Below, one piece after another: positions 1-64,000 of a stretch of DNA of 64,000 nt. The notes below the pieces were generated by a model. That model searched no databases. It was not told the DNA's origin and saw nothing but the letters and a program-made list of their open reading frames with translations. The position numbers and the translations under genes were made by a program. This DNA is from Woeseiaceae bacterium. GTDB taxonomy: Bacteria; Pseudomonadota; Gammaproteobacteria; Steroidobacterales; Woeseiaceae. The stretch lies in the NCBI GenBank assembly GCA_028280615.1, contig JANQLK010000022.1, forward strand, positions 186,001-250,000, given 5' to 3'. The stretch's first letter is position 1, and every line of letters starts with the position of its first letter.

Positions 1-1697
1 GAGTTCGTCTTCTTGTCGAGCTTGCCGTCCAGGTACCACTGCCGGCCCTTGGACGAACCGCCGCGGATGTGCGCGGTCGCGTAGATCACGCCGCGGTCGA
101 CGAGCGACAGGATACTGGTCGAGAACCATGCCTGCATCGTCGCGCCATAGCTGCCGTAGCCGTACAGCAGCAGAGGCGCCGTTCCGTCGACGGGCGTCGA
201 CTTGAGCCGCAGCACCGTAACGGGCACCTCGGCGCCGTCGCCGGCCGTGATGAAGATGCGCTCGACGGCGTACAGGTCCGGGTTGTGGCCGCTCGGCACT
301 TCCTGGGTCTTTCGGAGGACGCGCTGGCGCGTATCGAGATCGAAATCGTAGGTCTGCTCGGGCGTTGACGGAGACTCGTAGGTGAAACGCAGGTTCGACG
401 TGTCGAACTCGTAGCCCGTGTCCACGCCTAAGTTGTATGCCGCCTCGTCGAACTCGATTTCGTAGCTCTCCTCGCGGGCGTAGTCCGAGACGACGATGCG
501 CGGCAGCGCGTTCTCGCGCTCGAGCCGGATGAGACGGTCCTTCAACGGCAGGAAGCTCGTAATGTAGGTGCCGGCCTCGTGCGGCAGCCAGTCCTCCCAG
601 TTCTCCCGGCCGGGCTCGTCGATCGGCGCGCGTACGATTTTGAAGTCGACGGCGTCCTCGGCATTGGTCTGCAGGTAGAAATAGTCGCCGTGGTGCTCCG
701 GGTGGTACAGCTCGTCTTCAAGCCGCGGCGCGATCAGCGTCGGCTCCGTGCCAGGCGCTGCGTCGGACTTGAGGAAGCGGTATTCGCTCGACGTGCCCTT
801 GGCGACGCCTATGAAGATGTACTCGCCGCTCTGCGACTCGTCGACGAACAGGAAGTAGCTGTCGTCGGGCTCCTCGTAGACGAGCAGGTCATCGGCCGGA
901 TCGGTACCGATGACGTGGTGCTTGACGCGCTTCGGCCGCTGGTTGTCGTCGCGCTCGACGTAGTAGAAGGACTTCGCGTCGGCCGCCCAGACGGCCCCGC
1001 CGTCGGTCGACGGGATCGTCTCGGGATACTCGTCGCCCGTTTCGATGTCACGAATCCGGATGTCGTAGTACTCGGAGCCGAGCCGGTCCACGCCGTAGGC
1101 TATCAGCCTGTGGTCCGGGCTGTGGTCGACGTCGGCGATACGGAAGAAGTCCTCGCCCTTGCCTTCGAGGTCGCCGTCGTAGAGCACGGTTTCGTCGCCG
1201 CCGGCGCGCGGGGTCCGGACGTAAACCGGGTACTCGCCGCCCTCGCGATAGCGGATCGAATAGGCATAATCACCATCGACCTCGGGAACCGAGCTGTCGT
1301 CCTCCTTGATTCGCCCGCGCATTTCCTCAAAGAGCTGCTCGCGCAGATCCTCGAGATCCTTCGTCGCCTCGTCGTAGAACGCGTTCTCTGCCTCGAGATG
1401 CGCACGAATATCATCGTCGAGCTCGGACGGATCGCGCAGGACCTCCTGCCAGCCCTCGTCGCGCATCCAGGCGTAGTCATCGACACGCTTCCGGCCGTGC
1501 TGCTCGATTTCGACGGGGCGTTTCTCGGCCGCGGGCGCCTCGGCGGAGAGCGTGGCGAAGGCTTGGGACATCGAATCGCTCATGGTTGCAGCGGTCTCTG
1601 TGGATACATGGTCGTTGGATTTATTGCCACAACCGGCCATTGCAAGCGTGGCGGCGACGATTATCAAGCGGGTGAGGGAAAAGACTACTGATCGCAT
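1..1697 (-). CDS. Oligopeptidase B-like S9A serine peptidase, lipoprotein (3' part outside window)
   Basis: The reverse strand encodes 565 residues from an ATG at 1697 and runs off the left edge. Residues 1-22 form a lipoprotein signal ending in the lipobox LAMAGC, so the enzyme is probably tethered in the periplasm. The rest follows the prolyl oligopeptidase S9A pattern: an N-terminal segment (KRVDDYAWMRD), a long beta-propeller region, then the start of the alpha/beta hydrolase domain with LLLYGYGSYG and HIRGGSSKGRQWY. The catalytic Ser, Asp and His of this family lie further downstream and are not in the window, so activity cannot be judged. Most oligopeptidase B proteins read RGGGEMGR where this one reads RGGSSKGR. 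The family cleaves short peptides after basic residues. Family assignment is firm; substrate is inferred. Confidence 0.88.
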   Translation of the reverse strand, partial: MRSVVFSLTRLIIVAATLAMAGCGNKSNDHVSTETAATMSDSMSQAFATLSAEAPAAEKRPVEIEQHGRKRVDDYAWMRDEGWQEVLRDPSELDDDIRAHLEAENAFYDEATKDLEDLREQLFEEMRGRIKEDDSSVPEVDGDYAYSIRYREGGEYPVYVRTPRAGGDETVLYDGDLEGKGEDFFRIADVDHSPDHRLIAYGVDRLGSEYYDIRIRDIETGDEYPETIPSTDGGAVWAADAKSFYYVERDDNQRPKRVKHHVIGTDPADDLLVYEEPDDSYFLFVDESQSGEYIFIGVAKGTSSEYRFLKSDAAPGTEPTLIAPRLEDELYHPEHHGDYFYLQTNAEDAVDFKIVRAPIDEPGRENWEDWLPHEAGTYITSFLPLKDRLIRLERENALPRIVVSDYAREESYEIEFDEAAYNLGVDTGYEFDTSNLRFTYESPSTPEQTYDFDLDTRQRVLRKTQEVPSGHNPDLYAVERIFITAGDGAEVPVTVLRLKSTPVDGTAPLLLYGYGSYGATMQAWFSTSILSLVDRGVIYATAHIRGGSSKGRQWYLDGKLDKKTN

Positions 1698-1801
1698 CGA
1701 CGGGTCTCCTGAGTCGGGCGAATCGATCGGGACGGTGCTCTCGCTCTTGGATGCCCGGGACAGTCAGACGGTTGCAGCGGTGTTTGCACACGGGGTTCCG
1801 C

Positions 1802-3898
1802 TCAGTAACGCCTTGCGAGCTCCGCCAACCACTCGTCAGCCTGTTCGCGCATGCTCGGGGACAGGTCGAGACGCCTGATCATCTCGCTGGCGCGATCCAG
1901 GTCATTGCCAGCCATGCGGACCACGATCGCGATCTGCGTCTGGCCACGCGTGCGCTCGTTCTCGATCGTCCCGGCCAGCTCGAGCGCCTTCTCGCCACCG
2001 GATTCCCACTGCGTGGCAAGTTGCATTACGGCATAGTCGCGCTCGGGACCGGATGGCTGGCTCCTGGCCCATTGCACGGCCGCGTCGATGTCTTGACTAG
2101 CCCAGCGCTGCGCGACCGCCGATAACCCGCTAGCGCGCATGGATTCGTCGCTTATCCGGTCGAGCCAGCCGGCGGCCTGGCGCGGGTCCGAATTTGCAAG
2201 GTTGCGGACGATAGTCAGGTACGCCGCGTCGCGGGCAGTGGCGTCGGCGATCCGGTCTGCCATTTGTCGCGCCAGCGCGGGGTCGTTTCGGACGATGCCA
2301 TTGATCAACGACACCTGGAGCTCCGCATAGTCGGGTTCGCTCTCGAACTGGCTGATGAACGCCTGTGCTTCTGCTACGGATCTCGACATCGCCAGCTGCC
2401 GCGCGAGCTGGTACCTCGCCTCGCGCTGATAGTTGGCCGGGAGACGCGGGAGATTGCGCATGGCGGCATCGAGGTCCTCCGACATCCCAAGGCCGCCGGT
2501 CCGTTCGAAAATCTTCGCGGCGCGCTCCTCTCCGAGCCCCAGGACCCAGTCGAGCGCGGCATCCGGGTCGCGCTGCGTCCAGCTCGTCGCCACATGGACC
2601 TCTACCTCCTCACGCGTTGCCTCGTCTTCGATCAGGCCGACCAGCCCGGCGACGTTCCCGGAATACTGCTGGCCCAGCGTGCCGAACAGTGCGCTCAGCA
2701 GCCGCTTTTGGTGCATCGGCTCGACCAGGGACTGCGCCTCCACAACCGCGCGCGCCGGATCGTGACGGGCCAGCGAATTGAGCAGTGACAGTTCGATGGA
2801 CTCATGCGGAAACCAGCCGGTGGGCGGGAGCCTGTTTGCTCTTACCCATTCAATGGCGGCGTCGGGGTCCTTACTCGCCATGACGGTCGCGATCGTCGAG
2901 CCGATCGCGAGCCGCGCCTCCGAGCCGGTTGCGCCTTCGAATAGCGCGATGGCCTCGTCCATGTCGTTGGCTGCGAGCGTCGTCATCGCGTTATTGAACT
3001 CGGAGCTCCGGCTCGGATTACCGCCTGCGCCCACCACACGCTCAATGACGCCCAGCGGGTCCCTCCGAGCGACAGCCGCCTCCACGATAATGCGGGCCCG
3101 GTTTCGGTGGCTTGCGTCCTCGATGCGCTCGATGTTGGCAAGCGCCGCCTCTGGGTTCACGATCGAAAGGTAGTTGGCGAGTCTCAGCGTCAGGTCAAGC
3201 TTGTCGAAACTCGTCGACAGCCCGTTCAGGTAGTCGATGGCCGCGGGCACGGATCGATCCGCCAGTCGCTGGACGTATCGGCTCCGGGTCTCGAGGTCGG
3301 GCGGAATCGCGAGCTCCTCCTCGATTCGCCTGGTCGTCGCGTTGCCATCGTCGCCGAATGCCCGATAGAGGCTCTGCGCGGCCGCGTGGCGCAAGCGATC
3401 ACTGGGCTGCGTGGCCGCGGCAAACAGCGCGTCGGCAAGATCGTTGCGGCCCCAGGCTGCCCAGATCGAGTCCTCGATATTGCGCTCGCCCTGAAAGTAC
3501 TCGGTGCGCGCCAGTGCAAGCGCCGACTGCGCGTCGAGCTCGGTCAGCCGAGTAAACAGGCCGTCAAGGATATCGGCTCGCTGCGCGGGCTCCGCGATAC
3601 GGTTCGCCTCGAATATCAGCGCCTGGGTATCGGTGGCGTCGGATCTTCCAGCGAGCGCGTACAGCGCCTCGAGCCGGTTGAATCGCCCCGGCAGCGCGAG
3701 CACGCCGGCGATCGTCGACAGCGCCCGGTAGCCCTCCGACCGGTGCTGCTCGGCCGCCTCGGTCGTTACGCTCTGTGTAGCGACGAGATCGCGAACGACC
3801 TCCTCTGCGGCAGGTGGTTCGTCCGCCCGCATGACGAACCACGTCGCGGCTATTCCCGTGAGCAGTCCCGCAAACAGGACGGTGACGAGCCTTGGCAT
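1802..3898 (-). CDS. Membrane-anchored alpha-solenoid repeat protein of unknown function
   Basis: The 698-residue protein has one N-terminal hydrophobic segment (residues about 5-22) and then a long helical region. It carries many degenerate repeats of roughly 30-35 residues with a recurring D-P-x-x-A-x-x-W core, for example DPDAAIEWV, DPDAALDWV, DPRQAAGWL and DIDAAVQWA. This is the pattern of a TPR/HEAT-like superhelix, so it probably binds other proteins on the periplasmic side. No catalytic motif is visible. It lies 7 bases upstream of the left-pointing peptidase region and 7 bases downstream of the SstT gene on the same strand, but these genes have no obvious shared role. Function unknown. 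Confidence 0.75.
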   Translation of the reverse strand: MPRLVTVLFAGLLTGIAATWFVMRADEPPAAEEVVRDLVATQSVTTEAAEQHRSEGYRALSTIAGVLALPGRFNRLEALYALAGRSDATDTQALIFEANRIAEPAQRADILDGLFTRLTELDAQSALALARTEYFQGERNIEDSIWAAWGRNDLADALFAAATQPSDRLRHAAAQSLYRAFGDDGNATTRRIEEELAIPPDLETRSRYVQRLADRSVPAAIDYLNGLSTSFDKLDLTLRLANYLSIVNPEAALANIERIEDASHRNRARIIVEAAVARRDPLGVIERVVGAGGNPSRSSEFNNAMTTLAANDMDEAIALFEGATGSEARLAIGSTIATVMASKDPDAAIEWVRANRLPPTGWFPHESIELSLLNSLARHDPARAVVEAQSLVEPMHQKRLLSALFGTLGQQYSGNVAGLVGLIEDEATREEVEVHVATSWTQRDPDAALDWVLGLGEERAAKIFERTGGLGMSEDLDAAMRNLPRLPANYQREARYQLARQLAMSRSVAEAQAFISQFESEPDYAELQVSLINGIVRNDPALARQMADRIADATARDAAYLTIVRNLANSDPRQAAGWLDRISDESMRASGLSAVAQRWASQDIDAAVQWARSQPSGPERDYAVMQLATQWESGGEKALELAGTIENERTRGQTQIAIVVRMAGNDLDRASEMIRRLDLSPSMREQADEWLAELARRY

Positions 3899-3905
3899 GG
3901 GCGTT

Positions 3906-5111
3906 TCATCCTTCTTTCCCGGCGACGGCGGCCGTGAACACGACGTCCGTCGAGCTGTTGAGCGCGGTCTCGGCAGAGTCCTGGAGGATGCTGATGACGA
4001 ATCCCACGGCCACTACCTGCATCGCGACATCGTTGGATATCCCGAACAGACTACAGGCCAGCGGGATCAGCAGTAAAGATCCGCCCGCTACGCCGGACGC
4101 ACCGCAGGCCGACAGTGCCGCGACGACCGACAGTAGCAGCGCCGTCAGCAGGTCGACCTGTATACCGAGGGTATGGGTCGCGGACAGGGTCAGCGTCGTG
4201 ATCGTGATCGCGGCGCCGCCCATGTTGATCGTCGCGCCGAGTGGGATTGACACGGCATAGGTGTCGCGTTCGAGGTCGAGCCGCTCGCAGAGCGCCATGT
4301 TGACGGGGATATTGGCCGCGGAGCTGCGCGTGAAGAACGCCGTCACGCCGCTCTCGCGGAGCGCGGCGAGCACGACCGGGTAGGGATTCCTGCGGGTCTT
4401 CAGGAACACGAGCAGCGGATTCACGAGCAGCGCCATGATCAGCATCGCCGAGAGCAGCACCGTGAGGATTCGCGCGTAGCCGCCAAGCACGGACAGGCCC
4501 GACTCGGCCAGGTTGCCCGCGACCAGGCCGAAGATGCCGATCGGCGCCAGTCGGATGACGATGCGGACGATGTGGGTGATGGCGTCGGCAACGTCGGCGA
4601 GCATCTGTCGCGTCGACTCGGCGGCATGATGCAGGAAGATGCCGAGCAGCACGCCCCAGGCGAGTATGCCGATGAAGTTGCCCTCGATGACGGCGCTGAA
4701 CGGGTTGTCGACAATTCGGAACAGAAGGCCGCGGAGCACCTCGGTGATGCCCTGCGGCGCGCTGGCGTCGACATCGGTGACCTGCAATGCGAGCGTCGTC
4801 GGAAACAGCGTGCTGAGCGTAACGGCGAGCAACGCGGCGGCGATCGTGCCGGCGAGGTACAGGCCGATGATCGGCCGGAGCTGCGAGGTGTGGCTCTTGC
4901 GGCGATTTGCGATCGCCGAGGCAACGAGCACGAGCACGAGTATCGGGGCGACGGCCTTGAGCGCCTGTACGAACAGCGTGCCGAACAGCATCGCGCCCCT
5001 GGCGGCCGGCGGCGACACGAACGAGAGGATGACGCCGAGCACGATACCGACGAGTATCTGCAGCACGAGGCTGCCCTGGGTAATACGCTCGAGGAGCGTT
5101 CGGTTTTGCAT
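3906..5111 (-). CDS. sstT: Sodium-dependent serine/threonine transporter SstT
   Basis: The 401-residue membrane protein belongs to the dicarboxylate/amino acid:cation symporter (glutamate transporter) fold. The N-terminus ([18 protein letters not shown]) matches SstT. The C-terminal half holds the re-entrant loop region [14 protein letters not shown], followed by [16 protein letters not shown], equivalent to the NMxG substrate and sodium site, and the [19 protein letters not shown] hairpin. Eight or more hydrophobic segments are evident. It would import serine and threonine with Na+ across the inner membrane. The length agrees with the family (about 400). It sits 15 bases downstream of the PqqB-like gene on the same strand, probably coincidentally. 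Confidence 0.92.
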
Positions 5112-5126
5112 GGTCCTGGGATTCCT

Positions 5127-6071
5127 TTAGAGCGGCAAACGCATGCCTTCGAAGGCGACGCGGAAGCCGCGTTCGGTCACGATCGCCTGCTCGGGGCTCT
5201 CGGGATTCAAGAGCGGATTCGAATGGTTCATGTGGATGAAAATGATCCGCGACTTCTCGTCATCGCTGAGGTCCTTGAACAGCGCCATGCTCTCGCTGAC
5301 GAAGGGATGCGGGATCTTGCTCATGTCGCGGCCCGGGAGTTCGCCGTCGGAGAAGAAGGCCGCGTCGAGCAGCGCGTAGTCGACCGAGCGCACGAGCTCG
5401 CGGATGTCGACGTCCCAGCGGTCCCACTTGTCGATGTCGGGGATGAAGATCGCCGACCTGCTCGGCCCGTCGATACGAAAGCCCACGGTCTCCGAGTACT
5501 CGTCGCGATGCGGGACCGCGAAGGCCGTTACGGCGATCGCGGGCGACATTGGAACGGGCTTGCCTTCCTCGAGCGGCTGAAGTCGAATGTTCTCGTAGCG
5601 CACGAGCTGGTCCCAGGGACCGTTGGATGTCAGGAACTCGCGCATGCGCGGCATTGCAAACACGGGTACGCCACTGGCGCCCATGGCCTCGTGGCCGAAG
5701 TGCATGAGCCCCGTGTAGTGACCGATATGGGCGTGGGTCAGGAATACGCCGGACAGCTCGAACGCCTCGTCGGGCGCCTCGCGATGCAATGCGTAGAGCT
5801 GCTCGCGCATGTCCGGCGTGGCGTCGAACAGAATTTTCCGGCCCGATTGTGGCGCGACGACCGCGATCGAACTCGTCATCCGTCGCCGGCTTAGCCGTTC
5901 CCAGCCCGGCATGCAGTGCGGTTCGTAGCAACCCGTCTGCGGGTAGCCGGCATCCTGCGCGATACCCAGCACGAAAATGTAAGGTGCGTCGTCGGCGACG
6001 GCCGATGCCTGCAAGGCAGCTGTTGCGAGCATGGCCGCTGTCAGGCGCCGTAACGTCGGGAGAATTGTCAT
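5127..6071 (-). CDS. Exported PqqB-like metallo-beta-lactamase-fold hydrolase
   Basis: The 314-residue protein has a cleavable signal peptide (about residues 1-27, ending ASAVA-DD) and then a metallo-beta-lactamase fold of the PqqB type. It opens with YIFVLGIAQDAGYPQTGC, the counterpart of the VLG-GGxPQ-C start of PqqB, followed by a second Cys in a CYEPHC pair. Metal ligands are visible in HAHIGH (113-118), PHRDEY, the IPDIDKW aspartate and the final HMNHSNP. PqqB itself is cytosolic and works in PQQ synthesis. This one is exported, and no other pqq gene is in the window, so a different hydrolytic role is likely. Its start codon overlaps the stop of the upstream HAD gene in ATGA, implying translational coupling. 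Confidence 0.82.
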   Translation of the reverse strand: MTILPTLRRLTAAMLATAALQASAVADDAPYIFVLGIAQDAGYPQTGCYEPHCMPGWERLSRRRMTSSIAVVAPQSGRKILFDATPDMREQLYALHREAPDEAFELSGVFLTHAHIGHYTGLMHFGHEAMGASGVPVFAMPRMREFLTSNGPWDQLVRYENIRLQPLEEGKPVPMSPAIAVTAFAVPHRDEYSETVGFRIDGPSRSAIFIPDIDKWDRWDVDIRELVRSVDYALLDAAFFSDGELPGRDMSKIPHPFVSESMALFKDLSDDEKSRIIFIHMNHSNPLLNPESPEQAIVTERGFRVAFEGMRLPL

Positions 6072-6706
6072 GCCTCGATGAGCAGCCTCGCGATCTCGTC
6101 CGGCGCGTGAGCAATATGCTCGGCCCCGGCGGACTCGAGTTCGTCGACCGAGCCGTAGCCCCAGGTCACGCCGATCGCGAACATGTTGTTGTTGGTGGCG
6201 CCAATCATATCGTGCCTGCGGTCGCCGATCATAACGGCGCGGCCGGTGCCGGTCCGCCTCGCGAGCGCCCAGGCAAGCAGCTCGGTCTTGTCGCCGCGCG
6301 TACCGTCGAGTTCGGCGCCGAAGACGCGATCGAAATGGCCCGCCATGCCGAAATGCTCGACGATCCGTTCGGCGAATACGCGTGGCTTGCTCGTCGCCAC
6401 GTTGAGGCGATGCCCCGCCGCCGCGAGATCGGCCAGAACGGCGTCGATTCCGGGATAGGCCGCGTTCTCCCGCCAGCCGGTTTCGTCGAAGCGCTGCCGG
6501 TAGAGGTAAAGCGCCTCGCTCGCGCGCTCATCGCCGACCAGCCCGCGGAACGATTCGATGAGCGGCGGTCCAATGAAGCTCCGGAGGGTCGCCTCGTCGG
6601 GGACCGGCACTGCCATGTGCTCCAGTGCGTGGCGGATGCAGCGGCTGATACCCTCATAGGGGTCGGTCAGGGTGCCGTCGAGGTCGAAGTAGATTTCCAC
6701 CGCCAT
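6068..6706 (-). CDS. HAD-family phosphatase, phosphoglycolate phosphatase-like
   Basis: The protein begins MAVEIYFDLDGTLTDPYEG, which is HAD motif I with the nucleophile DLDGTLTD. The cap domain follows, then motif II in NVATSKP, a lysine region (GDKTELLAWAL) and motif III/IV in MIGDRRHDMIGA. This is a Gph/PpaX-like subfamily that dephosphorylates small phospho-metabolites. I chose the ATG at 6706, about 212 residues, because motif I should lie near the N-terminus. An upstream ATG at 6724 has a better ribosome-binding site (GAGAAG at a suitable distance) and is a real alternative. The start overlaps the start of the divergent HEXXH gene. Exact substrate unknown. Confidence 0.85.
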   Translation of the reverse strand: MAVEIYFDLDGTLTDPYEGISRCIRHALEHMAVPVPDEATLRSFIGPPLIESFRGLVGDERASEALYLYRQRFDETGWRENAAYPGIDAVLADLAAAGHRLNVATSKPRVFAERIVEHFGMAGHFDRVFGAELDGTRGDKTELLAWALARRTGTGRAVMIGDRRHDMIGATNNNMFAIGVTWGYGSVDELESAGAEHIAHAPDEIARLLIEA

Positions 6707-7184
6707 GCCACTCATTGCCATCATTATGATGCTTCTCGTGACCACGGTCCGCCACGAGGGCTCGCACGCGCTTGCGGCCTGGCTCGAGGGCGTACCGGTC
6801 AACGAGGTACGCCTGTTCCCGGGGATTCACCCCGAGCTCGGTTTTTACTTCGGCTACGTGTCCCGCGGCGACGGCGGCAGCTGGCTCATCGACGCGGCGC
6901 CGTTCCTTACGGCCGTGCTTTGGCTCGCGCTGTTCTACCCATTGATCGCGCGGACGCCGCGACGGAGCCCTGCCCGGCTCGCGCTGCTTTTCGCCGGCGC
7001 GTTGTCGCCACTCGTCGATCTCGGCTACAACTACCAGGGCGGACTCTGGCGCGAGGGCAGCGACGTGCACGACCTGTTCCTCGCGCTGCCCGACGTTGCC
7101 GTGCACGCGTACTTCGTCGCGGCGATCGCGGGCGCGTTCCTCGCGTTCCAGCGCCTCCGACACGCCGGCGCCGCGAGGACATGA
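6705..7184 (+). CDS. Small HEXXH membrane protein, M50-like putative metalloprotease
   Basis: The 159-residue protein is mostly hydrophobic, with about four membrane segments. The first carries RHEGSHALAAW, a zinc-binding HEXXH (H17, E18, H21). A later segment has SPLVDLGYN with an aspartate (about D105) that could be the third ligand, as in site-2-protease-type (M50) intramembrane metalloproteases. It is shorter than classical M50 enzymes and has no PDZ domain. The start at 6705 is taken from the longest ATG; a second ATG at 6726 is possible, and neither has a clear ribosome-binding site. It is divergent from the HAD gene with overlapping starts and convergent with the HiPIP gene. Protease activity is inferred. 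Confidence 0.65.
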   Translation: MPLIAIIMMLLVTTVRHEGSHALAAWLEGVPVNEVRLFPGIHPELGFYFGYVSRGDGGSWLIDAAPFLTAVLWLALFYPLIARTPRRSPARLALLFAGALSPLVDLGYNYQGGLWREGSDVHDLFLALPDVAVHAYFVAAIAGAFLAFQRLRHAGAART

Positions 7185-7188
7185 ACAG

Positions 7189-7638
7189 TCACATGGCCTT
7201 CGGCGCGTAGACGCTGCACCAACCCGTTGCCTTGACCTGGCGGCCCGGGAAGATGGAGCAGTTCGCCCACTCGTCCTCGGCCGTGCCCTGGTACAGCGCA
7301 CAGTTATGGCAGGCCTGGCCGGCCTCGTAGCGAGGCTGGGACGCGGTGTCGACCGTCGCCGCGTCGTGCACATAGCCGAGCGTCTTGGCCTGTGGGTCCG
7401 CGACGTTCAGGCGCAGCGGATCCGTGGCGGCGGTCTCGGCCGCAGGTTCCGGTGCGGCAGCCGCAGGCTCGGGGTCGGGTTCGGAAGCCGGCGTGGAGGC
7501 GGCCGGTTCCCGCGGCGGCGCGCTTTCGTCCCCGCCCGAACAGCCGGCGATACCGGCCAGCGGCACGATCAGCGCGGCGCTGCCCGCAGTTTTCAGGAAT
7601 CGGCGTCGTTCCGTGGTCTTGCTGTTATCGTCCGTCAC
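7189..7638 (-). CDS. High-potential iron-sulfur protein (HiPIP) with Tat/lipoprotein-like signal
   Basis: The 149-residue protein starts with a twin-arginine signal (ERRRFLKTAG) and a hydrophobic stretch ending LAGIAGC, which could also be read as a lipobox (C33). A Pro/Ala/Glu-rich linker (about 38-72) leads to a C-terminal HiPIP domain. The four cluster ligands are C110, C113, C127 and C141 (spacing CX2C, X13, X13), in AGQACHNCALYQG, WANCSIFPG and ATGWCSVY. HiPIPs are small periplasmic electron carriers with a 4Fe-4S cluster that feed terminal oxidases or reaction centres. The Tat route fits export of a folded, cluster-loaded protein. The linker and lipobox suggest a membrane-tethered version. 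Confidence 0.93.
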   Translation of the reverse strand: MTDDNSKTTERRRFLKTAGSAALIVPLAGIAGCSGGDESAPPREPAASTPASEPDPEPAAAAPEPAAETAATDPLRLNVADPQAKTLGYVHDAATVDTASQPRYEAGQACHNCALYQGTAEDEWANCSIFPGRQVKATGWCSVYAPKAM

Positions 7639-7683
7639 AGTGTCCTCCCAGGATGTGAATTGACCGGTTGAGTATACGAGCGG

Positions 7684-8514
7684 CTATTCCGTCCCTTCGA
7701 GCGCGATGCGCTCGCGTAGCGACTCGAGCCGAGCCTTGACCTTGTCGGCATTGCGGCTGCCGATCCGGACCAGAAGCTTTTCGCCTGCGGATAGCGCCTC
7801 GAGGTCCGGGTCCGCGAACTGATAGAGCACATTGGAGCGCTTGAGGTAGATCGGCCCTTCGGGTCGCGGTGCCGCCAGCAGATGGTCGATAACCTCGACC
7901 GCGCGATCGTTGAAATAGCCGTTCGGGTAGCCGATCGAGACATACGCCTCCTGGAACAGCGGGTAGAAGCGTCGATACACGTCGACGAGTTCTTCATCGT
8001 CCGCGGCGATCAGCGTATTCACGATGCCGTCATAGCGTGCATAGTTCTCCTCGCTCAGCGCGTAGAGCGGCTCTGCGTCCGCGCGCTCGTCGCCGGCGGG
8101 ATCGGCACGGAAAGCGCCGCTCAAACCGCCGACCGGGCGAATCTGCTCGGAGACGTGCCGGCGCGGCAGGCTGTCGATCGTCGTCACGAACCTTTCGATC
8201 AGTGCATCCGGCACGAGCAGCGCTTCGACGCCGGCGCCGAACACGTCGGCCAGCGCGAGCTTGAAGTAGGCATCGCTGTCGCTGAGCGGCGGCAGCGGAA
8301 CCAGTTCCCCGGCACCGGGCGTCGAATCCGGCGGCGGCAGCGGATGGATCGGGCCGAGCCGTTCCGGCGCCCTCTGCGGCGAGGTCGCTGCCGGCGCCGC
8401 GTCATCGGGCTCGTCAAACGGCAGTTCGCCGTCGATCAGCGTGTACCAGATCGCGGCGCCGGCGGCCGCAACGAGCAGCAGGGGAAGCACCCAGCGTATG
8501 TCCGAGTCGCTCAT
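7684..8514 (-). CDS. DUF3014 family membrane-anchored protein
   Basis: The 276-residue protein has a short cytosolic N-terminus, one membrane segment (VLPLLLVAAAGAAIWYTL, about 9-26), a Pro-rich linker with PPLPPLSDSDAY, then a conserved soluble domain. The body has the DUF3014 pattern: a LVPDALIERFV segment, YARYDGIV, ADDEELVDVYRRFYPLFQEAYVSIGYP and a C-terminal YQFADPDLEALSAGEKLLVRIG. Members are found in Gammaproteobacteria; no molecular function is known to me. It reads away from the aminotransferase gene with a gap of under 100 bases and may be independent. Confidence 0.82.
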   Translation of the reverse strand: MSDSDIRWVLPLLLVAAAGAAIWYTLIDGELPFDEPDDAAPAATSPQRAPERLGPIHPLPPPDSTPGAGELVPLPPLSDSDAYFKLALADVFGAGVEALLVPDALIERFVTTIDSLPRRHVSEQIRPVGGLSGAFRADPAGDERADAEPLYALSEENYARYDGIVNTLIAADDEELVDVYRRFYPLFQEAYVSIGYPNGYFNDRAVEVIDHLLAAPRPEGPIYLKRSNVLYQFADPDLEALSAGEKLLVRIGSRNADKVKARLESLRERIALEGTE

Positions 8515-8608
8515 ATAAATCAGTTGCTTGCGCGAATCCCTAGTCGCTATCGACTATAGCATGCAGCATTCGCTCAACATGCCGCTGCGCACTCGGCGAG
8601 GTGACGCG

Positions 8609-9925
8609 TCAGGCCACCGTGTCGAGGACGCGGCCGAAGCGCTCGAAGGCGTCCTCGAGTTCGCCTCGGTCCGCGTTCAGAAACGGCGCGAATTGCATCG
8701 TGTCCATGCCATTGCGAATGACGAGGTTCTCGTCCCAGAAGCAGCGCTTGTGAACCTCCATGCCGCGCGCGCCGGGCTCGTTTTCGCGCGGCGCGAGCTC
8801 GATGGCTCCCATGAGCCCGATGTTGCGCACGTCGATCACCTTGTCGTGGCCGGCGAAGCCGTGCAACAGCGTTTCGAAGGGTTTCGCCAGTTCGCGCGCA
8901 TGCTCGAATATGCCCTCGATCTCATAGACATCCATCGTCGCGAGCCCGGCGGCCGCGGCGACCGGGTGCCCGGAGTAGGTATAACCGTGGAACAGCTCGA
9001 TCATGCCGTCGGGGCCGTGCATGAAGGCGTCGTGGATAGGCTCCCTGACGAGCACGGCGCCCATCGGGATCACGCCGTTGGTCAGGCCCTTGGCCGTCGT
9101 GATCAGGTCCGGTACGACGTCGAAGTAGTCGGCCGCGAAAGGCTCCCCCAGGCGGCCGAATGCCGTAATCACCTCGTCGAAGATCAGCAGGATACCGTGC
9201 GCATCGCATATCTCGCGCAGCCGTTCGAGGTAGCCTGCGGGCGGCGGCAGGACGCCCGTCGATCCCGCGACGGGCTCGACGATCACGGCGGCGATCGTGC
9301 CGCCGCCGCGTTCGGAACACAGCCTTTCGAGGTCGTCGGCCAGGTGCGCGCCCCATTCGGGCTGGCCGCGCGAGAACGCCGTGAATTCGAGATCCGAGGT
9401 CGAGCGGATGTGATCGACCGTGGGCAGCAGGCAGGCGCTGAAGGCTTCGCGATTGGCCGGCATCCCGCCCACGGACAGGCCGCCGAAGTTGACGCCGTGA
9501 TAGCCGCGCTCGCGGCCGATCAGGCGAGTACGTTCGACGTCGCCGTTGGCGCGATGATAGCCGAGTGCGATCTTGAGAGCCGTGTCGACCGATTCCGAAC
9601 CGGAGTTGGTGAAGAAGCAGCGTGTGAAACCGTCGGGCGCCATCGCCGTCAGGCGTTCGGCCAGCTCGAAGGATCGATTGTTGGAGGCCTGGAAGCCGAG
9701 TGCATAGTCGAGCGTCGCGACCTGCTCTTGCACGGCCTCGACGATCTGCGGGTGACAGTGACCGATGCCCGAAGTCCAGAGCCCCGAGAAAAGGTCATAC
9801 AGCCTGCGGTCATCGTCGGCGGTGTAGTAGTGGCCTTCAGCAGCCTTGAGTATCCGCGGCTCCTGCTTGAATGCGCGATTCGCCGTGAATGGCATCCAGT
9901 ACGCGTCGACGGCGGACTTGCTCAT
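8609..9925 (-). CDS. Class III omega-amino acid:pyruvate aminotransferase
   Basis: The 438-residue PLP enzyme matches beta-alanine/omega-amino acid:pyruvate transaminases. The N-terminus AYWMPFTANRAFK is characteristic, followed by DLFSGLWTSGIGHCHP. The PLP phosphate-binding NSGSESVDTALK, the ring-stacking YHG region, the IFDEVITAFGR aspartate motif and the Schiff-base lysine in TTAKGLTNGVIPMG are all present. It would move an amino group from beta-alanine or a related omega-amine to pyruvate, giving malonate semialdehyde and alanine. The usual partner, a methylmalonate-semialdehyde dehydrogenase, is not adjacent, so the physiological substrate is open. Length is normal for the family. Confidence 0.9.
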   Translation of the reverse strand: MSKSAVDAYWMPFTANRAFKQEPRILKAAEGHYYTADDDRRLYDLFSGLWTSGIGHCHPQIVEAVQEQVATLDYALGFQASNNRSFELAERLTAMAPDGFTRCFFTNSGSESVDTALKIALGYHRANGDVERTRLIGRERGYHGVNFGGLSVGGMPANREAFSACLLPTVDHIRSTSDLEFTAFSRGQPEWGAHLADDLERLCSERGGGTIAAVIVEPVAGSTGVLPPPAGYLERLREICDAHGILLIFDEVITAFGRLGEPFAADYFDVVPDLITTAKGLTNGVIPMGAVLVREPIHDAFMHGPDGMIELFHGYTYSGHPVAAAAGLATMDVYEIEGIFEHARELAKPFETLLHGFAGHDKVIDVRNIGLMGAIELAPRENEPGARGMEVHKRCFWDENLVIRNGMDTMQFAPFLNADRGELEDAFERFGRVLDTVA

Positions 9926-10023
9926 GGCTCGAACTCCCGGTGCGGTTCGTTGTCTGTCCCTTTCGTTGACTGTAAGTTGATGTCAGCACGGGTTCAAACG
10001 CGGTCCGGCATTGGAGGGGGACA

Positions 10024-10617
10024 ATGAGCAAGCGCATCGAATTCTGGTTCTCGATCGGCAGCACCTACACCTACCTGACCGTGTCGCGGATCGCGGGGAT
10101 AGAGGCGTCGATGGACGTCACGTTCGACTGGCGGCCGTTCAGCGTCCGCGCGCTGATGCAGGAAATGAACAACCTGCCGTTCGTCGGCAAGCCCGCCAAG
10201 GAGGCGTACATGTGGCGCGATCTCGAGCGCCGCGCCGGGCGCTACGGCCTGCCGATCTCGCTGCCCGTCGAGTACCCGCTCGAGCACTTCGATCGGGCCA
10301 ATCACGTGGCCGTGCTTGGCCGCGAGGAAGGCTGGTGCGAGGCGTACGTTCGGAGCGCTTACGGGCTGTGGTTCAACGAGGGCCTGGCCGCGGGCAGCGC
10401 CGGCAACCTCGAGAAGAGCATCGCGGATGCCGGCCAGTCGGTCGAACGCGTCCTCGAGGCGGCGGGCGGCGAGGAAAACGTCGCGCGCTACGAGGCCGCG
10501 ACCGACACGGCGCGCGCACGAGGGATATTCGGCGCGCCGTCGTTCGTCGTCGATGAACGCGAACTCTTCTGGGGCGACGATCGCCTCGAGGACGCCGTCG
10601 CGTTCGCGACGGGCTGA
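10024..10617 (+). CDS. DsbA-like 2-hydroxychromene-2-carboxylate isomerase family protein
   Basis: The 197-residue protein is a thioredoxin-fold protein with the DsbA-like helical insertion. It begins IEFWFSIGSTYTYL, where the active-site position is Ser, as in kappa-class glutathione transferases and 2-hydroxychromene-2-carboxylate isomerases. Near the C-terminus it has the conserved ARGIFGAPSFVVDERELFWGDDRLE. These enzymes use glutathione in isomerisation or conjugation of aromatic intermediates. No other aromatic-degradation gene is nearby, so a general GST-like role is as likely as the isomerase. The start has a purine-rich GGAGGGGGACA upstream. It is convergent with the BI-1 gene. Confidence 0.85.
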   Translation: MSKRIEFWFSIGSTYTYLTVSRIAGIEASMDVTFDWRPFSVRALMQEMNNLPFVGKPAKEAYMWRDLERRAGRYGLPISLPVEYPLEHFDRANHVAVLGREEGWCEAYVRSAYGLWFNEGLAAGSAGNLEKSIADAGQSVERVLEAAGGEENVARYEAATDTARARGIFGAPSFVVDERELFWGDDRLEDAVAFATG

Positions 10618-10639
10618 GAGCGTCCGGCGTCCCGAGTCA

Positions 10640-11341
10640 CTAGCGTCGCGCGAGGAACAACCGCAACACGTACCACAGCATCAGGGCGACGGACGCAAAC
10701 AGCTCGAGCGCGGCGGCGATATGGCGATCGTCCGGGTAGTCGCGCATGATCTTCGACGTGTCGTAGAGAATCGATGCGCCGGCCAGCCCGATCATCGCCA
10801 TCGAGAACCACGTGCCCAGGTGGAAACCGATCGCGGCGCCCATGACGATCGTGCCGAGCGCGATCAGGCCGGCCCACATCATGAAGCTCCTCAGAAACGA
10901 GAAGTCGCGGCCGCTGACGAACGCAATGGCGGTCAATGCGAAGAACGCGCCCAGCGTCACGTAGACGGCCTTCTCGATAATCCCCTGGCCTACGGCCGCA
11001 GCCATCCAGAACATCGGTATGAAGATGATCGCCTCGGCGACGATGAAGCCGGCCAGCGCCATGTACTGCGCACCGCGGGATTCAACCCGGTGTGCCACAT
11101 GGCTCGCAATCCAGGACACGAGGATGAATCCGCCGAGCACGGCCATCCAGGAAGTCTCGAGCATCCAGATCGCCATCGCCTCGGCGTAGGGCGTCTGGAA
11201 CAGCGCCCATTCCAGCGCGGCGAACGCGAGGATCGCGCCGAGCAGATGCGAGTAGACCCTGCGGATGAATCCGGTGCGGTCGTTCGATTCCGCCAGCGGT
11301 AACGCCTCGACGACGTCAGGCTTCAGTTCTTCGACACTCAT
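10640..11341 (-). CDS. Bax inhibitor-1/YccA family membrane protein
   Basis: The 233-residue protein has a short polar N-terminus with RTGFIRRVYSHLLGAILAFA, then seven hydrophobic segments. The C-terminal region keeps the conserved Asp of the BI-1 family in GASILYDTSKIMRDYPDD, which in bacterial homologues forms part of the pH-sensitive calcium-leak site. A YccA-like inner-membrane role (interaction with FtsH) or calcium leak channel are the known options; the sequence does not choose between them. Last residues LELFASVALMLWYVLRLFLARR are typical. It stands alone, with a divergent regulator-free upstream region. Confidence 0.9.
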   Translation of the reverse strand: MSVEELKPDVVEALPLAESNDRTGFIRRVYSHLLGAILAFAALEWALFQTPYAEAMAIWMLETSWMAVLGGFILVSWIASHVAHRVESRGAQYMALAGFIVAEAIIFIPMFWMAAAVGQGIIEKAVYVTLGAFFALTAIAFVSGRDFSFLRSFMMWAGLIALGTIVMGAAIGFHLGTWFSMAMIGLAGASILYDTSKIMRDYPDDRHIAAALELFASVALMLWYVLRLFLARR

Positions 11342-11454
11342 GTCGGCTCCTCCCGGAGATTGTCCAGGATGAACAGACTACGTGGTCTGGGCAGCGGGCT
11401 GCGTGAGCCAACGCTCAGTAAGGCTTTAACATATCGCCGATAGGGAGACGAGTG

Positions 11455-13824
11455 TCACAATTCGTCTTCAGCGAGAACGACGAGACTGTCTTCCGCATTC
11501 AGCGTGAACGTCGAGTTCTTGTCGGGAATCAGCGCAACGCCGTTGTTGTCTTCACGGCTCGACTCGAGCGATTTGATCTTGACGCCCATGCAGACTTCGC
11601 TGCGCTTCTGTGCGACGGCCATCATCTCGGCGAAGGAGAGCTCGACGGGCAGCGAATCGAAATACAGGCTGGCGGGCTTCAGATAGATTTCGGAGCCATC
11701 CTCCTCGAAGATGTCGTCGTAGACCTTCTCGATATCCCGGCTTTCCGAAATCTGCGCCATGATCATGCTGACCAGCCGGTTCGAGATGATCACGTCCTGC
11801 ACGCCCGCCTTGGCGACCAGCGCGTCGTTCTGCGAGTCGAGAATCTCGGTGATCAGCTTGGTGCCCCGACTCTCCTTCGGATACTGGCTGAAGATGCGGC
11901 GCAAGAGCAGCAGCGCAACGATGTTCTCGGAGTCGACGCGAGCTGCGTCGACGGGTTCGTCGCTGGATTCCGTGCCCGCGAGGATGATGATGTTGTCGTA
12001 CTCGAACGGCTTGACCGACAGCAGGTCCTCGATGTTCAGGCAGTCATGTTCCAGCAGCCGAACCGCGACGCCCGGCAGCGCTTCGTCCAGCGCCTCGATC
12101 TCGGTGCGCTGCCGCTCGGTCGGCTTCTTGAGCAACACGCTGATTTCGCTGCCGTCGACAATATAGTCGGCGAACTCTCGAATGATCGCCGCCGATTTGA
12201 AGGTCCAGCCGATCATGAGCTCGCGCTCGACGCGCTGCTCCTGGCGGCGGTTCGCGAGCGGCAGGTCGCGCGGCGTCGCGACGGGTTCGTCGAGGAGCTC
12301 GATCGTCGAGTCGTCGTCGGCGACGATCAGGATCTCGTCTCCGGGCTGCATCGTGCGTGACACGTCGGGGTTGAGCGCTATCTCGCCGTCCGCGCCGCGT
12401 ATGCCCATCGGCACGCCGTCGGGGAAACGGTAGGCGATCTCACCGAAAGTCGCGCCGCCCCACTCGGCGTCGTAGAAGTACATCTCGCAGCCGTCGAAGG
12501 ACAGGATCTCCGAGTAGACGACCGACAGCCCAACCGAGCGCGAGGTCTGTACGAGCAGTTTCGCAAGCACGTCGCTCGTGTTCACGGTAATGACGTGTTC
12601 GGGGAAACTCGAACGCACGATCTCGCGATGGGTCGGGTTGAATATCTCCACGACGAGGGCGAAGTCATCTCGGTCGATCTCGTTGCCCATCGTTGCGAGT
12701 ACGGTCTGAATGGCCTTGGCATCGCTCGATGCCTTGAGTTCCGCGTTGTCGGTGTCTTCGCAGCACGCGAGGATGATGACCGACTTGCAGGCCTCGAGCG
12801 ATACCATGTCGAGATTGGTCAGCGTCGAAACGTCACCGCTACGCGTGACGATGCGCGTTGTGCGGGTCGCGCCCAGCCGGAGACGCAGGACGTCGTCCAT
12901 CTCCTCATTGTCCTTGTCGGCAAGGATGACGACGCAGGCGTCTTTCTCGCTCTCGTTTGCGATGATCAGTTCGCGAATGATTTCGACGATACGCTGTTCG
13001 TTCCAGCCCAGGATCAGCGTATGACCTTCTTCTATGACCTTCGACCGGCCGCGTTTGAGATCGTGGATCTTCTGGTCGAGCGCGGTCGTAATGAATGCGA
13101 TCAGCGCCGATAACATGACGATGCCGGCGATCCCGGCCAGCACGGCAAACGTCTTGTAGCCGACGCTCGAGTAGATGTCCTGGGCCATGTTGCCCGGATC
13201 GGTGATCTCGAGGAACGTGATGTACAGGTTGCCCAGGAAGCCCAGGCCTTCATGCTGCTGACCCATCTCGGGAAACAGCAGCGTCATGGCGCCGCGCAGC
13301 AAACCGATCAACAAAAAAGTGCCGACGAATGCGGCCGTCAGCGCCTTGAAGATGGAGCTGCCGCCTTTCGCCATGAAGGTGTCGAATCGGTAGCGCATGC
13401 GGGTCTTGCGCTCCGCCCGTGGCGGCAGCGGCTCCACGACGCGCTTCTCGGTGATCTGAGTCAGGTGCCGGACTTTGGCCGTCGCGGTGAGGTCGTAGGG
13501 GTCGGCCTCGCGCGGTTCCGCCGGCGGCAGGACCTCGAGCTCGCGAATGGCGACGGAATCGTTGGCCGGCGCCGGCATCTCGACGGGCTTGCCGTCGGCG
13601 TCGACCAGGTAGACGACGGCGCCGAAGGCCTGAAGCTTCTGGATGACCGCGTTGGCCTTGTCCCAGTCGAGCCGACGGGCCAGCGTGACGACCTGGCCGG
13701 AGAACATCCGGTCAATCGTCGATGCCTTCTTGTGGAACCGCTCGGCGAACCTCGAGCGCACGTCCTCGACTTCGTGACCGTCGGCCACCTCGCCTCTGAA
13801 CGCTATGCTGTACTGCCCGCTCAT
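11455..13824 (-). CDS. CASTOR/POLLUX-like RCK ion channel with extra N-terminal module
   Basis: The 789-residue protein has an N-terminal module (about 1-76) not part of the channel, with FRGEVADGHEVEDVRSRF and RMFSGQVVTLARRLD. A linker follows, then a membrane segment (about 158-184), a pore region with FLEITDPGNMAQD (about 204-216) and a second membrane segment (about 225-249). The remainder is a large cytosolic part with two RCK/TrkA-N-like Rossmann domains; the first begins HTLILGWNEQRIVEIIREL. The DPGNMA filter resembles the ADSGNHA filter of plant CASTOR/POLLUX/DMI1 channels rather than the potassium TVGYG. It is probably a cation channel of the inner membrane; ion and ligand are unknown. 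The start ATG at 13824 follows a GC-rich leader. Confidence 0.85.
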   Translation of the reverse strand: MSGQYSIAFRGEVADGHEVEDVRSRFAERFHKKASTIDRMFSGQVVTLARRLDWDKANAVIQKLQAFGAVVYLVDADGKPVEMPAPANDSVAIRELEVLPPAEPREADPYDLTATAKVRHLTQITEKRVVEPLPPRAERKTRMRYRFDTFMAKGGSSIFKALTAAFVGTFLLIGLLRGAMTLLFPEMGQQHEGLGFLGNLYITFLEITDPGNMAQDIYSSVGYKTFAVLAGIAGIVMLSALIAFITTALDQKIHDLKRGRSKVIEEGHTLILGWNEQRIVEIIRELIIANESEKDACVVILADKDNEEMDDVLRLRLGATRTTRIVTRSGDVSTLTNLDMVSLEACKSVIILACCEDTDNAELKASSDAKAIQTVLATMGNEIDRDDFALVVEIFNPTHREIVRSSFPEHVITVNTSDVLAKLLVQTSRSVGLSVVYSEILSFDGCEMYFYDAEWGGATFGEIAYRFPDGVPMGIRGADGEIALNPDVSRTMQPGDEILIVADDDSTIELLDEPVATPRDLPLANRRQEQRVERELMIGWTFKSAAIIREFADYIVDGSEISVLLKKPTERQRTEIEALDEALPGVAVRLLEHDCLNIEDLLSVKPFEYDNIIILAGTESSDEPVDAARVDSENIVALLLLRRIFSQYPKESRGTKLITEILDSQNDALVAKAGVQDVIISNRLVSMIMAQISESRDIEKVYDDIFEEDGSEIYLKPASLYFDSLPVELSFAEMMAVAQKRSEVCMGVKIKSLESSREDNNGVALIPDKNSTFTLNAEDSLVVLAEDEL

Positions 13825-14061
13825 GCGGGGAAGTTACTCTCTGCGGCCGCGACGGGAAGCTGCACAGGTCACAGATTCTGTAAAAAGGCGGCAACCCCGC
13901 AATTCGGCCTGGCCGATGGAAACCGCAGATTAAAACGGTTTTCCCGTAGTCTATGCTTATGAGAGAGTGTCAGACGTTGAGAAGAGACCAAACGGTCAGC
14001 GAGCCGAACCGGGCAATGGGGCCCACCTAGGCAGCTGACGAGAACCTGGAGGGCAGTTCCG

Positions 14062-14586
14062 ATGTCCACGACGGTTATCCGTAGTCCGAGCAGACTACAC
14101 TTGAGTGCCATATGCCGGTCCACCTGTCTGTCGGCAGCGCTCACGCTCTGTTTCGCCGCCTGTGCCGCCGCCGACCCGCGAGGCGGTTCGCCGGCCATGA
14201 CGGCAACCGGGGAGCCTGCCCCCCTAACGACGTTCGATGCGGTCGCCATCCAGGGATTCCGGACGGACACACTGAAGCCCGAGACGTCCCGGGCCATCGA
14301 CGAGATCATCGTCTTTGGTATCCGCAAGCCGCGCGTCGAGGATCCGAAGCCCGATCTGCTGATCGACCCGCTGCGCGCTCGCGTACTCAAAGAGATTCGT
14401 GAGCTCAAGCTTCTCGACGGCGAATTCGAATGGCGCGCCGAGACATCCGATCTCGACGTCGAACCGCCAAGGCTGCGCGTGGGCTACGACCCGCGAAGCG
14501 ATGCGCGGCTGCCCGAACCGAGCCCGCAGGTGCGGCTACCTATCGATCGGGTTAGACCGGCAACCTTGTTGAGCGTCGACTTTTAA
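14062..14586 (+). CDS. Small exported protein of unknown function
   Basis: The 174-residue protein has an N-terminal hydrophobic region ending LCFAACAAADPRGG (about 22-38), consistent with a signal peptide or lipoprotein signal. The mature part is polar and Pro/Arg-rich with IDEIIVFGIRKPRVEDPKPDLLIDPLRARVLKEI and no recognisable domain. A good ribosome-binding site (GGAGGG) precedes the ATG. A rho-independent terminator lies 39 bases after the stop, supporting a real monocistronic gene. A stretch EIIVFG resembles N-terminal tags seen on some TonB-receptor-associated exported proteins, but that is only a resemblance. Function unknown. Confidence 0.65.
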   Translation: MSTTVIRSPSRLHLSAICRSTCLSAALTLCFAACAAADPRGGSPAMTATGEPAPLTTFDAVAIQGFRTDTLKPETSRAIDEIIVFGIRKPRVEDPKPDLLIDPLRARVLKEIRELKLLDGEFEWRAETSDLDVEPPRLRVGYDPRSDARLPEPSPQVRLPIDRVRPATLLSVDF

Positions 14587-14624
14587 CTCTCTCACAGGTA
14601 CTCCTGCTCCTTGATCGACGCTGT

Positions 14625-14659
14625 GCCCGATCGGAAACCCCGCCGGTCGGGCTTTTTTT
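14625..14659 (+). terminator. Rho-independent terminator after the small exported protein gene
   Basis: A 10-base-pair stem (GCCCGATCGG with CCGGTCGGGC, one G-U pair) with an 8-base loop is followed by seven T residues. It ends transcription of the rightward gene at 14062. Read on the other strand there is no T-run after the stem, so it is not an obvious terminator for the leftward EamA gene. Confidence 0.85.
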
Positions 14660-14661
14660 GG

Positions 14662-15591
14662 CTACCCGGACTCGGCTTTAAGTCGCGAGAGCAAGCGGCC
14701 GTCGATGACGAGCAGACCCGCGGCAATGACAGCCATGCCAAGGAACTGAAACGCCGCTAGCCGCTCGTCGAGGAACAGCCAGCCGAGAAGAATGGCCGTC
14801 ACGGGAATCAGCAGCGTCACGAGAATCGCGTTGGTCGCACCGGCGCTTGCGATCAGGCGGAAGTAGAGCACGTAGGCGAGAGACGTCGACAGCACGGCGA
14901 GGGCAACGACCGCCGTCCACGCCTCGGGACCCGTCGTCAGCACGGCTGCCGGTTCGTCGAAGACGGCGACCAGCAGCACCATGATCAGAGCCGACATCAG
15001 TAGCTGCCCCGCCGATGCCACGATCGGATTCAGGCCCATCGCAGGCAGGCGGCGCGCATAGACTCCGGCCACGGCGTACGACAGCGCGCCGCCGAGAATG
15101 GCACAGCTTGCGATGAGGTTTGTGCCCGGTCCGTTCATCGCCTCCGGCCCGATCAGGATCGCGACCCCCGCGAGGCCGAGCAATGCCCCCGCGAGCCGGG
15201 TGATGGTCATGCGCTCGTCACGAAGGGCCAGGCCGGCGACGATTACCGTGAAGATGGGCGCCGACGCGTTGAGTATCGCCGCGAGCCCGGAGGCGACCGA
15301 TTGCTGACCCCACGCGATGAGCACGAACGGCACCACGTTGTTGACCAGCCCCAGCACGAGGAACACGAGCCATGCGGCGCCGCTTCGCGGGATGGGCCAG
15401 CGGGCAATGAGCACAATTCCCCAAAGCACTACGGCGGCGAGCCCCACGCGCATCGCGACGATCAGCAGCGGCGACCACTCACCGAGGGCGATCTCGACGA
15501 AGAAGAACGAGCCGCCCCAGAGGATCGACAGGCCGATGAGCATCGCCCATTCGCCGATCCCCATGCGCGGGTTGATTGCACTTCCCGACAT
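14662..15591 (-). CDS. EamA/DMT-family exporter
   Basis: The protein of about 309 residues has ten hydrophobic segments arranged as two EamA repeats, the layout of drug/metabolite transporters such as RhtA/YdcZ-type exporters. The first repeat includes GLSILWGGSFFFVEIALGEWSPLLIVAMR; the second ends with PVTAILLGWLFLDERLAAFQFLGM, a classic DMT motif. I start at the ATG at 15591, just before GIGEWAML, because the longer reading frame upstream overlaps the divergent AraC-type regulator. It would export amino acids or other small molecules across the inner membrane. The divergent regulator at 15686 is a plausible controller. Confidence 0.86.
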   Translation of the reverse strand: MSGSAINPRMGIGEWAMLIGLSILWGGSFFFVEIALGEWSPLLIVAMRVGLAAVVLWGIVLIARWPIPRSGAAWLVFLVLGLVNNVVPFVLIAWGQQSVASGLAAILNASAPIFTVIVAGLALRDERMTITRLAGALLGLAGVAILIGPEAMNGPGTNLIASCAILGGALSYAVAGVYARRLPAMGLNPIVASAGQLLMSALIMVLLVAVFDEPAAVLTTGPEAWTAVVALAVLSTSLAYVLYFRLIASAGATNAILVTLLIPVTAILLGWLFLDERLAAFQFLGMAVIAAGLLVIDGRLLSRLKAESG

Positions 15592-15685
15592 GTGCGAAGC
15601 ATACGGGTTCGAATGCTGCAAAGTCGCCGGAATCGGACCTGCAACCAGAAGCGATTTTCGGGCGCTTTTATTTACACTAGCGACC

Positions 15686-16702
15686 ATGGGTCTCGTCTCC
15701 TCGCTGTTCGCGCACAAAGTCGTCACCGTGGCCACGGCCGGGGCGCACGCCCCCGACGCGCTCCGGCGTGAGCTGTTCGAGTCGGTGGGCGTCGATTCTG
15801 ACGCTCCGGTCGACCCGAAGCTCATGATTGCCGACACCGACTACTACGCGCTGTGCGAACACGTGGCGCGTGCCGATCCGCATGGGGTCTCGGTACCGCT
15901 GCGTGTGGGTTCACTCATGGTTTGCGACGACTACGGCGCGTTCGGCCTCGCGTGGAAGACGGCGCCGAATCTTCGCGCGTCCTACGCCCGAGCCGAGCGC
16001 TATGCGCGGGTGCTGACGAGCGTATCGACCTACGAGTTCATCACCGAGGCCGGCGCGTCGTACATGGTGCTGAATCGCGCCGGCGAGCGCACGCTGGGCC
16101 TCAGGCTCTCGAACGAACAGACCATCGTCGCGGTTACGCAGATAAGCCGCGAAGTGAGCCCCGAGCCCTTCAACCCGGCGGCGGTCTACTTCAGGCATGC
16201 CTCACCGGGCGACGTCTCGGCGCACGAGGAATACTTCGGCTGCCCGGTTTACTACGGAGCGGATCGCGACGCGCTCGAGGTGTCGGAGGAAAACCTCGCA
16301 CGACCGAACCGGCTGGGCGACGCCGGTGTAGCCGCGTTCATCGATCTGCACCTCGACGAGGAACTCGAGGCGGTCGCCATGGAGAAAGACCTGGCCGCCC
16401 GCGTACGCGAAGCGGTTGCGAATGCCTTGAGCTCGGGCGTGCCGACGATCTCGGATATCGCCGGCACGTTCGGCATGAGTGGTCGAACGCTGCAGCGCCG
16501 CCTCGCCGAGGACGGACACACGTTCCAGGCCCTCGTCGATGCCGCCCGCCGCGAACTCGCCGAACGCCTCCTCGAGGCCACGGATTACTCCCTCGCCGAA
16601 GTGGCGTTCCTGACCGGCTTCTCCGACCAAAGCGCGTTCACGCGGGCCTTCAAGCGCTGGGCCGGTCAGACGCCGCGCTCGTTCCGGCTGGCCGTCGGCT
16701 GA
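15686..16702 (+). CDS. AraC-family transcriptional regulator (PF12625-type N-terminus)
   Basis: The 338-residue protein has an N-terminal arabinose-binding-like domain of the type found in OruR/VirF-like regulators (about 20-200), and a C-terminal double helix-turn-helix. The DNA-binding part is clear: VPTISDIAGTFGMSGRTLQRRLAEDGHTFQALVDAARRELA (about 255-295), then LAEVAFLTGFSDQSAFTRAFKRWAGQTPRSFR. The ATG at 15686 gives the usual start; a longer frame upstream is intergenic. It is divergent from the EamA exporter and upstream of an NmrA-like reductase and a DUF1772 gene in the same direction, either of which it may control. The ligand is unknown. Confidence 0.88.
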   Translation: MGLVSSLFAHKVVTVATAGAHAPDALRRELFESVGVDSDAPVDPKLMIADTDYYALCEHVARADPHGVSVPLRVGSLMVCDDYGAFGLAWKTAPNLRASYARAERYARVLTSVSTYEFITEAGASYMVLNRAGERTLGLRLSNEQTIVAVTQISREVSPEPFNPAAVYFRHASPGDVSAHEEYFGCPVYYGADRDALEVSEENLARPNRLGDAGVAAFIDLHLDEELEAVAMEKDLAARVREAVANALSSGVPTISDIAGTFGMSGRTLQRRLAEDGHTFQALVDAARRELAERLLEATDYSLAEVAFLTGFSDQSAFTRAFKRWAGQTPRSFRLAVG

Positions 16703-16813
16703 CGGATACCGGCGCGCGTGGCGCGCCGGGTCAAAACACTGGCGCTCGACGTCAAGAGCCGCTGCCCTGGTTCTGGAATCCTGTCCGCATCTTCCAACGC
16801 ACAGGAGCTAGTC

Positions 16814-17662
16814 ATGCACAATGCATTCGGAAAACAGGCCGGCCTGACGCTGGTCATCGGCGGAACAGGCAAAACCGGTTCGCGAATAGTCGAACGGCTG
16901 AAGGCGCGCGAGGTGCCCGTTCGTGTCGGCTCGCGGTCGACGACGCCCGCCTTCGATTGGAACACGGAGGCCGGTTGGGATGCCTGCCTCGAGGGCGTCG
17001 AGTCGGTATACATCACCTATGCCCCCGACCTCGCCATCCCGGGGGCCACGGACTCCATACAGGCCTTCGTTGACGCGGCGAAACGGGCCGGTGTCAGGCG
17101 CGCCGTCATACTCTCGGGCCGCGGCGAATCCGAGGCACAGGCCTGCGAGAATATCGTGATCAATAGCGGCCTCGAATGGACCGTCGTGCGCGCAAGCTGG
17201 TTCAACCAGAACTTCTCGGAGGGCGCGTTCATCGACATGGTGCACGCAGGGCAGATCACGTTGCCGGTTGGCGACATAGCGGAGCCGTGGGTCGATGTCG
17301 ACGACATCGCCGATGTGGCCACGGCAGCGCTCTCCGAGCCGGGCCACGGCGGTGAAGTCTACGAGGTCACGGGCCCCGAGCTCCTGACGTTCAGGGACAT
17401 CGCCCGCGCGCTCACGAGGGCGACGGGCCGGTCGATCTCGTTTGTCGAAATCCCGCACGAGGCGTTCGTCAATGGTGTCCGGGAATCCGGCGCACCCGAG
17501 GCGGTCGTCTGGATCATGGATTACCTGTTCTCGACCGTGCTCGACGGCCGCAATGCCCACCTGACGGGCGGTGTCGAGCGCGCTCTTGGCCGCCGGCCGA
17601 AGCGCTTCGCCGACTACGCACGCGACGTTGCCGCGACGGGCGTGTGGCGGATTCCGGCATGA
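16814..17662 (+). CDS. NmrA-like NAD(P)-binding protein
   Basis: The 282-residue protein is an atypical short-chain dehydrogenase. It starts LTLVIGGTGKTGSRIVERL, an intact GxxGxxG dinucleotide site. It lacks an obvious YxxxK catalytic pair and has the NmrA-type layout with VVRASWFNQNFSE and EPWVDVDDIADVATAAL. Members are redox sensors or quinone/aldehyde reductases such as QorB. The start at 16814 is set by the ribosome-binding site AGGAGC. The next gene (DUF1772) starts 31 bases downstream in the same direction, so the two probably form an operon after the AraC regulator. Confidence 0.85.
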   Translation: MHNAFGKQAGLTLVIGGTGKTGSRIVERLKAREVPVRVGSRSTTPAFDWNTEAGWDACLEGVESVYITYAPDLAIPGATDSIQAFVDAAKRAGVRRAVILSGRGESEAQACENIVINSGLEWTVVRASWFNQNFSEGAFIDMVHAGQITLPVGDIAEPWVDVDDIADVATAALSEPGHGGEVYEVTGPELLTFRDIARALTRATGRSISFVEIPHEAFVNGVRESGAPEAVVWIMDYLFSTVLDGRNAHLTGGVERALGRRPKRFADYARDVAATGVWRIPA

Positions 17663-17693
17663 AGCGCGACTTCCCTGAGGCGAGGACGATACG

Positions 17694-18188
17694 ATGCAAG
17701 AGTTGATCTACTACGCGTGCCTCGGGTTGGGCTTCCTCACGGCCCTCGTAGCCGGGGTGTTTCTGTCCTTTTCGGACTTCGTCATGGCCGGCCTGGCGCG
17801 CGCCAGGCCGGCCGGCGGTATGGAGTCGATGCAGCACATCAACCGGACCGTGTTCCGTTCGGTCTTTCTCGCTTCGTTCCTGCTGCTCGTTCCCTGTACC
17901 GCGGCGCTTGCCGTCTACGTCGCGTTACATGCCGACGGTCCCGGCCGGGTTTTGGTTCTTGCGGCCGGCGTCACGTACGTCGTTGCGGTGTTCGCGGTTA
18001 CGATGCTCGGTAACGTACCGATGAACGAAAGGCTGGATCGCCTGAACGTCGCGAGTGACGCGTCGGTCGCCTACTGGCTGCACTATCGCCGCAGCTGGAC
18101 ACGGCTGAATCACCTGAGAACGCTGGGATCTGCCCTGACGGCGGCACTGTTGCTGGCCGCGGCCGGCCTGTTCGCCGGGGCTTCGTGA
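17694..18188 (+). CDS. DUF1772 family membrane protein
   Basis: The 164-residue protein has four hydrophobic segments and the DUF1772 signature: TALVAGVFLSFSDFVMAGLAR near the N-terminus, MQHINRTVFRSVF, then NVPMNERLDRL and a conserved W-x-x-x-RLNHLRTLGS near the end. The family includes fungal anthrone oxygenases and many bacterial proteins without known function. It follows the NmrA-like gene closely and converges with the SRPBCC gene, whose stop lies 15 bases away. A role in redox processing with its neighbour is inference. Confidence 0.83.
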   Translation: MQELIYYACLGLGFLTALVAGVFLSFSDFVMAGLARARPAGGMESMQHINRTVFRSVFLASFLLLVPCTAALAVYVALHADGPGRVLVLAAGVTYVVAVFAVTMLGNVPMNERLDRLNVASDASVAYWLHYRRSWTRLNHLRTLGSALTAALLLAAAGLFAGAS

Positions 18189-18202
18189 AACCGAACCCCG
18201 CG

Positions 18203-18772
18203 TCAGACGATCTTCCGATCGAACGGCCAGTTCTCTACGCGGGCCTTGTTCGGTGTCAGCGGCGCGGTCAGGCCCATCATGAACAGCGCGAAACGGCCGG
18301 CCGCCGTTGGTTTTCCGGTTTCAATCCAGGCCTTCAGGTTGTCGACGATGAAGCGGCCGCCCGAGCTCATGTATTTCTCGGTCTTGGTTCCGGCCGGGAC
18401 ACCTTCGTTGATCAGCGTGAATTCGGTGCCACCGTCGACTTCCTTCAGCACGTAGCGGACCGTGCACAGCGCATCGTCGAGGCTCGCGAACTTGAAGGTG
18501 TGCGCATAGCGATGCGGTGGCTCGAACTCGACAACCTCGCCGACGACGCCGGCGAATTTTCCGTTGCCGGAAATCATCCGGATCGGTGCCCCGACCTCGA
18601 GGCCCGGTGTCTTGCAGGCGCTGTTGAAGAAAAACGGCAGCACGCTGTCGGTACGCGTGAGTTCTGCCCATACCTTGTGAATCGGCGCCTGGATGGTGAC
18701 CCGGAAGTAGTCGCGGTCGCTTGGCGCGACATCATTAGCCTGGTCGGCGCTGGCAAATTGGGTGTCGTTCAT
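18203..18772 (-). CDS. SRPBCC (AHSA1-like) domain protein
   Basis: The 189-residue protein has an SRPBCC/START-like fold: YFRVTIQAPIHKVWAELTRTDSVLPFFF, GAPIRMISGNGKFAGVVGEVVEFEPPHRYAHTFKF, and a C-terminal helix FIVDNLKAWIETGKP. This fold binds hydrophobic ligands or, as in Aha1 relatives, acts as a co-chaperone. It is the third gene of an operon with an ArsR-type regulator and a DUF4287/DUF5655 protein. That trio is a recurrent arrangement in Proteobacteria and supports shared regulation. The gap to the preceding gene is 28 bases. Ligand unknown. Confidence 0.87.
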   Translation of the reverse strand: MNDTQFASADQANDVAPSDRDYFRVTIQAPIHKVWAELTRTDSVLPFFFNSACKTPGLEVGAPIRMISGNGKFAGVVGEVVEFEPPHRYAHTFKFASLDDALCTVRYVLKEVDGGTEFTLINEGVPAGTKTEKYMSSGGRFIVDNLKAWIETGKPTAAGRFALFMMGLTAPLTPNKARVENWPFDRKIV

Positions 18773-18800
18773 CTTGCTCCCCCTCGGTGGTTCATTGTCG

Positions 18801-19361
18801 TTACGCCTGTTCGTAGGCCTGCTCGAGCCAGCGTTCGACGTCGGCGTCCACGTCGCTTTCGCTCGTCAGCCGCACGCGGTGGCTGACCATCGCATTGAAG
18901 CTGCCGGACGCTTCCAGGCGCCCGGCAGGCGGCTCATCCGGAAGCTTGATCCCCAGGTCGACGCGCGTCTTCGTCGACGGCTGAACGAGCGCGAACTGTT
19001 TGCTGCGTCGCAGGCTGACGCAGGTCTTCTTCGGCGAAATCTCGACATCGTCGCCGAACTTGCTGACAACGGCGACGATACGATCGTAGATCGGTTTGAG
19101 CGCGCGCTTGTCGCCCGCGTATTGAGCGGCCACGGGGTCCGCGGTCTCGCCCGAACTCGCGTCGCGGTATCGATGCGCGATCAGGTTGGCGAAACCGTGG
19201 GTGACACCGTGCTCGGACTTGAGCCACCCGACGATTTCACCGTGCTTTTCGAAGGACTGTCCGGACAGCAGTTCGAGCCACTCATCGAGCGCCTTGCCGG
19301 TCTTCGCGGGCAGGTTGTCGACCATTTTCCGCGTCGCGGCATCGACGGAGTTCTGGCTCAT
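18801..19361 (-). CDS. DUF4287/DUF5655 domain protein
   Basis: The protein of 186 residues has an N-terminal DUF4287-like part (TGKALDEWLELLSGQSFEKHGEIVGWLKSEHGVTHGFANLIAHRYR) and a C-terminal DUF5655-like part (KPIYDRIVAVVSKFGDDVEISPKKTCVSLRRSKQFALV). The start at 19361 overlaps the ArsR stop in ATGA, so the two are translationally coupled. A longer frame upstream exists but would overlap the regulator. The domains are common next to SRPBCC genes; their activity is not established. Confidence 0.86.
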   Translation of the reverse strand: MSQNSVDAATRKMVDNLPAKTGKALDEWLELLSGQSFEKHGEIVGWLKSEHGVTHGFANLIAHRYRDASSGETADPVAAQYAGDKRALKPIYDRIVAVVSKFGDDVEISPKKTCVSLRRSKQFALVQPSTKTRVDLGIKLPDEPPAGRLEASGSFNAMVSHRVRLTSESDVDADVERWLEQAYEQA

Positions 19362-19705
19362 GATGCGTCCTCTTTGGTTGAGGCCTTTTTCTCGACCATG
19401 TGCTTGAAAGCGGTCAGGCGGCCCGCCCAGTGCGCGCTGTACTCGGTGGTCCAGCGCTCGTGAATCTGCTGGATCGGCGCCGCGTTGAACCACAGCCGCC
19501 GTGCCCGGCCTTCTTTTTCTGAAATAACGAGCCCCGCGCTCTCGAGCACGGCGAGGTGCTTCATCACGGCGATCCTGCTCACGTCGAAGTGCCTGGCAAC
19601 CGCCGCGACGTTGCAGCCGGGCTCGTCACGGACGATGTCGAGCATCCGCCGTCGCGGTGCCGACGCGAGTGCCTGGAATAGCTTGTCCATGGATTCGGGC
19701 TTCAT
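19358..19705 (-). CDS. ArsR-family winged-helix repressor
   Basis: The 115-residue protein has a winged helix-turn-helix: LFQALASAPRRRMLDIVRDEPGCNVAAVARHFDVSRIAVMKHLAVLESAGLV, then a wing (SEKEGRARRLWFNAAPI) and a C-terminal helix with ERWTTEYSAHW. The cysteines of metal-sensing ArsR proteins are absent, as is usual for the subfamily paired with SRPBCC genes. It is probably an autorepressor of its operon: a perfect inverted repeat overlaps the start codon. The ATG at 19705 lies inside that repeat; an internal ATG at 19690 could be the true start. Confidence 0.88.
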   Translation of the reverse strand: MKPESMDKLFQALASAPRRRMLDIVRDEPGCNVAAVARHFDVSRIAVMKHLAVLESAGLVISEKEGRARRLWFNAAPIQQIHERWTTEYSAHWAGRLTAFKHMVEKKASTKEDAS

Positions 19706-19727
19706 AGGTAACCAATAGGTTACCTAT
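19704..19727. promoter_or_regulatory. Probable ArsR operator, perfect inverted repeat
   Basis: ATAGGTAACC and GGTTACCTAT form perfect 10-base arms around an AATA spacer. The repeat overlaps the first possible start codon of the ArsR-type gene and lies where its promoter or leader must be. This is what an autorepressor site looks like. If repression is by blocking initiation, the transcription start must lie just upstream, making a very short leader or a start at the internal ATG. Confidence 0.75.
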
Positions 19728-19774
19728 TTTCCCGGACATGTCAAGCGCGTGCATTCACGCTGATCGGGAGGTGT

Positions 19775-20329
19775 CTAGAGACCCAGGCTGAACCGGGCGG
19801 CAAACGCTTTCAGCGCGTCCCAGTCGGTGAATTCCTTGTCCGTCGTGAGCTCGGGCCATCCCTGCCGTCGAAGCTCCTTTTGGAACAGCTTTTGAGATAT
19901 CCGGATGATCCATTGCCATGAGCGGGAAAACGTCGAATAGCGAAACGCGCCGGCGATGGCCTGTGAGTGATCCGGTTGCCAGTCGACATCGGTCAGAAAC
20001 GCCTGTATCTGATTTTCCGCCTGTTCGCTGCCGGAACTGTCCTCGGCGGCCGCGGACAGGCTGACCGACAGGAATGCCGTGCGCTTGTTACGGAGCGCGT
20101 CGAGATGGTCTCGAACGAAGCGCACGGCTTCGTCTGCGTGCTTGCCGGCATGGACGGATGCTGCCACCACCACGGCGCCGACTGACGTCATGTCGACATC
20201 GGGTTCAGCCGCCGCAAGGTCGATCACCTGGGTCTCGTGGCCCATCTCCTCGAATTGGCCAGCGAGCACCGAGGCGATTTTCGCTGTCTGTCCTTCCGTG
20301 GTCGCATAGGCAATCAGTACGCGCGACAT
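19775..20329 (-). CDS. Flavodoxin-domain protein, HemG-like
   Basis: The 184-residue protein begins VLIAYATTEGQTAKIASVLAGQFEEMGHETQVIDL, a flavodoxin FMN-phosphate loop (TTEGQT). It continues with VVVAASVHAGKHADEAVRFV and the C-terminal AFRYSTFSRSWQWIIRISQ region. These features match HemG, the menaquinone-linked protoporphyrinogen oxidase of Enterobacteria, and related flavodoxin-domain proteins. It has no heme-synthesis neighbours. It lies 10 bases after the Acg-like nitroreductase gene on the same strand, so the two flavoproteins are probably co-expressed. Whether it oxidises protoporphyrinogen is untested. Confidence 0.82.
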   Translation of the reverse strand: MSRVLIAYATTEGQTAKIASVLAGQFEEMGHETQVIDLAAAEPDVDMTSVGAVVVAASVHAGKHADEAVRFVRDHLDALRNKRTAFLSVSLSAAAEDSSGSEQAENQIQAFLTDVDWQPDHSQAIAGAFRYSTFSRSWQWIIRISQKLFQKELRRQGWPELTTDKEFTDWDALKAFAARFSLGL

Positions 20330-20339
20330 AGGGACACCT

Positions 20340-21461
20340 CTAGACCAGGACCTGATCTACCGGCCGCCGGAGCGACCGGGGCAGCTCTGGCCCATAGCCG
20401 AAACGAACCAACAGGTTGGGGCGTTGGCCACCGATACCCAGGTAGTCGCTGAACTGCGTCCGCACTTCCGGAACCTCCACGGCCTGATTGACGAAGGCGT
20501 TCTTGAGGCCCGACGCCGTGGCCTGCAACGCGAAGCGTTGATAGCTGCGTCCGGCCTCGATCCAGCCCTGTTTGGTGTCCTGATCGGCGATGAAGGCAAT
20601 GACACCCGCCGAGCTCAAGATGTGCCTTCGATACTTGTCGTTCTCGGTGTCTTCCTTGAAGAACAGACCGAATCCGAGCCTGCCTATCCACGTCGGTACG
20701 GTCGGGTTGCCCGAGCTCGCCGAGAACAGGCCGTCGCGGTGCCTGACCGCGTCGGACTCGTTGAAGCGTATCCAGTGCCGTAGTTCGTCGACAAACGCGT
20801 CGTCGTTCATCTGTGCCGAATTGCCCGCGACAACGTACTCGAGGATCTGCTCGAGGTCGGCCCTCGCCGTAAACAGCCGGGCATCCGTACCGTCGCTTCG
20901 GGCTGCCTTCTCGAGCAAGTCCAACTCGTCCGACGGTACCGGCTTGCCGTCGTATTCGGCGCGCGTGCATTGACGTTCCGTAATGGCCCGGTACCGTGGC
21001 GAGTCCGCCGGGGCGGTTGCGTCCAGATCGATGCGTATCGCCGATTCGTCGTCATCGGCAACGGAAACGATCGCAGCCAGTCCATTCGCCTTGGCGGCGA
21101 CGACGATATTCTCGGCGGCGCAACCTAGAGTGGCATACACGTGATGGTTGTCCGGATCCACCGCGGGACATCGCCGGCTCATGTCCGGACGTATCGTGAT
21201 CCGACGGTTCTGGATCTGAAACAGCCACGGCTGCGTGTTGTGGCTGTTCGGCGCCAGCGTGCCGTAGCGTACGAGTTCCCGGAGCAATGCCGGACCCTGG
21301 CGCACCGAAGCCCCGGTATGTCGCCAGGTGCTGGCAACCAGTGCTTCGTAGCCAGTATGCGGAGCCCCATCGGAACAGCCTGCCGGCAGCGTCGCACTCG
21401 AGATTACAGCTGCCGATAGTTTGTTGAACTGTCGTCGGGTTATCGCCGGTCTTGACGTCAT
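20340..21461 (-). CDS. Acg-like nitroreductase-family protein with Tat signal
   Basis: The 373-residue protein has an N-terminal twin-arginine signal (ITRRQFNKLSAAVISSATLPAGC) that also carries a possible lipobox cysteine. The rest follows the two-lobed Acg/FMN-binding nitroreductase pattern: RYGTLAPNSHNTQPWLFQI, a key FMN-binding segment, DPDNHHVYATLGCAAENIVVAAKANGLAA in the middle, and SAGVIAFIADQDTKQGWIEAGRSYQRFALQATASGLKNAFVNQ near the end. It would be an exported or membrane-tethered flavoprotein oxidoreductase. Upstream by 27 bases is a DUF3313 lipoprotein gene and downstream the HemG-like gene, in one likely operon. Confidence 0.85.
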   Translation of the reverse strand: MTSRPAITRRQFNKLSAAVISSATLPAGCSDGAPHTGYEALVASTWRHTGASVRQGPALLRELVRYGTLAPNSHNTQPWLFQIQNRRITIRPDMSRRCPAVDPDNHHVYATLGCAAENIVVAAKANGLAAIVSVADDDESAIRIDLDATAPADSPRYRAITERQCTRAEYDGKPVPSDELDLLEKAARSDGTDARLFTARADLEQILEYVVAGNSAQMNDDAFVDELRHWIRFNESDAVRHRDGLFSASSGNPTVPTWIGRLGFGLFFKEDTENDKYRRHILSSAGVIAFIADQDTKQGWIEAGRSYQRFALQATASGLKNAFVNQAVEVPEVRTQFSDYLGIGGQRPNLLVRFGYGPELPRSLRRPVDQVLV

Positions 21462-21488
21462 TTCCTCCCCCCGGTGGTCGTGTGCCTC

Positions 21489-22124
21489 CTATGGATTGGT
21501 CTCGAGCGCGGCACGCAGCTCCTTCGCCCATTCACGAAAAGCGCTCTTTGCGTGTCCGAGCCGCGTGAAACCCGTGATCCCGTCGACGGGTGTTCCCAAC
21601 TTCTGATCCACACCCGCGGCCAGTCGCTCGCCGGTAACTGAATCAAGAAACTCGACCTCGATCGCCGCACCGCCCATATCGACGGGCACGAATGCAACCA
21701 TGCTCGTAACGACATTGAGCGATACGTTCGCGGGAATCACGTCAGTTATCGCGCAGCGAATTCGCAAGACGTCCGCTCCCGGCCGTTCGACAACCGGGTA
21801 CTCATCGCCAAGCTCATCAATGACAGCCTGGTAGAAGGCTTCGGTCAGCTTCGTCAGTTCGTCCGGAAGAATCTCACGGCCTTGCGCTTCGTGGTGGTAA
21901 TAGATGCTGACAGGGTCGATGATCACACTGCGGTAATCGGTCCAGTCGAAGCCCTCCTGCTCCCACCAGAGGAGACTGGCATCGGCTGGGTCGGGTACGA
22001 ACTCCTCGTAGCCTCCCAGGAATCCGGACGTCGGCGGCGGTGTGGTCGTCGTGCAACTCGATATCAGCGCGATGCTTGCGGCAATCAGACACAGTGTTCT
22101 GCTAAACGGCGCTTTGCGGCTCAT
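21489..22124 (-). CDS. DUF3313 family lipoprotein
   Basis: The 211-residue protein has a lipoprotein signal ending LISSC (C24) and a mature part that matches DUF3313: GFLGGYEEFVPDPADASLLWWEQEGFDWTDYRSVIIDPVSIYY, then an EVEFLDSVTGERLAAGVDQKLG segment and an AKSAFREWAKELRAAL end. The start at 22124 is preceded by a G-rich site; a longer frame overlaps the divergent gene region. Probably an outer-membrane lipoprotein with no defined role. It is the first gene of a set of three on this strand. Confidence 0.83.
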   Translation of the reverse strand: MSRKAPFSRTLCLIAASIALISSCTTTTPPPTSGFLGGYEEFVPDPADASLLWWEQEGFDWTDYRSVIIDPVSIYYHHEAQGREILPDELTKLTEAFYQAVIDELGDEYPVVERPGADVLRIRCAITDVIPANVSLNVVTSMVAFVPVDMGGAAIEVEFLDSVTGERLAAGVDQKLGTPVDGITGFTRLGHAKSAFREWAKELRAALETNP

Positions 22125-22300
22125 GTCGCGCCCCCAAACTGGTGAGATAGTTCTTGAATAGGTTGGCCGTGACAGGAGCGCAATAGGTGTTTGCCGTAGC
22201 CGTGCGCGCCCGCGGGGCCTCGGCAAGCGCAGCAACGACGCTCGCGCAAGCGACTGCAAACGCGTTAGCCTTACCGTCGGATTCGAAGGGAGTGAGTTCC

Positions 22301-22801
22301 ATGTCCAAACCGATGCTCGTGCTGCTCGCCGGGGTGCTGGTCCTGGCCTCGTCGGGCTTTGAGCCCGCTCGCGCCGGCGACAACGACACCGAAGCAGAAC
22401 TCAACGCCTTCTGGGCGGCGATGTCGACCTACGCGAAGGAAGGCGACTTCGAGGGTCTGAAGTCCACCTACCATGCCGACGCCGTCATCGTGAACGGCAT
22501 CCACGGCACGAGTTCGCCGATCGCGAAGGCGTTCGACCGCTGGGAGCCGGGTATCAGGGACACGCGCGACGGCAGGATGGAGGCCGGCGTCGAGTTTCGT
22601 TTCTCGAAGCGGCTGCACGACGAGACGACCGCGCATGAGACCGGCATCTTCCATTACACGGCCAAGCCGGTCGATGGCGAACGCACCCACGACTACATTT
22701 TCTTCGAGGCCCTGCTCGTCAACGACGACGAATGGAAGATGGTGATGGAGTATCAGAAGGCGCGGGCAACCGAGGCCGATTGGGAGGCGCTCGGCGACTA
22801 G
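22301..22801 (+). CDS. Exported NTF2-like (SnoaL/DUF4440-type) protein
   Basis: The 166-residue protein has a signal peptide ending in PARAG (about residue 24) and an NTF2-like cone fold: DTEAELNAFWAAMSTYAKEGDFEGLKSTYHADAVIVNG, then HETGIFHYTAKPVDGERTHDYIFFEALLVNDDEWKMVMEYQ. This fold is shared by small ketosteroid-isomerase-like enzymes and ligand-binding proteins. The start at 22301 has the ribosome-binding site GGGAGTGAG. It precedes a glutathionyl-hydroquinone reductase gene by 17 bases and may be co-transcribed with it. Function unknown. Confidence 0.8.
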   Translation: MSKPMLVLLAGVLVLASSGFEPARAGDNDTEAELNAFWAAMSTYAKEGDFEGLKSTYHADAVIVNGIHGTSSPIAKAFDRWEPGIRDTRDGRMEAGVEFRFSKRLHDETTAHETGIFHYTAKPVDGERTHDYIFFEALLVNDDEWKMVMEYQKARATEADWEALGD

Positions 22802-22818
22802 CGGCGCGTTGCGAACGG

Positions 22819-23799
22819 ATGGGACTTCTGCAAGACGGAAAGTGGGTCGATCAGTGGTACGACACCAAGGCCAGCGGTGGCCGGTTCGTGCGCAGGGCGT
22901 CGTCGTTCCGGAACTGGGTGACACCTGACGGGTCGGCCGGGCCCAGCGGCTCGGGGGGCTTCAAGGCCGAGCCCGGGCGTTACCACCTGTATGTCTCGCT
23001 CGCCTGTCCGTGGGCTCACAGGACGCTGATCTTCCGCAGACTCAAAGGCCTCGAGGACATGATTTCACTCTCCGTGGTTCACTGGCACATGGCGGACAAG
23101 GGCTGGACATTCGAGGCGGGCGACGGCGTCATTCCCGATTCCGAGAACCGCGCGGACTACCTGCACGAGGTCTACACGACGGCGGATCCGTCCTACTCCG
23201 GCCGCGTCACGGTGCCAGTCCTCTGGGACAAAGCCGAGCGCACGATAGTGTCGAACGAATCGGCCGAGATCATCCGCATGCTGAATTCGGCGTTTGACGA
23301 GGTCGGTGCAAGAACCGGTGACTTCTATCCCGAGGCGCTGCGTGCCGAGATCGATGCGCTGAACGAGCGCATCTACGATACCGTCAACAACGGCGTCTAC
23401 CGTGCCGGCTTTGCGACTACGCAGGAAGCCTATGACGAGGTCATCGCGCCAATGTTCGAAACGCTCGACATGCTGGACGAACGGCTTTCGACGAACCGCT
23501 ACCTGACCGGCGACGCGATCACGGAAGCCGACTGGCGCCTGTTCACGACCCTGGTCCGATTCGATCCAGTGTACGTCGGGCACTTCAAGTGCAACCGTCG
23601 CCGCATCGCCGACTACCCGAACCTGTCCGGCTACCTGCGGGATCTGTACCAGCAGCCCGGCATTGCCGAGACCGTGAACATGGCGCACATCAAGCACCAC
23701 TACTACGTCAGCCACACGTCCATCAACCCGTCGGGCATCGTTCCGGCAGGGCCGGACATCGACTACGCGGCGCCGCACTCGCGCGGGGAGCTGGGCTGA
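22819..23799 (+). CDS. yqjG: Glutathionyl-hydroquinone reductase (YqjG/Xi-class GST)
   Basis: The 326-residue protein has the Xi-class GST features: GRYHLYVSLACPWAHRTLIFRRLKGLEDMI with catalytic C63, the HxYY-type NPSGIVPAGP ending, and FDPVYVGHFKCN in the C-terminal helical domain. It reduces glutathionyl-hydroquinones back to hydroquinones using a second glutathione, protecting against quinone adducts. The start at 22819 fits the conserved MGLLQDGKWVDQWYDT opening; an upstream extension would overlap the NTF2-like gene. Length agrees with the family. The gene symbol is by similarity. Confidence 0.92.
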   Translation: MGLLQDGKWVDQWYDTKASGGRFVRRASSFRNWVTPDGSAGPSGSGGFKAEPGRYHLYVSLACPWAHRTLIFRRLKGLEDMISLSVVHWHMADKGWTFEAGDGVIPDSENRADYLHEVYTTADPSYSGRVTVPVLWDKAERTIVSNESAEIIRMLNSAFDEVGARTGDFYPEALRAEIDALNERIYDTVNNGVYRAGFATTQEAYDEVIAPMFETLDMLDERLSTNRYLTGDAITEADWRLFTTLVRFDPVYVGHFKCNRRRIADYPNLSGYLRDLYQQPGIAETVNMAHIKHHYYVSHTSINPSGIVPAGPDIDYAAPHSRGELG

Positions 23800-23903
23800 T
23801 CGTGACGGTTCACAAGGCCGGATACCGGTTGTGGATCGATTGGCCAGTCAGCTCGAGGCCAAACGGCGACAAGTCCGCGACTTGGCCTTCGACATACGCA
23901 ACT

Positions 23904-28269
<4,366 letters not shown>

Positions 28270-28273
<4 letters not shown>

Positions 28274-29559
28274 AGTGCCCCCCTCCGGGCAACCGCGGGT
28301 GCCGCGATGGCTGTCCCCGTCAGTCGTTCAATCTCGATCAGGTTGCGATTCGCTTCGATCGCGGCGATCACGGCGGCCGTTCGAACCGCGAGCGCTTCGT
28401 CCTGTGCGCTCGTCAGCTCCACGAAACCGTAGCGCCCGGCATCGTAGGCACTCCGGGTTTCCCGCAGCGCCGTTTCGACCTTCGGAAGGACGTCGTCCCG
28501 CAGGCTATGAGCCACGTGCAGGCCATGCAGAAACTCCTGATAGAGGGCGTACAGCCGTGTTTCGAGGTCGATCCGGGCTGCGCGGCGCTCGGCGGCATTG
28601 GCCTCGAGCGAAGCGCGCGCCACGGCGATTTGCCCCTGGTTCTTGTTGCGAGTCGGCAGGGGGATCGTGATGTCGGCCACGAACGCCTGGTCATCGCTGA
28701 TCTCGAAGTGACGCACGGCGGCGGCTATGCGCCAGTTCGGTTTGGCGCGCGTCTCGGCCAGGCGAAGCTCGGCTTCGCGCAGGCGCCGCTCGCTGACGAA
28801 ACGCTTCAGGGCCGGGTTTTCATCCAGTCGCGCGATGAGCGGGCCGTACGCCATCGGCTCGGGAATACCGGGCTGCGACGCCGCGATACGGGTAAACGCC
28901 GGATCGGTATCGCCCCACTGTGCCGCGAGCTGCCGCAGCGAGGTCCGGAGCCGATGCTCGTAGTCTTCCCTGACGAGTAGCTGTTCGGCCAGGCGGGCCT
29001 CGGCGCGGGCGAGTTCAGCGGCTGGCGATCGGCCGGCCTCGACGCGCGTCCGCACGGCCAGGACCGTGTCCTCGGCGAGTTGCACACCCTCACCAGCCGT
29101 TTCACTGAGCAGCTGATTGGCGAAACTCTCGAGGTAAAACCTCGCCGTCGCGGCTGCCGCGTCGAGACGATGGATGTCTGCATCCAGTTCGAGCAGCGAC
29201 AGCCCGGCCTGCTGGACGTCAATGCGCCCCTGACGCTTACCGCGCTCGAGGATCCACGCCAGGCTCAGCGTCGACTCGGAGCCATTGACGCCGTCGAAGG
29301 CGCCGGTTCCGGCGACGTTTTCGACCATGAAGTTGAGTTCGGGATTTCGGCCGAGGGCCGCCTGTTGCAGCCGTCCCTCCTGCGCGACGAGTTGATAGCC
29401 GAACGCAACGAGTCGCGGGTTGCGGTCGAGCGTCCTTGCGATGGCTTCCTCGAAGCCGATCGCCTCACTCGCGGTTCCTGGCGCCTCAGCCTGGCCTGCG
29501 CCTGCAAACAACAGGCACGCCAGCGCAATTGGCGTTTTCGGTGTGAGTGGTCCCCACAT
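28270..29559 (-). CDS. czcC: CzcC-like outer membrane efflux protein (TolC family)
   Basis: The 429-residue protein has a signal peptide (ALACLLFAGAGQAEA) and the TolC-family helical barrel pattern in two repeats: AIARTLDRNPRLVAFGYQLVAQEGRLQQAALGRNPELNFM and later ARASLEANAAERRAARIDLETRLYALYQEFLHGL. It ends QDEALAVRTAAVIAAIEANRNLIEIERLTG. As the outer-membrane duct it completes the tripartite pump. It lies between the His-rich gene and czcB, the usual order. Confidence 0.92.
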
Positions 29560-29651
29560 GGCTGTGTCTCCCTCCGCGCCGATCCACGCGCGGAATCAAA
29601 TCGATACGACCGCACGCGGCTGTCGCCGCCCGGTCGGCAGACTGCTTCGAT

Positions 29652-30017
29652 TCAGATGTGGGAGGGAGGGGCGCGGAGTGGAGGTCGCCATCGCGTTCGC
29701 TGGCTTCGCCCGCTAAGCGAGGGCGGCGCTCGCGGGCCGGCCGCGATAGCCAGCTTGCCGGAGAATCCGGGCAACGACAGCGTAACGAGCCAATCGTCCT
29801 GTTCGACGTCGGATCCCGGCAGCGGGTCGAACAACGATACGTCCGCATGCTGATCGTCGTCCACGTGATCGGCGGCGAAGGCATGCTGCAAGTGCAGGCC
29901 GTGGTGGTCACCGGCGGCGTGCTCCCCGATGCCCGCATGGAAATGCGTCCCGGTCGCCTGCATCGACAGGAACGCGAGGCAGGCAAAGACGATCAGGGAT
30001 GCGCGGGATCGAGTCAT
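29652..30017 (-). CDS. His-rich exported protein heading the czc operon
   Basis: The 121-residue protein has a signal peptide (SLIVFACLAFLSMQATG) followed by a histidine-rich stretch: THFHAGIGEHAAGDHH, then LHLQHAFAADHVDDDQH (about 25-58). This suggests periplasmic metal binding, and its place ahead of czcCBA in the same direction supports a metal-resistance role, for example as a metal buffer or sensor aid. Similar small His-rich proteins head other czc-type operons. I chose the start at 30017 because the hydrophobic signal begins there; a longer frame upstream overlaps the neighbouring gene. The gap to czcC is 92 bases. Confidence 0.72.
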   Translation of the reverse strand: MTRSRASLIVFACLAFLSMQATGTHFHAGIGEHAAGDHHGLHLQHAFAADHVDDDQHADVSLFDPLPGSDVEQDDWLVTLSLPGFSGKLAIAAGPRAPPSLSGRSQRTRWRPPLRAPPSHI

Positions 30018-30094
30018 CCCGACTACTGTACGCAAAACTGCGCGGCGATCATAGTCATCCGGCGAATGCGGGATCCGGGCGCCATGACAGCCAT

Positions 30095-31870
30095 TCACTG
30101 CCCGCAGGACACGTCGACCGGATCCGGCAGGCCGAGCGCCTCGGCCCTCCTGCGTAGTTCGGGATCGTCGGCGACCCGGTCGATGCCGGGCAGCCAGCCG
30201 AGCATGGCCGGGTACCAGGGCACCCTGGCCCGCTCGGCCGCCGCAACCCAGTGCAGCGCCGCCTCGCGATCGCCGAGGCTTGCGTATATCAGGCCGAGCG
30301 GCAGCTCGGTGCCGGGAGACTCCTCGTATTGCCGGGCAATCTCTCGCGCCTTTTCGTCGAGGCCGGCCGCGGCATAGCTTAGGCCCGCGACCCAGGCCCA
30401 TTCGGGGACGTCTGCAAGCCGCCGGTGGGCGTCGATCGCCTCGTCGAACTGGCCGAGGTCCGAATACGTGAAGCCGATGGTCCACCAGCCGATCGGAAAC
30501 GCGGGGTCCAGGCGGACGGTCTCCCGGCCGAGTTTGAGCGCCTCGTCGTAGCGGCAGGCTTCACGGTACTGGTCCGCCAGCCAGGCGTTCATGAACGGCG
30601 ACAGCGGGTCGAGTTCGCGGGTTTTCTCGCCGGCCGATAGCGCCTCTGCGTCCATTTCCGGTCCGTAGAGCTCGTAGACCCAGGCCAGGTGGTAGTACGC
30701 CTCGGCGAGGCTCGGGCTGATTTCAATGGCTCGCTCGAGCGCGCGGATCGCCCCGTCGAAATCCCACTCGTAGTAGTAACGGTACATGCCGATCGCAAGA
30801 TGCGCTTCCGCGAGACGCGGGTTCAGTGCCAGCGCCCTGTCGGCCGCGGCCTTCGCCAGCGGGTACGCATCGCCGGGAAACGGCGAGTGGGCGATGTGCG
30901 CGTAGGCGTAGGCCACGCCGGCGTGCGCCAGCGCACTCTCCGGATTGTCCCGGGCGACCTGCTCGAGAATCTCGACGCCGTGTCGGTCGGCGGGCCCGAG
31001 TTCCTGGCGAAACTGGTACATGCCTTTCAGGTAGGTTCGATACCACCGCGGATCGACACGCTCCCCGGCGCCGAGATCGTCAGCCTGCTCCGCGGTCAGT
31101 TTGACTTCCAGCGCCTCGGCTATCGAGCGTGCGAGTTCGTTCTGCAGCCCGATCGCATCGGCCAGGTCACGCTCGAAGGTGTCGGCCCAGAGGTGCAGAT
31201 CCGACCGGGCGTCGATGAGCTGGATGATGATCCTGACCCGGTCGTCGTCCACGGTCACCGAGCCCTCGACAAGCTTCGCGACGCCGAGCCTGCGGCTGAT
31301 CTCGGGCACGGTCAGCGCCTCGTCAACCCGCAGAGTCGACGTGCGTGACGTGACCATCAGGCCGGAGATCCGGGACAGGTCCGTGATCAGCGCGTCGTGT
31401 ATTCCCGCGGCGAAGAACTTGCCGTCCGGGTCCCGAGACAGGTCCTCGAGCGGCAGCACGGCGAGCGAGTTCGGCTGGATCTCGCGGGTCGTCGGGTCAA
31501 GCGTCGTTGCAGTCCGAAGCTCGACCATACGCCAGGTCGCCGCCGCCAGCGTGAGCATCAGTGCCAGAGTGAGGAATGCGAGCAGTGAATAGTCGCCGCT
31601 GCCGAGCGGCAGGCCGTCTTCTGCCCCTGTCCCGGACGGCGGCGTGCGCCTGAGGCCGCTCGTGGTGATGTCGAAACGCCAGCTGAAGACGAGCACGACG
31701 GGCAGGGCGGCGATCACGGCCATCCACACGTAGCGTATCGCCCGGTCGGGCAGGTCCAGCGCGGGCAGCGCTTCGCTCGCCACCTGGACGATGACCCATG
31801 CGGCGACGATGTAGATCGCCGTCATTCGGAAGACGCGGCGGCGCCTCAACTCGTGTACGAGGTTTCGCAC
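30095..31870 (-). CDS. TolB-like/FlgO-type N-domain and TPR membrane protein
   Basis: The 591-residue protein begins with RNLVHELRRRRVFRMTAIYIVAAWVIVQVASEALP, a motif common to proteins with adenylate-cyclase-linked or TPR C-termini, followed by two membrane segments (about 18-60 and 100-116). The NSLAVLPLEDLSRDPDGKFFAAGIHDALITDLSRISGLMV segment is a TolB/FlgO-like domain. The C-terminal half (from about 270) has tetratricopeptide repeats (LAEAHLAIGMYRYYYEWDFDGAIRALERAIEISPSLAEAYYHLAWVY). No cyclase domain is present. It may act as a protein-binding scaffold or sensor. It lies next to an ABC exporter operon but with an 84-base gap, so its link is uncertain. Confidence 0.8.
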   Translation of the reverse strand: MRNLVHELRRRRVFRMTAIYIVAAWVIVQVASEALPALDLPDRAIRYVWMAVIAALPVVLVFSWRFDITTSGLRRTPPSGTGAEDGLPLGSGDYSLLAFLTLALMLTLAAATWRMVELRTATTLDPTTREIQPNSLAVLPLEDLSRDPDGKFFAAGIHDALITDLSRISGLMVTSRTSTLRVDEALTVPEISRRLGVAKLVEGSVTVDDDRVRIIIQLIDARSDLHLWADTFERDLADAIGLQNELARSIAEALEVKLTAEQADDLGAGERVDPRWYRTYLKGMYQFRQELGPADRHGVEILEQVARDNPESALAHAGVAYAYAHIAHSPFPGDAYPLAKAAADRALALNPRLAEAHLAIGMYRYYYEWDFDGAIRALERAIEISPSLAEAYYHLAWVYELYGPEMDAEALSAGEKTRELDPLSPFMNAWLADQYREACRYDEALKLGRETVRLDPAFPIGWWTIGFTYSDLGQFDEAIDAHRRLADVPEWAWVAGLSYAAAGLDEKAREIARQYEESPGTELPLGLIYASLGDREAALHWVAAAERARVPWYPAMLGWLPGIDRVADDPELRRRAEALGLPDPVDVSCGQ

Positions 31871-31954
31871 GTGATCTGGTCCCTGCCGACCCGGCTCGGG
31901 TGAGTATACCCGCTGAGACAGGATCGCCGTGCGGCTATGGCCGGCCGACGAGGA

Positions 31955-32737
31955 TTACGAGATCGTTCGAACGCTGGAGAGCGACTCCTGAACGCCCTGG
32001 CCGCTCTGCGGCCCTGACACGAACCCGCGCCGCTCGAGCTCCGGCCTGACGGCCGCGGCTTCGACCAGCCGGCCGTCCAGCAGGTACTCGATTCGTTCGG
32101 CGCGGCGCGCGCAGGCGGGGTCGTGAGTGACGATCACGATCGTCGATCCGGTTTCGTTGAGCTCCGAGAGCAGCTGCATTACCTCCTCGCCGCTGTCGAT
32201 GTCGAGGTTGCCGGTGGGTTCATCGGCGAGCAGCAGGGACGGATTGCCGGCGATTGCCCGGGCTATCGCGACGCGCTGCTGCTGACCGCCCGACAGCTGC
32301 GATGGATAGTGGTTCTTGCGATGCGCCATTCCGACCCGCTCGATGGCTTCTCTGACCCTTAAGGCTCGGATCTTCTCCGACATGCCGCGGTAGGCGAGCG
32401 GCAGCGCGACGTTTTCGTGCACCGTGAGATCGCCCAGCAGGTTGAAGGACTGAAAGACAAAGCCGATCTTGCGGTTCCGAATGCGGGCCCGCTCTGTCGC
32501 GTTGAGGTCCGCCGTATCCTGGCCGTCCAGCACGTAACGGCCCGAGTCGATCGGATCGAGCAGGCCGAGTATCGACAGCAGAGTCGTCTTGCCGCCGCCC
32601 GACGGTCCCGCAATGGCAAGAAACTCACCGGACTCGACGTCCAGCGAGACATGGTCCAGTGCACTCGTCGTGATCGTGTCCGTCGAAAACTCGCGTACGG
32701 CATCGACCAGTGAAATCATGCTATGTCCGTTTTCCAT
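31955..32737 (-). CDS. ABC transporter ATPase (MacB/LolD-like)
   Basis: The protein of about 260 residues is a single nucleotide-binding domain: Walker A GPSGGGKTTL, Q-loop FVFQSFNLL, signature LSGGQQQRVAIARA, Walker B LLLADEPTGNLD and the switch His in IVIVTHD. This arrangement is typical of the FtsX-permease partners (LolD/FtsE/MacB-type). It completes a PadR-permease-adaptor-ATPase unit and is the last gene. The start could be the ATG at 32737 or a GTG three bases upstream; both share an AAGGA site. The C-terminal tail after the D-loop (about 235-260) is unusual in length. Confidence 0.9.
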   Translation of the reverse strand: MENGHSMISLVDAVREFSTDTITTSALDHVSLDVESGEFLAIAGPSGGGKTTLLSILGLLDPIDSGRYVLDGQDTADLNATERARIRNRKIGFVFQSFNLLGDLTVHENVALPLAYRGMSEKIRALRVREAIERVGMAHRKNHYPSQLSGGQQQRVAIARAIAGNPSLLLADEPTGNLDIDSGEEVMQLLSELNETGSTIVIVTHDPACARRAERIEYLLDGRLVEAAAVRPELERRGFVSGPQSGQGVQESLSSVRTIS

Positions 32738-32764
32738 CACCTTGATCCTTGCTGTGCAGGCCGG

Positions 32765-34036
32765 CTAGCGGGCGCTGACCAGGTTGCTTCTCTTGAGACT
32801 GTCTTCGGACGTCGACAGCACGACCCGGTCGCCCGCATCAAGCCCCCGAAGCACCTGTATGCGATCGCCCGCGGACGGCCCGAAGCTGACGCTGACCGGT
32901 TCGGCGCGCCCGTTGTCCGTGACTCGCGACATGCGTGCCTCCGAGTGCGCCGCGACGCCGACGGGCCGCGCCATGTGCACGACGTCGTCGAGGCGGTCGA
33001 GCTCGATGAAGCCCTGGACGCTCAGGTCCGCGCGCAGCGTGTCCGGCGCCGACGTGAGCTCGACGTCCAGGGTTATCGTCCCGCCGCTGACCGCCGGGTC
33101 GATGCGCTTGACGCGACCGCCGAGATCGATGCCACGGGCGTTCAGGCGCGCCGGCAGCCCGATTCGCAGCGAAGCGGCCGCACTCTCGGGAACACGCAGC
33201 CGGGCCACGAGTTCGCCCGGTTCGACGATTTCCGCGAGCACCGTGCCTTCGGTGAGCCACTGGCCGGTCTCGATGGGCAGGTTCTTGAGCACGCCGCGGA
33301 CCGGACTGACGACGGACAGCGAGTCGACGACCTGCTGCTGAAATCCCTTTAGTTTCTCGAGTTGCTCCACGCGCGCCTGCTGTTGCTCGACGCGGGCGAG
33401 GGCCGATCCGGCCACGGCCTGAGCTCGTCGGTCCTCCACCTCGAGGAGTGTTTCCAACGCCTCCGCGCGTTCGGCCAGCCTTATGACCTCGATCTCCGGC
33501 ATCACGCCGACCGGCAGCGCCTCGTTGGCCTCCGCCCGGCGACGTGCGTCGCGAAGCTCCAACACCATTTCGTGGCGGACTTTTTGCTGCTCCAGCTCGC
33601 TTGATTGCAGCTCGCGCCGCAGCTCGGAGAGCGCCGCCTGGGCAACTTTGAGATCCTGTTCCAATTCCAGCAGGCGGCGGCGCTCGGTGACGTTGTCCAC
33701 GGTGGCGATCGGCGTGCCGGACTCGAGCTCGTCACCGACCTCGCGGTGTTTCTCGACGACGCTGCCGGCGACCAGTGCGGATATGACTCGCGTATTCGCC
33801 GGGCGCAGCGAGCCCGCAGCAGACACCTCCCAGACGAGACTTCCGCGCTGGACCTCTTCCACCCACATCGTGTCGCCTGCGACGGCGCTCGAGGGCGATA
33901 GCAGTGCCGTATCGCTCGTGATGGCGAACAGCACCGCGGCGCCGGCAAGGAGCAGCGCCAGCGACCAGTAGACGCGTTGCCGCCAGCGTCTGGGCTTCGC
34001 GACCGGGCGATCCATGTTCCATTGCTTCTCCGTCAT
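32765..34036 (-). CDS. HlyD/MacA-like periplasmic adaptor of the ABC exporter
   Basis: The 423-residue protein has an N-terminal membrane anchor (YWSLALLLAGAAVLFAI, about 23-40), a lipoyl-like region (VWEVSAAGSLRPANTRVISALVAGSVVEKHREVGDELESGTPIATVD), a long coiled coil with RLLELEQDLKVAQAALSELRRELQ and LEKLKGFQQQVVDSLSVVSPVRGVLKNLPIETGQ, then a beta barrel. This is the membrane fusion pattern. It starts 4 bases after the permease stop, so the two are tightly coupled. The substrate of the exporter is unknown; MacA relatives export peptides, macrolides or lipoprotein-like molecules. Confidence 0.86.
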   Translation of the reverse strand: MTEKQWNMDRPVAKPRRWRQRVYWSLALLLAGAAVLFAITSDTALLSPSSAVAGDTMWVEEVQRGSLVWEVSAAGSLRPANTRVISALVAGSVVEKHREVGDELESGTPIATVDNVTERRRLLELEQDLKVAQAALSELRRELQSSELEQQKVRHEMVLELRDARRRAEANEALPVGVMPEIEVIRLAERAEALETLLEVEDRRAQAVAGSALARVEQQQARVEQLEKLKGFQQQVVDSLSVVSPVRGVLKNLPIETGQWLTEGTVLAEIVEPGELVARLRVPESAAASLRIGLPARLNARGIDLGGRVKRIDPAVSGGTITLDVELTSAPDTLRADLSVQGFIELDRLDDVVHMARPVGVAAHSEARMSRVTDNGRAEPVSVSFGPSAGDRIQVLRGLDAGDRVVLSTSEDSLKRSNLVSAR

Positions 34037-34040
34037 CTGA

Positions 34041-36644
34041 CTAGTCCTGCCGCAACGCGAGCGACGGGTCGGTATTGGCGGAGCGTATCGACGACGGCGC
34101 CGCGGCGAGGATCGCCAGCACGAAGATGGTCGTTGCGCTGCTCAGGATCACGAGCGGATCGCGAATCGACGTGGTGTAGATGAGCGTTTGCAGCCAGACC
34201 ATGCCCATGAACAACACGACGCCGCCGATGGCGATGCCGATCAGGCACGCGGCCAGCGTCTGCGACTGTACCCACAGCAGCGCTCTGAGCGGCGTCAGTC
34301 CCAGTGCGACGCGAATCGTCGTTTCGCGCTTGCGCCGCCGGACGAAATAGGACGTCGTGCCGTACAGGCCGATCATCGCGATACCGACGGCCGTGGCCGC
34401 GAAGATCGACAGCAGCGTCAGTACGAAGCGGGCTGCCTGAAGCGCTTCATCGACAGCGGCCGTCAGGGTGCCGCTCGAGGACAGGGACTGTCCCGGCGAG
34501 GCCCGCCAGATCTCGTTCTGCAGGGCGTCCAGCGCGGCCTCCGGCACGCCGCTGGTTTTCGCCACGATCGATTTGCCGCTGAGCCGCGCCTGAGCGTCGG
34601 GGACGTAGACGGTGGGCTGCGGCGGGGTGGCCGGGCCGGCATCGAGCACATCGCCGACGACGCCCACGATGGTCCACTCCTCTGAAGCGCTGAGAACGCC
34701 GAATCGCAGCCGCTCACCCAGCGGCGATGCGTTGCCGAAATGCCGCCTTGCGAACTGCTGGCTCACGATAGTCACGCGGCGGGCTTCGTAATTGTCGGCC
34801 GCATCGAAGGCCCGTCCGTCGAGCAGCGGAATATCGAGCACGTCGAAATACCGCTCGGATATCGAATTCGCGGAAGCGCGCAGTCCTTCGTCGCCTGATT
34901 CGCCGCCGATGACCTCGATGCCCTCGCGTGAGTAGAGCGCCGGCATCAGCGGCAGTGAGCTGGCCGTCGCGACGCTGTCGAGTTCCGGCCGGTTTTCGAG
35001 CTCGAGCAGAAGCGACTGCTCGAATGCGGTGCGTTCGGCGGCATCGGGATGCAGGCTGTAGGTGAACAGTTCGACGACAACGCGATTCTCGTCGGAAAAT
35101 CCGAGATCCGTATCGACCAGCTGTTGCAGGCTCTGGTATAGCAGGCCGGAGCCTGCGATCAGGACCATGGTCAGACAGACCTGCAGCGCGATGAGCGCCT
35201 GCTGTACGCGTACGTTCTGGCGCGTGCGCGTGGATCGGCCGCCCGACGTGCGCATGGCGTTTGCCAGATCGCGGCCGGTCAGTCGCACGGCCGGCAGCAC
35301 GACGGCCACGACCGTCGTGATCAACGCGAGTATCAGCAGCCCGCCGGCGAGGGTCGGTCCGAAGTCGTAGGCACTCAGGTCCGACAGCGATGGTGGTGCG
35401 TGTCGTGCGAGGACGTTGAGTATGCTCCACGCGAGCCCGGCACCGAGGATGAGACTGATCGCGACCGGAATCAGGCTTTCGATCGCCAGCTGGCGAATCA
35501 GCGTGCGGCGATTGGCGCCCAGCGAGTGGCGGATCGCGAGTTCGGGTGCGCGGGCCAGACCCCTGGCCATGGCAAGCGCGCCGAGATTCGCGAACACGAT
35601 ACCGAGCAGCAGCGCGCAGGAGACGAGCAGTGCGGTGACGATGCCGGTCTCCCGGCCGAACAGGTGCTCCCGCAACGACACGAGTTGCACGGTCCAGCCG
35701 CCGTTGGTCGTCGGATACGCCTCGGCTATCGTCGCGGCGATATTCCGCATCTCGTCGCCGGCCTGCTCGATGTCGACGCCGGCCTCGAGCCGGCCGACGA
35801 CCGTAAGATAGTTCCCTGAGCGCCCTCCGGCTTCACCGGGCCCCATCGAGAGCGGGATCAGCACTTCGGCGCCCCGCAGATCGGGGGTTCGCTTGTCGAG
35901 TATACCGACCACGCGCGCCGGGCGGCCGTCGAGTTCCACCGTAGAGCCGACCAGGCCGGCGGCGCCGTCAAACCGTCGCTGCCAGCTTTCCCATGACAGG
36001 ATCACGGCCGGTTCGGCGCCGGGCTCGTAATGCCGTTCGTCGAACGCTCTCCCTGCCGACATGCGCGCACCGAGGGCTGGCAGATAGTCGAGCGACACAC
36101 GCGATGTTTCCAGCGATATCAGGCGATCGCCGGATCTGAGATCCAGCCCGTACGGCGCTGCGGCCCCCAGCTCGGAGAACCCGGACTGCATCTCCACCCA
36201 GTCGAAGAAGTTGCCCGGAGACGCGTCCTCGGGTTCGAGGCTTTGCTCCGAGTTCACTTCGTGGAATATGACGACGCGGTCCGCGCCGGCGTAGCTCAGC
36301 GGGGCGATCAGGACCTGGTGTGCCACCGTGAGGACCGCGACGCTCAAGCCCACGCCCGCGGTCAGCACGCCGACCAGCGTCAAGCCGTAGCTCGGCGTCT
36401 TTATGAGCTGCCGCCAGCCATAGCGGAGGTCCTTCAGGCGCTCGCGAATCCAGTAGGTTCTGGCCTGCGCGCGCATTTCCTCGCGCACCGACTCGATCGA
36501 GCCGAAATCCAGGCGAGCTTTGCGTTCGGCGTCGGCACGCGACATGCCCTTGCGCCGGTTTGCCTCCGCTTCGAGCGAGAGGTGACACTGGATCTCGTCG
36601 TCCAGCTCACGGTCCAGGTCGCGTTGCCTGAACCAGGCTTTCAC
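34041..36644 (-). CDS. FtsX-type ABC permease of the ADOP (duplicated permease) family
   Basis: The 867-residue protein begins with a soluble N-terminus typical of ADOP proteins: VKAWFRQRDLDRELDDEIQCHLSLEAEANRRKGMS. Two MacB/FtsX domains follow, each with a periplasmic region, and eight membrane segments in total (for example GLTLVGVLTAGVGLSVAVLTVA, LIPVAISLILGAGLAWSIL and VGIAMIGLYGTTSYFVRRRKRETTIRVALG). The C-terminus ends with the GIAIGGVVLFMGMVWLQTLIY segment. I start at the GTG at 36644, which overlaps the PadR stop in GTGA. ADOP permeases paired with a PadR regulator are common in Acidobacteria and some Proteobacteria. Substrate unknown. Confidence 0.88.
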   Translation of the reverse strand: MKAWFRQRDLDRELDDEIQCHLSLEAEANRRKGMSRADAERKARLDFGSIESVREEMRAQARTYWIRERLKDLRYGWRQLIKTPSYGLTLVGVLTAGVGLSVAVLTVAHQVLIAPLSYAGADRVVIFHEVNSEQSLEPEDASPGNFFDWVEMQSGFSELGAAAPYGLDLRSGDRLISLETSRVSLDYLPALGARMSAGRAFDERHYEPGAEPAVILSWESWQRRFDGAAGLVGSTVELDGRPARVVGILDKRTPDLRGAEVLIPLSMGPGEAGGRSGNYLTVVGRLEAGVDIEQAGDEMRNIAATIAEAYPTTNGGWTVQLVSLREHLFGRETGIVTALLVSCALLLGIVFANLGALAMARGLARAPELAIRHSLGANRRTLIRQLAIESLIPVAISLILGAGLAWSILNVLARHAPPSLSDLSAYDFGPTLAGGLLILALITTVVAVVLPAVRLTGRDLANAMRTSGGRSTRTRQNVRVQQALIALQVCLTMVLIAGSGLLYQSLQQLVDTDLGFSDENRVVVELFTYSLHPDAAERTAFEQSLLLELENRPELDSVATASSLPLMPALYSREGIEVIGGESGDEGLRASANSISERYFDVLDIPLLDGRAFDAADNYEARRVTIVSQQFARRHFGNASPLGERLRFGVLSASEEWTIVGVVGDVLDAGPATPPQPTVYVPDAQARLSGKSIVAKTSGVPEAALDALQNEIWRASPGQSLSSSGTLTAAVDEALQAARFVLTLLSIFAATAVGIAMIGLYGTTSYFVRRRKRETTIRVALGLTPLRALLWVQSQTLAACLIGIAIGGVVLFMGMVWLQTLIYTTSIRDPLVILSSATTIFVLAILAAAPSSIRSANTDPSLALRQD

Positions 36645-36976
36645 GCCGGCACCCCGGACAGAACGAGTTCGACGCCCGCCGTGTAGCGCTGCCAGCGTTC
36701 GGTTTCGAGATCGAGCTGGCGCTTGCCGGCCCGGCTCAGGCGATAGAACTTGGCCCGGCGGTTGTTTTCGGAAACGCCCCATTCCGATTCGATCCAGCCT
36801 TCTTTCTCGAGGCGATGAAGCGCCGGGTAGAGCGAGCCCTGCGTGACCACGAGACGGTCACCTGACCGTTCCTTTAACGCCTGCGCCACGCCCCAGCCGT
36901 GCTGTGGGCCGGTGCTAAGGATGTGCAGCACCAGCATGTCCAGCGTGCCCTGCAACAGATCTGCATTCGACTTCAT
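36641..36976 (-). CDS. PadR-family transcriptional regulator
   Basis: The 111-residue protein has the PadR winged helix: QGTLDMLVLHILSTGPQHGWGVAQALKERSGDRLVVTQGSLYPALHRLEKEGWIESEWGVSENNRRAKFYRLSRAGKRQL. It is the first gene of the exporter operon and overlaps the permease start in GTGA. A perfect palindrome lies 12-26 bases upstream of its ATG and is the likely autoregulatory site. It should repress the exporter until an inducer binds. Confidence 0.9.
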   Translation of the reverse strand: MKSNADLLQGTLDMLVLHILSTGPQHGWGVAQALKERSGDRLVVTQGSLYPALHRLEKEGWIESEWGVSENNRRAKFYRLSRAGKRQLDLETERWQRYTAGVELVLSGVPA

Positions 36977-36987
36977 GTCGACAATCT

Positions 36988-37002
36988 ACAAGAGGCTCTT
37001 GT
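36988..37002. promoter_or_regulatory. Probable PadR operator palindrome
   Basis: ACAAGAG and CTCTTGT are perfect 7-base arms around one G. An outer pair, CGACAA (36979-36984) and TTGTCG (36999-37004), adds a second symmetry. The site lies just upstream of the padR start codon, the expected place for a repressor site. No experimental PadR box is known for this organism. Confidence 0.65.
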
Positions 37003-37035
37003 CGAATGTCAAGGGGAGCTGATTATGAGGGCCGA

Positions 37036-37926
37036 TTATTCGACGATCGTATACCCCTCCGGCACGCCGAACAGTGCTTTGTCCGGCTCATCCGTCGACA
37101 GATTCGACAGGCGATAGGTGGTCTCACCGAATCGCGGGTCCGTGTGCCGCCGATACACGATCGCCTGCAATACGGATGAGTACCATTGCTCCGTGACCAC
37201 CTCGATCGGCAGTTCATTGCCGATCGTCTCCGCCGCTATCGTCATGCGCGTAAGAGATCCGGTTGCGGGGACACCGTCGAACAGCCGCTCGCCCAGTTCC
37301 TCGGTACTCACGCTGAAATCGTCGGACGTGAGCGAGAACGTGGCCATCGATCCGGCTACCGCGGTGCCCGGACTTGACGCGACCGATGACAGCGCCGCGC
37401 TGCCGTTGAAATGTACCGTGGCGTCGCCGTGCTCCTGCCACAGCGGAGATACGGTCGGTACCGCGAGGCGGCGCGCGGTGCGATTGTTGCTGTCGAGCAG
37501 GAATCCCTCGTTGGCCACGGGATCGTGAATGAATACCAGCGGCGACGCCTGAGGTGCGAGTTGCCAGGCACCGAGCGTGTTCAGTTGCTGCTCGCGGCGT
37601 GTTCGCCCCTGCGAGTCCCGATGCAGCCTGGCCTCGTTGCGTCGGCGTATTCGATTGCCGTCGTGAAGCATCTGTACGGTCTCGGTCACCGCGTTCGCCG
37701 AATACGGTGCGTCGGCAACTACGGCGCCCGCGAAATGCTGCTGTACGCCGACGAACTGCGCCGAGTAGGCACCGAACGGGGGCGCTACGGGCGTCGCCAT
37801 CGTGGCATCGGTCCGAACGACCTGGTCCAGTCTGCGCACTTCGACCGACTCGGATTGAGCATGCGCCGAAAGATGTAGTCCCAACAGCGGCAGAACCGCC
37901 ATCAGGAAAGTATTCCGAACGTTCAT
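37036..37926 (-). CDS. Exported protein of unknown function in ECF sigma operon
   Basis: The 296-residue protein has a signal peptide (FLMAVLPLLGLHLSAHAQ). Its conserved middle, ETVQMLHDGNRIRRRNEARLHRDSQGRTRREQQL and then FIHDPVANEGFLLDSNNRTARRL, is a pattern I know from many uncharacterised proteins in Acidobacteria and Gemmatimonadetes. There is no catalytic motif. Its ATG overlaps the stop of the anti-sigma-like gene in ATGA, making a three-gene sigma/anti-sigma/exported-protein operon. It may be the envelope target or signal for that pair. Function unknown. Confidence 0.77.
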   Translation of the reverse strand: MNVRNTFLMAVLPLLGLHLSAHAQSESVEVRRLDQVVRTDATMATPVAPPFGAYSAQFVGVQQHFAGAVVADAPYSANAVTETVQMLHDGNRIRRRNEARLHRDSQGRTRREQQLNTLGAWQLAPQASPLVFIHDPVANEGFLLDSNNRTARRLAVPTVSPLWQEHGDATVHFNGSAALSSVASSPGTAVAGSMATFSLTSDDFSVSTEELGERLFDGVPATGSLTRMTIAAETIGNELPIEVVTEQWYSSVLQAIVYRRHTDPRFGETTYRLSNLSTDEPDKALFGVPEGYTIVE

Positions 37927-38489
37927 ATCGATTCCTCCTCACTATTTTGGTCCGGCCGGCTGACGGCACGCGGCAGAGGCTGTTCCAGGAAACGAATCCC
38001 GACGACGGTACCGTCGATGCCGATCAGCAGGTCCGCATCGACAAACCCTCGGCTCGCGGATATCGGCATCGTAATGCCCGCTTGAAGAAGCGCGATCCGG
38101 TCGAGCTTCACGCGAATCACGGTAAACTGATCGAACTCGTCGCCGACGACGCCGTAGCTCAATGGCATGAACCTCTGCTCGGACGCGGACATCGAGACGT
38201 CCCCCGCAAGGTCTTGTGACGGCACTGCATCGGACTCGTACGGCCTGTGATCCCAGACCAGCGCCAGGCCCAGTACGACCGCGGCGGCCGCGGCCAGCGA
38301 CCAGCGATTCACAGGCGTTGCGTGTGATCGTTCTCGCGGGTGTGCTCGCGCGAAATGTGCGAGCGCCGCACCCACCTCGGGCGATGGTTCGACACGAGAA
38401 AGCGACCGCCGCAGGTCTTCGATATTCCCGTCCAGCGATGCCTGGGCCCTGTCCCCGGACTCCGCTCGACCCGTTCTCCGCTCTTTCAT
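37923..38489 (-). CDS. Putative single-pass anti-sigma-like protein
   Basis: The 188-residue protein has a polar N-terminal half (NIEDLRRSLSRVEPSPEVGAALAHFARAHPRERSH, about 20-60), one membrane segment (RWSLAAAAAVVLGLALVW, about 65-82), then a periplasmic C-terminus. It lacks the zinc-finger motif of classical anti-sigma factors. Its start at 38489 overlaps the sigma factor stop in ATGA, which is the usual place for an anti-sigma. The C-terminus ends GTVVGIRFLEQPLPRAVSR and may be structured. The anti-sigma role rests on context and topology. Confidence 0.65.
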   Translation of the reverse strand: MKERRTGRAESGDRAQASLDGNIEDLRRSLSRVEPSPEVGAALAHFARAHPRERSHATPVNRWSLAAAAAVVLGLALVWDHRPYESDAVPSQDLAGDVSMSASEQRFMPLSYGVVGDEFDQFTVIRVKLDRIALLQAGITMPISASRGFVDADLLIGIDGTVVGIRFLEQPLPRAVSRPDQNSEEESI

Positions 38490-39091
38490 CGGCACGCCTC
38501 CGCGGGTGTGTTGACGGGATGGCTGTCGGCCGGCGTCGCCCGCAGTTTCCCTGCCAACAGCCTGCGTGCGCGGTACAGCCGTGAGCGAATCGTACCGACC
38601 GGACAGTCGATGAGACTCGCGGCTTCGAGGTAGGACAGCTCTTCGAGCTCGCACAGGATCACGACCTCCCGGTATGACAGCGGCAACGCCAGAATGGCGC
38701 GCTGCAGTCGCGCCGCCCGCTGTTCGTCGCCGGCTCGTTGATCAGCCGTGGGCGAGCTGTCACGAAGCACCGCGACGTCGAGGCCCAGTTCGTAGCGGGC
38801 CTGCTGCCGGAACCGGTCGATGAGCTTGTGCCGTGCGATGCCCAGCAGCCAGGACCTTGCCGTCCCGGCGCCTGGCCGGAACCCGCCGCTGTCGCGCCAA
38901 ACCTGCATAAACACCTCTTGGGTACAGTCTTCGGCAAGCTGCGAGGCGCCGCTCAGGCTGTACGCGAATCGAAACACGGCCGGACCGTGCCGGGCGTAGA
39001 GCGCATCGAAGGCCTCGGGATCACCGAGGCGGATCCTGGTCAGCAACCCTTCATCTGTTTCCTCGCCCAATCTGAGAACACCACTAGTCAC
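38486..39091 (-). CDS. ECF-type RNA polymerase sigma factor
   Basis: The protein has sigma region 2 (LYARHGPAVFRFAYSLSGASQLAEDCTQEVFMQVWRDSGGFRPGAGTARSWLLGIARHKLIDRFRQ) and region 4 (LPLSYREVVILCELEELSYLEAASLIDCPVGTIRSRLYRARRLLAGKL). I place the start at the GTG at 39091. A TTG start at 39193 would lie upstream of the likely promoter, so it is unlikely. No strong ribosome-binding site is visible, and a start slightly further in is possible. It probably controls its own operon. Confidence 0.88.
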   Translation of the reverse strand: MTSGVLRLGEETDEGLLTRIRLGDPEAFDALYARHGPAVFRFAYSLSGASQLAEDCTQEVFMQVWRDSGGFRPGAGTARSWLLGIARHKLIDRFRQQARYELGLDVAVLRDSSPTADQRAGDEQRAARLQRAILALPLSYREVVILCELEELSYLEAASLIDCPVGTIRSRLYRARRLLAGKLRATPADSHPVNTPAEACR

Positions 39092-39118
39092 GAATAGAGA
39101 GACCGGTTTTTTCCCTAG

Positions 39119-39147
39119 GGATTCGCAGAACGAGGGTGGAAAGTTCC
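39119..39147 (-). promoter_or_regulatory. ECF-type autoregulatory promoter
   Basis: On the reverse strand GGAACTT (39147-39141) is followed after 16 bases by GAATCC (39124-39119). The GGAACTT element is the classical -35 of RpoE-like ECF promoters. The -10 is less certain. It lies 28 bases upstream of the GTG start of the sigma factor gene, so transcription from it would favour that start. The operon is probably self-activated. Confidence 0.6.
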
Positions 39148-39312
39148 ACGGAATGGCCGGGAGGCTGCTGTTTGGTCGGATATGAGCTGCCAAATGGCGG
39201 ATCGTCGCAGCCGGCGTTACCGCGGAAACTTGTTTGACCGGCTGCTTAACTTTGCCAGACGGCTTAAGTGCTGTGCTCTCGAGTCAGTGCCAAAGACCGG
39301 GGCCGATGTGAC

Positions 39313-39963
39313 CTATGCATCAACGGCCCGTGCCACAATGTAATGGCTGGCCTTGGGCTTGGGTTGCCAGATCTCTTCGACGTCGAAGCCCGAATCGCCA
39401 ATCCACTGCAGGAATTCCCGCTCGCGGAACACGTTGACGCGCGGCAATACACCAAGCACACGACCCAGCGGTGCGATCCAGCCGAGCCATGCCGCGCTAT
39501 CGGCGATGCACTGTGTGTTCGAAATCAGCAGCCCACCCGGCTTGAGCATAAGGTGCAACTGACGGAGCGTGCGCGGCACATCGGCGACAAGATGCAGGAT
39601 GCTGTGCGCGAGTATCACATCGTACTGGCCTGACGTAGTGTCGAGGTCGTCGATACTCGAGACCTCGAAGCGTACGTTGTCGACACTTGTCGCCCGCGCC
39701 TTCTCGCGTGCGATGTCGATCATCTTCGCCGAGATATCCGTTGCCAGGACGTGGCCTGCCCTCGGCGCGTGGTGCAACGCCGTGGTCCCCGTGCCGCAAC
39801 CAATCTCGAGCACTCTATCGTCCGGCTGCAGGTAGCTGTCTGTTTTCTCCAGCTTGGTCTCGTAGGCCGCCTGGTCGGTCACGGCCTTGCGCGCGTAGCG
39901 TTTGGCGATGCGGTCCCAGAAGCGTGCGTCGGCGTGCGGTTTGTTCATGATGAGGGTACTCAT
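39313..39963 (-). CDS. Class I SAM-dependent methyltransferase
   Basis: The 216-residue protein has the SAM-binding motif I VLEIGCGTGTTALHHA, an acidic motif II region (VLATDISAKMIDIAREKA), then DVILAHSILHLVADVPRTLRQLHLMLKPGGLLISNT. The fold is a stand-alone class I methyltransferase of the UbiE-like or small-molecule type. The start at 39963 has GGAG upstream; a second ATG at 39948 is possible. It is divergent from a LysR regulator, which probably controls it. Substrate unknown. Confidence 0.87.
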   Translation of the reverse strand: MSTLIMNKPHADARFWDRIAKRYARKAVTDQAAYETKLEKTDSYLQPDDRVLEIGCGTGTTALHHAPRAGHVLATDISAKMIDIAREKARATSVDNVRFEVSSIDDLDTTSGQYDVILAHSILHLVADVPRTLRQLHLMLKPGGLLISNTQCIADSAAWLGWIAPLGRVLGVLPRVNVFREREFLQWIGDSGFDVEEIWQPKPKASHYIVARAVDA

Positions 39964-40057
39964 TGGTTCAACTCCATACCGGCGATGCCGGCGCTTGCAT
40001 TGTGTCCGAATGCGATGAAAGGGTAAGGCGAAACCGGCCGCCCAGTGCTGGGCATGG

Positions 40058-40095
40058 CTTCGATCCTTCAAATCGAAGTGGCATACTAGCTATGC
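40058..40095. promoter_or_regulatory. Paired inverted repeats in the LysR/methyltransferase intergenic region
   Basis: Two inverted repeats occur between the divergent genes: CTTCGAT/ATCGAAG (40058-40064 and 40072-40078, 7-base spacer), and GCATA/TATGC (40081-40085 and 40091-40095, 5-base spacer). Both are in the T-N11-A style of LysR sites. A third repeat, GCCCAG/CTGGGC, lies at 40040-40053. They probably form the recognition and activation sites of the LysR regulator. Confidence 0.5.
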
Positions 40096-40145
40096 AATAA
40101 CCTAATAGAAATTCCCGATTTTTCGATATCTGGTATGCATATTCT

Positions 40146-41045
40146 ATGAACTGGCAGGCCGTTACGTTCGACTGGAACCAGGCGCGGGCTTTTCTCGCGA
40201 CTGCCGAAGAGGGCTCTCTTTCGGCCGCAGCCCGCGCCCTCGGCCTCACGCAACCGACATTGAGCAGACAGGTGGCCGGGCTCGAGACCGACCTTGGCGT
40301 CACGCTCTTCGAGCGCGGGCACCGCTCGATGGACCTCACCGAGTCGGGCATGGCGTTGCTCGAGCACGTACGCGCGATGGGCGATGCAGCCACGCGCGTG
40401 TCGCTCGCGGCCACGGGCCGCTCAGAGCTTATCGACGGACACGTGAGCGTGACCGCCACGGAAGGGTTCGCGATGCAACACCTGCCGGCGATAGTCGAGC
40501 GCGTGCGCGATCGCGCACCGGGCATCGAACTTGAGATCATCCCGGCCAACGAATCGCTGGATCTGATTCGCCGTGAGGCCGACATTGCGATCCGCCACGC
40601 GAGACCCGAGCATGGTGATCTCATCGCCAAACGCATCGGCGGAACCACGGGTCACTTTTACGGCGCCCGGCAGTATCTCGATCAGGTGGGTAGGCCGAAG
40701 GCGCCCGTCGATCTCGCGAATTACGACTTCATTGGCTTTGAGAGTCCCGTTCGAATGCTGGAATTGTTCAACAACATCGGCATTCCCGTGACGCGAGATC
40801 ATTTCAAGGTATACAGCGCAAGCGGCATCGTGATTCTGGCACTGATGGAACGAGGCCTCGGCCTTAGCGTCATGATGAAAGACGTCGCCGAGGCGCGGCC
40901 AGCGCTCGAGCAGGTGTTGCCGTCGCTACCGCCGTTCGACGTGCCCATCTGGCTCGTCACGCACCGCGAGCTCCACACGAGCCGGCGAATCCGGCTCGTC
41001 TATGACACCATCGCGGAGTACGTGGGGGGGCTCGGGCTCGCGTAG
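40146..41045 (+). CDS. LysR-family transcriptional regulator
   Basis: The 299-residue protein has the N-terminal winged helix (DWNQARAFLATAEEGSLSAAARALGLTQPTLSRQVAGLETDLGVTLFERGHRSMDLTESG) and a C-terminal effector-binding domain with LPAIVERVRDRAPGIELEIIPANESLDLIRREADIAIRHARP. It is divergent from the methyltransferase gene, the usual LysR arrangement. Effector unknown. The start lies directly after a TATGCATA palindrome. Its stop is about 100 bases before the left end of the foreign-looking island. Confidence 0.9.
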   Translation: MNWQAVTFDWNQARAFLATAEEGSLSAAARALGLTQPTLSRQVAGLETDLGVTLFERGHRSMDLTESGMALLEHVRAMGDAATRVSLAATGRSELIDGHVSVTATEGFAMQHLPAIVERVRDRAPGIELEIIPANESLDLIRREADIAIRHARPEHGDLIAKRIGGTTGHFYGARQYLDQVGRPKAPVDLANYDFIGFESPVRMLELFNNIGIPVTRDHFKVYSASGIVILALMERGLGLSVMMKDVAEARPALEQVLPSLPPFDVPIWLVTHRELHTSRRIRLVYDTIAEYVGGLGLA

Positions 41046-41149
41046 GCCAAGACCCTGTTCTCTGTGCGCCGCGACAGAGTTCGGAACTCTATATTCATTC
41101 GTTCAAGATCTTATTGTGACGAAGCTCGAATCTACCTCGGTTGAAGGCG

Positions 41150-41569
41150 CTAGCTTGCCAATACCGACAATCCCGTCATTCGTCCCGCCGCCTGTTTTGC
41201 CTTGTCGATGACGGACCGGCCGATGTTCTTGAGCCGGTCGTTTCGTGCCTCAAGTTCAGCTTCCACCTGTTCTCGCAGTTGCTGGGAATTGACGTTCAGG
41301 TTCGCCGTCGCCCGTTCGACTGCGGCAATTACGCGTTCGATTTCCTCGTGCTGCGCAGCGTCCAGTGCATCGATTTCTGACTGCAACTCTCCCAACTCCG
41401 ACTCGAAGTCCTGCCTGATCTTTTTGACCTGATCATCGGCTTTCTGTTTGAGTTCCCCGACGCGGGTTTCAATCCAGGTCGTCATCTCGTCGGTTGCCTG
41501 GCTGACGACCAGTGCGGCGTCAGGCCCGATTACGTCGTTGGGATCCGGCGGCGGTATACGAATAGCCAT
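41150..41569 (-). CDS. Coiled-coil protein of the glmS-adjacent island
   Basis: The 139-residue protein is nearly all charged heptads: ATDEMTTWIETRVGELKQKADDQVKKIRQDFESELGELQSEIDALDAAQHEEIERVIAAVERATANLNVNSQQLREQVEAELEARNDRL (about 25-115). No signal peptide or membrane segment is present, so it is probably cytosolic. Its ATG shares one base with the upstream stop (TAATG), so it is translationally coupled to the lipoprotein gene. I do not recognise the family. It is the last gene of a three-gene unit. Confidence 0.65.
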   Translation of the reverse strand: MAIRIPPPDPNDVIGPDAALVVSQATDEMTTWIETRVGELKQKADDQVKKIRQDFESELGELQSEIDALDAAQHEEIERVIAAVERATANLNVNSQQLREQVEAELEARNDRLKNIGRSVIDKAKQAAGRMTGLSVLAS

Positions 41570-42600
41570 TAGTCGTCCTCTTCAGTGAGTTCCGGGAGGG
41601 TAGATGCCTTGACCTCCTCCGCTTCTCTCGCGGCCTCGCTTCCGAGCCGCTCAAGCAGGCTTTGCAACTGCGCGGCGGAGCGATCCTCGAAATCCGCCAT
41701 TCGCTGCGTGGCTTGGTCACCGAACATCTGAACTTGCTGATTCAAAAACTGGCCGAATATCGTATCGGCCCCAGCAACACTGTTGATCGTCGCGGAGATC
41801 GACTCTACGGCGCCCGCTATGAGCAGCTGGGAGGCACGAGGCCGGCTCAGGTAGGCATGCACCGCGCCAAGGTTATTGGCATGGTGCGAATAGTTGGAGT
41901 CAACCCGCTGCTTGTACGCGGCAAGGGTCGAGATCAGCGTATCGTGAGGCGAAGTTCCGGCGCCGCCGGTCGGCGCACTGGCGCTGGTGGTTTGCGGAAA
42001 CTGCGCAACTGCATCGCGCAGTTGCCGGCCAGTGTCCCCCAGATCCGCTTCGAATTTCTCCCGGACCTTGGCCAGCTCGGACTCCAGCAACGGATACAGG
42101 ACTTCTACCTTGGCGTTTGCCCCGGTCGCCGCAATATAGTAGAGATTCACCAATGCCCGTAGCGCCATTTCGCGTGAATCGAAGTCCCCGGGATTGGACT
42201 GGAATTCCGACTTGAACCGGACGCTGAGCGCTTCCTGCATGTCGATCGCAGCGTTGACACGTGTGTCGAATTTGTCGGTCAAAGCCTGCTCGAATTCTTG
42301 CCGCAGCTCCGTGACATCGTCTTCGAACCTCACGCGAGCCTGGGATTCGAGGGCATCCACCAACACCAGGAGCCGCGATCGATTGGTCTCTATGAGTCGC
42401 TCGCGTTCGCCTGCGATTCGATTCGCATCCCGGCGAACGTAGTCGGCGAACTGATCCACGATTTCCTGGTGGGCGGTCGACAAGGTAGCAACGTCTGCCT
42501 GTGACTGACTGGACAACTGAAGCACGGAGGCTGGAGTGCCGCATGCGGCGACTGTGGCGCAGACGAACAGACCCGCGACGAGGGATGGGGTTCGGTTCAC
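41569..42600 (-). CDS. Helical lipoprotein of the glmS-adjacent island
   Basis: The 343-residue protein has a lipoprotein signal (VNRTPSLVAGLFVCATVAACGT, lipobox VAAC, C20). The mature protein is predicted helical with long charged stretches (IVDQFADYVRRDANRIAGERERLIETNRSRLLVLVDALESQARVRFEDDVTELRQEFEQALTDKF). A hinge region (FPQTTSASAPTGGAGTSPH) and a C-terminal region QMFGDQATQRMADFEDRSAAQLQSLLERLGSEAAREAEEVKA follow. The GTG start at 42600 overlaps the upstream stop in GTGA. It resembles an envelope-spanning or adaptor coiled-coil protein. I do not recognise a family. Confidence 0.68.
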   Translation of the reverse strand: MNRTPSLVAGLFVCATVAACGTPASVLQLSSQSQADVATLSTAHQEIVDQFADYVRRDANRIAGERERLIETNRSRLLVLVDALESQARVRFEDDVTELRQEFEQALTDKFDTRVNAAIDMQEALSVRFKSEFQSNPGDFDSREMALRALVNLYYIAATGANAKVEVLYPLLESELAKVREKFEADLGDTGRQLRDAVAQFPQTTSASAPTGGAGTSPHDTLISTLAAYKQRVDSNYSHHANNLGAVHAYLSRPRASQLLIAGAVESISATINSVAGADTIFGQFLNQQVQMFGDQATQRMADFEDRSAAQLQSLLERLGSEAAREAEEVKASTLPELTEEDD

Positions 42601-43760
42601 GACGCGGCCTCCTTGTCCTGCACGATTCGTCTGACCACGGCCTCCGCAACAATCTTGGCGTCCGTGACAAGCTCGTCGAAATTCGCCGGCGAGCGCGAAT
42701 TCCACATGACGCTCCGCAGATTCTCCATGCGCCGCTTGGCCACTGCCTCGGGGCCTTCATCGATGCTCTTTCTCGCCGCACCAAGAATCCGTTCGGAAAG
42801 TCTGTCAACGAGCATCGCGGTTTTTCGACTGTTGTAGCCGAAAAGGAAACCGAGGACGGGAAGAGACCAGGAAACGGTCTCGTAGCTGCCAACGTCAATC
42901 CAGCCAATCAGGATGGCCAACACGACGACAACGCTTACCATCGGCCCGTAGACCATCTTTGTGTAGCCAACGTACTTCTCAATCGGTCGAAACGTACCCT
43001 CGGTCAAGAACTTGGCCGAGTTGATCAGCAAGTTGGTCAGGACGCCTCCGAGGGACCAGAAGATGACTTCCGCAATGGCAAGGTTGGTTGTAATCCAAAA
43101 GACACTGGCTAGACGGGGCGCCGCCAGGCCTTCATAGGCTTGCACCTGTTCGCGCTTTAGCTGCCGAAGTCGAATGAGCGACGATAGTATCGATTCCGGT
43201 ACCGCCTCCAGCTTGTCCAGATTCCTCGGCGAGGCTTCGCGGATTATCTGCCGCCAAATATCCAAGGCATCTTCATATTTGCCGGCGTCGATCGCATCGG
43301 TCAGTGCGTCCAGGATTGGTAGTTTGTCGTAAGTCTTGGAACCGACAATCCGTCGAAGGACACCCAGATTACGAATCAACGTCGCCTGTGACGTCTGCAA
43401 TAGAGTGTCAATCTCGTCGTTACGCCGATACACCTTCTCCGTGAAGATTTCGATGATTTCGCGACCCATATAGAAAATCGCGGAGCTCTCGTCTTTGATC
43501 AGCAGAATTCCTGTGCCATGCGGATTCACGGGTCGGTCGCAGGGATCCGTCTGCCGGTCGCACCCGGCGCTGTCCGAATCGTCGGAGCCGAGGAAGGCGA
43601 AGACGTCTACTTTGTTCGGCAGAAGGCTCGACGGCTTGAGCCACAGGTGCGAAATGACGTACACGACCGCGAGGGCGATCAGCCCGAGCGTCGTATTGAC
43701 GACGAACTGCTTCCCGCGCAGCTTGTGGTCGTACTTCGCCGCCTTCCTGAATATGATCAC
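42597..43760 (-). CDS. Multi-pass membrane protein of the glmS-adjacent island
   Basis: The protein of about 387 residues has an N-terminal membrane segment (NTTLGLIALAVVYVISHLWL), a long soluble loop with an acidic Cys-containing part (DDSDSAGCDRQTDPCDRPV) and a helical region, then three or four membrane segments near the C-terminus (ASVFWITTNLAIAEVIFWSLGGVLTNLLI, YGPMVSVVVVLAILIGWIDVG, LPVLGFLFGYNS). The cytosolic end carries LVDRLSERILGAARKSIDEGPEAVAKRRMENLRS. I prefer the GTG at 43760 because it has an AAGGCGGG site; a TTG at 43799 is also open. No family recognised. It is the first gene of the overlapping three-gene unit. Confidence 0.65.
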   Translation of the reverse strand: MIIFRKAAKYDHKLRGKQFVVNTTLGLIALAVVYVISHLWLKPSSLLPNKVDVFAFLGSDDSDSAGCDRQTDPCDRPVNPHGTGILLIKDESSAIFYMGREIIEIFTEKVYRRNDEIDTLLQTSQATLIRNLGVLRRIVGSKTYDKLPILDALTDAIDAGKYEDALDIWRQIIREASPRNLDKLEAVPESILSSLIRLRQLKREQVQAYEGLAAPRLASVFWITTNLAIAEVIFWSLGGVLTNLLINSAKFLTEGTFRPIEKYVGYTKMVYGPMVSVVVVLAILIGWIDVGSYETVSWSLPVLGFLFGYNSRKTAMLVDRLSERILGAARKSIDEGPEAVAKRRMENLRSVMWNSRSPANFDELVTDAKIVAEAVVRRIVQDKEAAS

Positions 43761-43961
43761 GAAAACCCGCCTTGCAGGGACCGCGAGAGCGCTGACCAAT
43801 CACGTCTGGTTAATGGCGCTCAACCGGAGGCCGTTAGCTGCGCCGCATCGCGTATTGTTAGTTCTTTTGACCAAATGTAGCAGGCCGAACGCTGTTTGGC
43901 CATGTCGGAAGACCGCGGCGCCTGCTTTTCCGCCAGGCATGGGAATGACGAGTCGCCCAGA

Positions 43962-44867
43962 TCAGGCGTCGATTCCACTCCAGGAGTGGTTGGTGACCTT
44001 CAGCGCTGCCAGTTTTCGCTCGGCGTAGAACGCGCAAATCTGCGCCCAGGTTGGCGCAGTCGGGTTGCGCCACCATTCGGGGGGCGGCCCGTTTGCCACA
44101 TGGTCCCGAAGGTTGCCCAGACTGCGATATCCGACGCCGTCGAGGCCGAAGCCGCGATTGGACTCCAAGGTCAACACACGATCCGTCGCCGGGTCATGGT
44201 CGACAATAAGGAAGGTGTGACCGCCACCACTCGTCCTCCAGCCCTGCACGACACTCCAGGGCGGCGGTGATGCGTTAGGATCGGCAACGGTATTGGCCAT
44301 TCCTGCCTCGACGACGCAATGCACCGGAGAGAACAGGTCGTCGCCGATGATCATCATTTGTCGATGACGTGCCGAAGTCCAAACGAATCGATCAGGATCG
44401 TGATCCTGCCACGCCCGCACCACCAGCGCTTCGACGAACGTGCAACAATTATTCTTTGCCGGAGGGGCTTGCGGCAAGTTACAGCCTTCAATCGCGTACG
44501 GATATCTGGCCCCTGTCTTCGTATATCGGAAGTCTCGGAAGGCTGGCAAACGCGCTATCAGTAGTTGTTCCGAAATCGCATCCGTGTCGCCGGTCGAATC
44601 CGTTCTGGCCGTCGGCTCGCGTTCGGTCTCGGTAAACCTCCCGTACACCTGGGTACCCGATCTTGTGCATATCCAGGTGTCGTCACCGTCCAGGCCGTAT
44701 ATGGCGATACGCGCATAGTCGTCGTCGTTCGTATCGCCCTGGTTCGGCAGCCGTTCGAGAACAGCGTAAGTGCCCGCCGGCACTCGGCCTTCCGTATCAG
44801 ATCGGGTGTCTGGCTCCACGAACCCCGGGAGACTCAATGAAAGAGTTACAAGTAATTCCCTGGCCAT
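43962..44867 (-). CDS. Papain-like (NlpC/P60- or CHAP-like) protein, SH3-like N-terminus
   Basis: The 301-residue protein starts at the ATG at 44867. The N-terminal part (VPAGTYAVLERLPNQGDTNDDDYARIAIYGLDGDDTWICTR, about 29-70) resembles a bacterial SH3 module. The C-terminal part has NNCCTFVEALVVRAW (C141/C142), GGGHTFLIVDHD (H217) and VLTLESNRGFGLDGVGYR (E235 or N237). The order Cys-His-acid/Asn is that of NlpC/P60 and CHAP cysteine peptidases or amidases. If so, it may cut peptidoglycan or another amide bond. There is no convincing signal peptide. It precedes the membrane/lipoprotein/coiled-coil unit by about 200 bases on the same strand. Family assignment is tentative. Confidence 0.6.
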   Translation of the reverse strand: MARELLVTLSLSLPGFVEPDTRSDTEGRVPAGTYAVLERLPNQGDTNDDDYARIAIYGLDGDDTWICTRSGTQVYGRFTETEREPTARTDSTGDTDAISEQLLIARLPAFRDFRYTKTGARYPYAIEGCNLPQAPPAKNNCCTFVEALVVRAWQDHDPDRFVWTSARHRQMMIIGDDLFSPVHCVVEAGMANTVADPNASPPPWSVVQGWRTSGGGHTFLIVDHDPATDRVLTLESNRGFGLDGVGYRSLGNLRDHVANGPPPEWWRNPTAPTWAQICAFYAERKLAALKVTNHSWSGIDA

Positions 44868-45286
44868 GCGGAGACCCCGAAGCTGCCGGCGCCATCGCCT
44901 GATTGCTCGGAGTATAGGCCATCTGCGGTGTTTTCCTCCCGCGCTATCCGTTTGTTGACACGTGGAAGATGTCAATCGGACGCGAATCGCCCGGAACGAC
45001 TTGGCAGACCATATCGTCAGCGAGTTCTCGATTTCTCCGTCGCTGATTCACGACGTTGCCGCTCAAATGATCCTTAACAACTAACTCTCGAACAAAATCG
45101 CGCATAAGTCCCTGAAGTACAGTTGTCGGGCTGACCGGCGTCTGCGAGGTAACTCCCGAACGGACCACAGGAATAATCTGACAAAGCATGAAGCATTGGC
45201 TGCCGGAAGTGGTCGGTCGCGAGGACTTCGATTGGCGAGTCTACGCTGGCGACGTGGCCAGATATATGGCCAGTGCTTTGCAGGTG
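44868..45286. other. Island stretch with only a doubtful small ORF
   Basis: No convincing gene is visible here. A reverse-strand ORF of 81 codons (44944-45189) starts with ATG and codes for a charged peptide (GLMRDFVRELVVKDHLSG), but it has no ribosome-binding site, no homologue I recognise and no support from neighbours. The stretch may hold the promoter of the papain-like gene at 44867. The sequence is less GC-rich than the flanking core genome. Confidence 0.4.
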
Positions 45287-46294
45287 TCAATGTAGGCCCC
45301 ATACGTTGTCATTTGGGTCGCGAGGATACTCGGAGACGCCACAGCATCTGCATCTCCAAGAGTCGTGACGACTTGCGAACACTGATCTTCGAGTCATGCA
45401 TGCGTCACACCCTCGGATCCAAGTCTCAGTTTCCGCGTACCGATAGTCGCCGTCTCCGACCTCGAGAATTTTGCTTGTGCCGGGACCGATACCCAATCTT
45501 GCAATTCCCTTCTTGGAAAAGCGCAACTCAGTCGGTTCTTCTGACTCGCGAACGCCCCATGCGAAGAGAACCCTCTTTCCGCCACGCCACCACGACGCGG
45601 TCTTCGGGCTGAATCTGCCCAACTCTGACTCGCGGGGATATGATGAGCCACTCGCTTCGCAGACTCGAGCTAGAAGCTCTTGGTCAACAACTGCCAGTGC
45701 TGAAAGGTCATGCTCTCCAAACTGTCTTCCGTACCCTTCTATCAAGATACGTTTTGTCAAATCATCGAGTCCTGCACCGTGAGCCAGTATTGATAGTTCT
45801 TTCGTATAGCGCCGCCATTCACTGTCCTTGTCGAGCCGCAAGACAACATACAACGTGTCCAGCGCGTTAATAGGAACATCGTCGATACCGTATTGAACAA
45901 CGGCGACATCTCGGGCGGTTCTTGCAAGATTTTTCGCTGATTCGACGCCAGTCAAGTGGCGAATCGCCTCGGTGTCTCCCTGAGCAGCAAGTAGCGCCAA
46001 CGAACGTGCACAATCTGACAATTGAGTATAGGTATCATCACCCTTCTTAAGCACGTTTCCTTGGTGATCAACAAAGCCGACACTTCTCGCCAACGCATTC
46101 ATCTCGCTTTCGTGAGGCAAGCTGCGCTTCTGTCCAACCCACCACGATGCAAATGTTGCCTGAAATCGGTCGTACTCTTTTGGGCACGTCTTCTCGATGT
46201 AGTCGCGGACTCCTAAATAGAGCGGAGAAAGAGAGCCATTGTCGAGGTTTGAAGCCAAATCGAATCGCAAGCCACCAGAAGGCAGAGAGTTCAC
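45287..46294 (-). CDS. Protein with duplicated SWW motif and C-terminal zinc ribbon
   Basis: The 335-residue protein has the motif ASWWVGQKRSLP in its N-terminal part (about 49-60) and SWWRGGKRVLF in its C-terminal part (about 235-245), so the protein may be built of two diverged copies. The C-terminus has CDAC (C296, C299) and CRCC (C315, C318), spacing CX2C-X15-CX2C, a zinc-ribbon pattern. The middle holds helices with ARSLALLAAQGDTEAIRHLTGVESAKNLARTAR. It starts with GTG at 46294, directly after a stop codon and without a clear ribosome-binding site. A nucleic-acid- or protein-binding role is suggested by the ribbon. No family recognised. Confidence 0.6.
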   Translation of the reverse strand: MNSLPSGGLRFDLASNLDNGSLSPLYLGVRDYIEKTCPKEYDRFQATFASWWVGQKRSLPHESEMNALARSVGFVDHQGNVLKKGDDTYTQLSDCARSLALLAAQGDTEAIRHLTGVESAKNLARTARDVAVVQYGIDDVPINALDTLYVVLRLDKDSEWRRYTKELSILAHGAGLDDLTKRILIEGYGRQFGEHDLSALAVVDQELLARVCEASGSSYPRESELGRFSPKTASWWRGGKRVLFAWGVRESEEPTELRFSKKGIARLGIGPGTSKILEVGDGDYRYAETETWIRGCDACMTRRSVFASRHDSWRCRCCGVSEYPRDPNDNVWGLH

Positions 46295-46830
46295 TCAATA
46301 GCGTAGCTGACAATCTTAGCAGGCGACAAGGAGTCCGGACAGCGATCAAGTCCGCGGTCCTGTGGAGCAGTATCTGGGACTAGGCCCAAGACCCTCGCTG
46401 GTTGCTGGATAGCCTACCAGTTGTTGTTGGGAACGGTTTGATAGAACAAACCACGATTTGGGAGGAAGTGGTTATTGAATCGGCTTCTTTCCAAGAGGTT
46501 CTCGACTACTGCATTGCCAACAGTTCTAACAAAGCAATCGAGATGGCGACTCGTGTCGATGCTTCCGTAACGTTGGGTGTTTATAGCAAGACCGAAATGG
46601 AAGGGCTGAGTCAACGATCTGAAGACTCAATATGTCTGATGATTTACAGGAACTCGGCCGATCGTTGGAGAATTATCGCACGGTAAGAAAATGGAGGAGA
46701 ACTGGCGACATCTAACTCTCGAAGCCAGAGCTGCGAGCAATGTTCGGTCCCGACACAGAAAAGATGTACCTGGCGACCTGATTGGGTCAGGAGTTGCCGT
46801 CGGCTGCTAGAATGAGTGTCGGAGGTCGGT
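46295..46830. other. Island gap with one weak rightward ORF
   Basis: Apart from the weak ORF at 46402-46686 I see nothing here. The segment is distinctly AT-richer than the core genome: for example the 60 bases at 46501-46560 contain 29 G or C, against 46 of 60 at 58441-58500 in atpA. The promoter for the leftward gene at 46294 and the rightward gene at 46831 must lie in this region, but I could not identify convincing -35/-10 pairs. Confidence 0.45.
46402..46686 (+). CDS. Possible small protein (weak ORF)
   Basis: The ORF is 94 codons with a TTG start and ends in a TAA. The sequence is protein-like (EEVVIESASFQEVLDYCIANSSNKAIEMATRVDAS, then CLMIYRNSADRWRII) with no membrane segment. A GTG at about codon 22, after GGGAGGAA, would be a better start. 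It has no recognised relatives and lies in low-GC DNA, so it is only a possibility. Confidence 0.35.
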   Translation: MLDSLPVVVGNGLIEQTTIWEEVVIESASFQEVLDYCIANSSNKAIEMATRVDASVTLGVYSKTEMEGLSQRSEDSICLMIYRNSADRWRIIAR

Positions 46831-47658
46831 ATGAATATTGACACCAATAGCGGCGCCACTCGTTTCTCGTCTATGGATGAGGACCAACTTGTCCTGTCAC
46901 TCCAAGACCCCAATCTGTCGGATGAGGAAAGGAGTGAAGTTAACCGGACGCTACTGGAAAAGAAGGTCTCCTCGAAGGCCAAACCTAGCGAACTAGCACG
47001 AAGCGCAACAAACACCCGTTTTAGCCAATCGTCTCAACGTGGACCGTCGCCAACGGTTTGGTCAGGAGCTGCTGCGCTCTTTTTCGCTGCAACGACTGTC
47101 TTTCTGGTCGCAATCCTGGAACCTGGCATATCGATGTCTCGAGTGGCCGTGATCGGGGCTGTACCATTTGTGGCGATAGGAATTGTCGCGAGGTTCTTAG
47201 GGGTCGTTGCTGTTCCGGCATTTTTTGTCGGGATTCTCGGGATTCTCTACTTCAAGGGTCAGTTGAGCGCCTCTCCGATAGTCTATTTGAGCATTGTCGT
47301 CGGGCTTGCCACAGCCGGCATAGTTGCTGACGGTTGGATGCGATCAGTAACCCGTTCACCGAAACAAGGAAATGGCATTGCGCTAGTTCTGTCGATCGTT
47401 CTATATATAGGATTGGTCGCGAGTGTTTCCATAAAGGCCAAAGAAGACCCTGCCAATTTTCGTCTTGGCGTTGTGTCTGCGAGAACAACGTCGGAGCCGA
47501 AGCCGCAAAGAGTTCGCTTTATTCACAGGGGTCAATTTATGGAGGGAACGGTGTTGAGAGTCGACGGAAACAAGGTTTGGATAGTTTTGGAAGGCGGAAC
47601 GACAACTTGGCACTACAAACGCAATGTCACGTTTCTTGACGAAGAAGGACAAGATTGA
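46831..47658 (+). CDS. Multi-pass membrane protein with C-terminal soluble domain
   Basis: The 275-residue protein starts at the ATG at 46831, which follows a strong GGAGGT site; an upstream GTG is less likely. The N-terminal 75 residues are polar (DEDQLVLSLQDPNLSDEERSEVNRTLLEKK), then five hydrophobic segments between about 80 and 195 (SGAAALFFAATTVFLVAILEPG, VAVIGAVPFVAIGIVARFL, VVAVPAFFVGILGILYF, PIVYLSIVVGLATAGIVADG, IALVLSIVLYIGLVASVSI). The C-terminal part (about 200-275) is soluble, with RVRFIHRGQFMEGTVLRVDGNKVWIVLEGG, reminiscent of a small beta barrel. No family recognised. It reads away from the SWW protein and has a different strand from its neighbours. Confidence 0.6.
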   Translation: MNIDTNSGATRFSSMDEDQLVLSLQDPNLSDEERSEVNRTLLEKKVSSKAKPSELARSATNTRFSQSSQRGPSPTVWSGAAALFFAATTVFLVAILEPGISMSRVAVIGAVPFVAIGIVARFLGVVAVPAFFVGILGILYFKGQLSASPIVYLSIVVGLATAGIVADGWMRSVTRSPKQGNGIALVLSIVLYIGLVASVSIKAKEDPANFRLGVVSARTTSEPKPQRVRFIHRGQFMEGTVLRVDGNKVWIVLEGGTTTWHYKRNVTFLDEEGQD

Positions 47659-47914
47659 CGTCTGTGATCCCATTACTCTGTAATGACAGAAGATGGGGAC
47701 CCTTGATCCAACGTCCACTCTTGACCCGATCTCGCCACTGTTTCGGACAACCGACATGACAAGGGTTGATCACAATTTGTACTATCAGATTTGTCCCAGA
47801 TTGGCGCCGCAGCCAATTGCCAATTGGCGAACAGCCCGCCCCCGAAACTCTGGAGACTGTCTTTTTCGATTCCTATTTGCTCTATCCTCTCAAGAATAAG
47901 AGCCTCCGGGTAAC
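47659..47914. other. Non-coding stretch at the glmS end of the island
   Basis: I found no gene here. It is rich in short A/T runs and contains a local inverted repeat CAATTGCCAATTG-like region (47813-47828, CCAATTGCCAATTGG). There is no clear terminator for the gene ending at 47658. Confidence 0.4.
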
Positions 47915-48256
47915 CTAGGTTGGTTCAACTGCAATTGTGGGATTGTCTGACCGGTGATCGATGTATTTGAATTCCTTCGCGGCATCTTTAAGCCGAGATT
48001 CATAACTGCGACCGTCTTTTATCGGCGTGACCGACGCCTTTCTCCGTTTTCGCGATGCCGAATCCTGCCCTTCGCTAGTCGCCTTTTCCTCCGGCGTCAG
48101 CATCGACTCTGCTGCCTGACTCAGAATCTCACGCTCAGATCGCTTCGCTGCCGCGGACCCCAACCGCGCCAGCTGATTGTCCTCGAGAGGCCATGGGCAC
48201 CAAAGGTCCGGACTTGATCGGCTCGCTTGCTTGTTTGTCTTGAACTGCTGATACAT
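47915..48256 (-). CDS. Doubtful small ORF directly after glmS
   Basis: The ORF is 113 codons, starts with ATG 21 bases after the glmS stop and lies on the same strand. The product is polar and basic with AAKRSEREILSQAAESMLTPEEKATSEGQDSASRKRRKAS and no recognisable domain or ribosome-binding site. It may be read-through filler of the island edge rather than a gene. Its start coincides with the position where Tn7-type elements insert. Confidence 0.35.
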   Translation of the reverse strand: MYQQFKTNKQASRSSPDLWCPWPLEDNQLARLGSAAAKRSEREILSQAAESMLTPEEKATSEGQDSASRKRRKASVTPIKDGRSYESRLKDAAKEFKYIDHRSDNPTIAVEPT

Positions 48257-48313
48257 GTCAAGCGGTTGCTTGCGCGCCTACTCCACCGTCACCGACTTCG
48301 CCAGGTTTCTCGG
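48253..48313 (-). other. Inferred attTn7-type attachment site at the glmS 3' end
   Basis: The last codons of glmS ([17 protein letters not shown]) are those conserved for recognition by Tn7 TnsD. Tn7-like elements insert about 25 bases beyond the stop codon, near 48253. Directly beyond lies a run of low-GC genes not found in the atp-glm core. No Tn7 end repeats or tns genes are visible. This is inference from established Tn7 biology. Confidence 0.4.
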
Positions 48314-50110
48314 CTGGTCAACATCGGTGCCTTTCAGTACGGCGACGTGATAGGACAGTAGCTGCAGCGGCACGGTGTAGACGATCGGCGCGATCAGCCG
48401 GTCGGCGTGCGGCATCGGGATCACCTTGATGCCTTCCTCGTCTTCCAGGCCGGTCTCGCGATCGGCGAACACGTACAGCTGCCCGCCGCGGGCGCGCACT
48501 ACCTGCATGTTGGACTTGAGCTTGTCCAAGAGCTCGTTGTTGGGCGCGACCACGATGACCGGCATGTCCTCATCGATCAGGGCCAGCGGTCCGTGCTTCA
48601 GCTCGCCCGCGGCATAGGCCTCGGCGTGGATATAGGAAATCTCCTTTAGCTTCAGCGCGCCCTCCATCGCTATCGGCCACATCGGTCCGCGACCGAGGAA
48701 CAGCGTGTGCTCTTTCTCCGCGAAATCCTCGGCTACGTGTTTCAGCCCGTCATTCATCGCCAGCACTTCCTCGACGGCGGCTGCCGTATGCATGACGTGC
48801 GGCACCAGCTCGGCTTCCATTTCCGCGCTCATGCCCCGCTGGCGCGCCAGTATCAGCGTAACGATCAGCATGGACAGGAGCTGCGTCGTGAAGGCCTTGG
48901 TGCTGGCAACGCCGATCTCGGGACCGGCCTGAGTCATCATGACGAGATCGGATTCGCGCACCATCGAGCTGTGCGCGCTGTTGCAGACGGTCAGCGAGCC
49001 GAGATAGCCCGCCTGCTTCGCCATGCGCAGCGCTTCCAGCGTGTCCGCGGTTTCACCGGACTGCGACAGCGTCAGGAACAGCGTGTTCGGCGGCACGGCT
49101 ACTTGGCGGTAGCGGTATTCGCTCGCGATTTCGACCTGGGCCATTACCCCTGACAGCGCTTCAAGCCAGTACTTCGCCACGCAGCCGGCATGGTAGCTGG
49201 TACCGCAGGCGACGATGTGAATGTTCTCCACATTGGCCAGTATCTCGCTCGCCTGCGGCCCCAGCGATTCCGCGACCACCTTGCCGCTCTCGATGCGTCC
49301 GTACAGCGTGTTGGCGAGGGCGCTCGGCTGCTCGAAGATTTCCTTCAGCATGAAGTGCCGGTACGGGCCCTTCTCGGCCGACTCGGTCGTCCACTGGGTT
49401 TCGTGGATCTCGCGTTCGACGTCTTTGCCGTCCGCATCGAGTACACGAACTTCCTGGCGGGTAATCTCCGCCAGGTCGCCCTGCTCGAGATAGATGAAGC
49501 GCTGGGTTACGGGCAACAGGGCCGGGACGCCGCTGGCGACGAAGTTCTCGCCGATACCGAGCCCGATAACCAGCGGGCTCGCGACCCGGCTGACCACGAT
49601 GCGATCGGGATCCTCTGCGTCGTAGACGAGCAGTGCGAACGCGCCGGTGAACCGTTTGACCGATTTCCCGACCGCGGTGACGAGGTCGTCGCCCTCTTTC
49701 AGGTAGTCGTGCACGAGATGGGCAGCCACCTCGGTATCCGTCTCGGATTCGAACGTGTAGCCCTTCGCCTCCAGTTCGTCCTTGATCTCCTGGTAGTTCT
49801 CGATGATGCCGTTGTGGATGACGGCGACGCGGTCACCGGAGAGATGCGGGTGCGCGTTGGCCTCGGTAACGCCGCCGTGCGTTGCCCAGCGCGTATGTGC
49901 AACGCCGAGCTGACCCGCAAGCGGGCGCTCGTCGAGCTTCGTCGCAAGCTCCGCAACCTTGCCCACGGTCCGGCACAGGCCGATCGTCCGGTCCCGCTGC
50001 AATACGGCGACCCCCGCGGAGTCGTAGCCGCGGTACTCGAGCCTTCGCAAACCCTCCACGAGGATGGGCAGGACGTTTCGCTCGCCGATGACACCTACGA
50101 TTCCACACAC
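48278..50110 (-). CDS. glmS: Glutamine--fructose-6-phosphate aminotransferase GlmS
   Basis: The 610-residue enzyme begins [33 protein letters not shown] with the N-terminal nucleophile Cys of the glutaminase domain, [13 protein letters not shown] and a [14 protein letters not shown] segment. The C-terminal half has two SIS domains ([66 protein letters not shown]). It makes glucosamine-6-phosphate from fructose-6-phosphate and glutamine, the first step to UDP-GlcNAc. No ribozyme of the Firmicutes type is visible upstream. It follows glmU with about 107 bases between. Confidence 0.97.
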
Positions 50111-50217
50111 TGTCGATTACTCCTGATTTGAGCTTGCCGGAATCGGCTATTGTCGCATGTCCGGGATCGCCGGCCTGCTGGCCGGTTCTCATTCCGGACT
50201 GTCTCCCTGTAAACGAC

Positions 50218-51582
50218 TCAGCCGGACTTCTTGACCGGCTTTTTCCAGCCGTCCACGGTCACCTGACGGGCACGCGCGACGGTCAGCTTGTCCGCCGGGG
50301 CCGCCCTGGAGACCACCGAACCCGCGCCGAGCGTGGCGCCCCTGCCGATCTCGATCGGCGCAACGAGCATGACGCCCGAGCCGATGAAGACGCCGTCGCC
50401 GATCACGGTGCGGTGCTTGTTGGCGCCGTCGTAGTTGCAGGTGATCGTGCCGGCGCCGACGTTGACGGTCTCGCCCATGTCGGTGTCGCCGACGTAGCTC
50501 AGATGGTTTACCTTGCTGCCGTCGGCGACGTTGCTGTTCTTGATCTCGACGAAGTTGCCGAGCTTGACGCGGTCGGCGAGCACGGCGCCGGGACGCATTC
50601 GCGCAAACGGCCCGAGCTCGCAGTCGGCGCCGGTCGAGGCCCCTTCGAAGTGACAGTTTGAATGAATCACGGTGCCGGCACCGATACGGCTGTCACGAAT
50701 CACGTTGTTGGATTCGACGCGCACACCGTCGCCGAGGTGGACTTCACCCTCGAACACGTTGTTGACGTCGATGAACACGTCCTTGCCGCAGGTGAGCGAA
50801 CCGCGTATGTCGACACGAGCCGGATCGGCAAAGCCCACTCCCTGTTCCATGAGCTCATCCACGAGCCTGGACTGCAGGGCCCGCTCGGCCGTGGCCAGCT
50901 GTTTTTTGTCGTTGATCCCCATAACCTCCTCCGGCGTGCCGGCCTTGATGCCATGCACGGTAACGCCGTCGGCGACGGCCATTTCGATGACGTCGGTCAG
51001 GTAGTACTCGCCCTGCGCGTTGTCGTTGCCGAGCCTGTCGAGCCAGCCTTTGAGCCGCGCCGCGGGACATAACATAACCCCGGTGTTGATCTCGGCGATC
51101 GCCTGTTCTTCGGGACTCGCGTCTTTCTGCTCGACGATTCGGCTGACGTTGCCGCCCTCGCGGACGACGCGCCCGTAGCCGGTCGGGTCGTCCATGTCGA
51201 CGCTCAGGACGGCCATTTCGTCCATGCCCGTCGCGTCGATCAGTCGCGTAAGCGTCGTAGGCATGAGCAGCGGGACGTCGCCGAACAGGACCAGCACGGC
51301 GTTGCCGTCCGCGGTGTCGGGCATCGCCTGCATGACGGCATGGCCGGTCCCGTTTTGCTGTTCTTGCAGTGCCCAGCGCAGCTCGCGGTCGGCGAACGTG
51401 GCCTCGACGAGCTCGGCGCCGTGGCCGTAGACGACGCAGATGTCGTCAGCCGTCAGCGCTTCGGCGCAATCGACGACATGGCCAAGCAGCGGCTTGCCGG
51501 CGAGTTCGTGCAACACTTTGGGCAGGTCGGAGCGCATGCGCGTTCCCTGGCCCGCCGCGAGAATGACAATACTCAAGCCCAA
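50218..51582 (-). CDS. glmU: Bifunctional N-acetylglucosamine-1-phosphate uridyltransferase / glucosamine-1-phosphate acetyltransferase GlmU
   Basis: The 454-residue protein starts LSIVILAAGQGTRMRSDLPKVLHEL, the sugar-nucleotidyltransferase motif, and has a C-terminal left-handed beta helix (LGPFARMRPGAVLADRVKLGNFVEIKNSNVADGSKVNHLSYVGDTDMGETVNVGAGTITCNYDG). It converts glucosamine-1-phosphate to UDP-GlcNAc. There is no ATG; the TTG at 51582 with GGAGG six bases upstream fits best, with TTG at 51576 an alternative. The length matches E. coli GlmU (456). Confidence 0.95.
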   Translation of the reverse strand: MGLSIVILAAGQGTRMRSDLPKVLHELAGKPLLGHVVDCAEALTADDICVVYGHGAELVEATFADRELRWALQEQQNGTGHAVMQAMPDTADGNAVLVLFGDVPLLMPTTLTRLIDATGMDEMAVLSVDMDDPTGYGRVVREGGNVSRIVEQKDASPEEQAIAEINTGVMLCPAARLKGWLDRLGNDNAQGEYYLTDVIEMAVADGVTVHGIKAGTPEEVMGINDKKQLATAERALQSRLVDELMEQGVGFADPARVDIRGSLTCGKDVFIDVNNVFEGEVHLGDGVRVESNNVIRDSRIGAGTVIHSNCHFEGASTGADCELGPFARMRPGAVLADRVKLGNFVEIKNSNVADGSKVNHLSYVGDTDMGETVNVGAGTITCNYDGANKHRTVIGDGVFIGSGVMLVAPIEIGRGATLGAGSVVSRAAPADKLTVARARQVTVDGWKKPVKKSG

Positions 51583-51675
51583 GAGGAGCCTCCGGTTCGC
51601 GGCACGAAATGATACAGCATTTACGTGACACTTAAGGTTCAGACGCCATTCAGGGGCTTGCTGTATAGTCCGCGC

Positions 51676-52209
51676 ATGCGCACCGTCTTCCTGAGCCTGA
51701 TCGCCGTTTGCATGGCCGCCTGCGGCAACGGCGGCATCTACGTTCGTGACGGCGTGACCGACGGCGATACTTTCTACCTTGCCGACCAGGCGTTCATGGA
51801 CCGCGATCCGGTGTTGCAGAGCTGGGTCGCCTACAGCCTGGCGCGCAGCGCCTGCCAGCTCGAGATCGGCGGCCCGAATCCGGCCCGGGTCAGCGACTAC
51901 GGCTGCGAATTCTCCGCCCGGCAGCTGATGCTGGACAGCTGGGAGGAGAACCGGGCCCGCGACCCGTCCCTGCGCCACGCCTACCTGGACGAACTCTCGA
52001 GGGTCCGCGAGGCCGGCTTTCTCGACGAGTACGTCGTCGACTACTACCGCAAGCCGAACTGGCAGGTGCCTGCCGAGGTCAACGTGGCCGACTTCCGCGC
52101 CTGGCGGCGCGAGCACCTGCGCGATCATCAGCCCGAGACGCGCCTGATCGGCTCGTGGAACTACAGCGCGCTCACTTCGCAGCGCTCGGGTCCGATTGAG
52201 GCTGATTGA
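51676..52209 (+). CDS. Small lipoprotein of unknown function
   Basis: The 177-residue protein starts MRTVFLSLIAVCMAACGNGG, with lipobox CMAAC (Cys16). The mature region is acidic and helix-rich with ADQAFMDRDPVLQSWVAYSLARSACQLEIGGPNPARVSDYGCEFSAR and no recognised domain. Its stop overlaps the TTG start of the downstream symporter by 4 bases (TTGA), so the two are translationally coupled. It reads away from glmU. Two Cys residues in the mature part might form a disulfide. Function unknown. Confidence 0.75.
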   Translation: MRTVFLSLIAVCMAACGNGGIYVRDGVTDGDTFYLADQAFMDRDPVLQSWVAYSLARSACQLEIGGPNPARVSDYGCEFSARQLMLDSWEENRARDPSLRHAYLDELSRVREAGFLDEYVVDYYRKPNWQVPAEVNVADFRAWRREHLRDHQPETRLIGSWNYSALTSQRSGPIEAD

Positions 52210-53660
52210 GTACCGAAGCGATTGTCCTGATCGGGGTCGGCCTGTACCTCTTCATCATGATCGGCGTCGGGCTGTACGCCTCCCGGCAAACGCACACGCT
52301 GTCCGAATTCATCGTCGCGGGACGGCAGATGCCGCCCTTGCTGCTGACGACGACGATCGTCGCGACCTGGTTCGGCGGCGGCACCGTGCTGGGCGCGTCG
52401 GGAGCCGCATACGAGGACGGCCTGCTGGGCGTCGTCGCCGACCCGTTCGGCGCGGCGCTGTGCATCCTGCTCGTGGGCCTGTTCTTCGCGCGGCTGTTCC
52501 GGCGGCTCAAACTGCTGACCTTCGTCGACTTCGTCGAGCAGCGCTACGGGTCGTTCGCGGCGGTCGTCGCCGCCGTGTCGTCGGTCGCCTCCAACGTCGG
52601 CTGGGTGGCCGGGATGCTCGTGGCCTTCGGCCTGCTGTTCGAGTCGCTCACCGGTGTGCCGCTCGAGATCGGCATTTTCGCGGGCGCCGTCGTGATCTTC
52701 GTGTACACGGCCGTCGGCGGCCTCTGGGCCGTCGCACTGACCGACTTCATCCAGATGCTGATCGTCGTCGTCGGTCTCGGCGTTCTGCTCGTCGTCGTGC
52801 TCGACGACGTCGGCGGCTGGGCGACGATCTCGGCCGCCGTGCCCGAGGGTACGTTTCGTTTCCTGCCCAGGGAAAACACGGGTGAGCAATGGCTCAACTA
52901 CCTGCGGGCGTGGGTCATTTTCGGCGTCGCCGATATCTCCTCGCAGTCGCTTATGCAGCGGGCGATGGCGGCGCGAAGCGAGCGGGTCGCGGTGCGCTCG
53001 TTCTATTTCGCCTCCGCCGGCTACCTGATCTTCGGCATGGTGCCCGTGTTGCTCGGCATCATCGCCAGCGTGACGATGCCCGGGCTCGAGGACACCGAGG
53101 CCGCGATCCCGGCGCTCGCCATCGCGCATTTGCACCCGGTTGCGATCGCCGTATTCGTCGGTGCGATCCTGGCCGTCGTCATGAGCTCGGCCGACAGCGC
53201 GCTGTTGAGCGCTGCCAGCCTGATCAGCCGCAACCTGTTGCCACTCGTGAAACGCGATCCGACCGACCGGCTGTCGCTGCTGGTCGCGCGGCTCTCGATT
53301 CCCGCCTGCGGCCTTTTCGCGATCGGCATCGCGTTCAAGGCGCAGATCGTCTACGACCTCGTCATCGATGCGAACGTGCTGCTGCTCGCCGCCGTCATCG
53401 CACCGCTGATCCTCGGCGTCTGGTGGCGGCGTGCGAATCGCGTCGGGGCGATCGCCGGCATGCTGTCCGGAGTTACCGCGTGGGCCGTGACGAGTCTCGT
53501 CGCACCGGGCCTTCCGGGCGACCTCATCGGGCTGTTTGCGTCGCTATTGGCGATGCTCGTCGTCACGCCGCTGACGCAGACCCTGGATCCACCGCGGCCG
53601 GTACTCGACAGCGATGGTAACCAGGTGGCGCTGGATCGGCGCTTCGGCGGTTGGAGCTAG
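52206..53660 (+). CDS. Sodium:solute symporter (SSS) family transporter
   Basis: The 484-residue protein has about 13 membrane segments of the LeuT-like SSS family: LIGVGLYLFIMIGVGLYASRQTHTLSEFIVAGRQMP at the N-terminus, TTTIVATWFGGGTVLGASGAAYEDGLLG, then ILAVVMSSADSALLSAASLISRNLL, which includes the conserved sodium-site serines. It couples substrate uptake to Na+. The SSS family has many substrates (proline, pantothenate, sugars, nucleosides) and this sequence does not settle which. The start is TTG at 52206 overlapping the upstream lipoprotein stop. The 3' end overlaps the beta-barrel gene by 4 bases on the other strand. Confidence 0.9.
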   Translation: MSTEAIVLIGVGLYLFIMIGVGLYASRQTHTLSEFIVAGRQMPPLLLTTTIVATWFGGGTVLGASGAAYEDGLLGVVADPFGAALCILLVGLFFARLFRRLKLLTFVDFVEQRYGSFAAVVAAVSSVASNVGWVAGMLVAFGLLFESLTGVPLEIGIFAGAVVIFVYTAVGGLWAVALTDFIQMLIVVVGLGVLLVVVLDDVGGWATISAAVPEGTFRFLPRENTGEQWLNYLRAWVIFGVADISSQSLMQRAMAARSERVAVRSFYFASAGYLIFGMVPVLLGIIASVTMPGLEDTEAAIPALAIAHLHPVAIAVFVGAILAVVMSSADSALLSAASLISRNLLPLVKRDPTDRLSLLVARLSIPACGLFAIGIAFKAQIVYDLVIDANVLLLAAVIAPLILGVWWRRANRVGAIAGMLSGVTAWAVTSLVAPGLPGDLIGLFASLLAMLVVTPLTQTLDPPRPVLDSDGNQVALDRRFGGWS

Positions 53661-54283
53661 TTGAAATGCCAGACGAGGCCGACGGACAGCATCGACAGGT
53701 CGGCGCTTATGTCCGGGTCGATGTCGAAGATCTCGTATTCACCGCGAATCTCGATGTTGCCCAGGCTCAAGCGCGCGCCGATGCCGTACGCGGCATCCGT
53801 GCCGTCATCGCCGACCGACTCGCTTCCGCTCAGGTCGGGGAAGCCCGTCAGATTGATCGACGCCGTCAGGTCGGCGTCCCAGTTCACGAAGCCGACCTTG
53901 CCGAACACATCGAGCGGACCGAGGCCGAAGCCAACGACGCCGAATACGTCGAACGCGGTCACGTCGGCGTCCAGGCCAACCGTGCCCTCGGGGACCGTGA
54001 TGTCCGTGCTGGGACCGCCGAAATCGACGTAGCCGGCTTCGACGCCGAGATCGATTACCGGGATCGGGAACGTATAGCCGCCGAAGACCTTCCAGGCGAA
54101 GTCGTTCTCGTCGAAATCCGGGATGGTCAAAGCCTCGTCGAGGTCGCCCAAGGAGAATTCGACGGCCGCGGTACCGACGCTGCCGCCGGCGTAGAAACCG
54201 CTCTCGGCAGCGATGCTTGCCGAAAGCGGCGTGAGTGCGAGCAGAACTGCCGCGCAAAGGATCGTGCTCAGTCTGTTGAACAT
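53657..54283 (-). CDS. Outer-membrane beta-barrel protein (OmpA/porin-like fold)
   Basis: The 208-residue protein has a signal peptide (LSTILCAAVLLALTPLSASIAA) and a series of alternating hydrophobic strands: FYAGGSVGTAAVEFSL, AWKVFGGYTFPIPVIDLGVEAGYVDF, VFGVVGFGLGPLDVFGKVGFVNW, GIGARLSLGNIEIRGEYEIF and the final MLSVGLVWHFN ending in Asn after Phe. This fits an eight-stranded outer-membrane barrel (OMP_b-brl/OmpW-like). There is no peptidoglycan-binding domain. It lies after the symporter gene, convergent, with a 4-base overlap. Function unknown. Confidence 0.83.
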   Translation of the reverse strand: MFNRLSTILCAAVLLALTPLSASIAAESGFYAGGSVGTAAVEFSLGDLDEALTIPDFDENDFAWKVFGGYTFPIPVIDLGVEAGYVDFGGPSTDITVPEGTVGLDADVTAFDVFGVVGFGLGPLDVFGKVGFVNWDADLTASINLTGFPDLSGSESVGDDGTDAAYGIGARLSLGNIEIRGEYEIFDIDPDISADLSMLSVGLVWHFN

Positions 54284-54416
54284 ATTTTTGCCCCTGATAT
54301 GCGAAGAATGCGTGGCGCTCTACCACACGCGAGCATGAAGACACATATTCGGCAGGGCTGTCTACCGACTGGCTCAGAACTTTTTGTGATTTGGCGTAAG
54401 CGGTGAGCTATTCAGG

Positions 54417-54833
54417 CTAGCGCTTGCCCTTGAGCTTCTGCGACGCCCGGTACCGCGCCTCGGCCTCGGCGAGTTCGGCCTGCGCACGTTTGAGGTCGGT
54501 CTCGCTGGAAATACCGGCCAGGGCTTTCTCGGCCTCTTCCTTGGCCGCGAGCGCCGCGGCCTCGTCGAGCTGGTCGCCGCGCAGGGCCGTATCGGCGAGG
54601 ATCATCACGGCGTGCGGCTGGATCTCCAACAGCCCGCCCGTGATGTAGAAGCCTTCTTCCTTGTCCTCGATCGTCACGACGCGCACTTCGCCCGGGTTGA
54701 GCGCGGACAGGAGCGGCGCGTGGCGCGGCGCGATGCCGACCTCGCCCATCTCGGCCGGGGCGAAGACCATCTTCGCCTCGCCTGAGTGAATCTCGCCTTC
54801 GGCGGATACGATGTCGACCTGGATCGTGGCCAT
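54417..54833 (-). CDS. atpC: ATP synthase F1 subunit epsilon
   Basis: The 138-residue subunit begins TIQVDIVSAEGEIHSGEAKMVFAPAEMGEVGIAPRHAPLLSALNPGEVRV, the N-terminal beta sandwich of epsilon, and ends with the two-helix domain (AEKALAGISSETDLKRAQAELAEAEARYRASQKLK). It regulates ATP hydrolysis and links rotor to catalytic head. It follows atpD by 9 bases and is the last gene of the operon. Confidence 0.96.
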   Translation of the reverse strand: MATIQVDIVSAEGEIHSGEAKMVFAPAEMGEVGIAPRHAPLLSALNPGEVRVVTIEDKEEGFYITGGLLEIQPHAVMILADTALRGDQLDEAAALAAKEEAEKALAGISSETDLKRAQAELAEAEARYRASQKLKGKR

Positions 54834-54842
54834 CGGTTTTCC

Positions 54843-56234
<1,392 letters not shown>

Positions 56235-56278
56235 TCAACCATTCGGGCGTTTTACATCGCCGCGAAAAACAAATTCTC

Positions 56279-57151
56279 TTATCCGGACACCGCCGCGGCG
56301 CCGCCGACGATCTCGGAGATCTCCTGCGTAATTGCCGCCTGCCGGGCCTTGTTGTACTGGAGCTGCAGCGTGTCGATGATCTCGCCGGCGTTGTCCGTCG
56401 CTGACTTCATCGCCACCATCTTCGCGGCCATCTCGCAGGCGAAGTTCTCGACCGCGCCACGGTAGACCTGCGATTCGATGTAGCGCATCAGCACGTCGTC
56501 GAGCAATTCGCCGGCATCGGGCTCGTAAATGTAGTCCCAATGATCGGCCAGCGATTCCTCACCCAGGTCGATCTCGCTGACCGGCAGGATCGTCTCGGCC
56601 GTCGGCTGCTGGCTCATCGCACTGACGAAGATGCTGTGAAACAGGAAGACGCGGTCGATGCGGCCTTCCTCGTAAGCGTCGAGCATGATCTTGATCGAAC
56701 CGATCAGGTCGTTGACCGAGGGCTGATCGCCGAGATGGGTCGCCGTGCCGACGACGCTGCCGCCGAAACGCCGGAAGAACTGCACGGCCTTGGCGCCGAC
56801 GAGCGCCATATCCGTGTCGACGCCCTGATCCTTCCAGCGCGCCATCTCGCTGATGACGAGCTTGAAGAGATTGCTGTTCAGACCGCCGCACAGGCCGCGG
56901 TCGGTCGAGATGACGATGAAGCCGACGCGCTTGGCTTCGCGCTCCTCGAGATAGGGGTGCTTGTAGTCGGGGTTGGCATAGGCGAGATGGCCGATCACGC
57001 GCCGGATACGCTCGGCGTAGGGACGCGATGCATCCATCTGCGCCTGCGCCTTGCGGATCTTCGACGCCGCGACTTTCTCCATGGCGCTCGTGATCTTCGC
57101 CATGTTTTTTACGCTCGATATCTTGGAGCGTATTTCCTTTTCGCCTGGCAT
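56279..57151 (-). CDS. atpG: ATP synthase F1 subunit gamma
   Basis: The 290-residue rotor shaft begins [32 protein letters not shown], the N-terminal helix of gamma, and ends [45 protein letters not shown], the C-terminal helix. The middle includes [18 protein letters not shown], also diagnostic. It turns inside the alpha/beta hexamer. About 100 bases of leader separate it from atpA. Confidence 0.97.
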
Positions 57152-57254
57152 AAAAAAGCTCTGTCGTGTCGGGTTAGTTGAGTGCCAAACCGCGGTTCGG
57201 TAGCAAGCTCAAAAGAAGGTCCGATGCAGCTACGTCAGCAATCCGGGCCTCAAC

Positions 57255-58796
<1,542 letters not shown>

Positions 58797-58813
58797 GGGA
58801 TGTATTCCTTACG

Positions 58814-59377
58814 TTACGTGACCAGCGCGTTCGTCAGGCTCTCGAGCCGCGAACTCACCGATCCATCAATGACGATGTCGCCGGCGCGGATGACGGCACC
58901 GCCGATCAGATCTTCGTCGATTTCCGTTGCCAGCCGTACCTCGCGGCCGAGCCGGTCCTTGAGCGCGCGGGCGATGTCCGCCTGTCGCTCGCTGCTGAGC
59001 GGCGTCGCCGAGGTCACGACCACGTCGACCGTGTTCTGAATACGCGCCTTGAGCGCCTCATACTGCTCGGCGATCTCCGGCAGCGCCGCGACCCGGTCGT
59101 TCTCCAGCAGAATCTTAAGAAAGTTCGTGCCATGCTGGCTGCCGCCCGCGAACACCGAGCCCTTGCCCACGGTCGCCTCGAAAAGTCCCTCGAGGAACCC
59201 GAGCCGCTGCCGGTTGTCCAGCGCGGGGTTCGCGAGAAAAGCCTCGACCTGGCCGTCGGCCATCAGCGCCTGAGCCGCAGCGAGCGATTCGGACAGCTCG
59301 TCCAGCGCCTGGCTCTCCCTGGCAATGTCGAACACTGCCTCGGCATACGGCCGCGCAATGGTGTTGAGATCCGCCAT
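58814..59377 (-). CDS. atpH: ATP synthase F1 subunit delta
   Basis: The 187-residue subunit begins ADLNTIARPYAEAVFDIARE with the N-terminal delta helix and ends with a C-terminal domain DRLGREVRLATEIDEDLIGGAVIRAGDIVIDGSVSSRLESL, diagnostic of OSCP/delta. It joins F1 to the b subunits. It lies 6 bases after atpF. Confidence 0.96.
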   Translation of the reverse strand: MADLNTIARPYAEAVFDIARESQALDELSESLAAAQALMADGQVEAFLANPALDNRQRLGFLEGLFEATVGKGSVFAGGSQHGTNFLKILLENDRVAALPEIAEQYEALKARIQNTVDVVVTSATPLSSERQADIARALKDRLGREVRLATEIDEDLIGGAVIRAGDIVIDGSVSSRLESLTNALVT

Positions 59378-59383
59378 CGCGCC

Positions 59384-59854
59384 CTAGATCTCCGCCGCCA
59401 GTTTGCCGAGGATGTCGTCGTGCGCTTTCGCGTCGATCTCGCGATTCAGGATCTTCTCGGCGCCGGCAACGGCGATCGCCGAAACCTGACCGCGCAGCTC
59501 CTCGCGTGCGCGGTTGGTTTCCTGCTCGATCTCGGCCTTGGCCGCGGTGAGCTGACGTTCCCGCTCACGCTCGCCTTCGTTCTTGCCGTCGGCGACGATC
59601 TCGTTGGCGCGGGCGTTGGCCTGGTCGAGGATCTGGGTGGCCTGACGCCGCGCGTCGGCCACGATCTCCTCGGCTTCGGCGCGCGCCTGATCCAGACGCT
59701 CTGCACCCTGCTCGGCGGCCGCGAGGCCCTCGGCGATCTTCTCCTGACGCTCCTCGATGGCGGCCAGTAGCGGCGGCCAGATGAACTTCATGCAGAACCA
59801 CACGAAGACGACCATCGCGATCGACTGACCAATTACGGTAGCGTTTAAGTCCAC
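59384..59854 (-). CDS. atpF: ATP synthase F0 subunit b
   Basis: The 156-residue subunit has one N-terminal membrane segment (IGQSIAMVVFVWFCMKFIWPPLLAAIEERQEKI) and a long charged coiled coil (ARRQATQILDQANARANEIVADGKNEGERERERQLTAAKAEIEQETNRAREEL). It is the peripheral stalk. A single b gene, not a b/b' pair, is present, as in Gammaproteobacteria. Confidence 0.96.
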   Translation of the reverse strand: MDLNATVIGQSIAMVVFVWFCMKFIWPPLLAAIEERQEKIAEGLAAAEQGAERLDQARAEAEEIVADARRQATQILDQANARANEIVADGKNEGERERERQLTAAKAEIEQETNRAREELRGQVSAIAVAGAEKILNREIDAKAHDDILGKLAAEI

Positions 59855-59882
59855 TTGAGACTCCTACGTGGAAAGAGGTCGC

Positions 59883-60161
<279 letters not shown>

Positions 60162-60228
60162 CTAGGAAGGATGTTTTCAAACGTGCTCAGACCGGCATCG
60201 ACCGGAGTCGGACTGTCGGCCTGAAATC

Positions 60229-61459
<1,231 letters not shown>

Positions 61460-61793
61460 TGGATGAGTGTGCCTCCGGCACTAAAAACGCCGGCGATTGG
61501 TTAATCGCGGCGCGAGTCGAAGCGTGGAATCCGGGCGGGCCTTCAATCAGGGCGTGCGCATTATAGTGGCCCCCCTTGTGCATGGCAACAAAGATTCGGC
61601 GCCTTACCTCGGAGGTAAAACCCCGGTTTTCTCCGGGAAAAACTGCAGTTTCGGCCATTATGTCGACCGCGGCCCCGGAGCCCTCGGGAATCCCTGTCAG
61701 AACGTTCAATTTTTCCTCATGACGGCCGATAACCGATCTACCCGGCACAAGCTCGATCAGCCGGAACCGTGCCGCAACCAGCCAGGAGTTCTA
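61460..61793. other. Intergenic region between atpI and the EAL-domain gene
   Basis: The region holds the atp promoter on the reverse strand and should hold a promoter for the rightward EAL gene, which I could not identify with confidence. A short symmetrical element AAAACC/GGTTTT lies at 61618-61631. No other gene is visible; an in-frame extension of the EAL ORF begins here but lacks a translation signal. Confidence 0.6.
61561..61589 (-). promoter_or_regulatory. Strong sigma70-like promoter of the atp operon
   Basis: On the reverse strand TTGCCA (61589-61584) is separated by exactly 17 bases from TATAAT (61566-61561), a perfect -10. Transcription would start near 61554, about 95 bases before atpI. 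It lies at the head of the operon and there is no better candidate. Confidence 0.75.
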
Positions 61794-62963
61794 ATGCTGC
61801 TGATCGCCAGCCAGTCGCTGAAGACGTCGCCCGTGCTCGTCGACCTCGTCCGGGAAATGAGCTTCGTAGTGAGCTACTTCTCAACGCCGGCCACTCTGAG
61901 CCGGCTGCTCTCGGGGGAATCCCGGCGCCTGGTCCTGATCGCGGACCGCGACCTCGACACCGAGGCGGTTGCCGCCGTCGCCAGGGGCGTCAGCGCCGGC
62001 ACGCCGCTCGGCGTGCTGCTGGCCGCGGACCGCGCCCGCCTGGCCAACGGCAGCCGCCGCGAGCTCCTGGACGACATTGCCGCGATCGAAAACCTCGAAT
62101 GGGTCGGCCTGAAACCGGACTTCGACCGACTCAAACTCTCGACGACCCGCTGCCGACGCCGGCTGCTAAAGGTTTCCAGAGCCGACCTCGAGCGCGCCTT
62201 CGAGCAGTTCGAGTTCGTCGTTCACTATCAGCCCAAAGTCGAGCGCGGCCGGGGCGGTGACGACTGGCAGACCCGCGAGGCCGAGGCGCTGATTCGCTGG
62301 AAGCATCCCGAGCTCGGCCTGATCGGGCCCATGGAGTTTCTGCCCGAAGTCGAAGCCTTCGGGCTCATGGGACAGCTCACCGAGTTCGTCATCCGCAAGT
62401 CCGCTGCACAGCTTGCGACCTGGAAAGAGCGCGGCCTCGAGCTGACGGCCTGCATCAATCTCGCCTCCAGTCTGTTGAACGAGCCCGCGCTTGCAAGCCG
62501 CTACGCGACGCTGGTTCGCGAGCTCGGGTTCACGCCGGACAGCTTCACCCTCGAAGTAGTCGAGCAAGACCTGTCCAACCCCGACGCACCTCACGTCAAG
62601 GCGCTCAACGAGCTGCGCGCCGAGGGTTTTCGCCTGTGCCTCGACGACTTCCGCGTCGCGGCGGCGTCGCTTGCCACGTTCGAGCGGCTGCCGTTCGACG
62701 AGATCAAAATCCACGCCGCGGCGCTCAGGCGCGCGGGCAACGACGCCAAGGCCATGGCGGTGCTCGCGGCCGTGACCGGGCTCGCCCATAACTTAGGGAT
62801 GTCGGTCTGCGCCGAAGGCGTCGAAGATCCCGCCGCGTTCGAGTTCCTGAAGACGATCAAGTGCGATCGAATGCAGGGCTTCCTGATCTCGGAGGCGGTC
62901 ATGCCGGACATCATCCGCGCGGTGTACTCGACGGCGGGACTCGAGGCGGAGGACGTAGCCTGA
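61794..62963 (+). CDS. Degenerate EAL-domain protein with receiver-like N-terminus
   Basis: The 389-residue protein has an N-terminal receiver-like fold without the usual phospho-acceptor pattern (about 1-118) and a C-terminal EAL domain (about 131-375). The EAL signature EALIRW (164-169), N222, E254, D284-D285, K305, E341 and Q361 are at the usual positions. The loop-6 motif DDFGTGYSSL is changed to DDFRVAAASL, and the KxD after the barrel strand reads KIH. Such changes in other EAL proteins abolish c-di-GMP hydrolysis and leave binding or signalling functions. The start at 61794 has a GGAG site; a longer frame is not supported. Confidence 0.85.
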   Translation: MLLIASQSLKTSPVLVDLVREMSFVVSYFSTPATLSRLLSGESRRLVLIADRDLDTEAVAAVARGVSAGTPLGVLLAADRARLANGSRRELLDDIAAIENLEWVGLKPDFDRLKLSTTRCRRRLLKVSRADLERAFEQFEFVVHYQPKVERGRGGDDWQTREAEALIRWKHPELGLIGPMEFLPEVEAFGLMGQLTEFVIRKSAAQLATWKERGLELTACINLASSLLNEPALASRYATLVRELGFTPDSFTLEVVEQDLSNPDAPHVKALNELRAEGFRLCLDDFRVAAASLATFERLPFDEIKIHAAALRRAGNDAKAMAVLAAVTGLAHNLGMSVCAEGVEDPAAFEFLKTIKCDRMQGFLISEAVMPDIIRAVYSTAGLEAEDVA

Positions 62964-62984
62964 GGGAGACGAACCCGGCGGCGT

Positions 62985-64000
62985 TCAGCGGCGGTTCGGC
63001 CAGTCGCCGAACTGCATCTCGAATTCCACGCCTACGCCGATATTGGTCTCGCGCGTTTCGATCTCGAACTCCCGCGGCCAGGACACGCTGGTCAGGAGTT
63101 CGACGAAAAACCACTCGCGCAGCACCGATCGCCTGAACCGGAGTTCGACGCCGTAGTCGGTGAGCGGCACCTCGGCCTCGGACTCACCGTTGGCGAATAC
63201 GCTATAGGCGAGGGCGGCGCGGTCGCTCAGGTTCTGATACGCCGTGAGGCGCGACGCCCATTCGAGACCCTCCGACTCCTCGTCCTCGACGACCGACGTC
63301 CAGCTTCGCCACATCCAGCGCTCGCCGACCGCGACGTCGACGGTGTTCGTCAGCGACGCGCCGAAGCCCCGGGTGTCCTGCCAGAAGAGCTGGGGCACGA
63401 CCCGCCAGAGCCAACGCTCGGCGACGACCGGGTTCCAGAAGTAGCGCGCACGACTGTACGGATCCAGCGGCGTCGATACTTTGACGCCGAGACCGAAGTC
63501 CCAGCCTTTGCGCAACGCACCGCCGCGCGAGTAGCCGAGACCGAGCAGGAAATCCTGTTCGTCGAACTCCTCGAAGCGCTCCGGAATGGTCTCGAAGTTC
63601 TCGTCTTCAGAGCCGTCGATGATGCGATCGGCGTCGCCCCGCCCGATCACGAGCCGCGCGCGTTTGTCGAGAGCCGGCAGCGCAACCTTGGCGCGCAGGC
63701 GGCCGCGAAAACGGGTCCCGTCACGCTCGTCCCAACGCAGTCCCGCGCCGACATAGCCGCGGCTGACGTTCCCCGCGCACTCGACGTCGCTCACGCCGAA
63801 CAGGCCGTCGAACCAGCGCGACGACGTATAGACGATCTGCTCGATCCGTACCTGCGTTGTGTCGAGGAGCTTGTTCGGGCCCGGCTCGACGACCGGCGCC
63901 TTGCACTCGAGATCGGGCGGCAAACCGATCGTTCGCGCCGGCGGATCGGGCACGGTCTCCCGGCCCGCGCACGCGCTCAGCGCGAGCGCGGCGACGATCG
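62985..64000 (-). CDS. Lipoprotein with beta-rich domain, start cut by right window edge
   Basis: The reverse-strand frame runs from beyond the right edge to a stop at 62985. The first visible residues spell VAALALSACAG, a lipobox. The mature part has many beta-strand-like repeats (GYVGAGLRWDERDGTRFRGRLRAKVALPAL, LLGLGYSRGGALRKGWDFGLGVKVSTPL, GASLTNTVDVAVGERWMWRSWTSV and a final VELLTSVSWPREFEIETRETNIGVGVEFEMQF), which suggests an outer-membrane barrel or large beta sandwich. An internal GTG at 63953 is not the true start because of the lipobox upstream. I do not recognise a family. Confidence 0.7.
   Translation of the reverse strand, partial: IVAALALSACAGRETVPDPPARTIGLPPDLECKAPVVEPGPNKLLDTTQVRIEQIVYTSSRWFDGLFGVSDVECAGNVSRGYVGAGLRWDERDGTRFRGRLRAKVALPALDKRARLVIGRGDADRIIDGSEDENFETIPERFEEFDEQDFLLGLGYSRGGALRKGWDFGLGVKVSTPLDPYSRARYFWNPVVAERWLWRVVPQLFWQDTRGFGASLTNTVDVAVGERWMWRSWTSVVEDEESEGLEWASRLTAYQNLSDRAALAYSVFANGESEAEVPLTDYGVELRFRRSVLREWFFVELLTSVSWPREFEIETRETNIGVGVEFEMQFGDWPNRR

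Follow-up and report, generated by a model that had tools for sequence, protein, structure and literature searches.

A putative Tn7-type site for cargo-only transposons beside glmS in a Woeseiaceae genus, and a possible old stack in one genome

MITEs and mini-Tn7 constructs possess ends without a transposase and can be moved in trans. Tn7 itself is described in PMC2918618 as inserting about 20 bp past the stop codon of glmS with a 5-bp duplication. PMC8649781 mentions Tn7-like elements that lie next to or inside one another and have multiple ends; from what its text says of its starting point, that survey appears to have set out from tnsB-bearing elements, so it would not collect cargo-only ones.

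In our study, the DNA past glmS was analysed in a Woeseiaceae bacterium (the whole stretch of 64,000 nucleotides is called the window) and in its relatives. The glmS gene of the window lies at 48278..50110 on the reverse strand, and the target signal presumably resides in its 3' end. The relatives were found to resemble Tn7 and Tn7-like elements at attTn7 in the position about 20 nt past the glmS stop codon, the repeated end sites, an apparent short duplication and the presence of cargo, but their complete elements are 1.7-4.3 kb long and without tns genes, core machinery was detected in one of 73 genus genomes only, and no clear end is left in the window. Like the nested elements mentioned in PMC8649781, the relatives show multiple ends in a row at a single site, whereas the three complete elements found here contain no transposase. 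Unlike MITEs and mini-Tn7 constructs, the relatives' elements are natural, contain complete cargo genes or operons and occupy one fixed site.

The glmS flank in relatives

Sixty genus genomes with a glmS C-terminus were collected, the window's own included. A search that also took in other families gave full-length glmS matches in 49 of 60 genomes, of which one was the window's own and the rest had 47-82% identity. The flanks of G006, G025, G034 and G193 were left out, as the contig apparently ends at or near the stop codon or the match is partial. The 58 flanks read came from the window, from 55 further genus genomes and from two genomes of other families (G038 and G055, the only ones read among other-family genomes with glmS). 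By length, 54 flanks entered the tandem-repeat test and 57 the clustering.

The glmU- and atp-like ORFs on the other side of glmS (named by eye) recurred there in 16-19 of 19 relatives; the first-pass annotation had called the atp-glmU-glmS order core. Past glmS, flanks of 1.4-15 kb from 20 relatives contained no ORF of the block at 41150-48277 (the island). The integration hot spot that the annotation had proposed from the window is thus strongly supported by the relatives, which show a fixed end position, three end families, three complete elements and several stacks.

Transposon-end-like sequences in three clusters (families A, B and C) were found in 23 of 57 flanks. They start about 19-25 nt past the glmS stop codon, many with tandem sites of about 14 nt. 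Tandem 14-mers with at least 12/14 identities, 20-150 nt past the stop codon, were present in 16/54 flanks against 25/860 control windows; at 13/14 or more the counts were 12/54 and 4/860. Flank pairs scoring at least 34 numbered 49 of 1596, compared with 3 of 3612 control pairs, and 40 of the 43 edges of the cluster graph start at 10-41 nt, 24 of those at 19-26. Across 411 kb of flanks there were 40 PWM matches scoring at least 16 (26 from the sequences behind the models and 14 from outside that set), against 0 in 286 kb upstream of glmS, and a PWM end was located at an offset of 30 or less in 20/58 flanks. The model-building members scored 27-46, and those of families A-C 16.5-44.3 when left out of their own model.

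Three complete elements of 1.7-4.3 kb were found to contain inverted ends with a 4-5 bp repeat outside both. Two belong to family A (L096, 22-1922; L121, 22-1762) and one to family B (L099, about 19-4365). Without the B element and one repeat, L099 would have an A element after 22 nt, and stacks of elements were present in L096, L099, L121 and L040. The presumed target duplication of the three elements is 4 bp, or 5 bp counting the terminal T. An automated search for ends with a duplication performed no better than its control, and the duplications therefore rest on ends defined beforehand. The ends of the relatives' elements begin with TGAACC or TGGTT, unlike those of Tn7, which begin with TGTGG.

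The cargo of the three elements comprised a PLP decarboxylase, CrtO and MAPEG family proteins, an AraC-type regulator, two reductases and a hydrolase, and no transposase family was found among their eight ORFs. As regards integrons, an integrase-like ORF was recognised by eye only, in L043. Searches for Tn7-type core genes (tnsABC, tniQ/tnsD) gave none in 72 of the 73 genus genomes; the remaining one (G315) contains TniQ and TnsB away from glmS. The Tn7-like element of G315 was rejected as the mobiliser, its region being devoid of tandem ends and of families A-C. These families were also absent from 19 short TniQ loci of the order.

Composition and genes of the island

The GC content of the island (41150-48277) was 0.554, against 0.644 on its left side and 0.641 on its right side. 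The base counts of the first-pass annotation were exact (29 G/C of 60 at 46501-46560; 46 of 60 at 58441-58500), and its low-GC run of unrecognised genes past the glmS stop codon was borne out over about 7 kb, where no listed Pfam or NCBIfam match of the ORFs tested attains its cut-off and no PADLOC match is credible. The codon use of the two genes nearest glmS departed strongly from the window background (z 22.6 and 16.5), whereas the next four genes were mildly atypical (z 3.0-4.9); the LysR gene at 40146 showed no departure (z 0.1). The z-scores show a composite of two unlike blocks, namely a strongly foreign 3.2-kb part adjoining glmS and, further out, a block of four genes that is mildly atypical. 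The left edge at 41150 coincides with the end of a gene and is unproven as an island border. Direct and inverted repeats in the island were nowhere clearly above chance, a near-repeat at 41043 and 46381 was set aside as chance by a rough estimate, and tRNA and Rfam searches gave no hits.

The glmS stop codon is followed by a spacer of 22 nt (48256..48277, reverse strand), at the end of which begins an ORF of 113 aa (47915..48256, reverse; codon z 3.3) that is of doubtful reality and without credible family match. An ORF of 280 aa (46816..47658, forward; GC3 0.509, z 16.5), by eye probably a membrane protein, has strongly foreign codons and no credible match in the Pfam, NCBIfam, PADLOC and PHROG searches. 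A protein of 335 aa (45287..46294, reverse; GC3 0.521, z 22.6) contains two CxxC pairs near its C-terminus, seen by eye, and had no credible match in family or solved-structure searches.

The four-gene block is encoded on the reverse strand throughout. Its first ORF, of 337 aa (43962..44975; likely ATG at 44867), matches the uncharacterised PHROG phrog_26504 (E 2.3e-80). An alignment with two distant homologues shows invariant Cys and His residues, and the protein may possibly be a papain/NlpC-like enzyme; its structure model was unusable (pLDDT 42; best solved-structure match E 0.84). It is followed by an ORF of 400 aa (42597..43799), by eye probably a membrane protein and without credible family match, a coiled-coil lipoprotein (41569..42600) with a lipobox-like ACG noted by eye, whose start overlaps the stop of the preceding gene, and a coiled-coil protein of 139 aa (41150..41569) overlapping the lipoprotein gene. 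As a weak guess, the cargo could be an envelope operon with a papain-like enzyme. Defence cargo, which the first-pass annotation had considered for such sites, found no backing: PADLOC matches of the island ORFs were weak, mostly coiled-coil (best 8.8e-5), and 148 ORFs of relatives gave four families at E <= 1e-15, with one member each.

Solved-structure searches gave nothing credible. The genome searches with single proteins covered the 400-aa and phrog_26504 proteins. Among 398 genomes of the phylum, phrog_26504 was found in the window's own genome only; tblastn of this protein in phages and plasmids found none, and four scans of viral contigs likewise gave none. The 400-aa protein was found, in 396 genomes of the order, in its own genome and in one marginal match (5.8e-4) that we do not believe. 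The concatenated island proteins gave a weak negative against 396 genomes, as few candidates per genome are scored for a long query.

End-like sites and the origin of the island

We hold with about even confidence that the glmS flank is a Tn7-type site for cargo-only transposons and that the island is most likely an old stack of them. Such a stack would have at most two degraded ends left. Its units would be the foreign part from glmS to 45068, the four-gene block from 45068 to about 41127, and a further unit from 41126.

The two sites that suggest decayed transposon ends coincide with composition steps. The first (45068..45097, forward), oriented as the glmS-distal end of the glmS-adjoining unit, is the best family-A match in the window (13.2). 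That score was reached once in 286 kb of upstream DNA and four times in 155 kb of low-GC flank DNA, and by 13/1000 local shuffles. Some of the four low-GC matches may be real ends, and an A-like site was also seen at 14570 in the window. The second (41097..41126, reverse), between the four-gene block and LysR and with the orientation expected of the glmS-proximal end of another unit, is the best family-C match in the window (10.4). No such score occurred in the same upstream and low-GC flank DNA, and local shuffles attained it in 54/1000. Its local alignment to L106 scored 37; with all 27 ends tried, the best alignment was attained by 2/60 shuffles and 1/36 natural chunks. Permuted models placed their top match inside the two gaps in 15 and 24/1000 and attained the two scores in 58 and 183/1000. 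The best family-B match falls outside the island.

The glmS-proximal position of the window is without an array (tandem score 10/14, background level), and no repeat of a presumed duplication was found beside an inverted end. Tandem-site and core-gene searches agreed with the first-pass annotation that neither Tn7 ends nor tns genes stand out in the window. Of the ends and duplication that it had suggested looking for, no duplication was found and the ends are two decayed candidates near chance level; these fit its remark that the insertion may be old or made by another element, and are suggestive only.

An ordinary synteny break is a serious alternative, to which we give somewhat less than even weight. 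Here glmS would simply end a conserved operon, and the 7 kb would be lineage-specific genes brought by homologous or illegitimate recombination without a transposon. The window's glmS has no significant end, no duplication is present, the two internal candidates are within chance reach, and the ORFs further left are not beside glmS in relatives either (flanks of up to 15 kb could not show far ones). The shuffle test and the low-GC control lowered our confidence in the stack and raised it in this alternative, against which stand the use of the same site as an insertion point in many relatives and the coincidence of the two end-like sites with composition steps.

An integrase-type genomic island, in which a tyrosine recombinase element would have integrated at the 3' end of glmS and left a second gene end behind, is disfavoured and very improbable. 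In one relative of another family (L048, G055), a decayed duplicate of the glmS 3' end (43/51 positions) lies at a distance of 8 kb, but no such copy exists in the 14 kb past the window's glmS (best 29/51), and no integrase was found by Pfam among the island ORFs. The constant place of the relatives' motifs past the stop codon would suit regulatory or terminator sequences 3' of glmS, but it is hardly probable that they are such sequences, as the same position is used by three unrelated families, elements are bounded 1.7-4.3 kb further on by inverted copies with duplications, a member of one family sits between glmS and a member of another, and none occurs in 286 kb of upstream DNA.

Gene gain at glmS

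In the cargo-only transposon reading, small elements with Tn7-like ends would insert successively at the glmS 3' flank. The newer elements would land next to glmS, and the older ones would be pushed outward and decay. A TnsB-like transposase and a targeting protein that recognises glmS, both provided in trans from another source, may have moved them. We propose tentatively, at a little under even confidence, that the genus gains genes at glmS through stacked Tn7-like mini-elements that carry only cargo, have ends of at least three families and depend for movement in trans on machinery not retained by its chromosomes. The stack would then be a time-ordered record of gene gain with the newest element at glmS, and the window its worn-out form.

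Surveys of Tn7-like transposons that start from the transposase would miss elements without one. If the reading is true, the source of the transposase becomes a testable question, and cargo-only elements offer a way to delimit unrecognised cargo genes like the window's. If such elements stack at glmS throughout the genus, they would be a way of gaining genes that has been overlooked and in which the sequence of arrivals can be read.

Composition and neighbourhood of the glmS-adjacent island

The window was part of contig C3, in a genome of 4.57 Mb and 58 contigs. A low-GC island of unrecognised genes at an attTn7-type site, beyond the glmS stop codon (glmS, 48278..50110, minus strand), had been proposed in the first-pass annotation. 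Its G/C base counts were exact on recount, and the region 41150-48277 was found to contain 55.4% GC against 64% in the flanks. No listed Pfam or NCBIfam match reached the cut-off among the island ORFs tested, in keeping with the proposal; PADLOC gave weak matches to these ORFs, mostly coiled-coil, and a 337-aa protein strongly matched phrog_26504, a PHROG family of unknown function. In codon use, the 335-aa and 280-aa genes adjoining glmS were strongly foreign (z 22.6 and 16.5, respectively; GC3 0.51-0.52), whereas the LysR gene at 40146 was ordinary (z 0.1). The four-gene block at 41150-44975, encoding the 337-aa protein, a membrane protein, a lipoprotein and a coiled-coil protein, was mildly atypical (z 3.0-4.9). 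The island is thus split into two blocks by codon use. The gene ends of the last three genes of the four-gene block overlap, and these genes probably form one transcript.

The glmS search of 60 genomes, including the window's own, gave full-length matches in 49, partial matches in 5 and weak paralogue-like matches alone in 6. Full-length glmS in one genus fell into two groups, with about 76-81% and 58-62% identity to that of the window; the genes of G011, G013, G017, G019, G027 and G031 were involved in this pattern, which points to either a deep split or a replacement of the gene. The downstream flanks of 20 relatives were read for lengths of 1.4-15 kb (about 15 kb in ten of the relatives), and none of the ORFs of 41150-48277 recurred there beyond glmS. 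Among all 42 window ORFs on the island side, one (ABC-ATPase-like) was matched in 1 of 20 loci, in a comparison that could show only ORFs within 15 kb of glmS; for the LysR, L037 gave a match of the LysR family and L036 a weak one. On the other side of glmS, a glmU-like ORF was matched in all 19 loci compared, and four atp-like ones were matched in 16-18 of these loci (names by eye). A transporter block (BCCT-like by eye) was common to five of the 20 relatives, at 2.2, 8.9, 9.6, 9.8 and 14.7 kb from glmS, with only its edge visible in L049; therefore, DNA of very different length lies between fixed neighbours. The block was 53 kb from glmS on the same contig in G010, and no match to it was found in G000.

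Contigs stopped less than 500 nt from glmS in 8 of 58 loci (L098, L103, L104, L105, L107, L113, L122 and L123), which would fit a site that varies, or is repeated, within the populations sampled. About 8.0 kb beyond glmS, L048 (G055) contained the gene's 3' end again in decayed form (43/51 positions), the kind of trace expected from an integrase-type island or from a duplication. An ORF resembling a truncated integron integrase (by eye) was present about 0.8-1.5 kb after glmS in L043 (G016), and in L045 (G014) glmS was followed by a series of small ORFs, most of them on one strand, which might be cassettes.

Transposon-end families and complete elements in relatives

According to PMC2918618, insertion of Tn7 takes place about 20 bp downstream of glmS and produces a 5-bp duplication. 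In our study, 58 flanks read outward from the glmS stop differed in the first ~20 nt, followed by recurring sequences starting about 19-25 nt past the stop. These transposon-end-like sequences were family A (TGAACCTCAGGACKTAACTCCGTCACT), family B (TGGTTTCTGGTAATTAAAACTGTCGGA) and family C (TGGTTCTCCGTAATAAAGTTACGAATG and relatives), and in many of them the inner site was repeated in tandem, in two or three copies. Tandem 14-mers of at least 12/14 were present in 16/54 flanks against 25/860 control windows, and those of at least 13/14 in 12/54 against 4/860. All-against-all alignment clustered 23 of 57 flanks (sizes 8, 8 and 7); three further pairs mostly had the appearance of inherited flanks. 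Models (PWMs) built from the families gave 40 matches of at least 16 in 411 kb of flanks, 26 of them used in building the models and 14 not, and none in 286 kb upstream of glmS.

Complete elements were found in three loci. The family A element of L096 (22-1922 after the stop) had GTTG(T) outside both ends and carried one PLP decarboxylase; beyond it lay more end-like DNA, with a second A-type distal end at ~3891 and a B end directly after. The family A element of L121 (22-1762) had TTTG(T) outside both ends, carried CrtO and MAPEG family proteins, and was directly followed by an A-like end. The family B element of L099 (about 19-4365), with ACAG(T) outside both ends, carried an AraC-type regulator, a short-chain dehydrogenase, an aldo/keto reductase and a hydrolase, and an A element lay directly behind it. 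Removing B and one repeat from L099 leaves 22 nt and an A end, an arrangement found singly elsewhere. The duplication was 4 bp in all three, or 5 bp counting the terminal T. Stacked ends were also present in L040 (B at 23, C at 662). An automated search for an end plus duplication gave no more than its control; therefore, the three cases depend on ends that had been recognised independently at glmS. Benler et al. (PMC8649781) delimit Tn7-like elements via arrays of TnsB sites and mention adjacent insertions with multiple ends; target selectors are treated in PMC10293859. No title on cargo-only Tn7-like stacks at glmS was found in a search that left most subscription literature outside, so novelty is unproven.

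End-like sites within the window

No array of sites adjoined glmS in the window (tandem score 10/14, equal to background), and no target duplication was found beside glmS there. The best family-A match of the 64 kb was at 45068, between the strongly foreign and mild blocks, and the best family-C match at 41097-41126, between the mild block and the LysR; the best family-B match was outside the island. The orientation of the former fits a distal end, and that of the latter the start of a further unit. A weaker family-A-like site, the window's second best (score 9.7), lay far from glmS at 14570 (+).

In favour of 45068, family-A scores of at least 13.2 occurred once in the 286 kb of upstream DNA and never in the window's other 57 kb; in favour of 41097-41126, family-C scores of at least 10.39 were absent from both and from 155 kb of low-GC flank DNA. 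Against this, the family-A threshold was reached four times in that low-GC DNA, and local shuffles attained the A score in 13/1000 and the C score in 54/1000 (in a smaller set, n=60, the maximum equalled each score). Permuted models attained the window scores in 58/1000 and 183/1000, and their top match fell inside the two gaps in 15/1000 and 24/1000, the gaps having been picked after the matches were seen. With 27 ends tried, the best alignment was attained by 2/60 shuffles and 1/36 natural chunks; for single ends the score was attained in 0/300 (L106) and 5/300 (L113). On these counts, and with the gaps picked afterwards, the island is called a probable but unproven decayed stack of elements, a reading to which we give even odds.

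Transposition machinery and cargo

No transposase was found by Pfam among the eight ORFs of the three complete elements. TniQ (PF06527) was present in 18 of 381 genomes across the order and in one of 73 in the genus, G315, where it adjoined tnsA-, tnsB- and tnsC-like ORFs (G315:C4:190000-209900, L092; named by eye except where TniQ and Mu-transpos_C were matched); its glmS lay on a different contig. G315 was also the only match in the genus for PF09299 and for its own TnsB as query; PF09299 scored this TnsB at just 4.7e-5, so the search could overlook transposases that are divergent. Family A-C ends were absent from the G315 region and from 19 short TniQ loci.

The only relatives of the phrog_26504 protein that were found came from two MAGs, one of Marinoscillum and one gammaproteobacterial, where the neighbouring genes were different. 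In L059:307-5834 a homologue was preceded by genes for a 593-aa protein and for a lipoprotein, and was followed by macro-domain-like and DUF2235-like ORFs (by eye). Because Cys and His residues are conserved in these proteins, a papain-like enzyme is possible; the predicted structure had too low a confidence (pLDDT 42) to bear on this. The relatives' cargo was sampled from the first 20 flanks, which gave 148 ORFs of 110 aa or longer. PADLOC (E <= 1e-15) gave four families with one member each, and Pfam (E <= 1e-8) gave 96 varied families, the 25 listed including TonB receptors, enzymes and regulators. The glmS site, suggested earlier as a place for defence islands, is therefore not chiefly a store of known defence genes.
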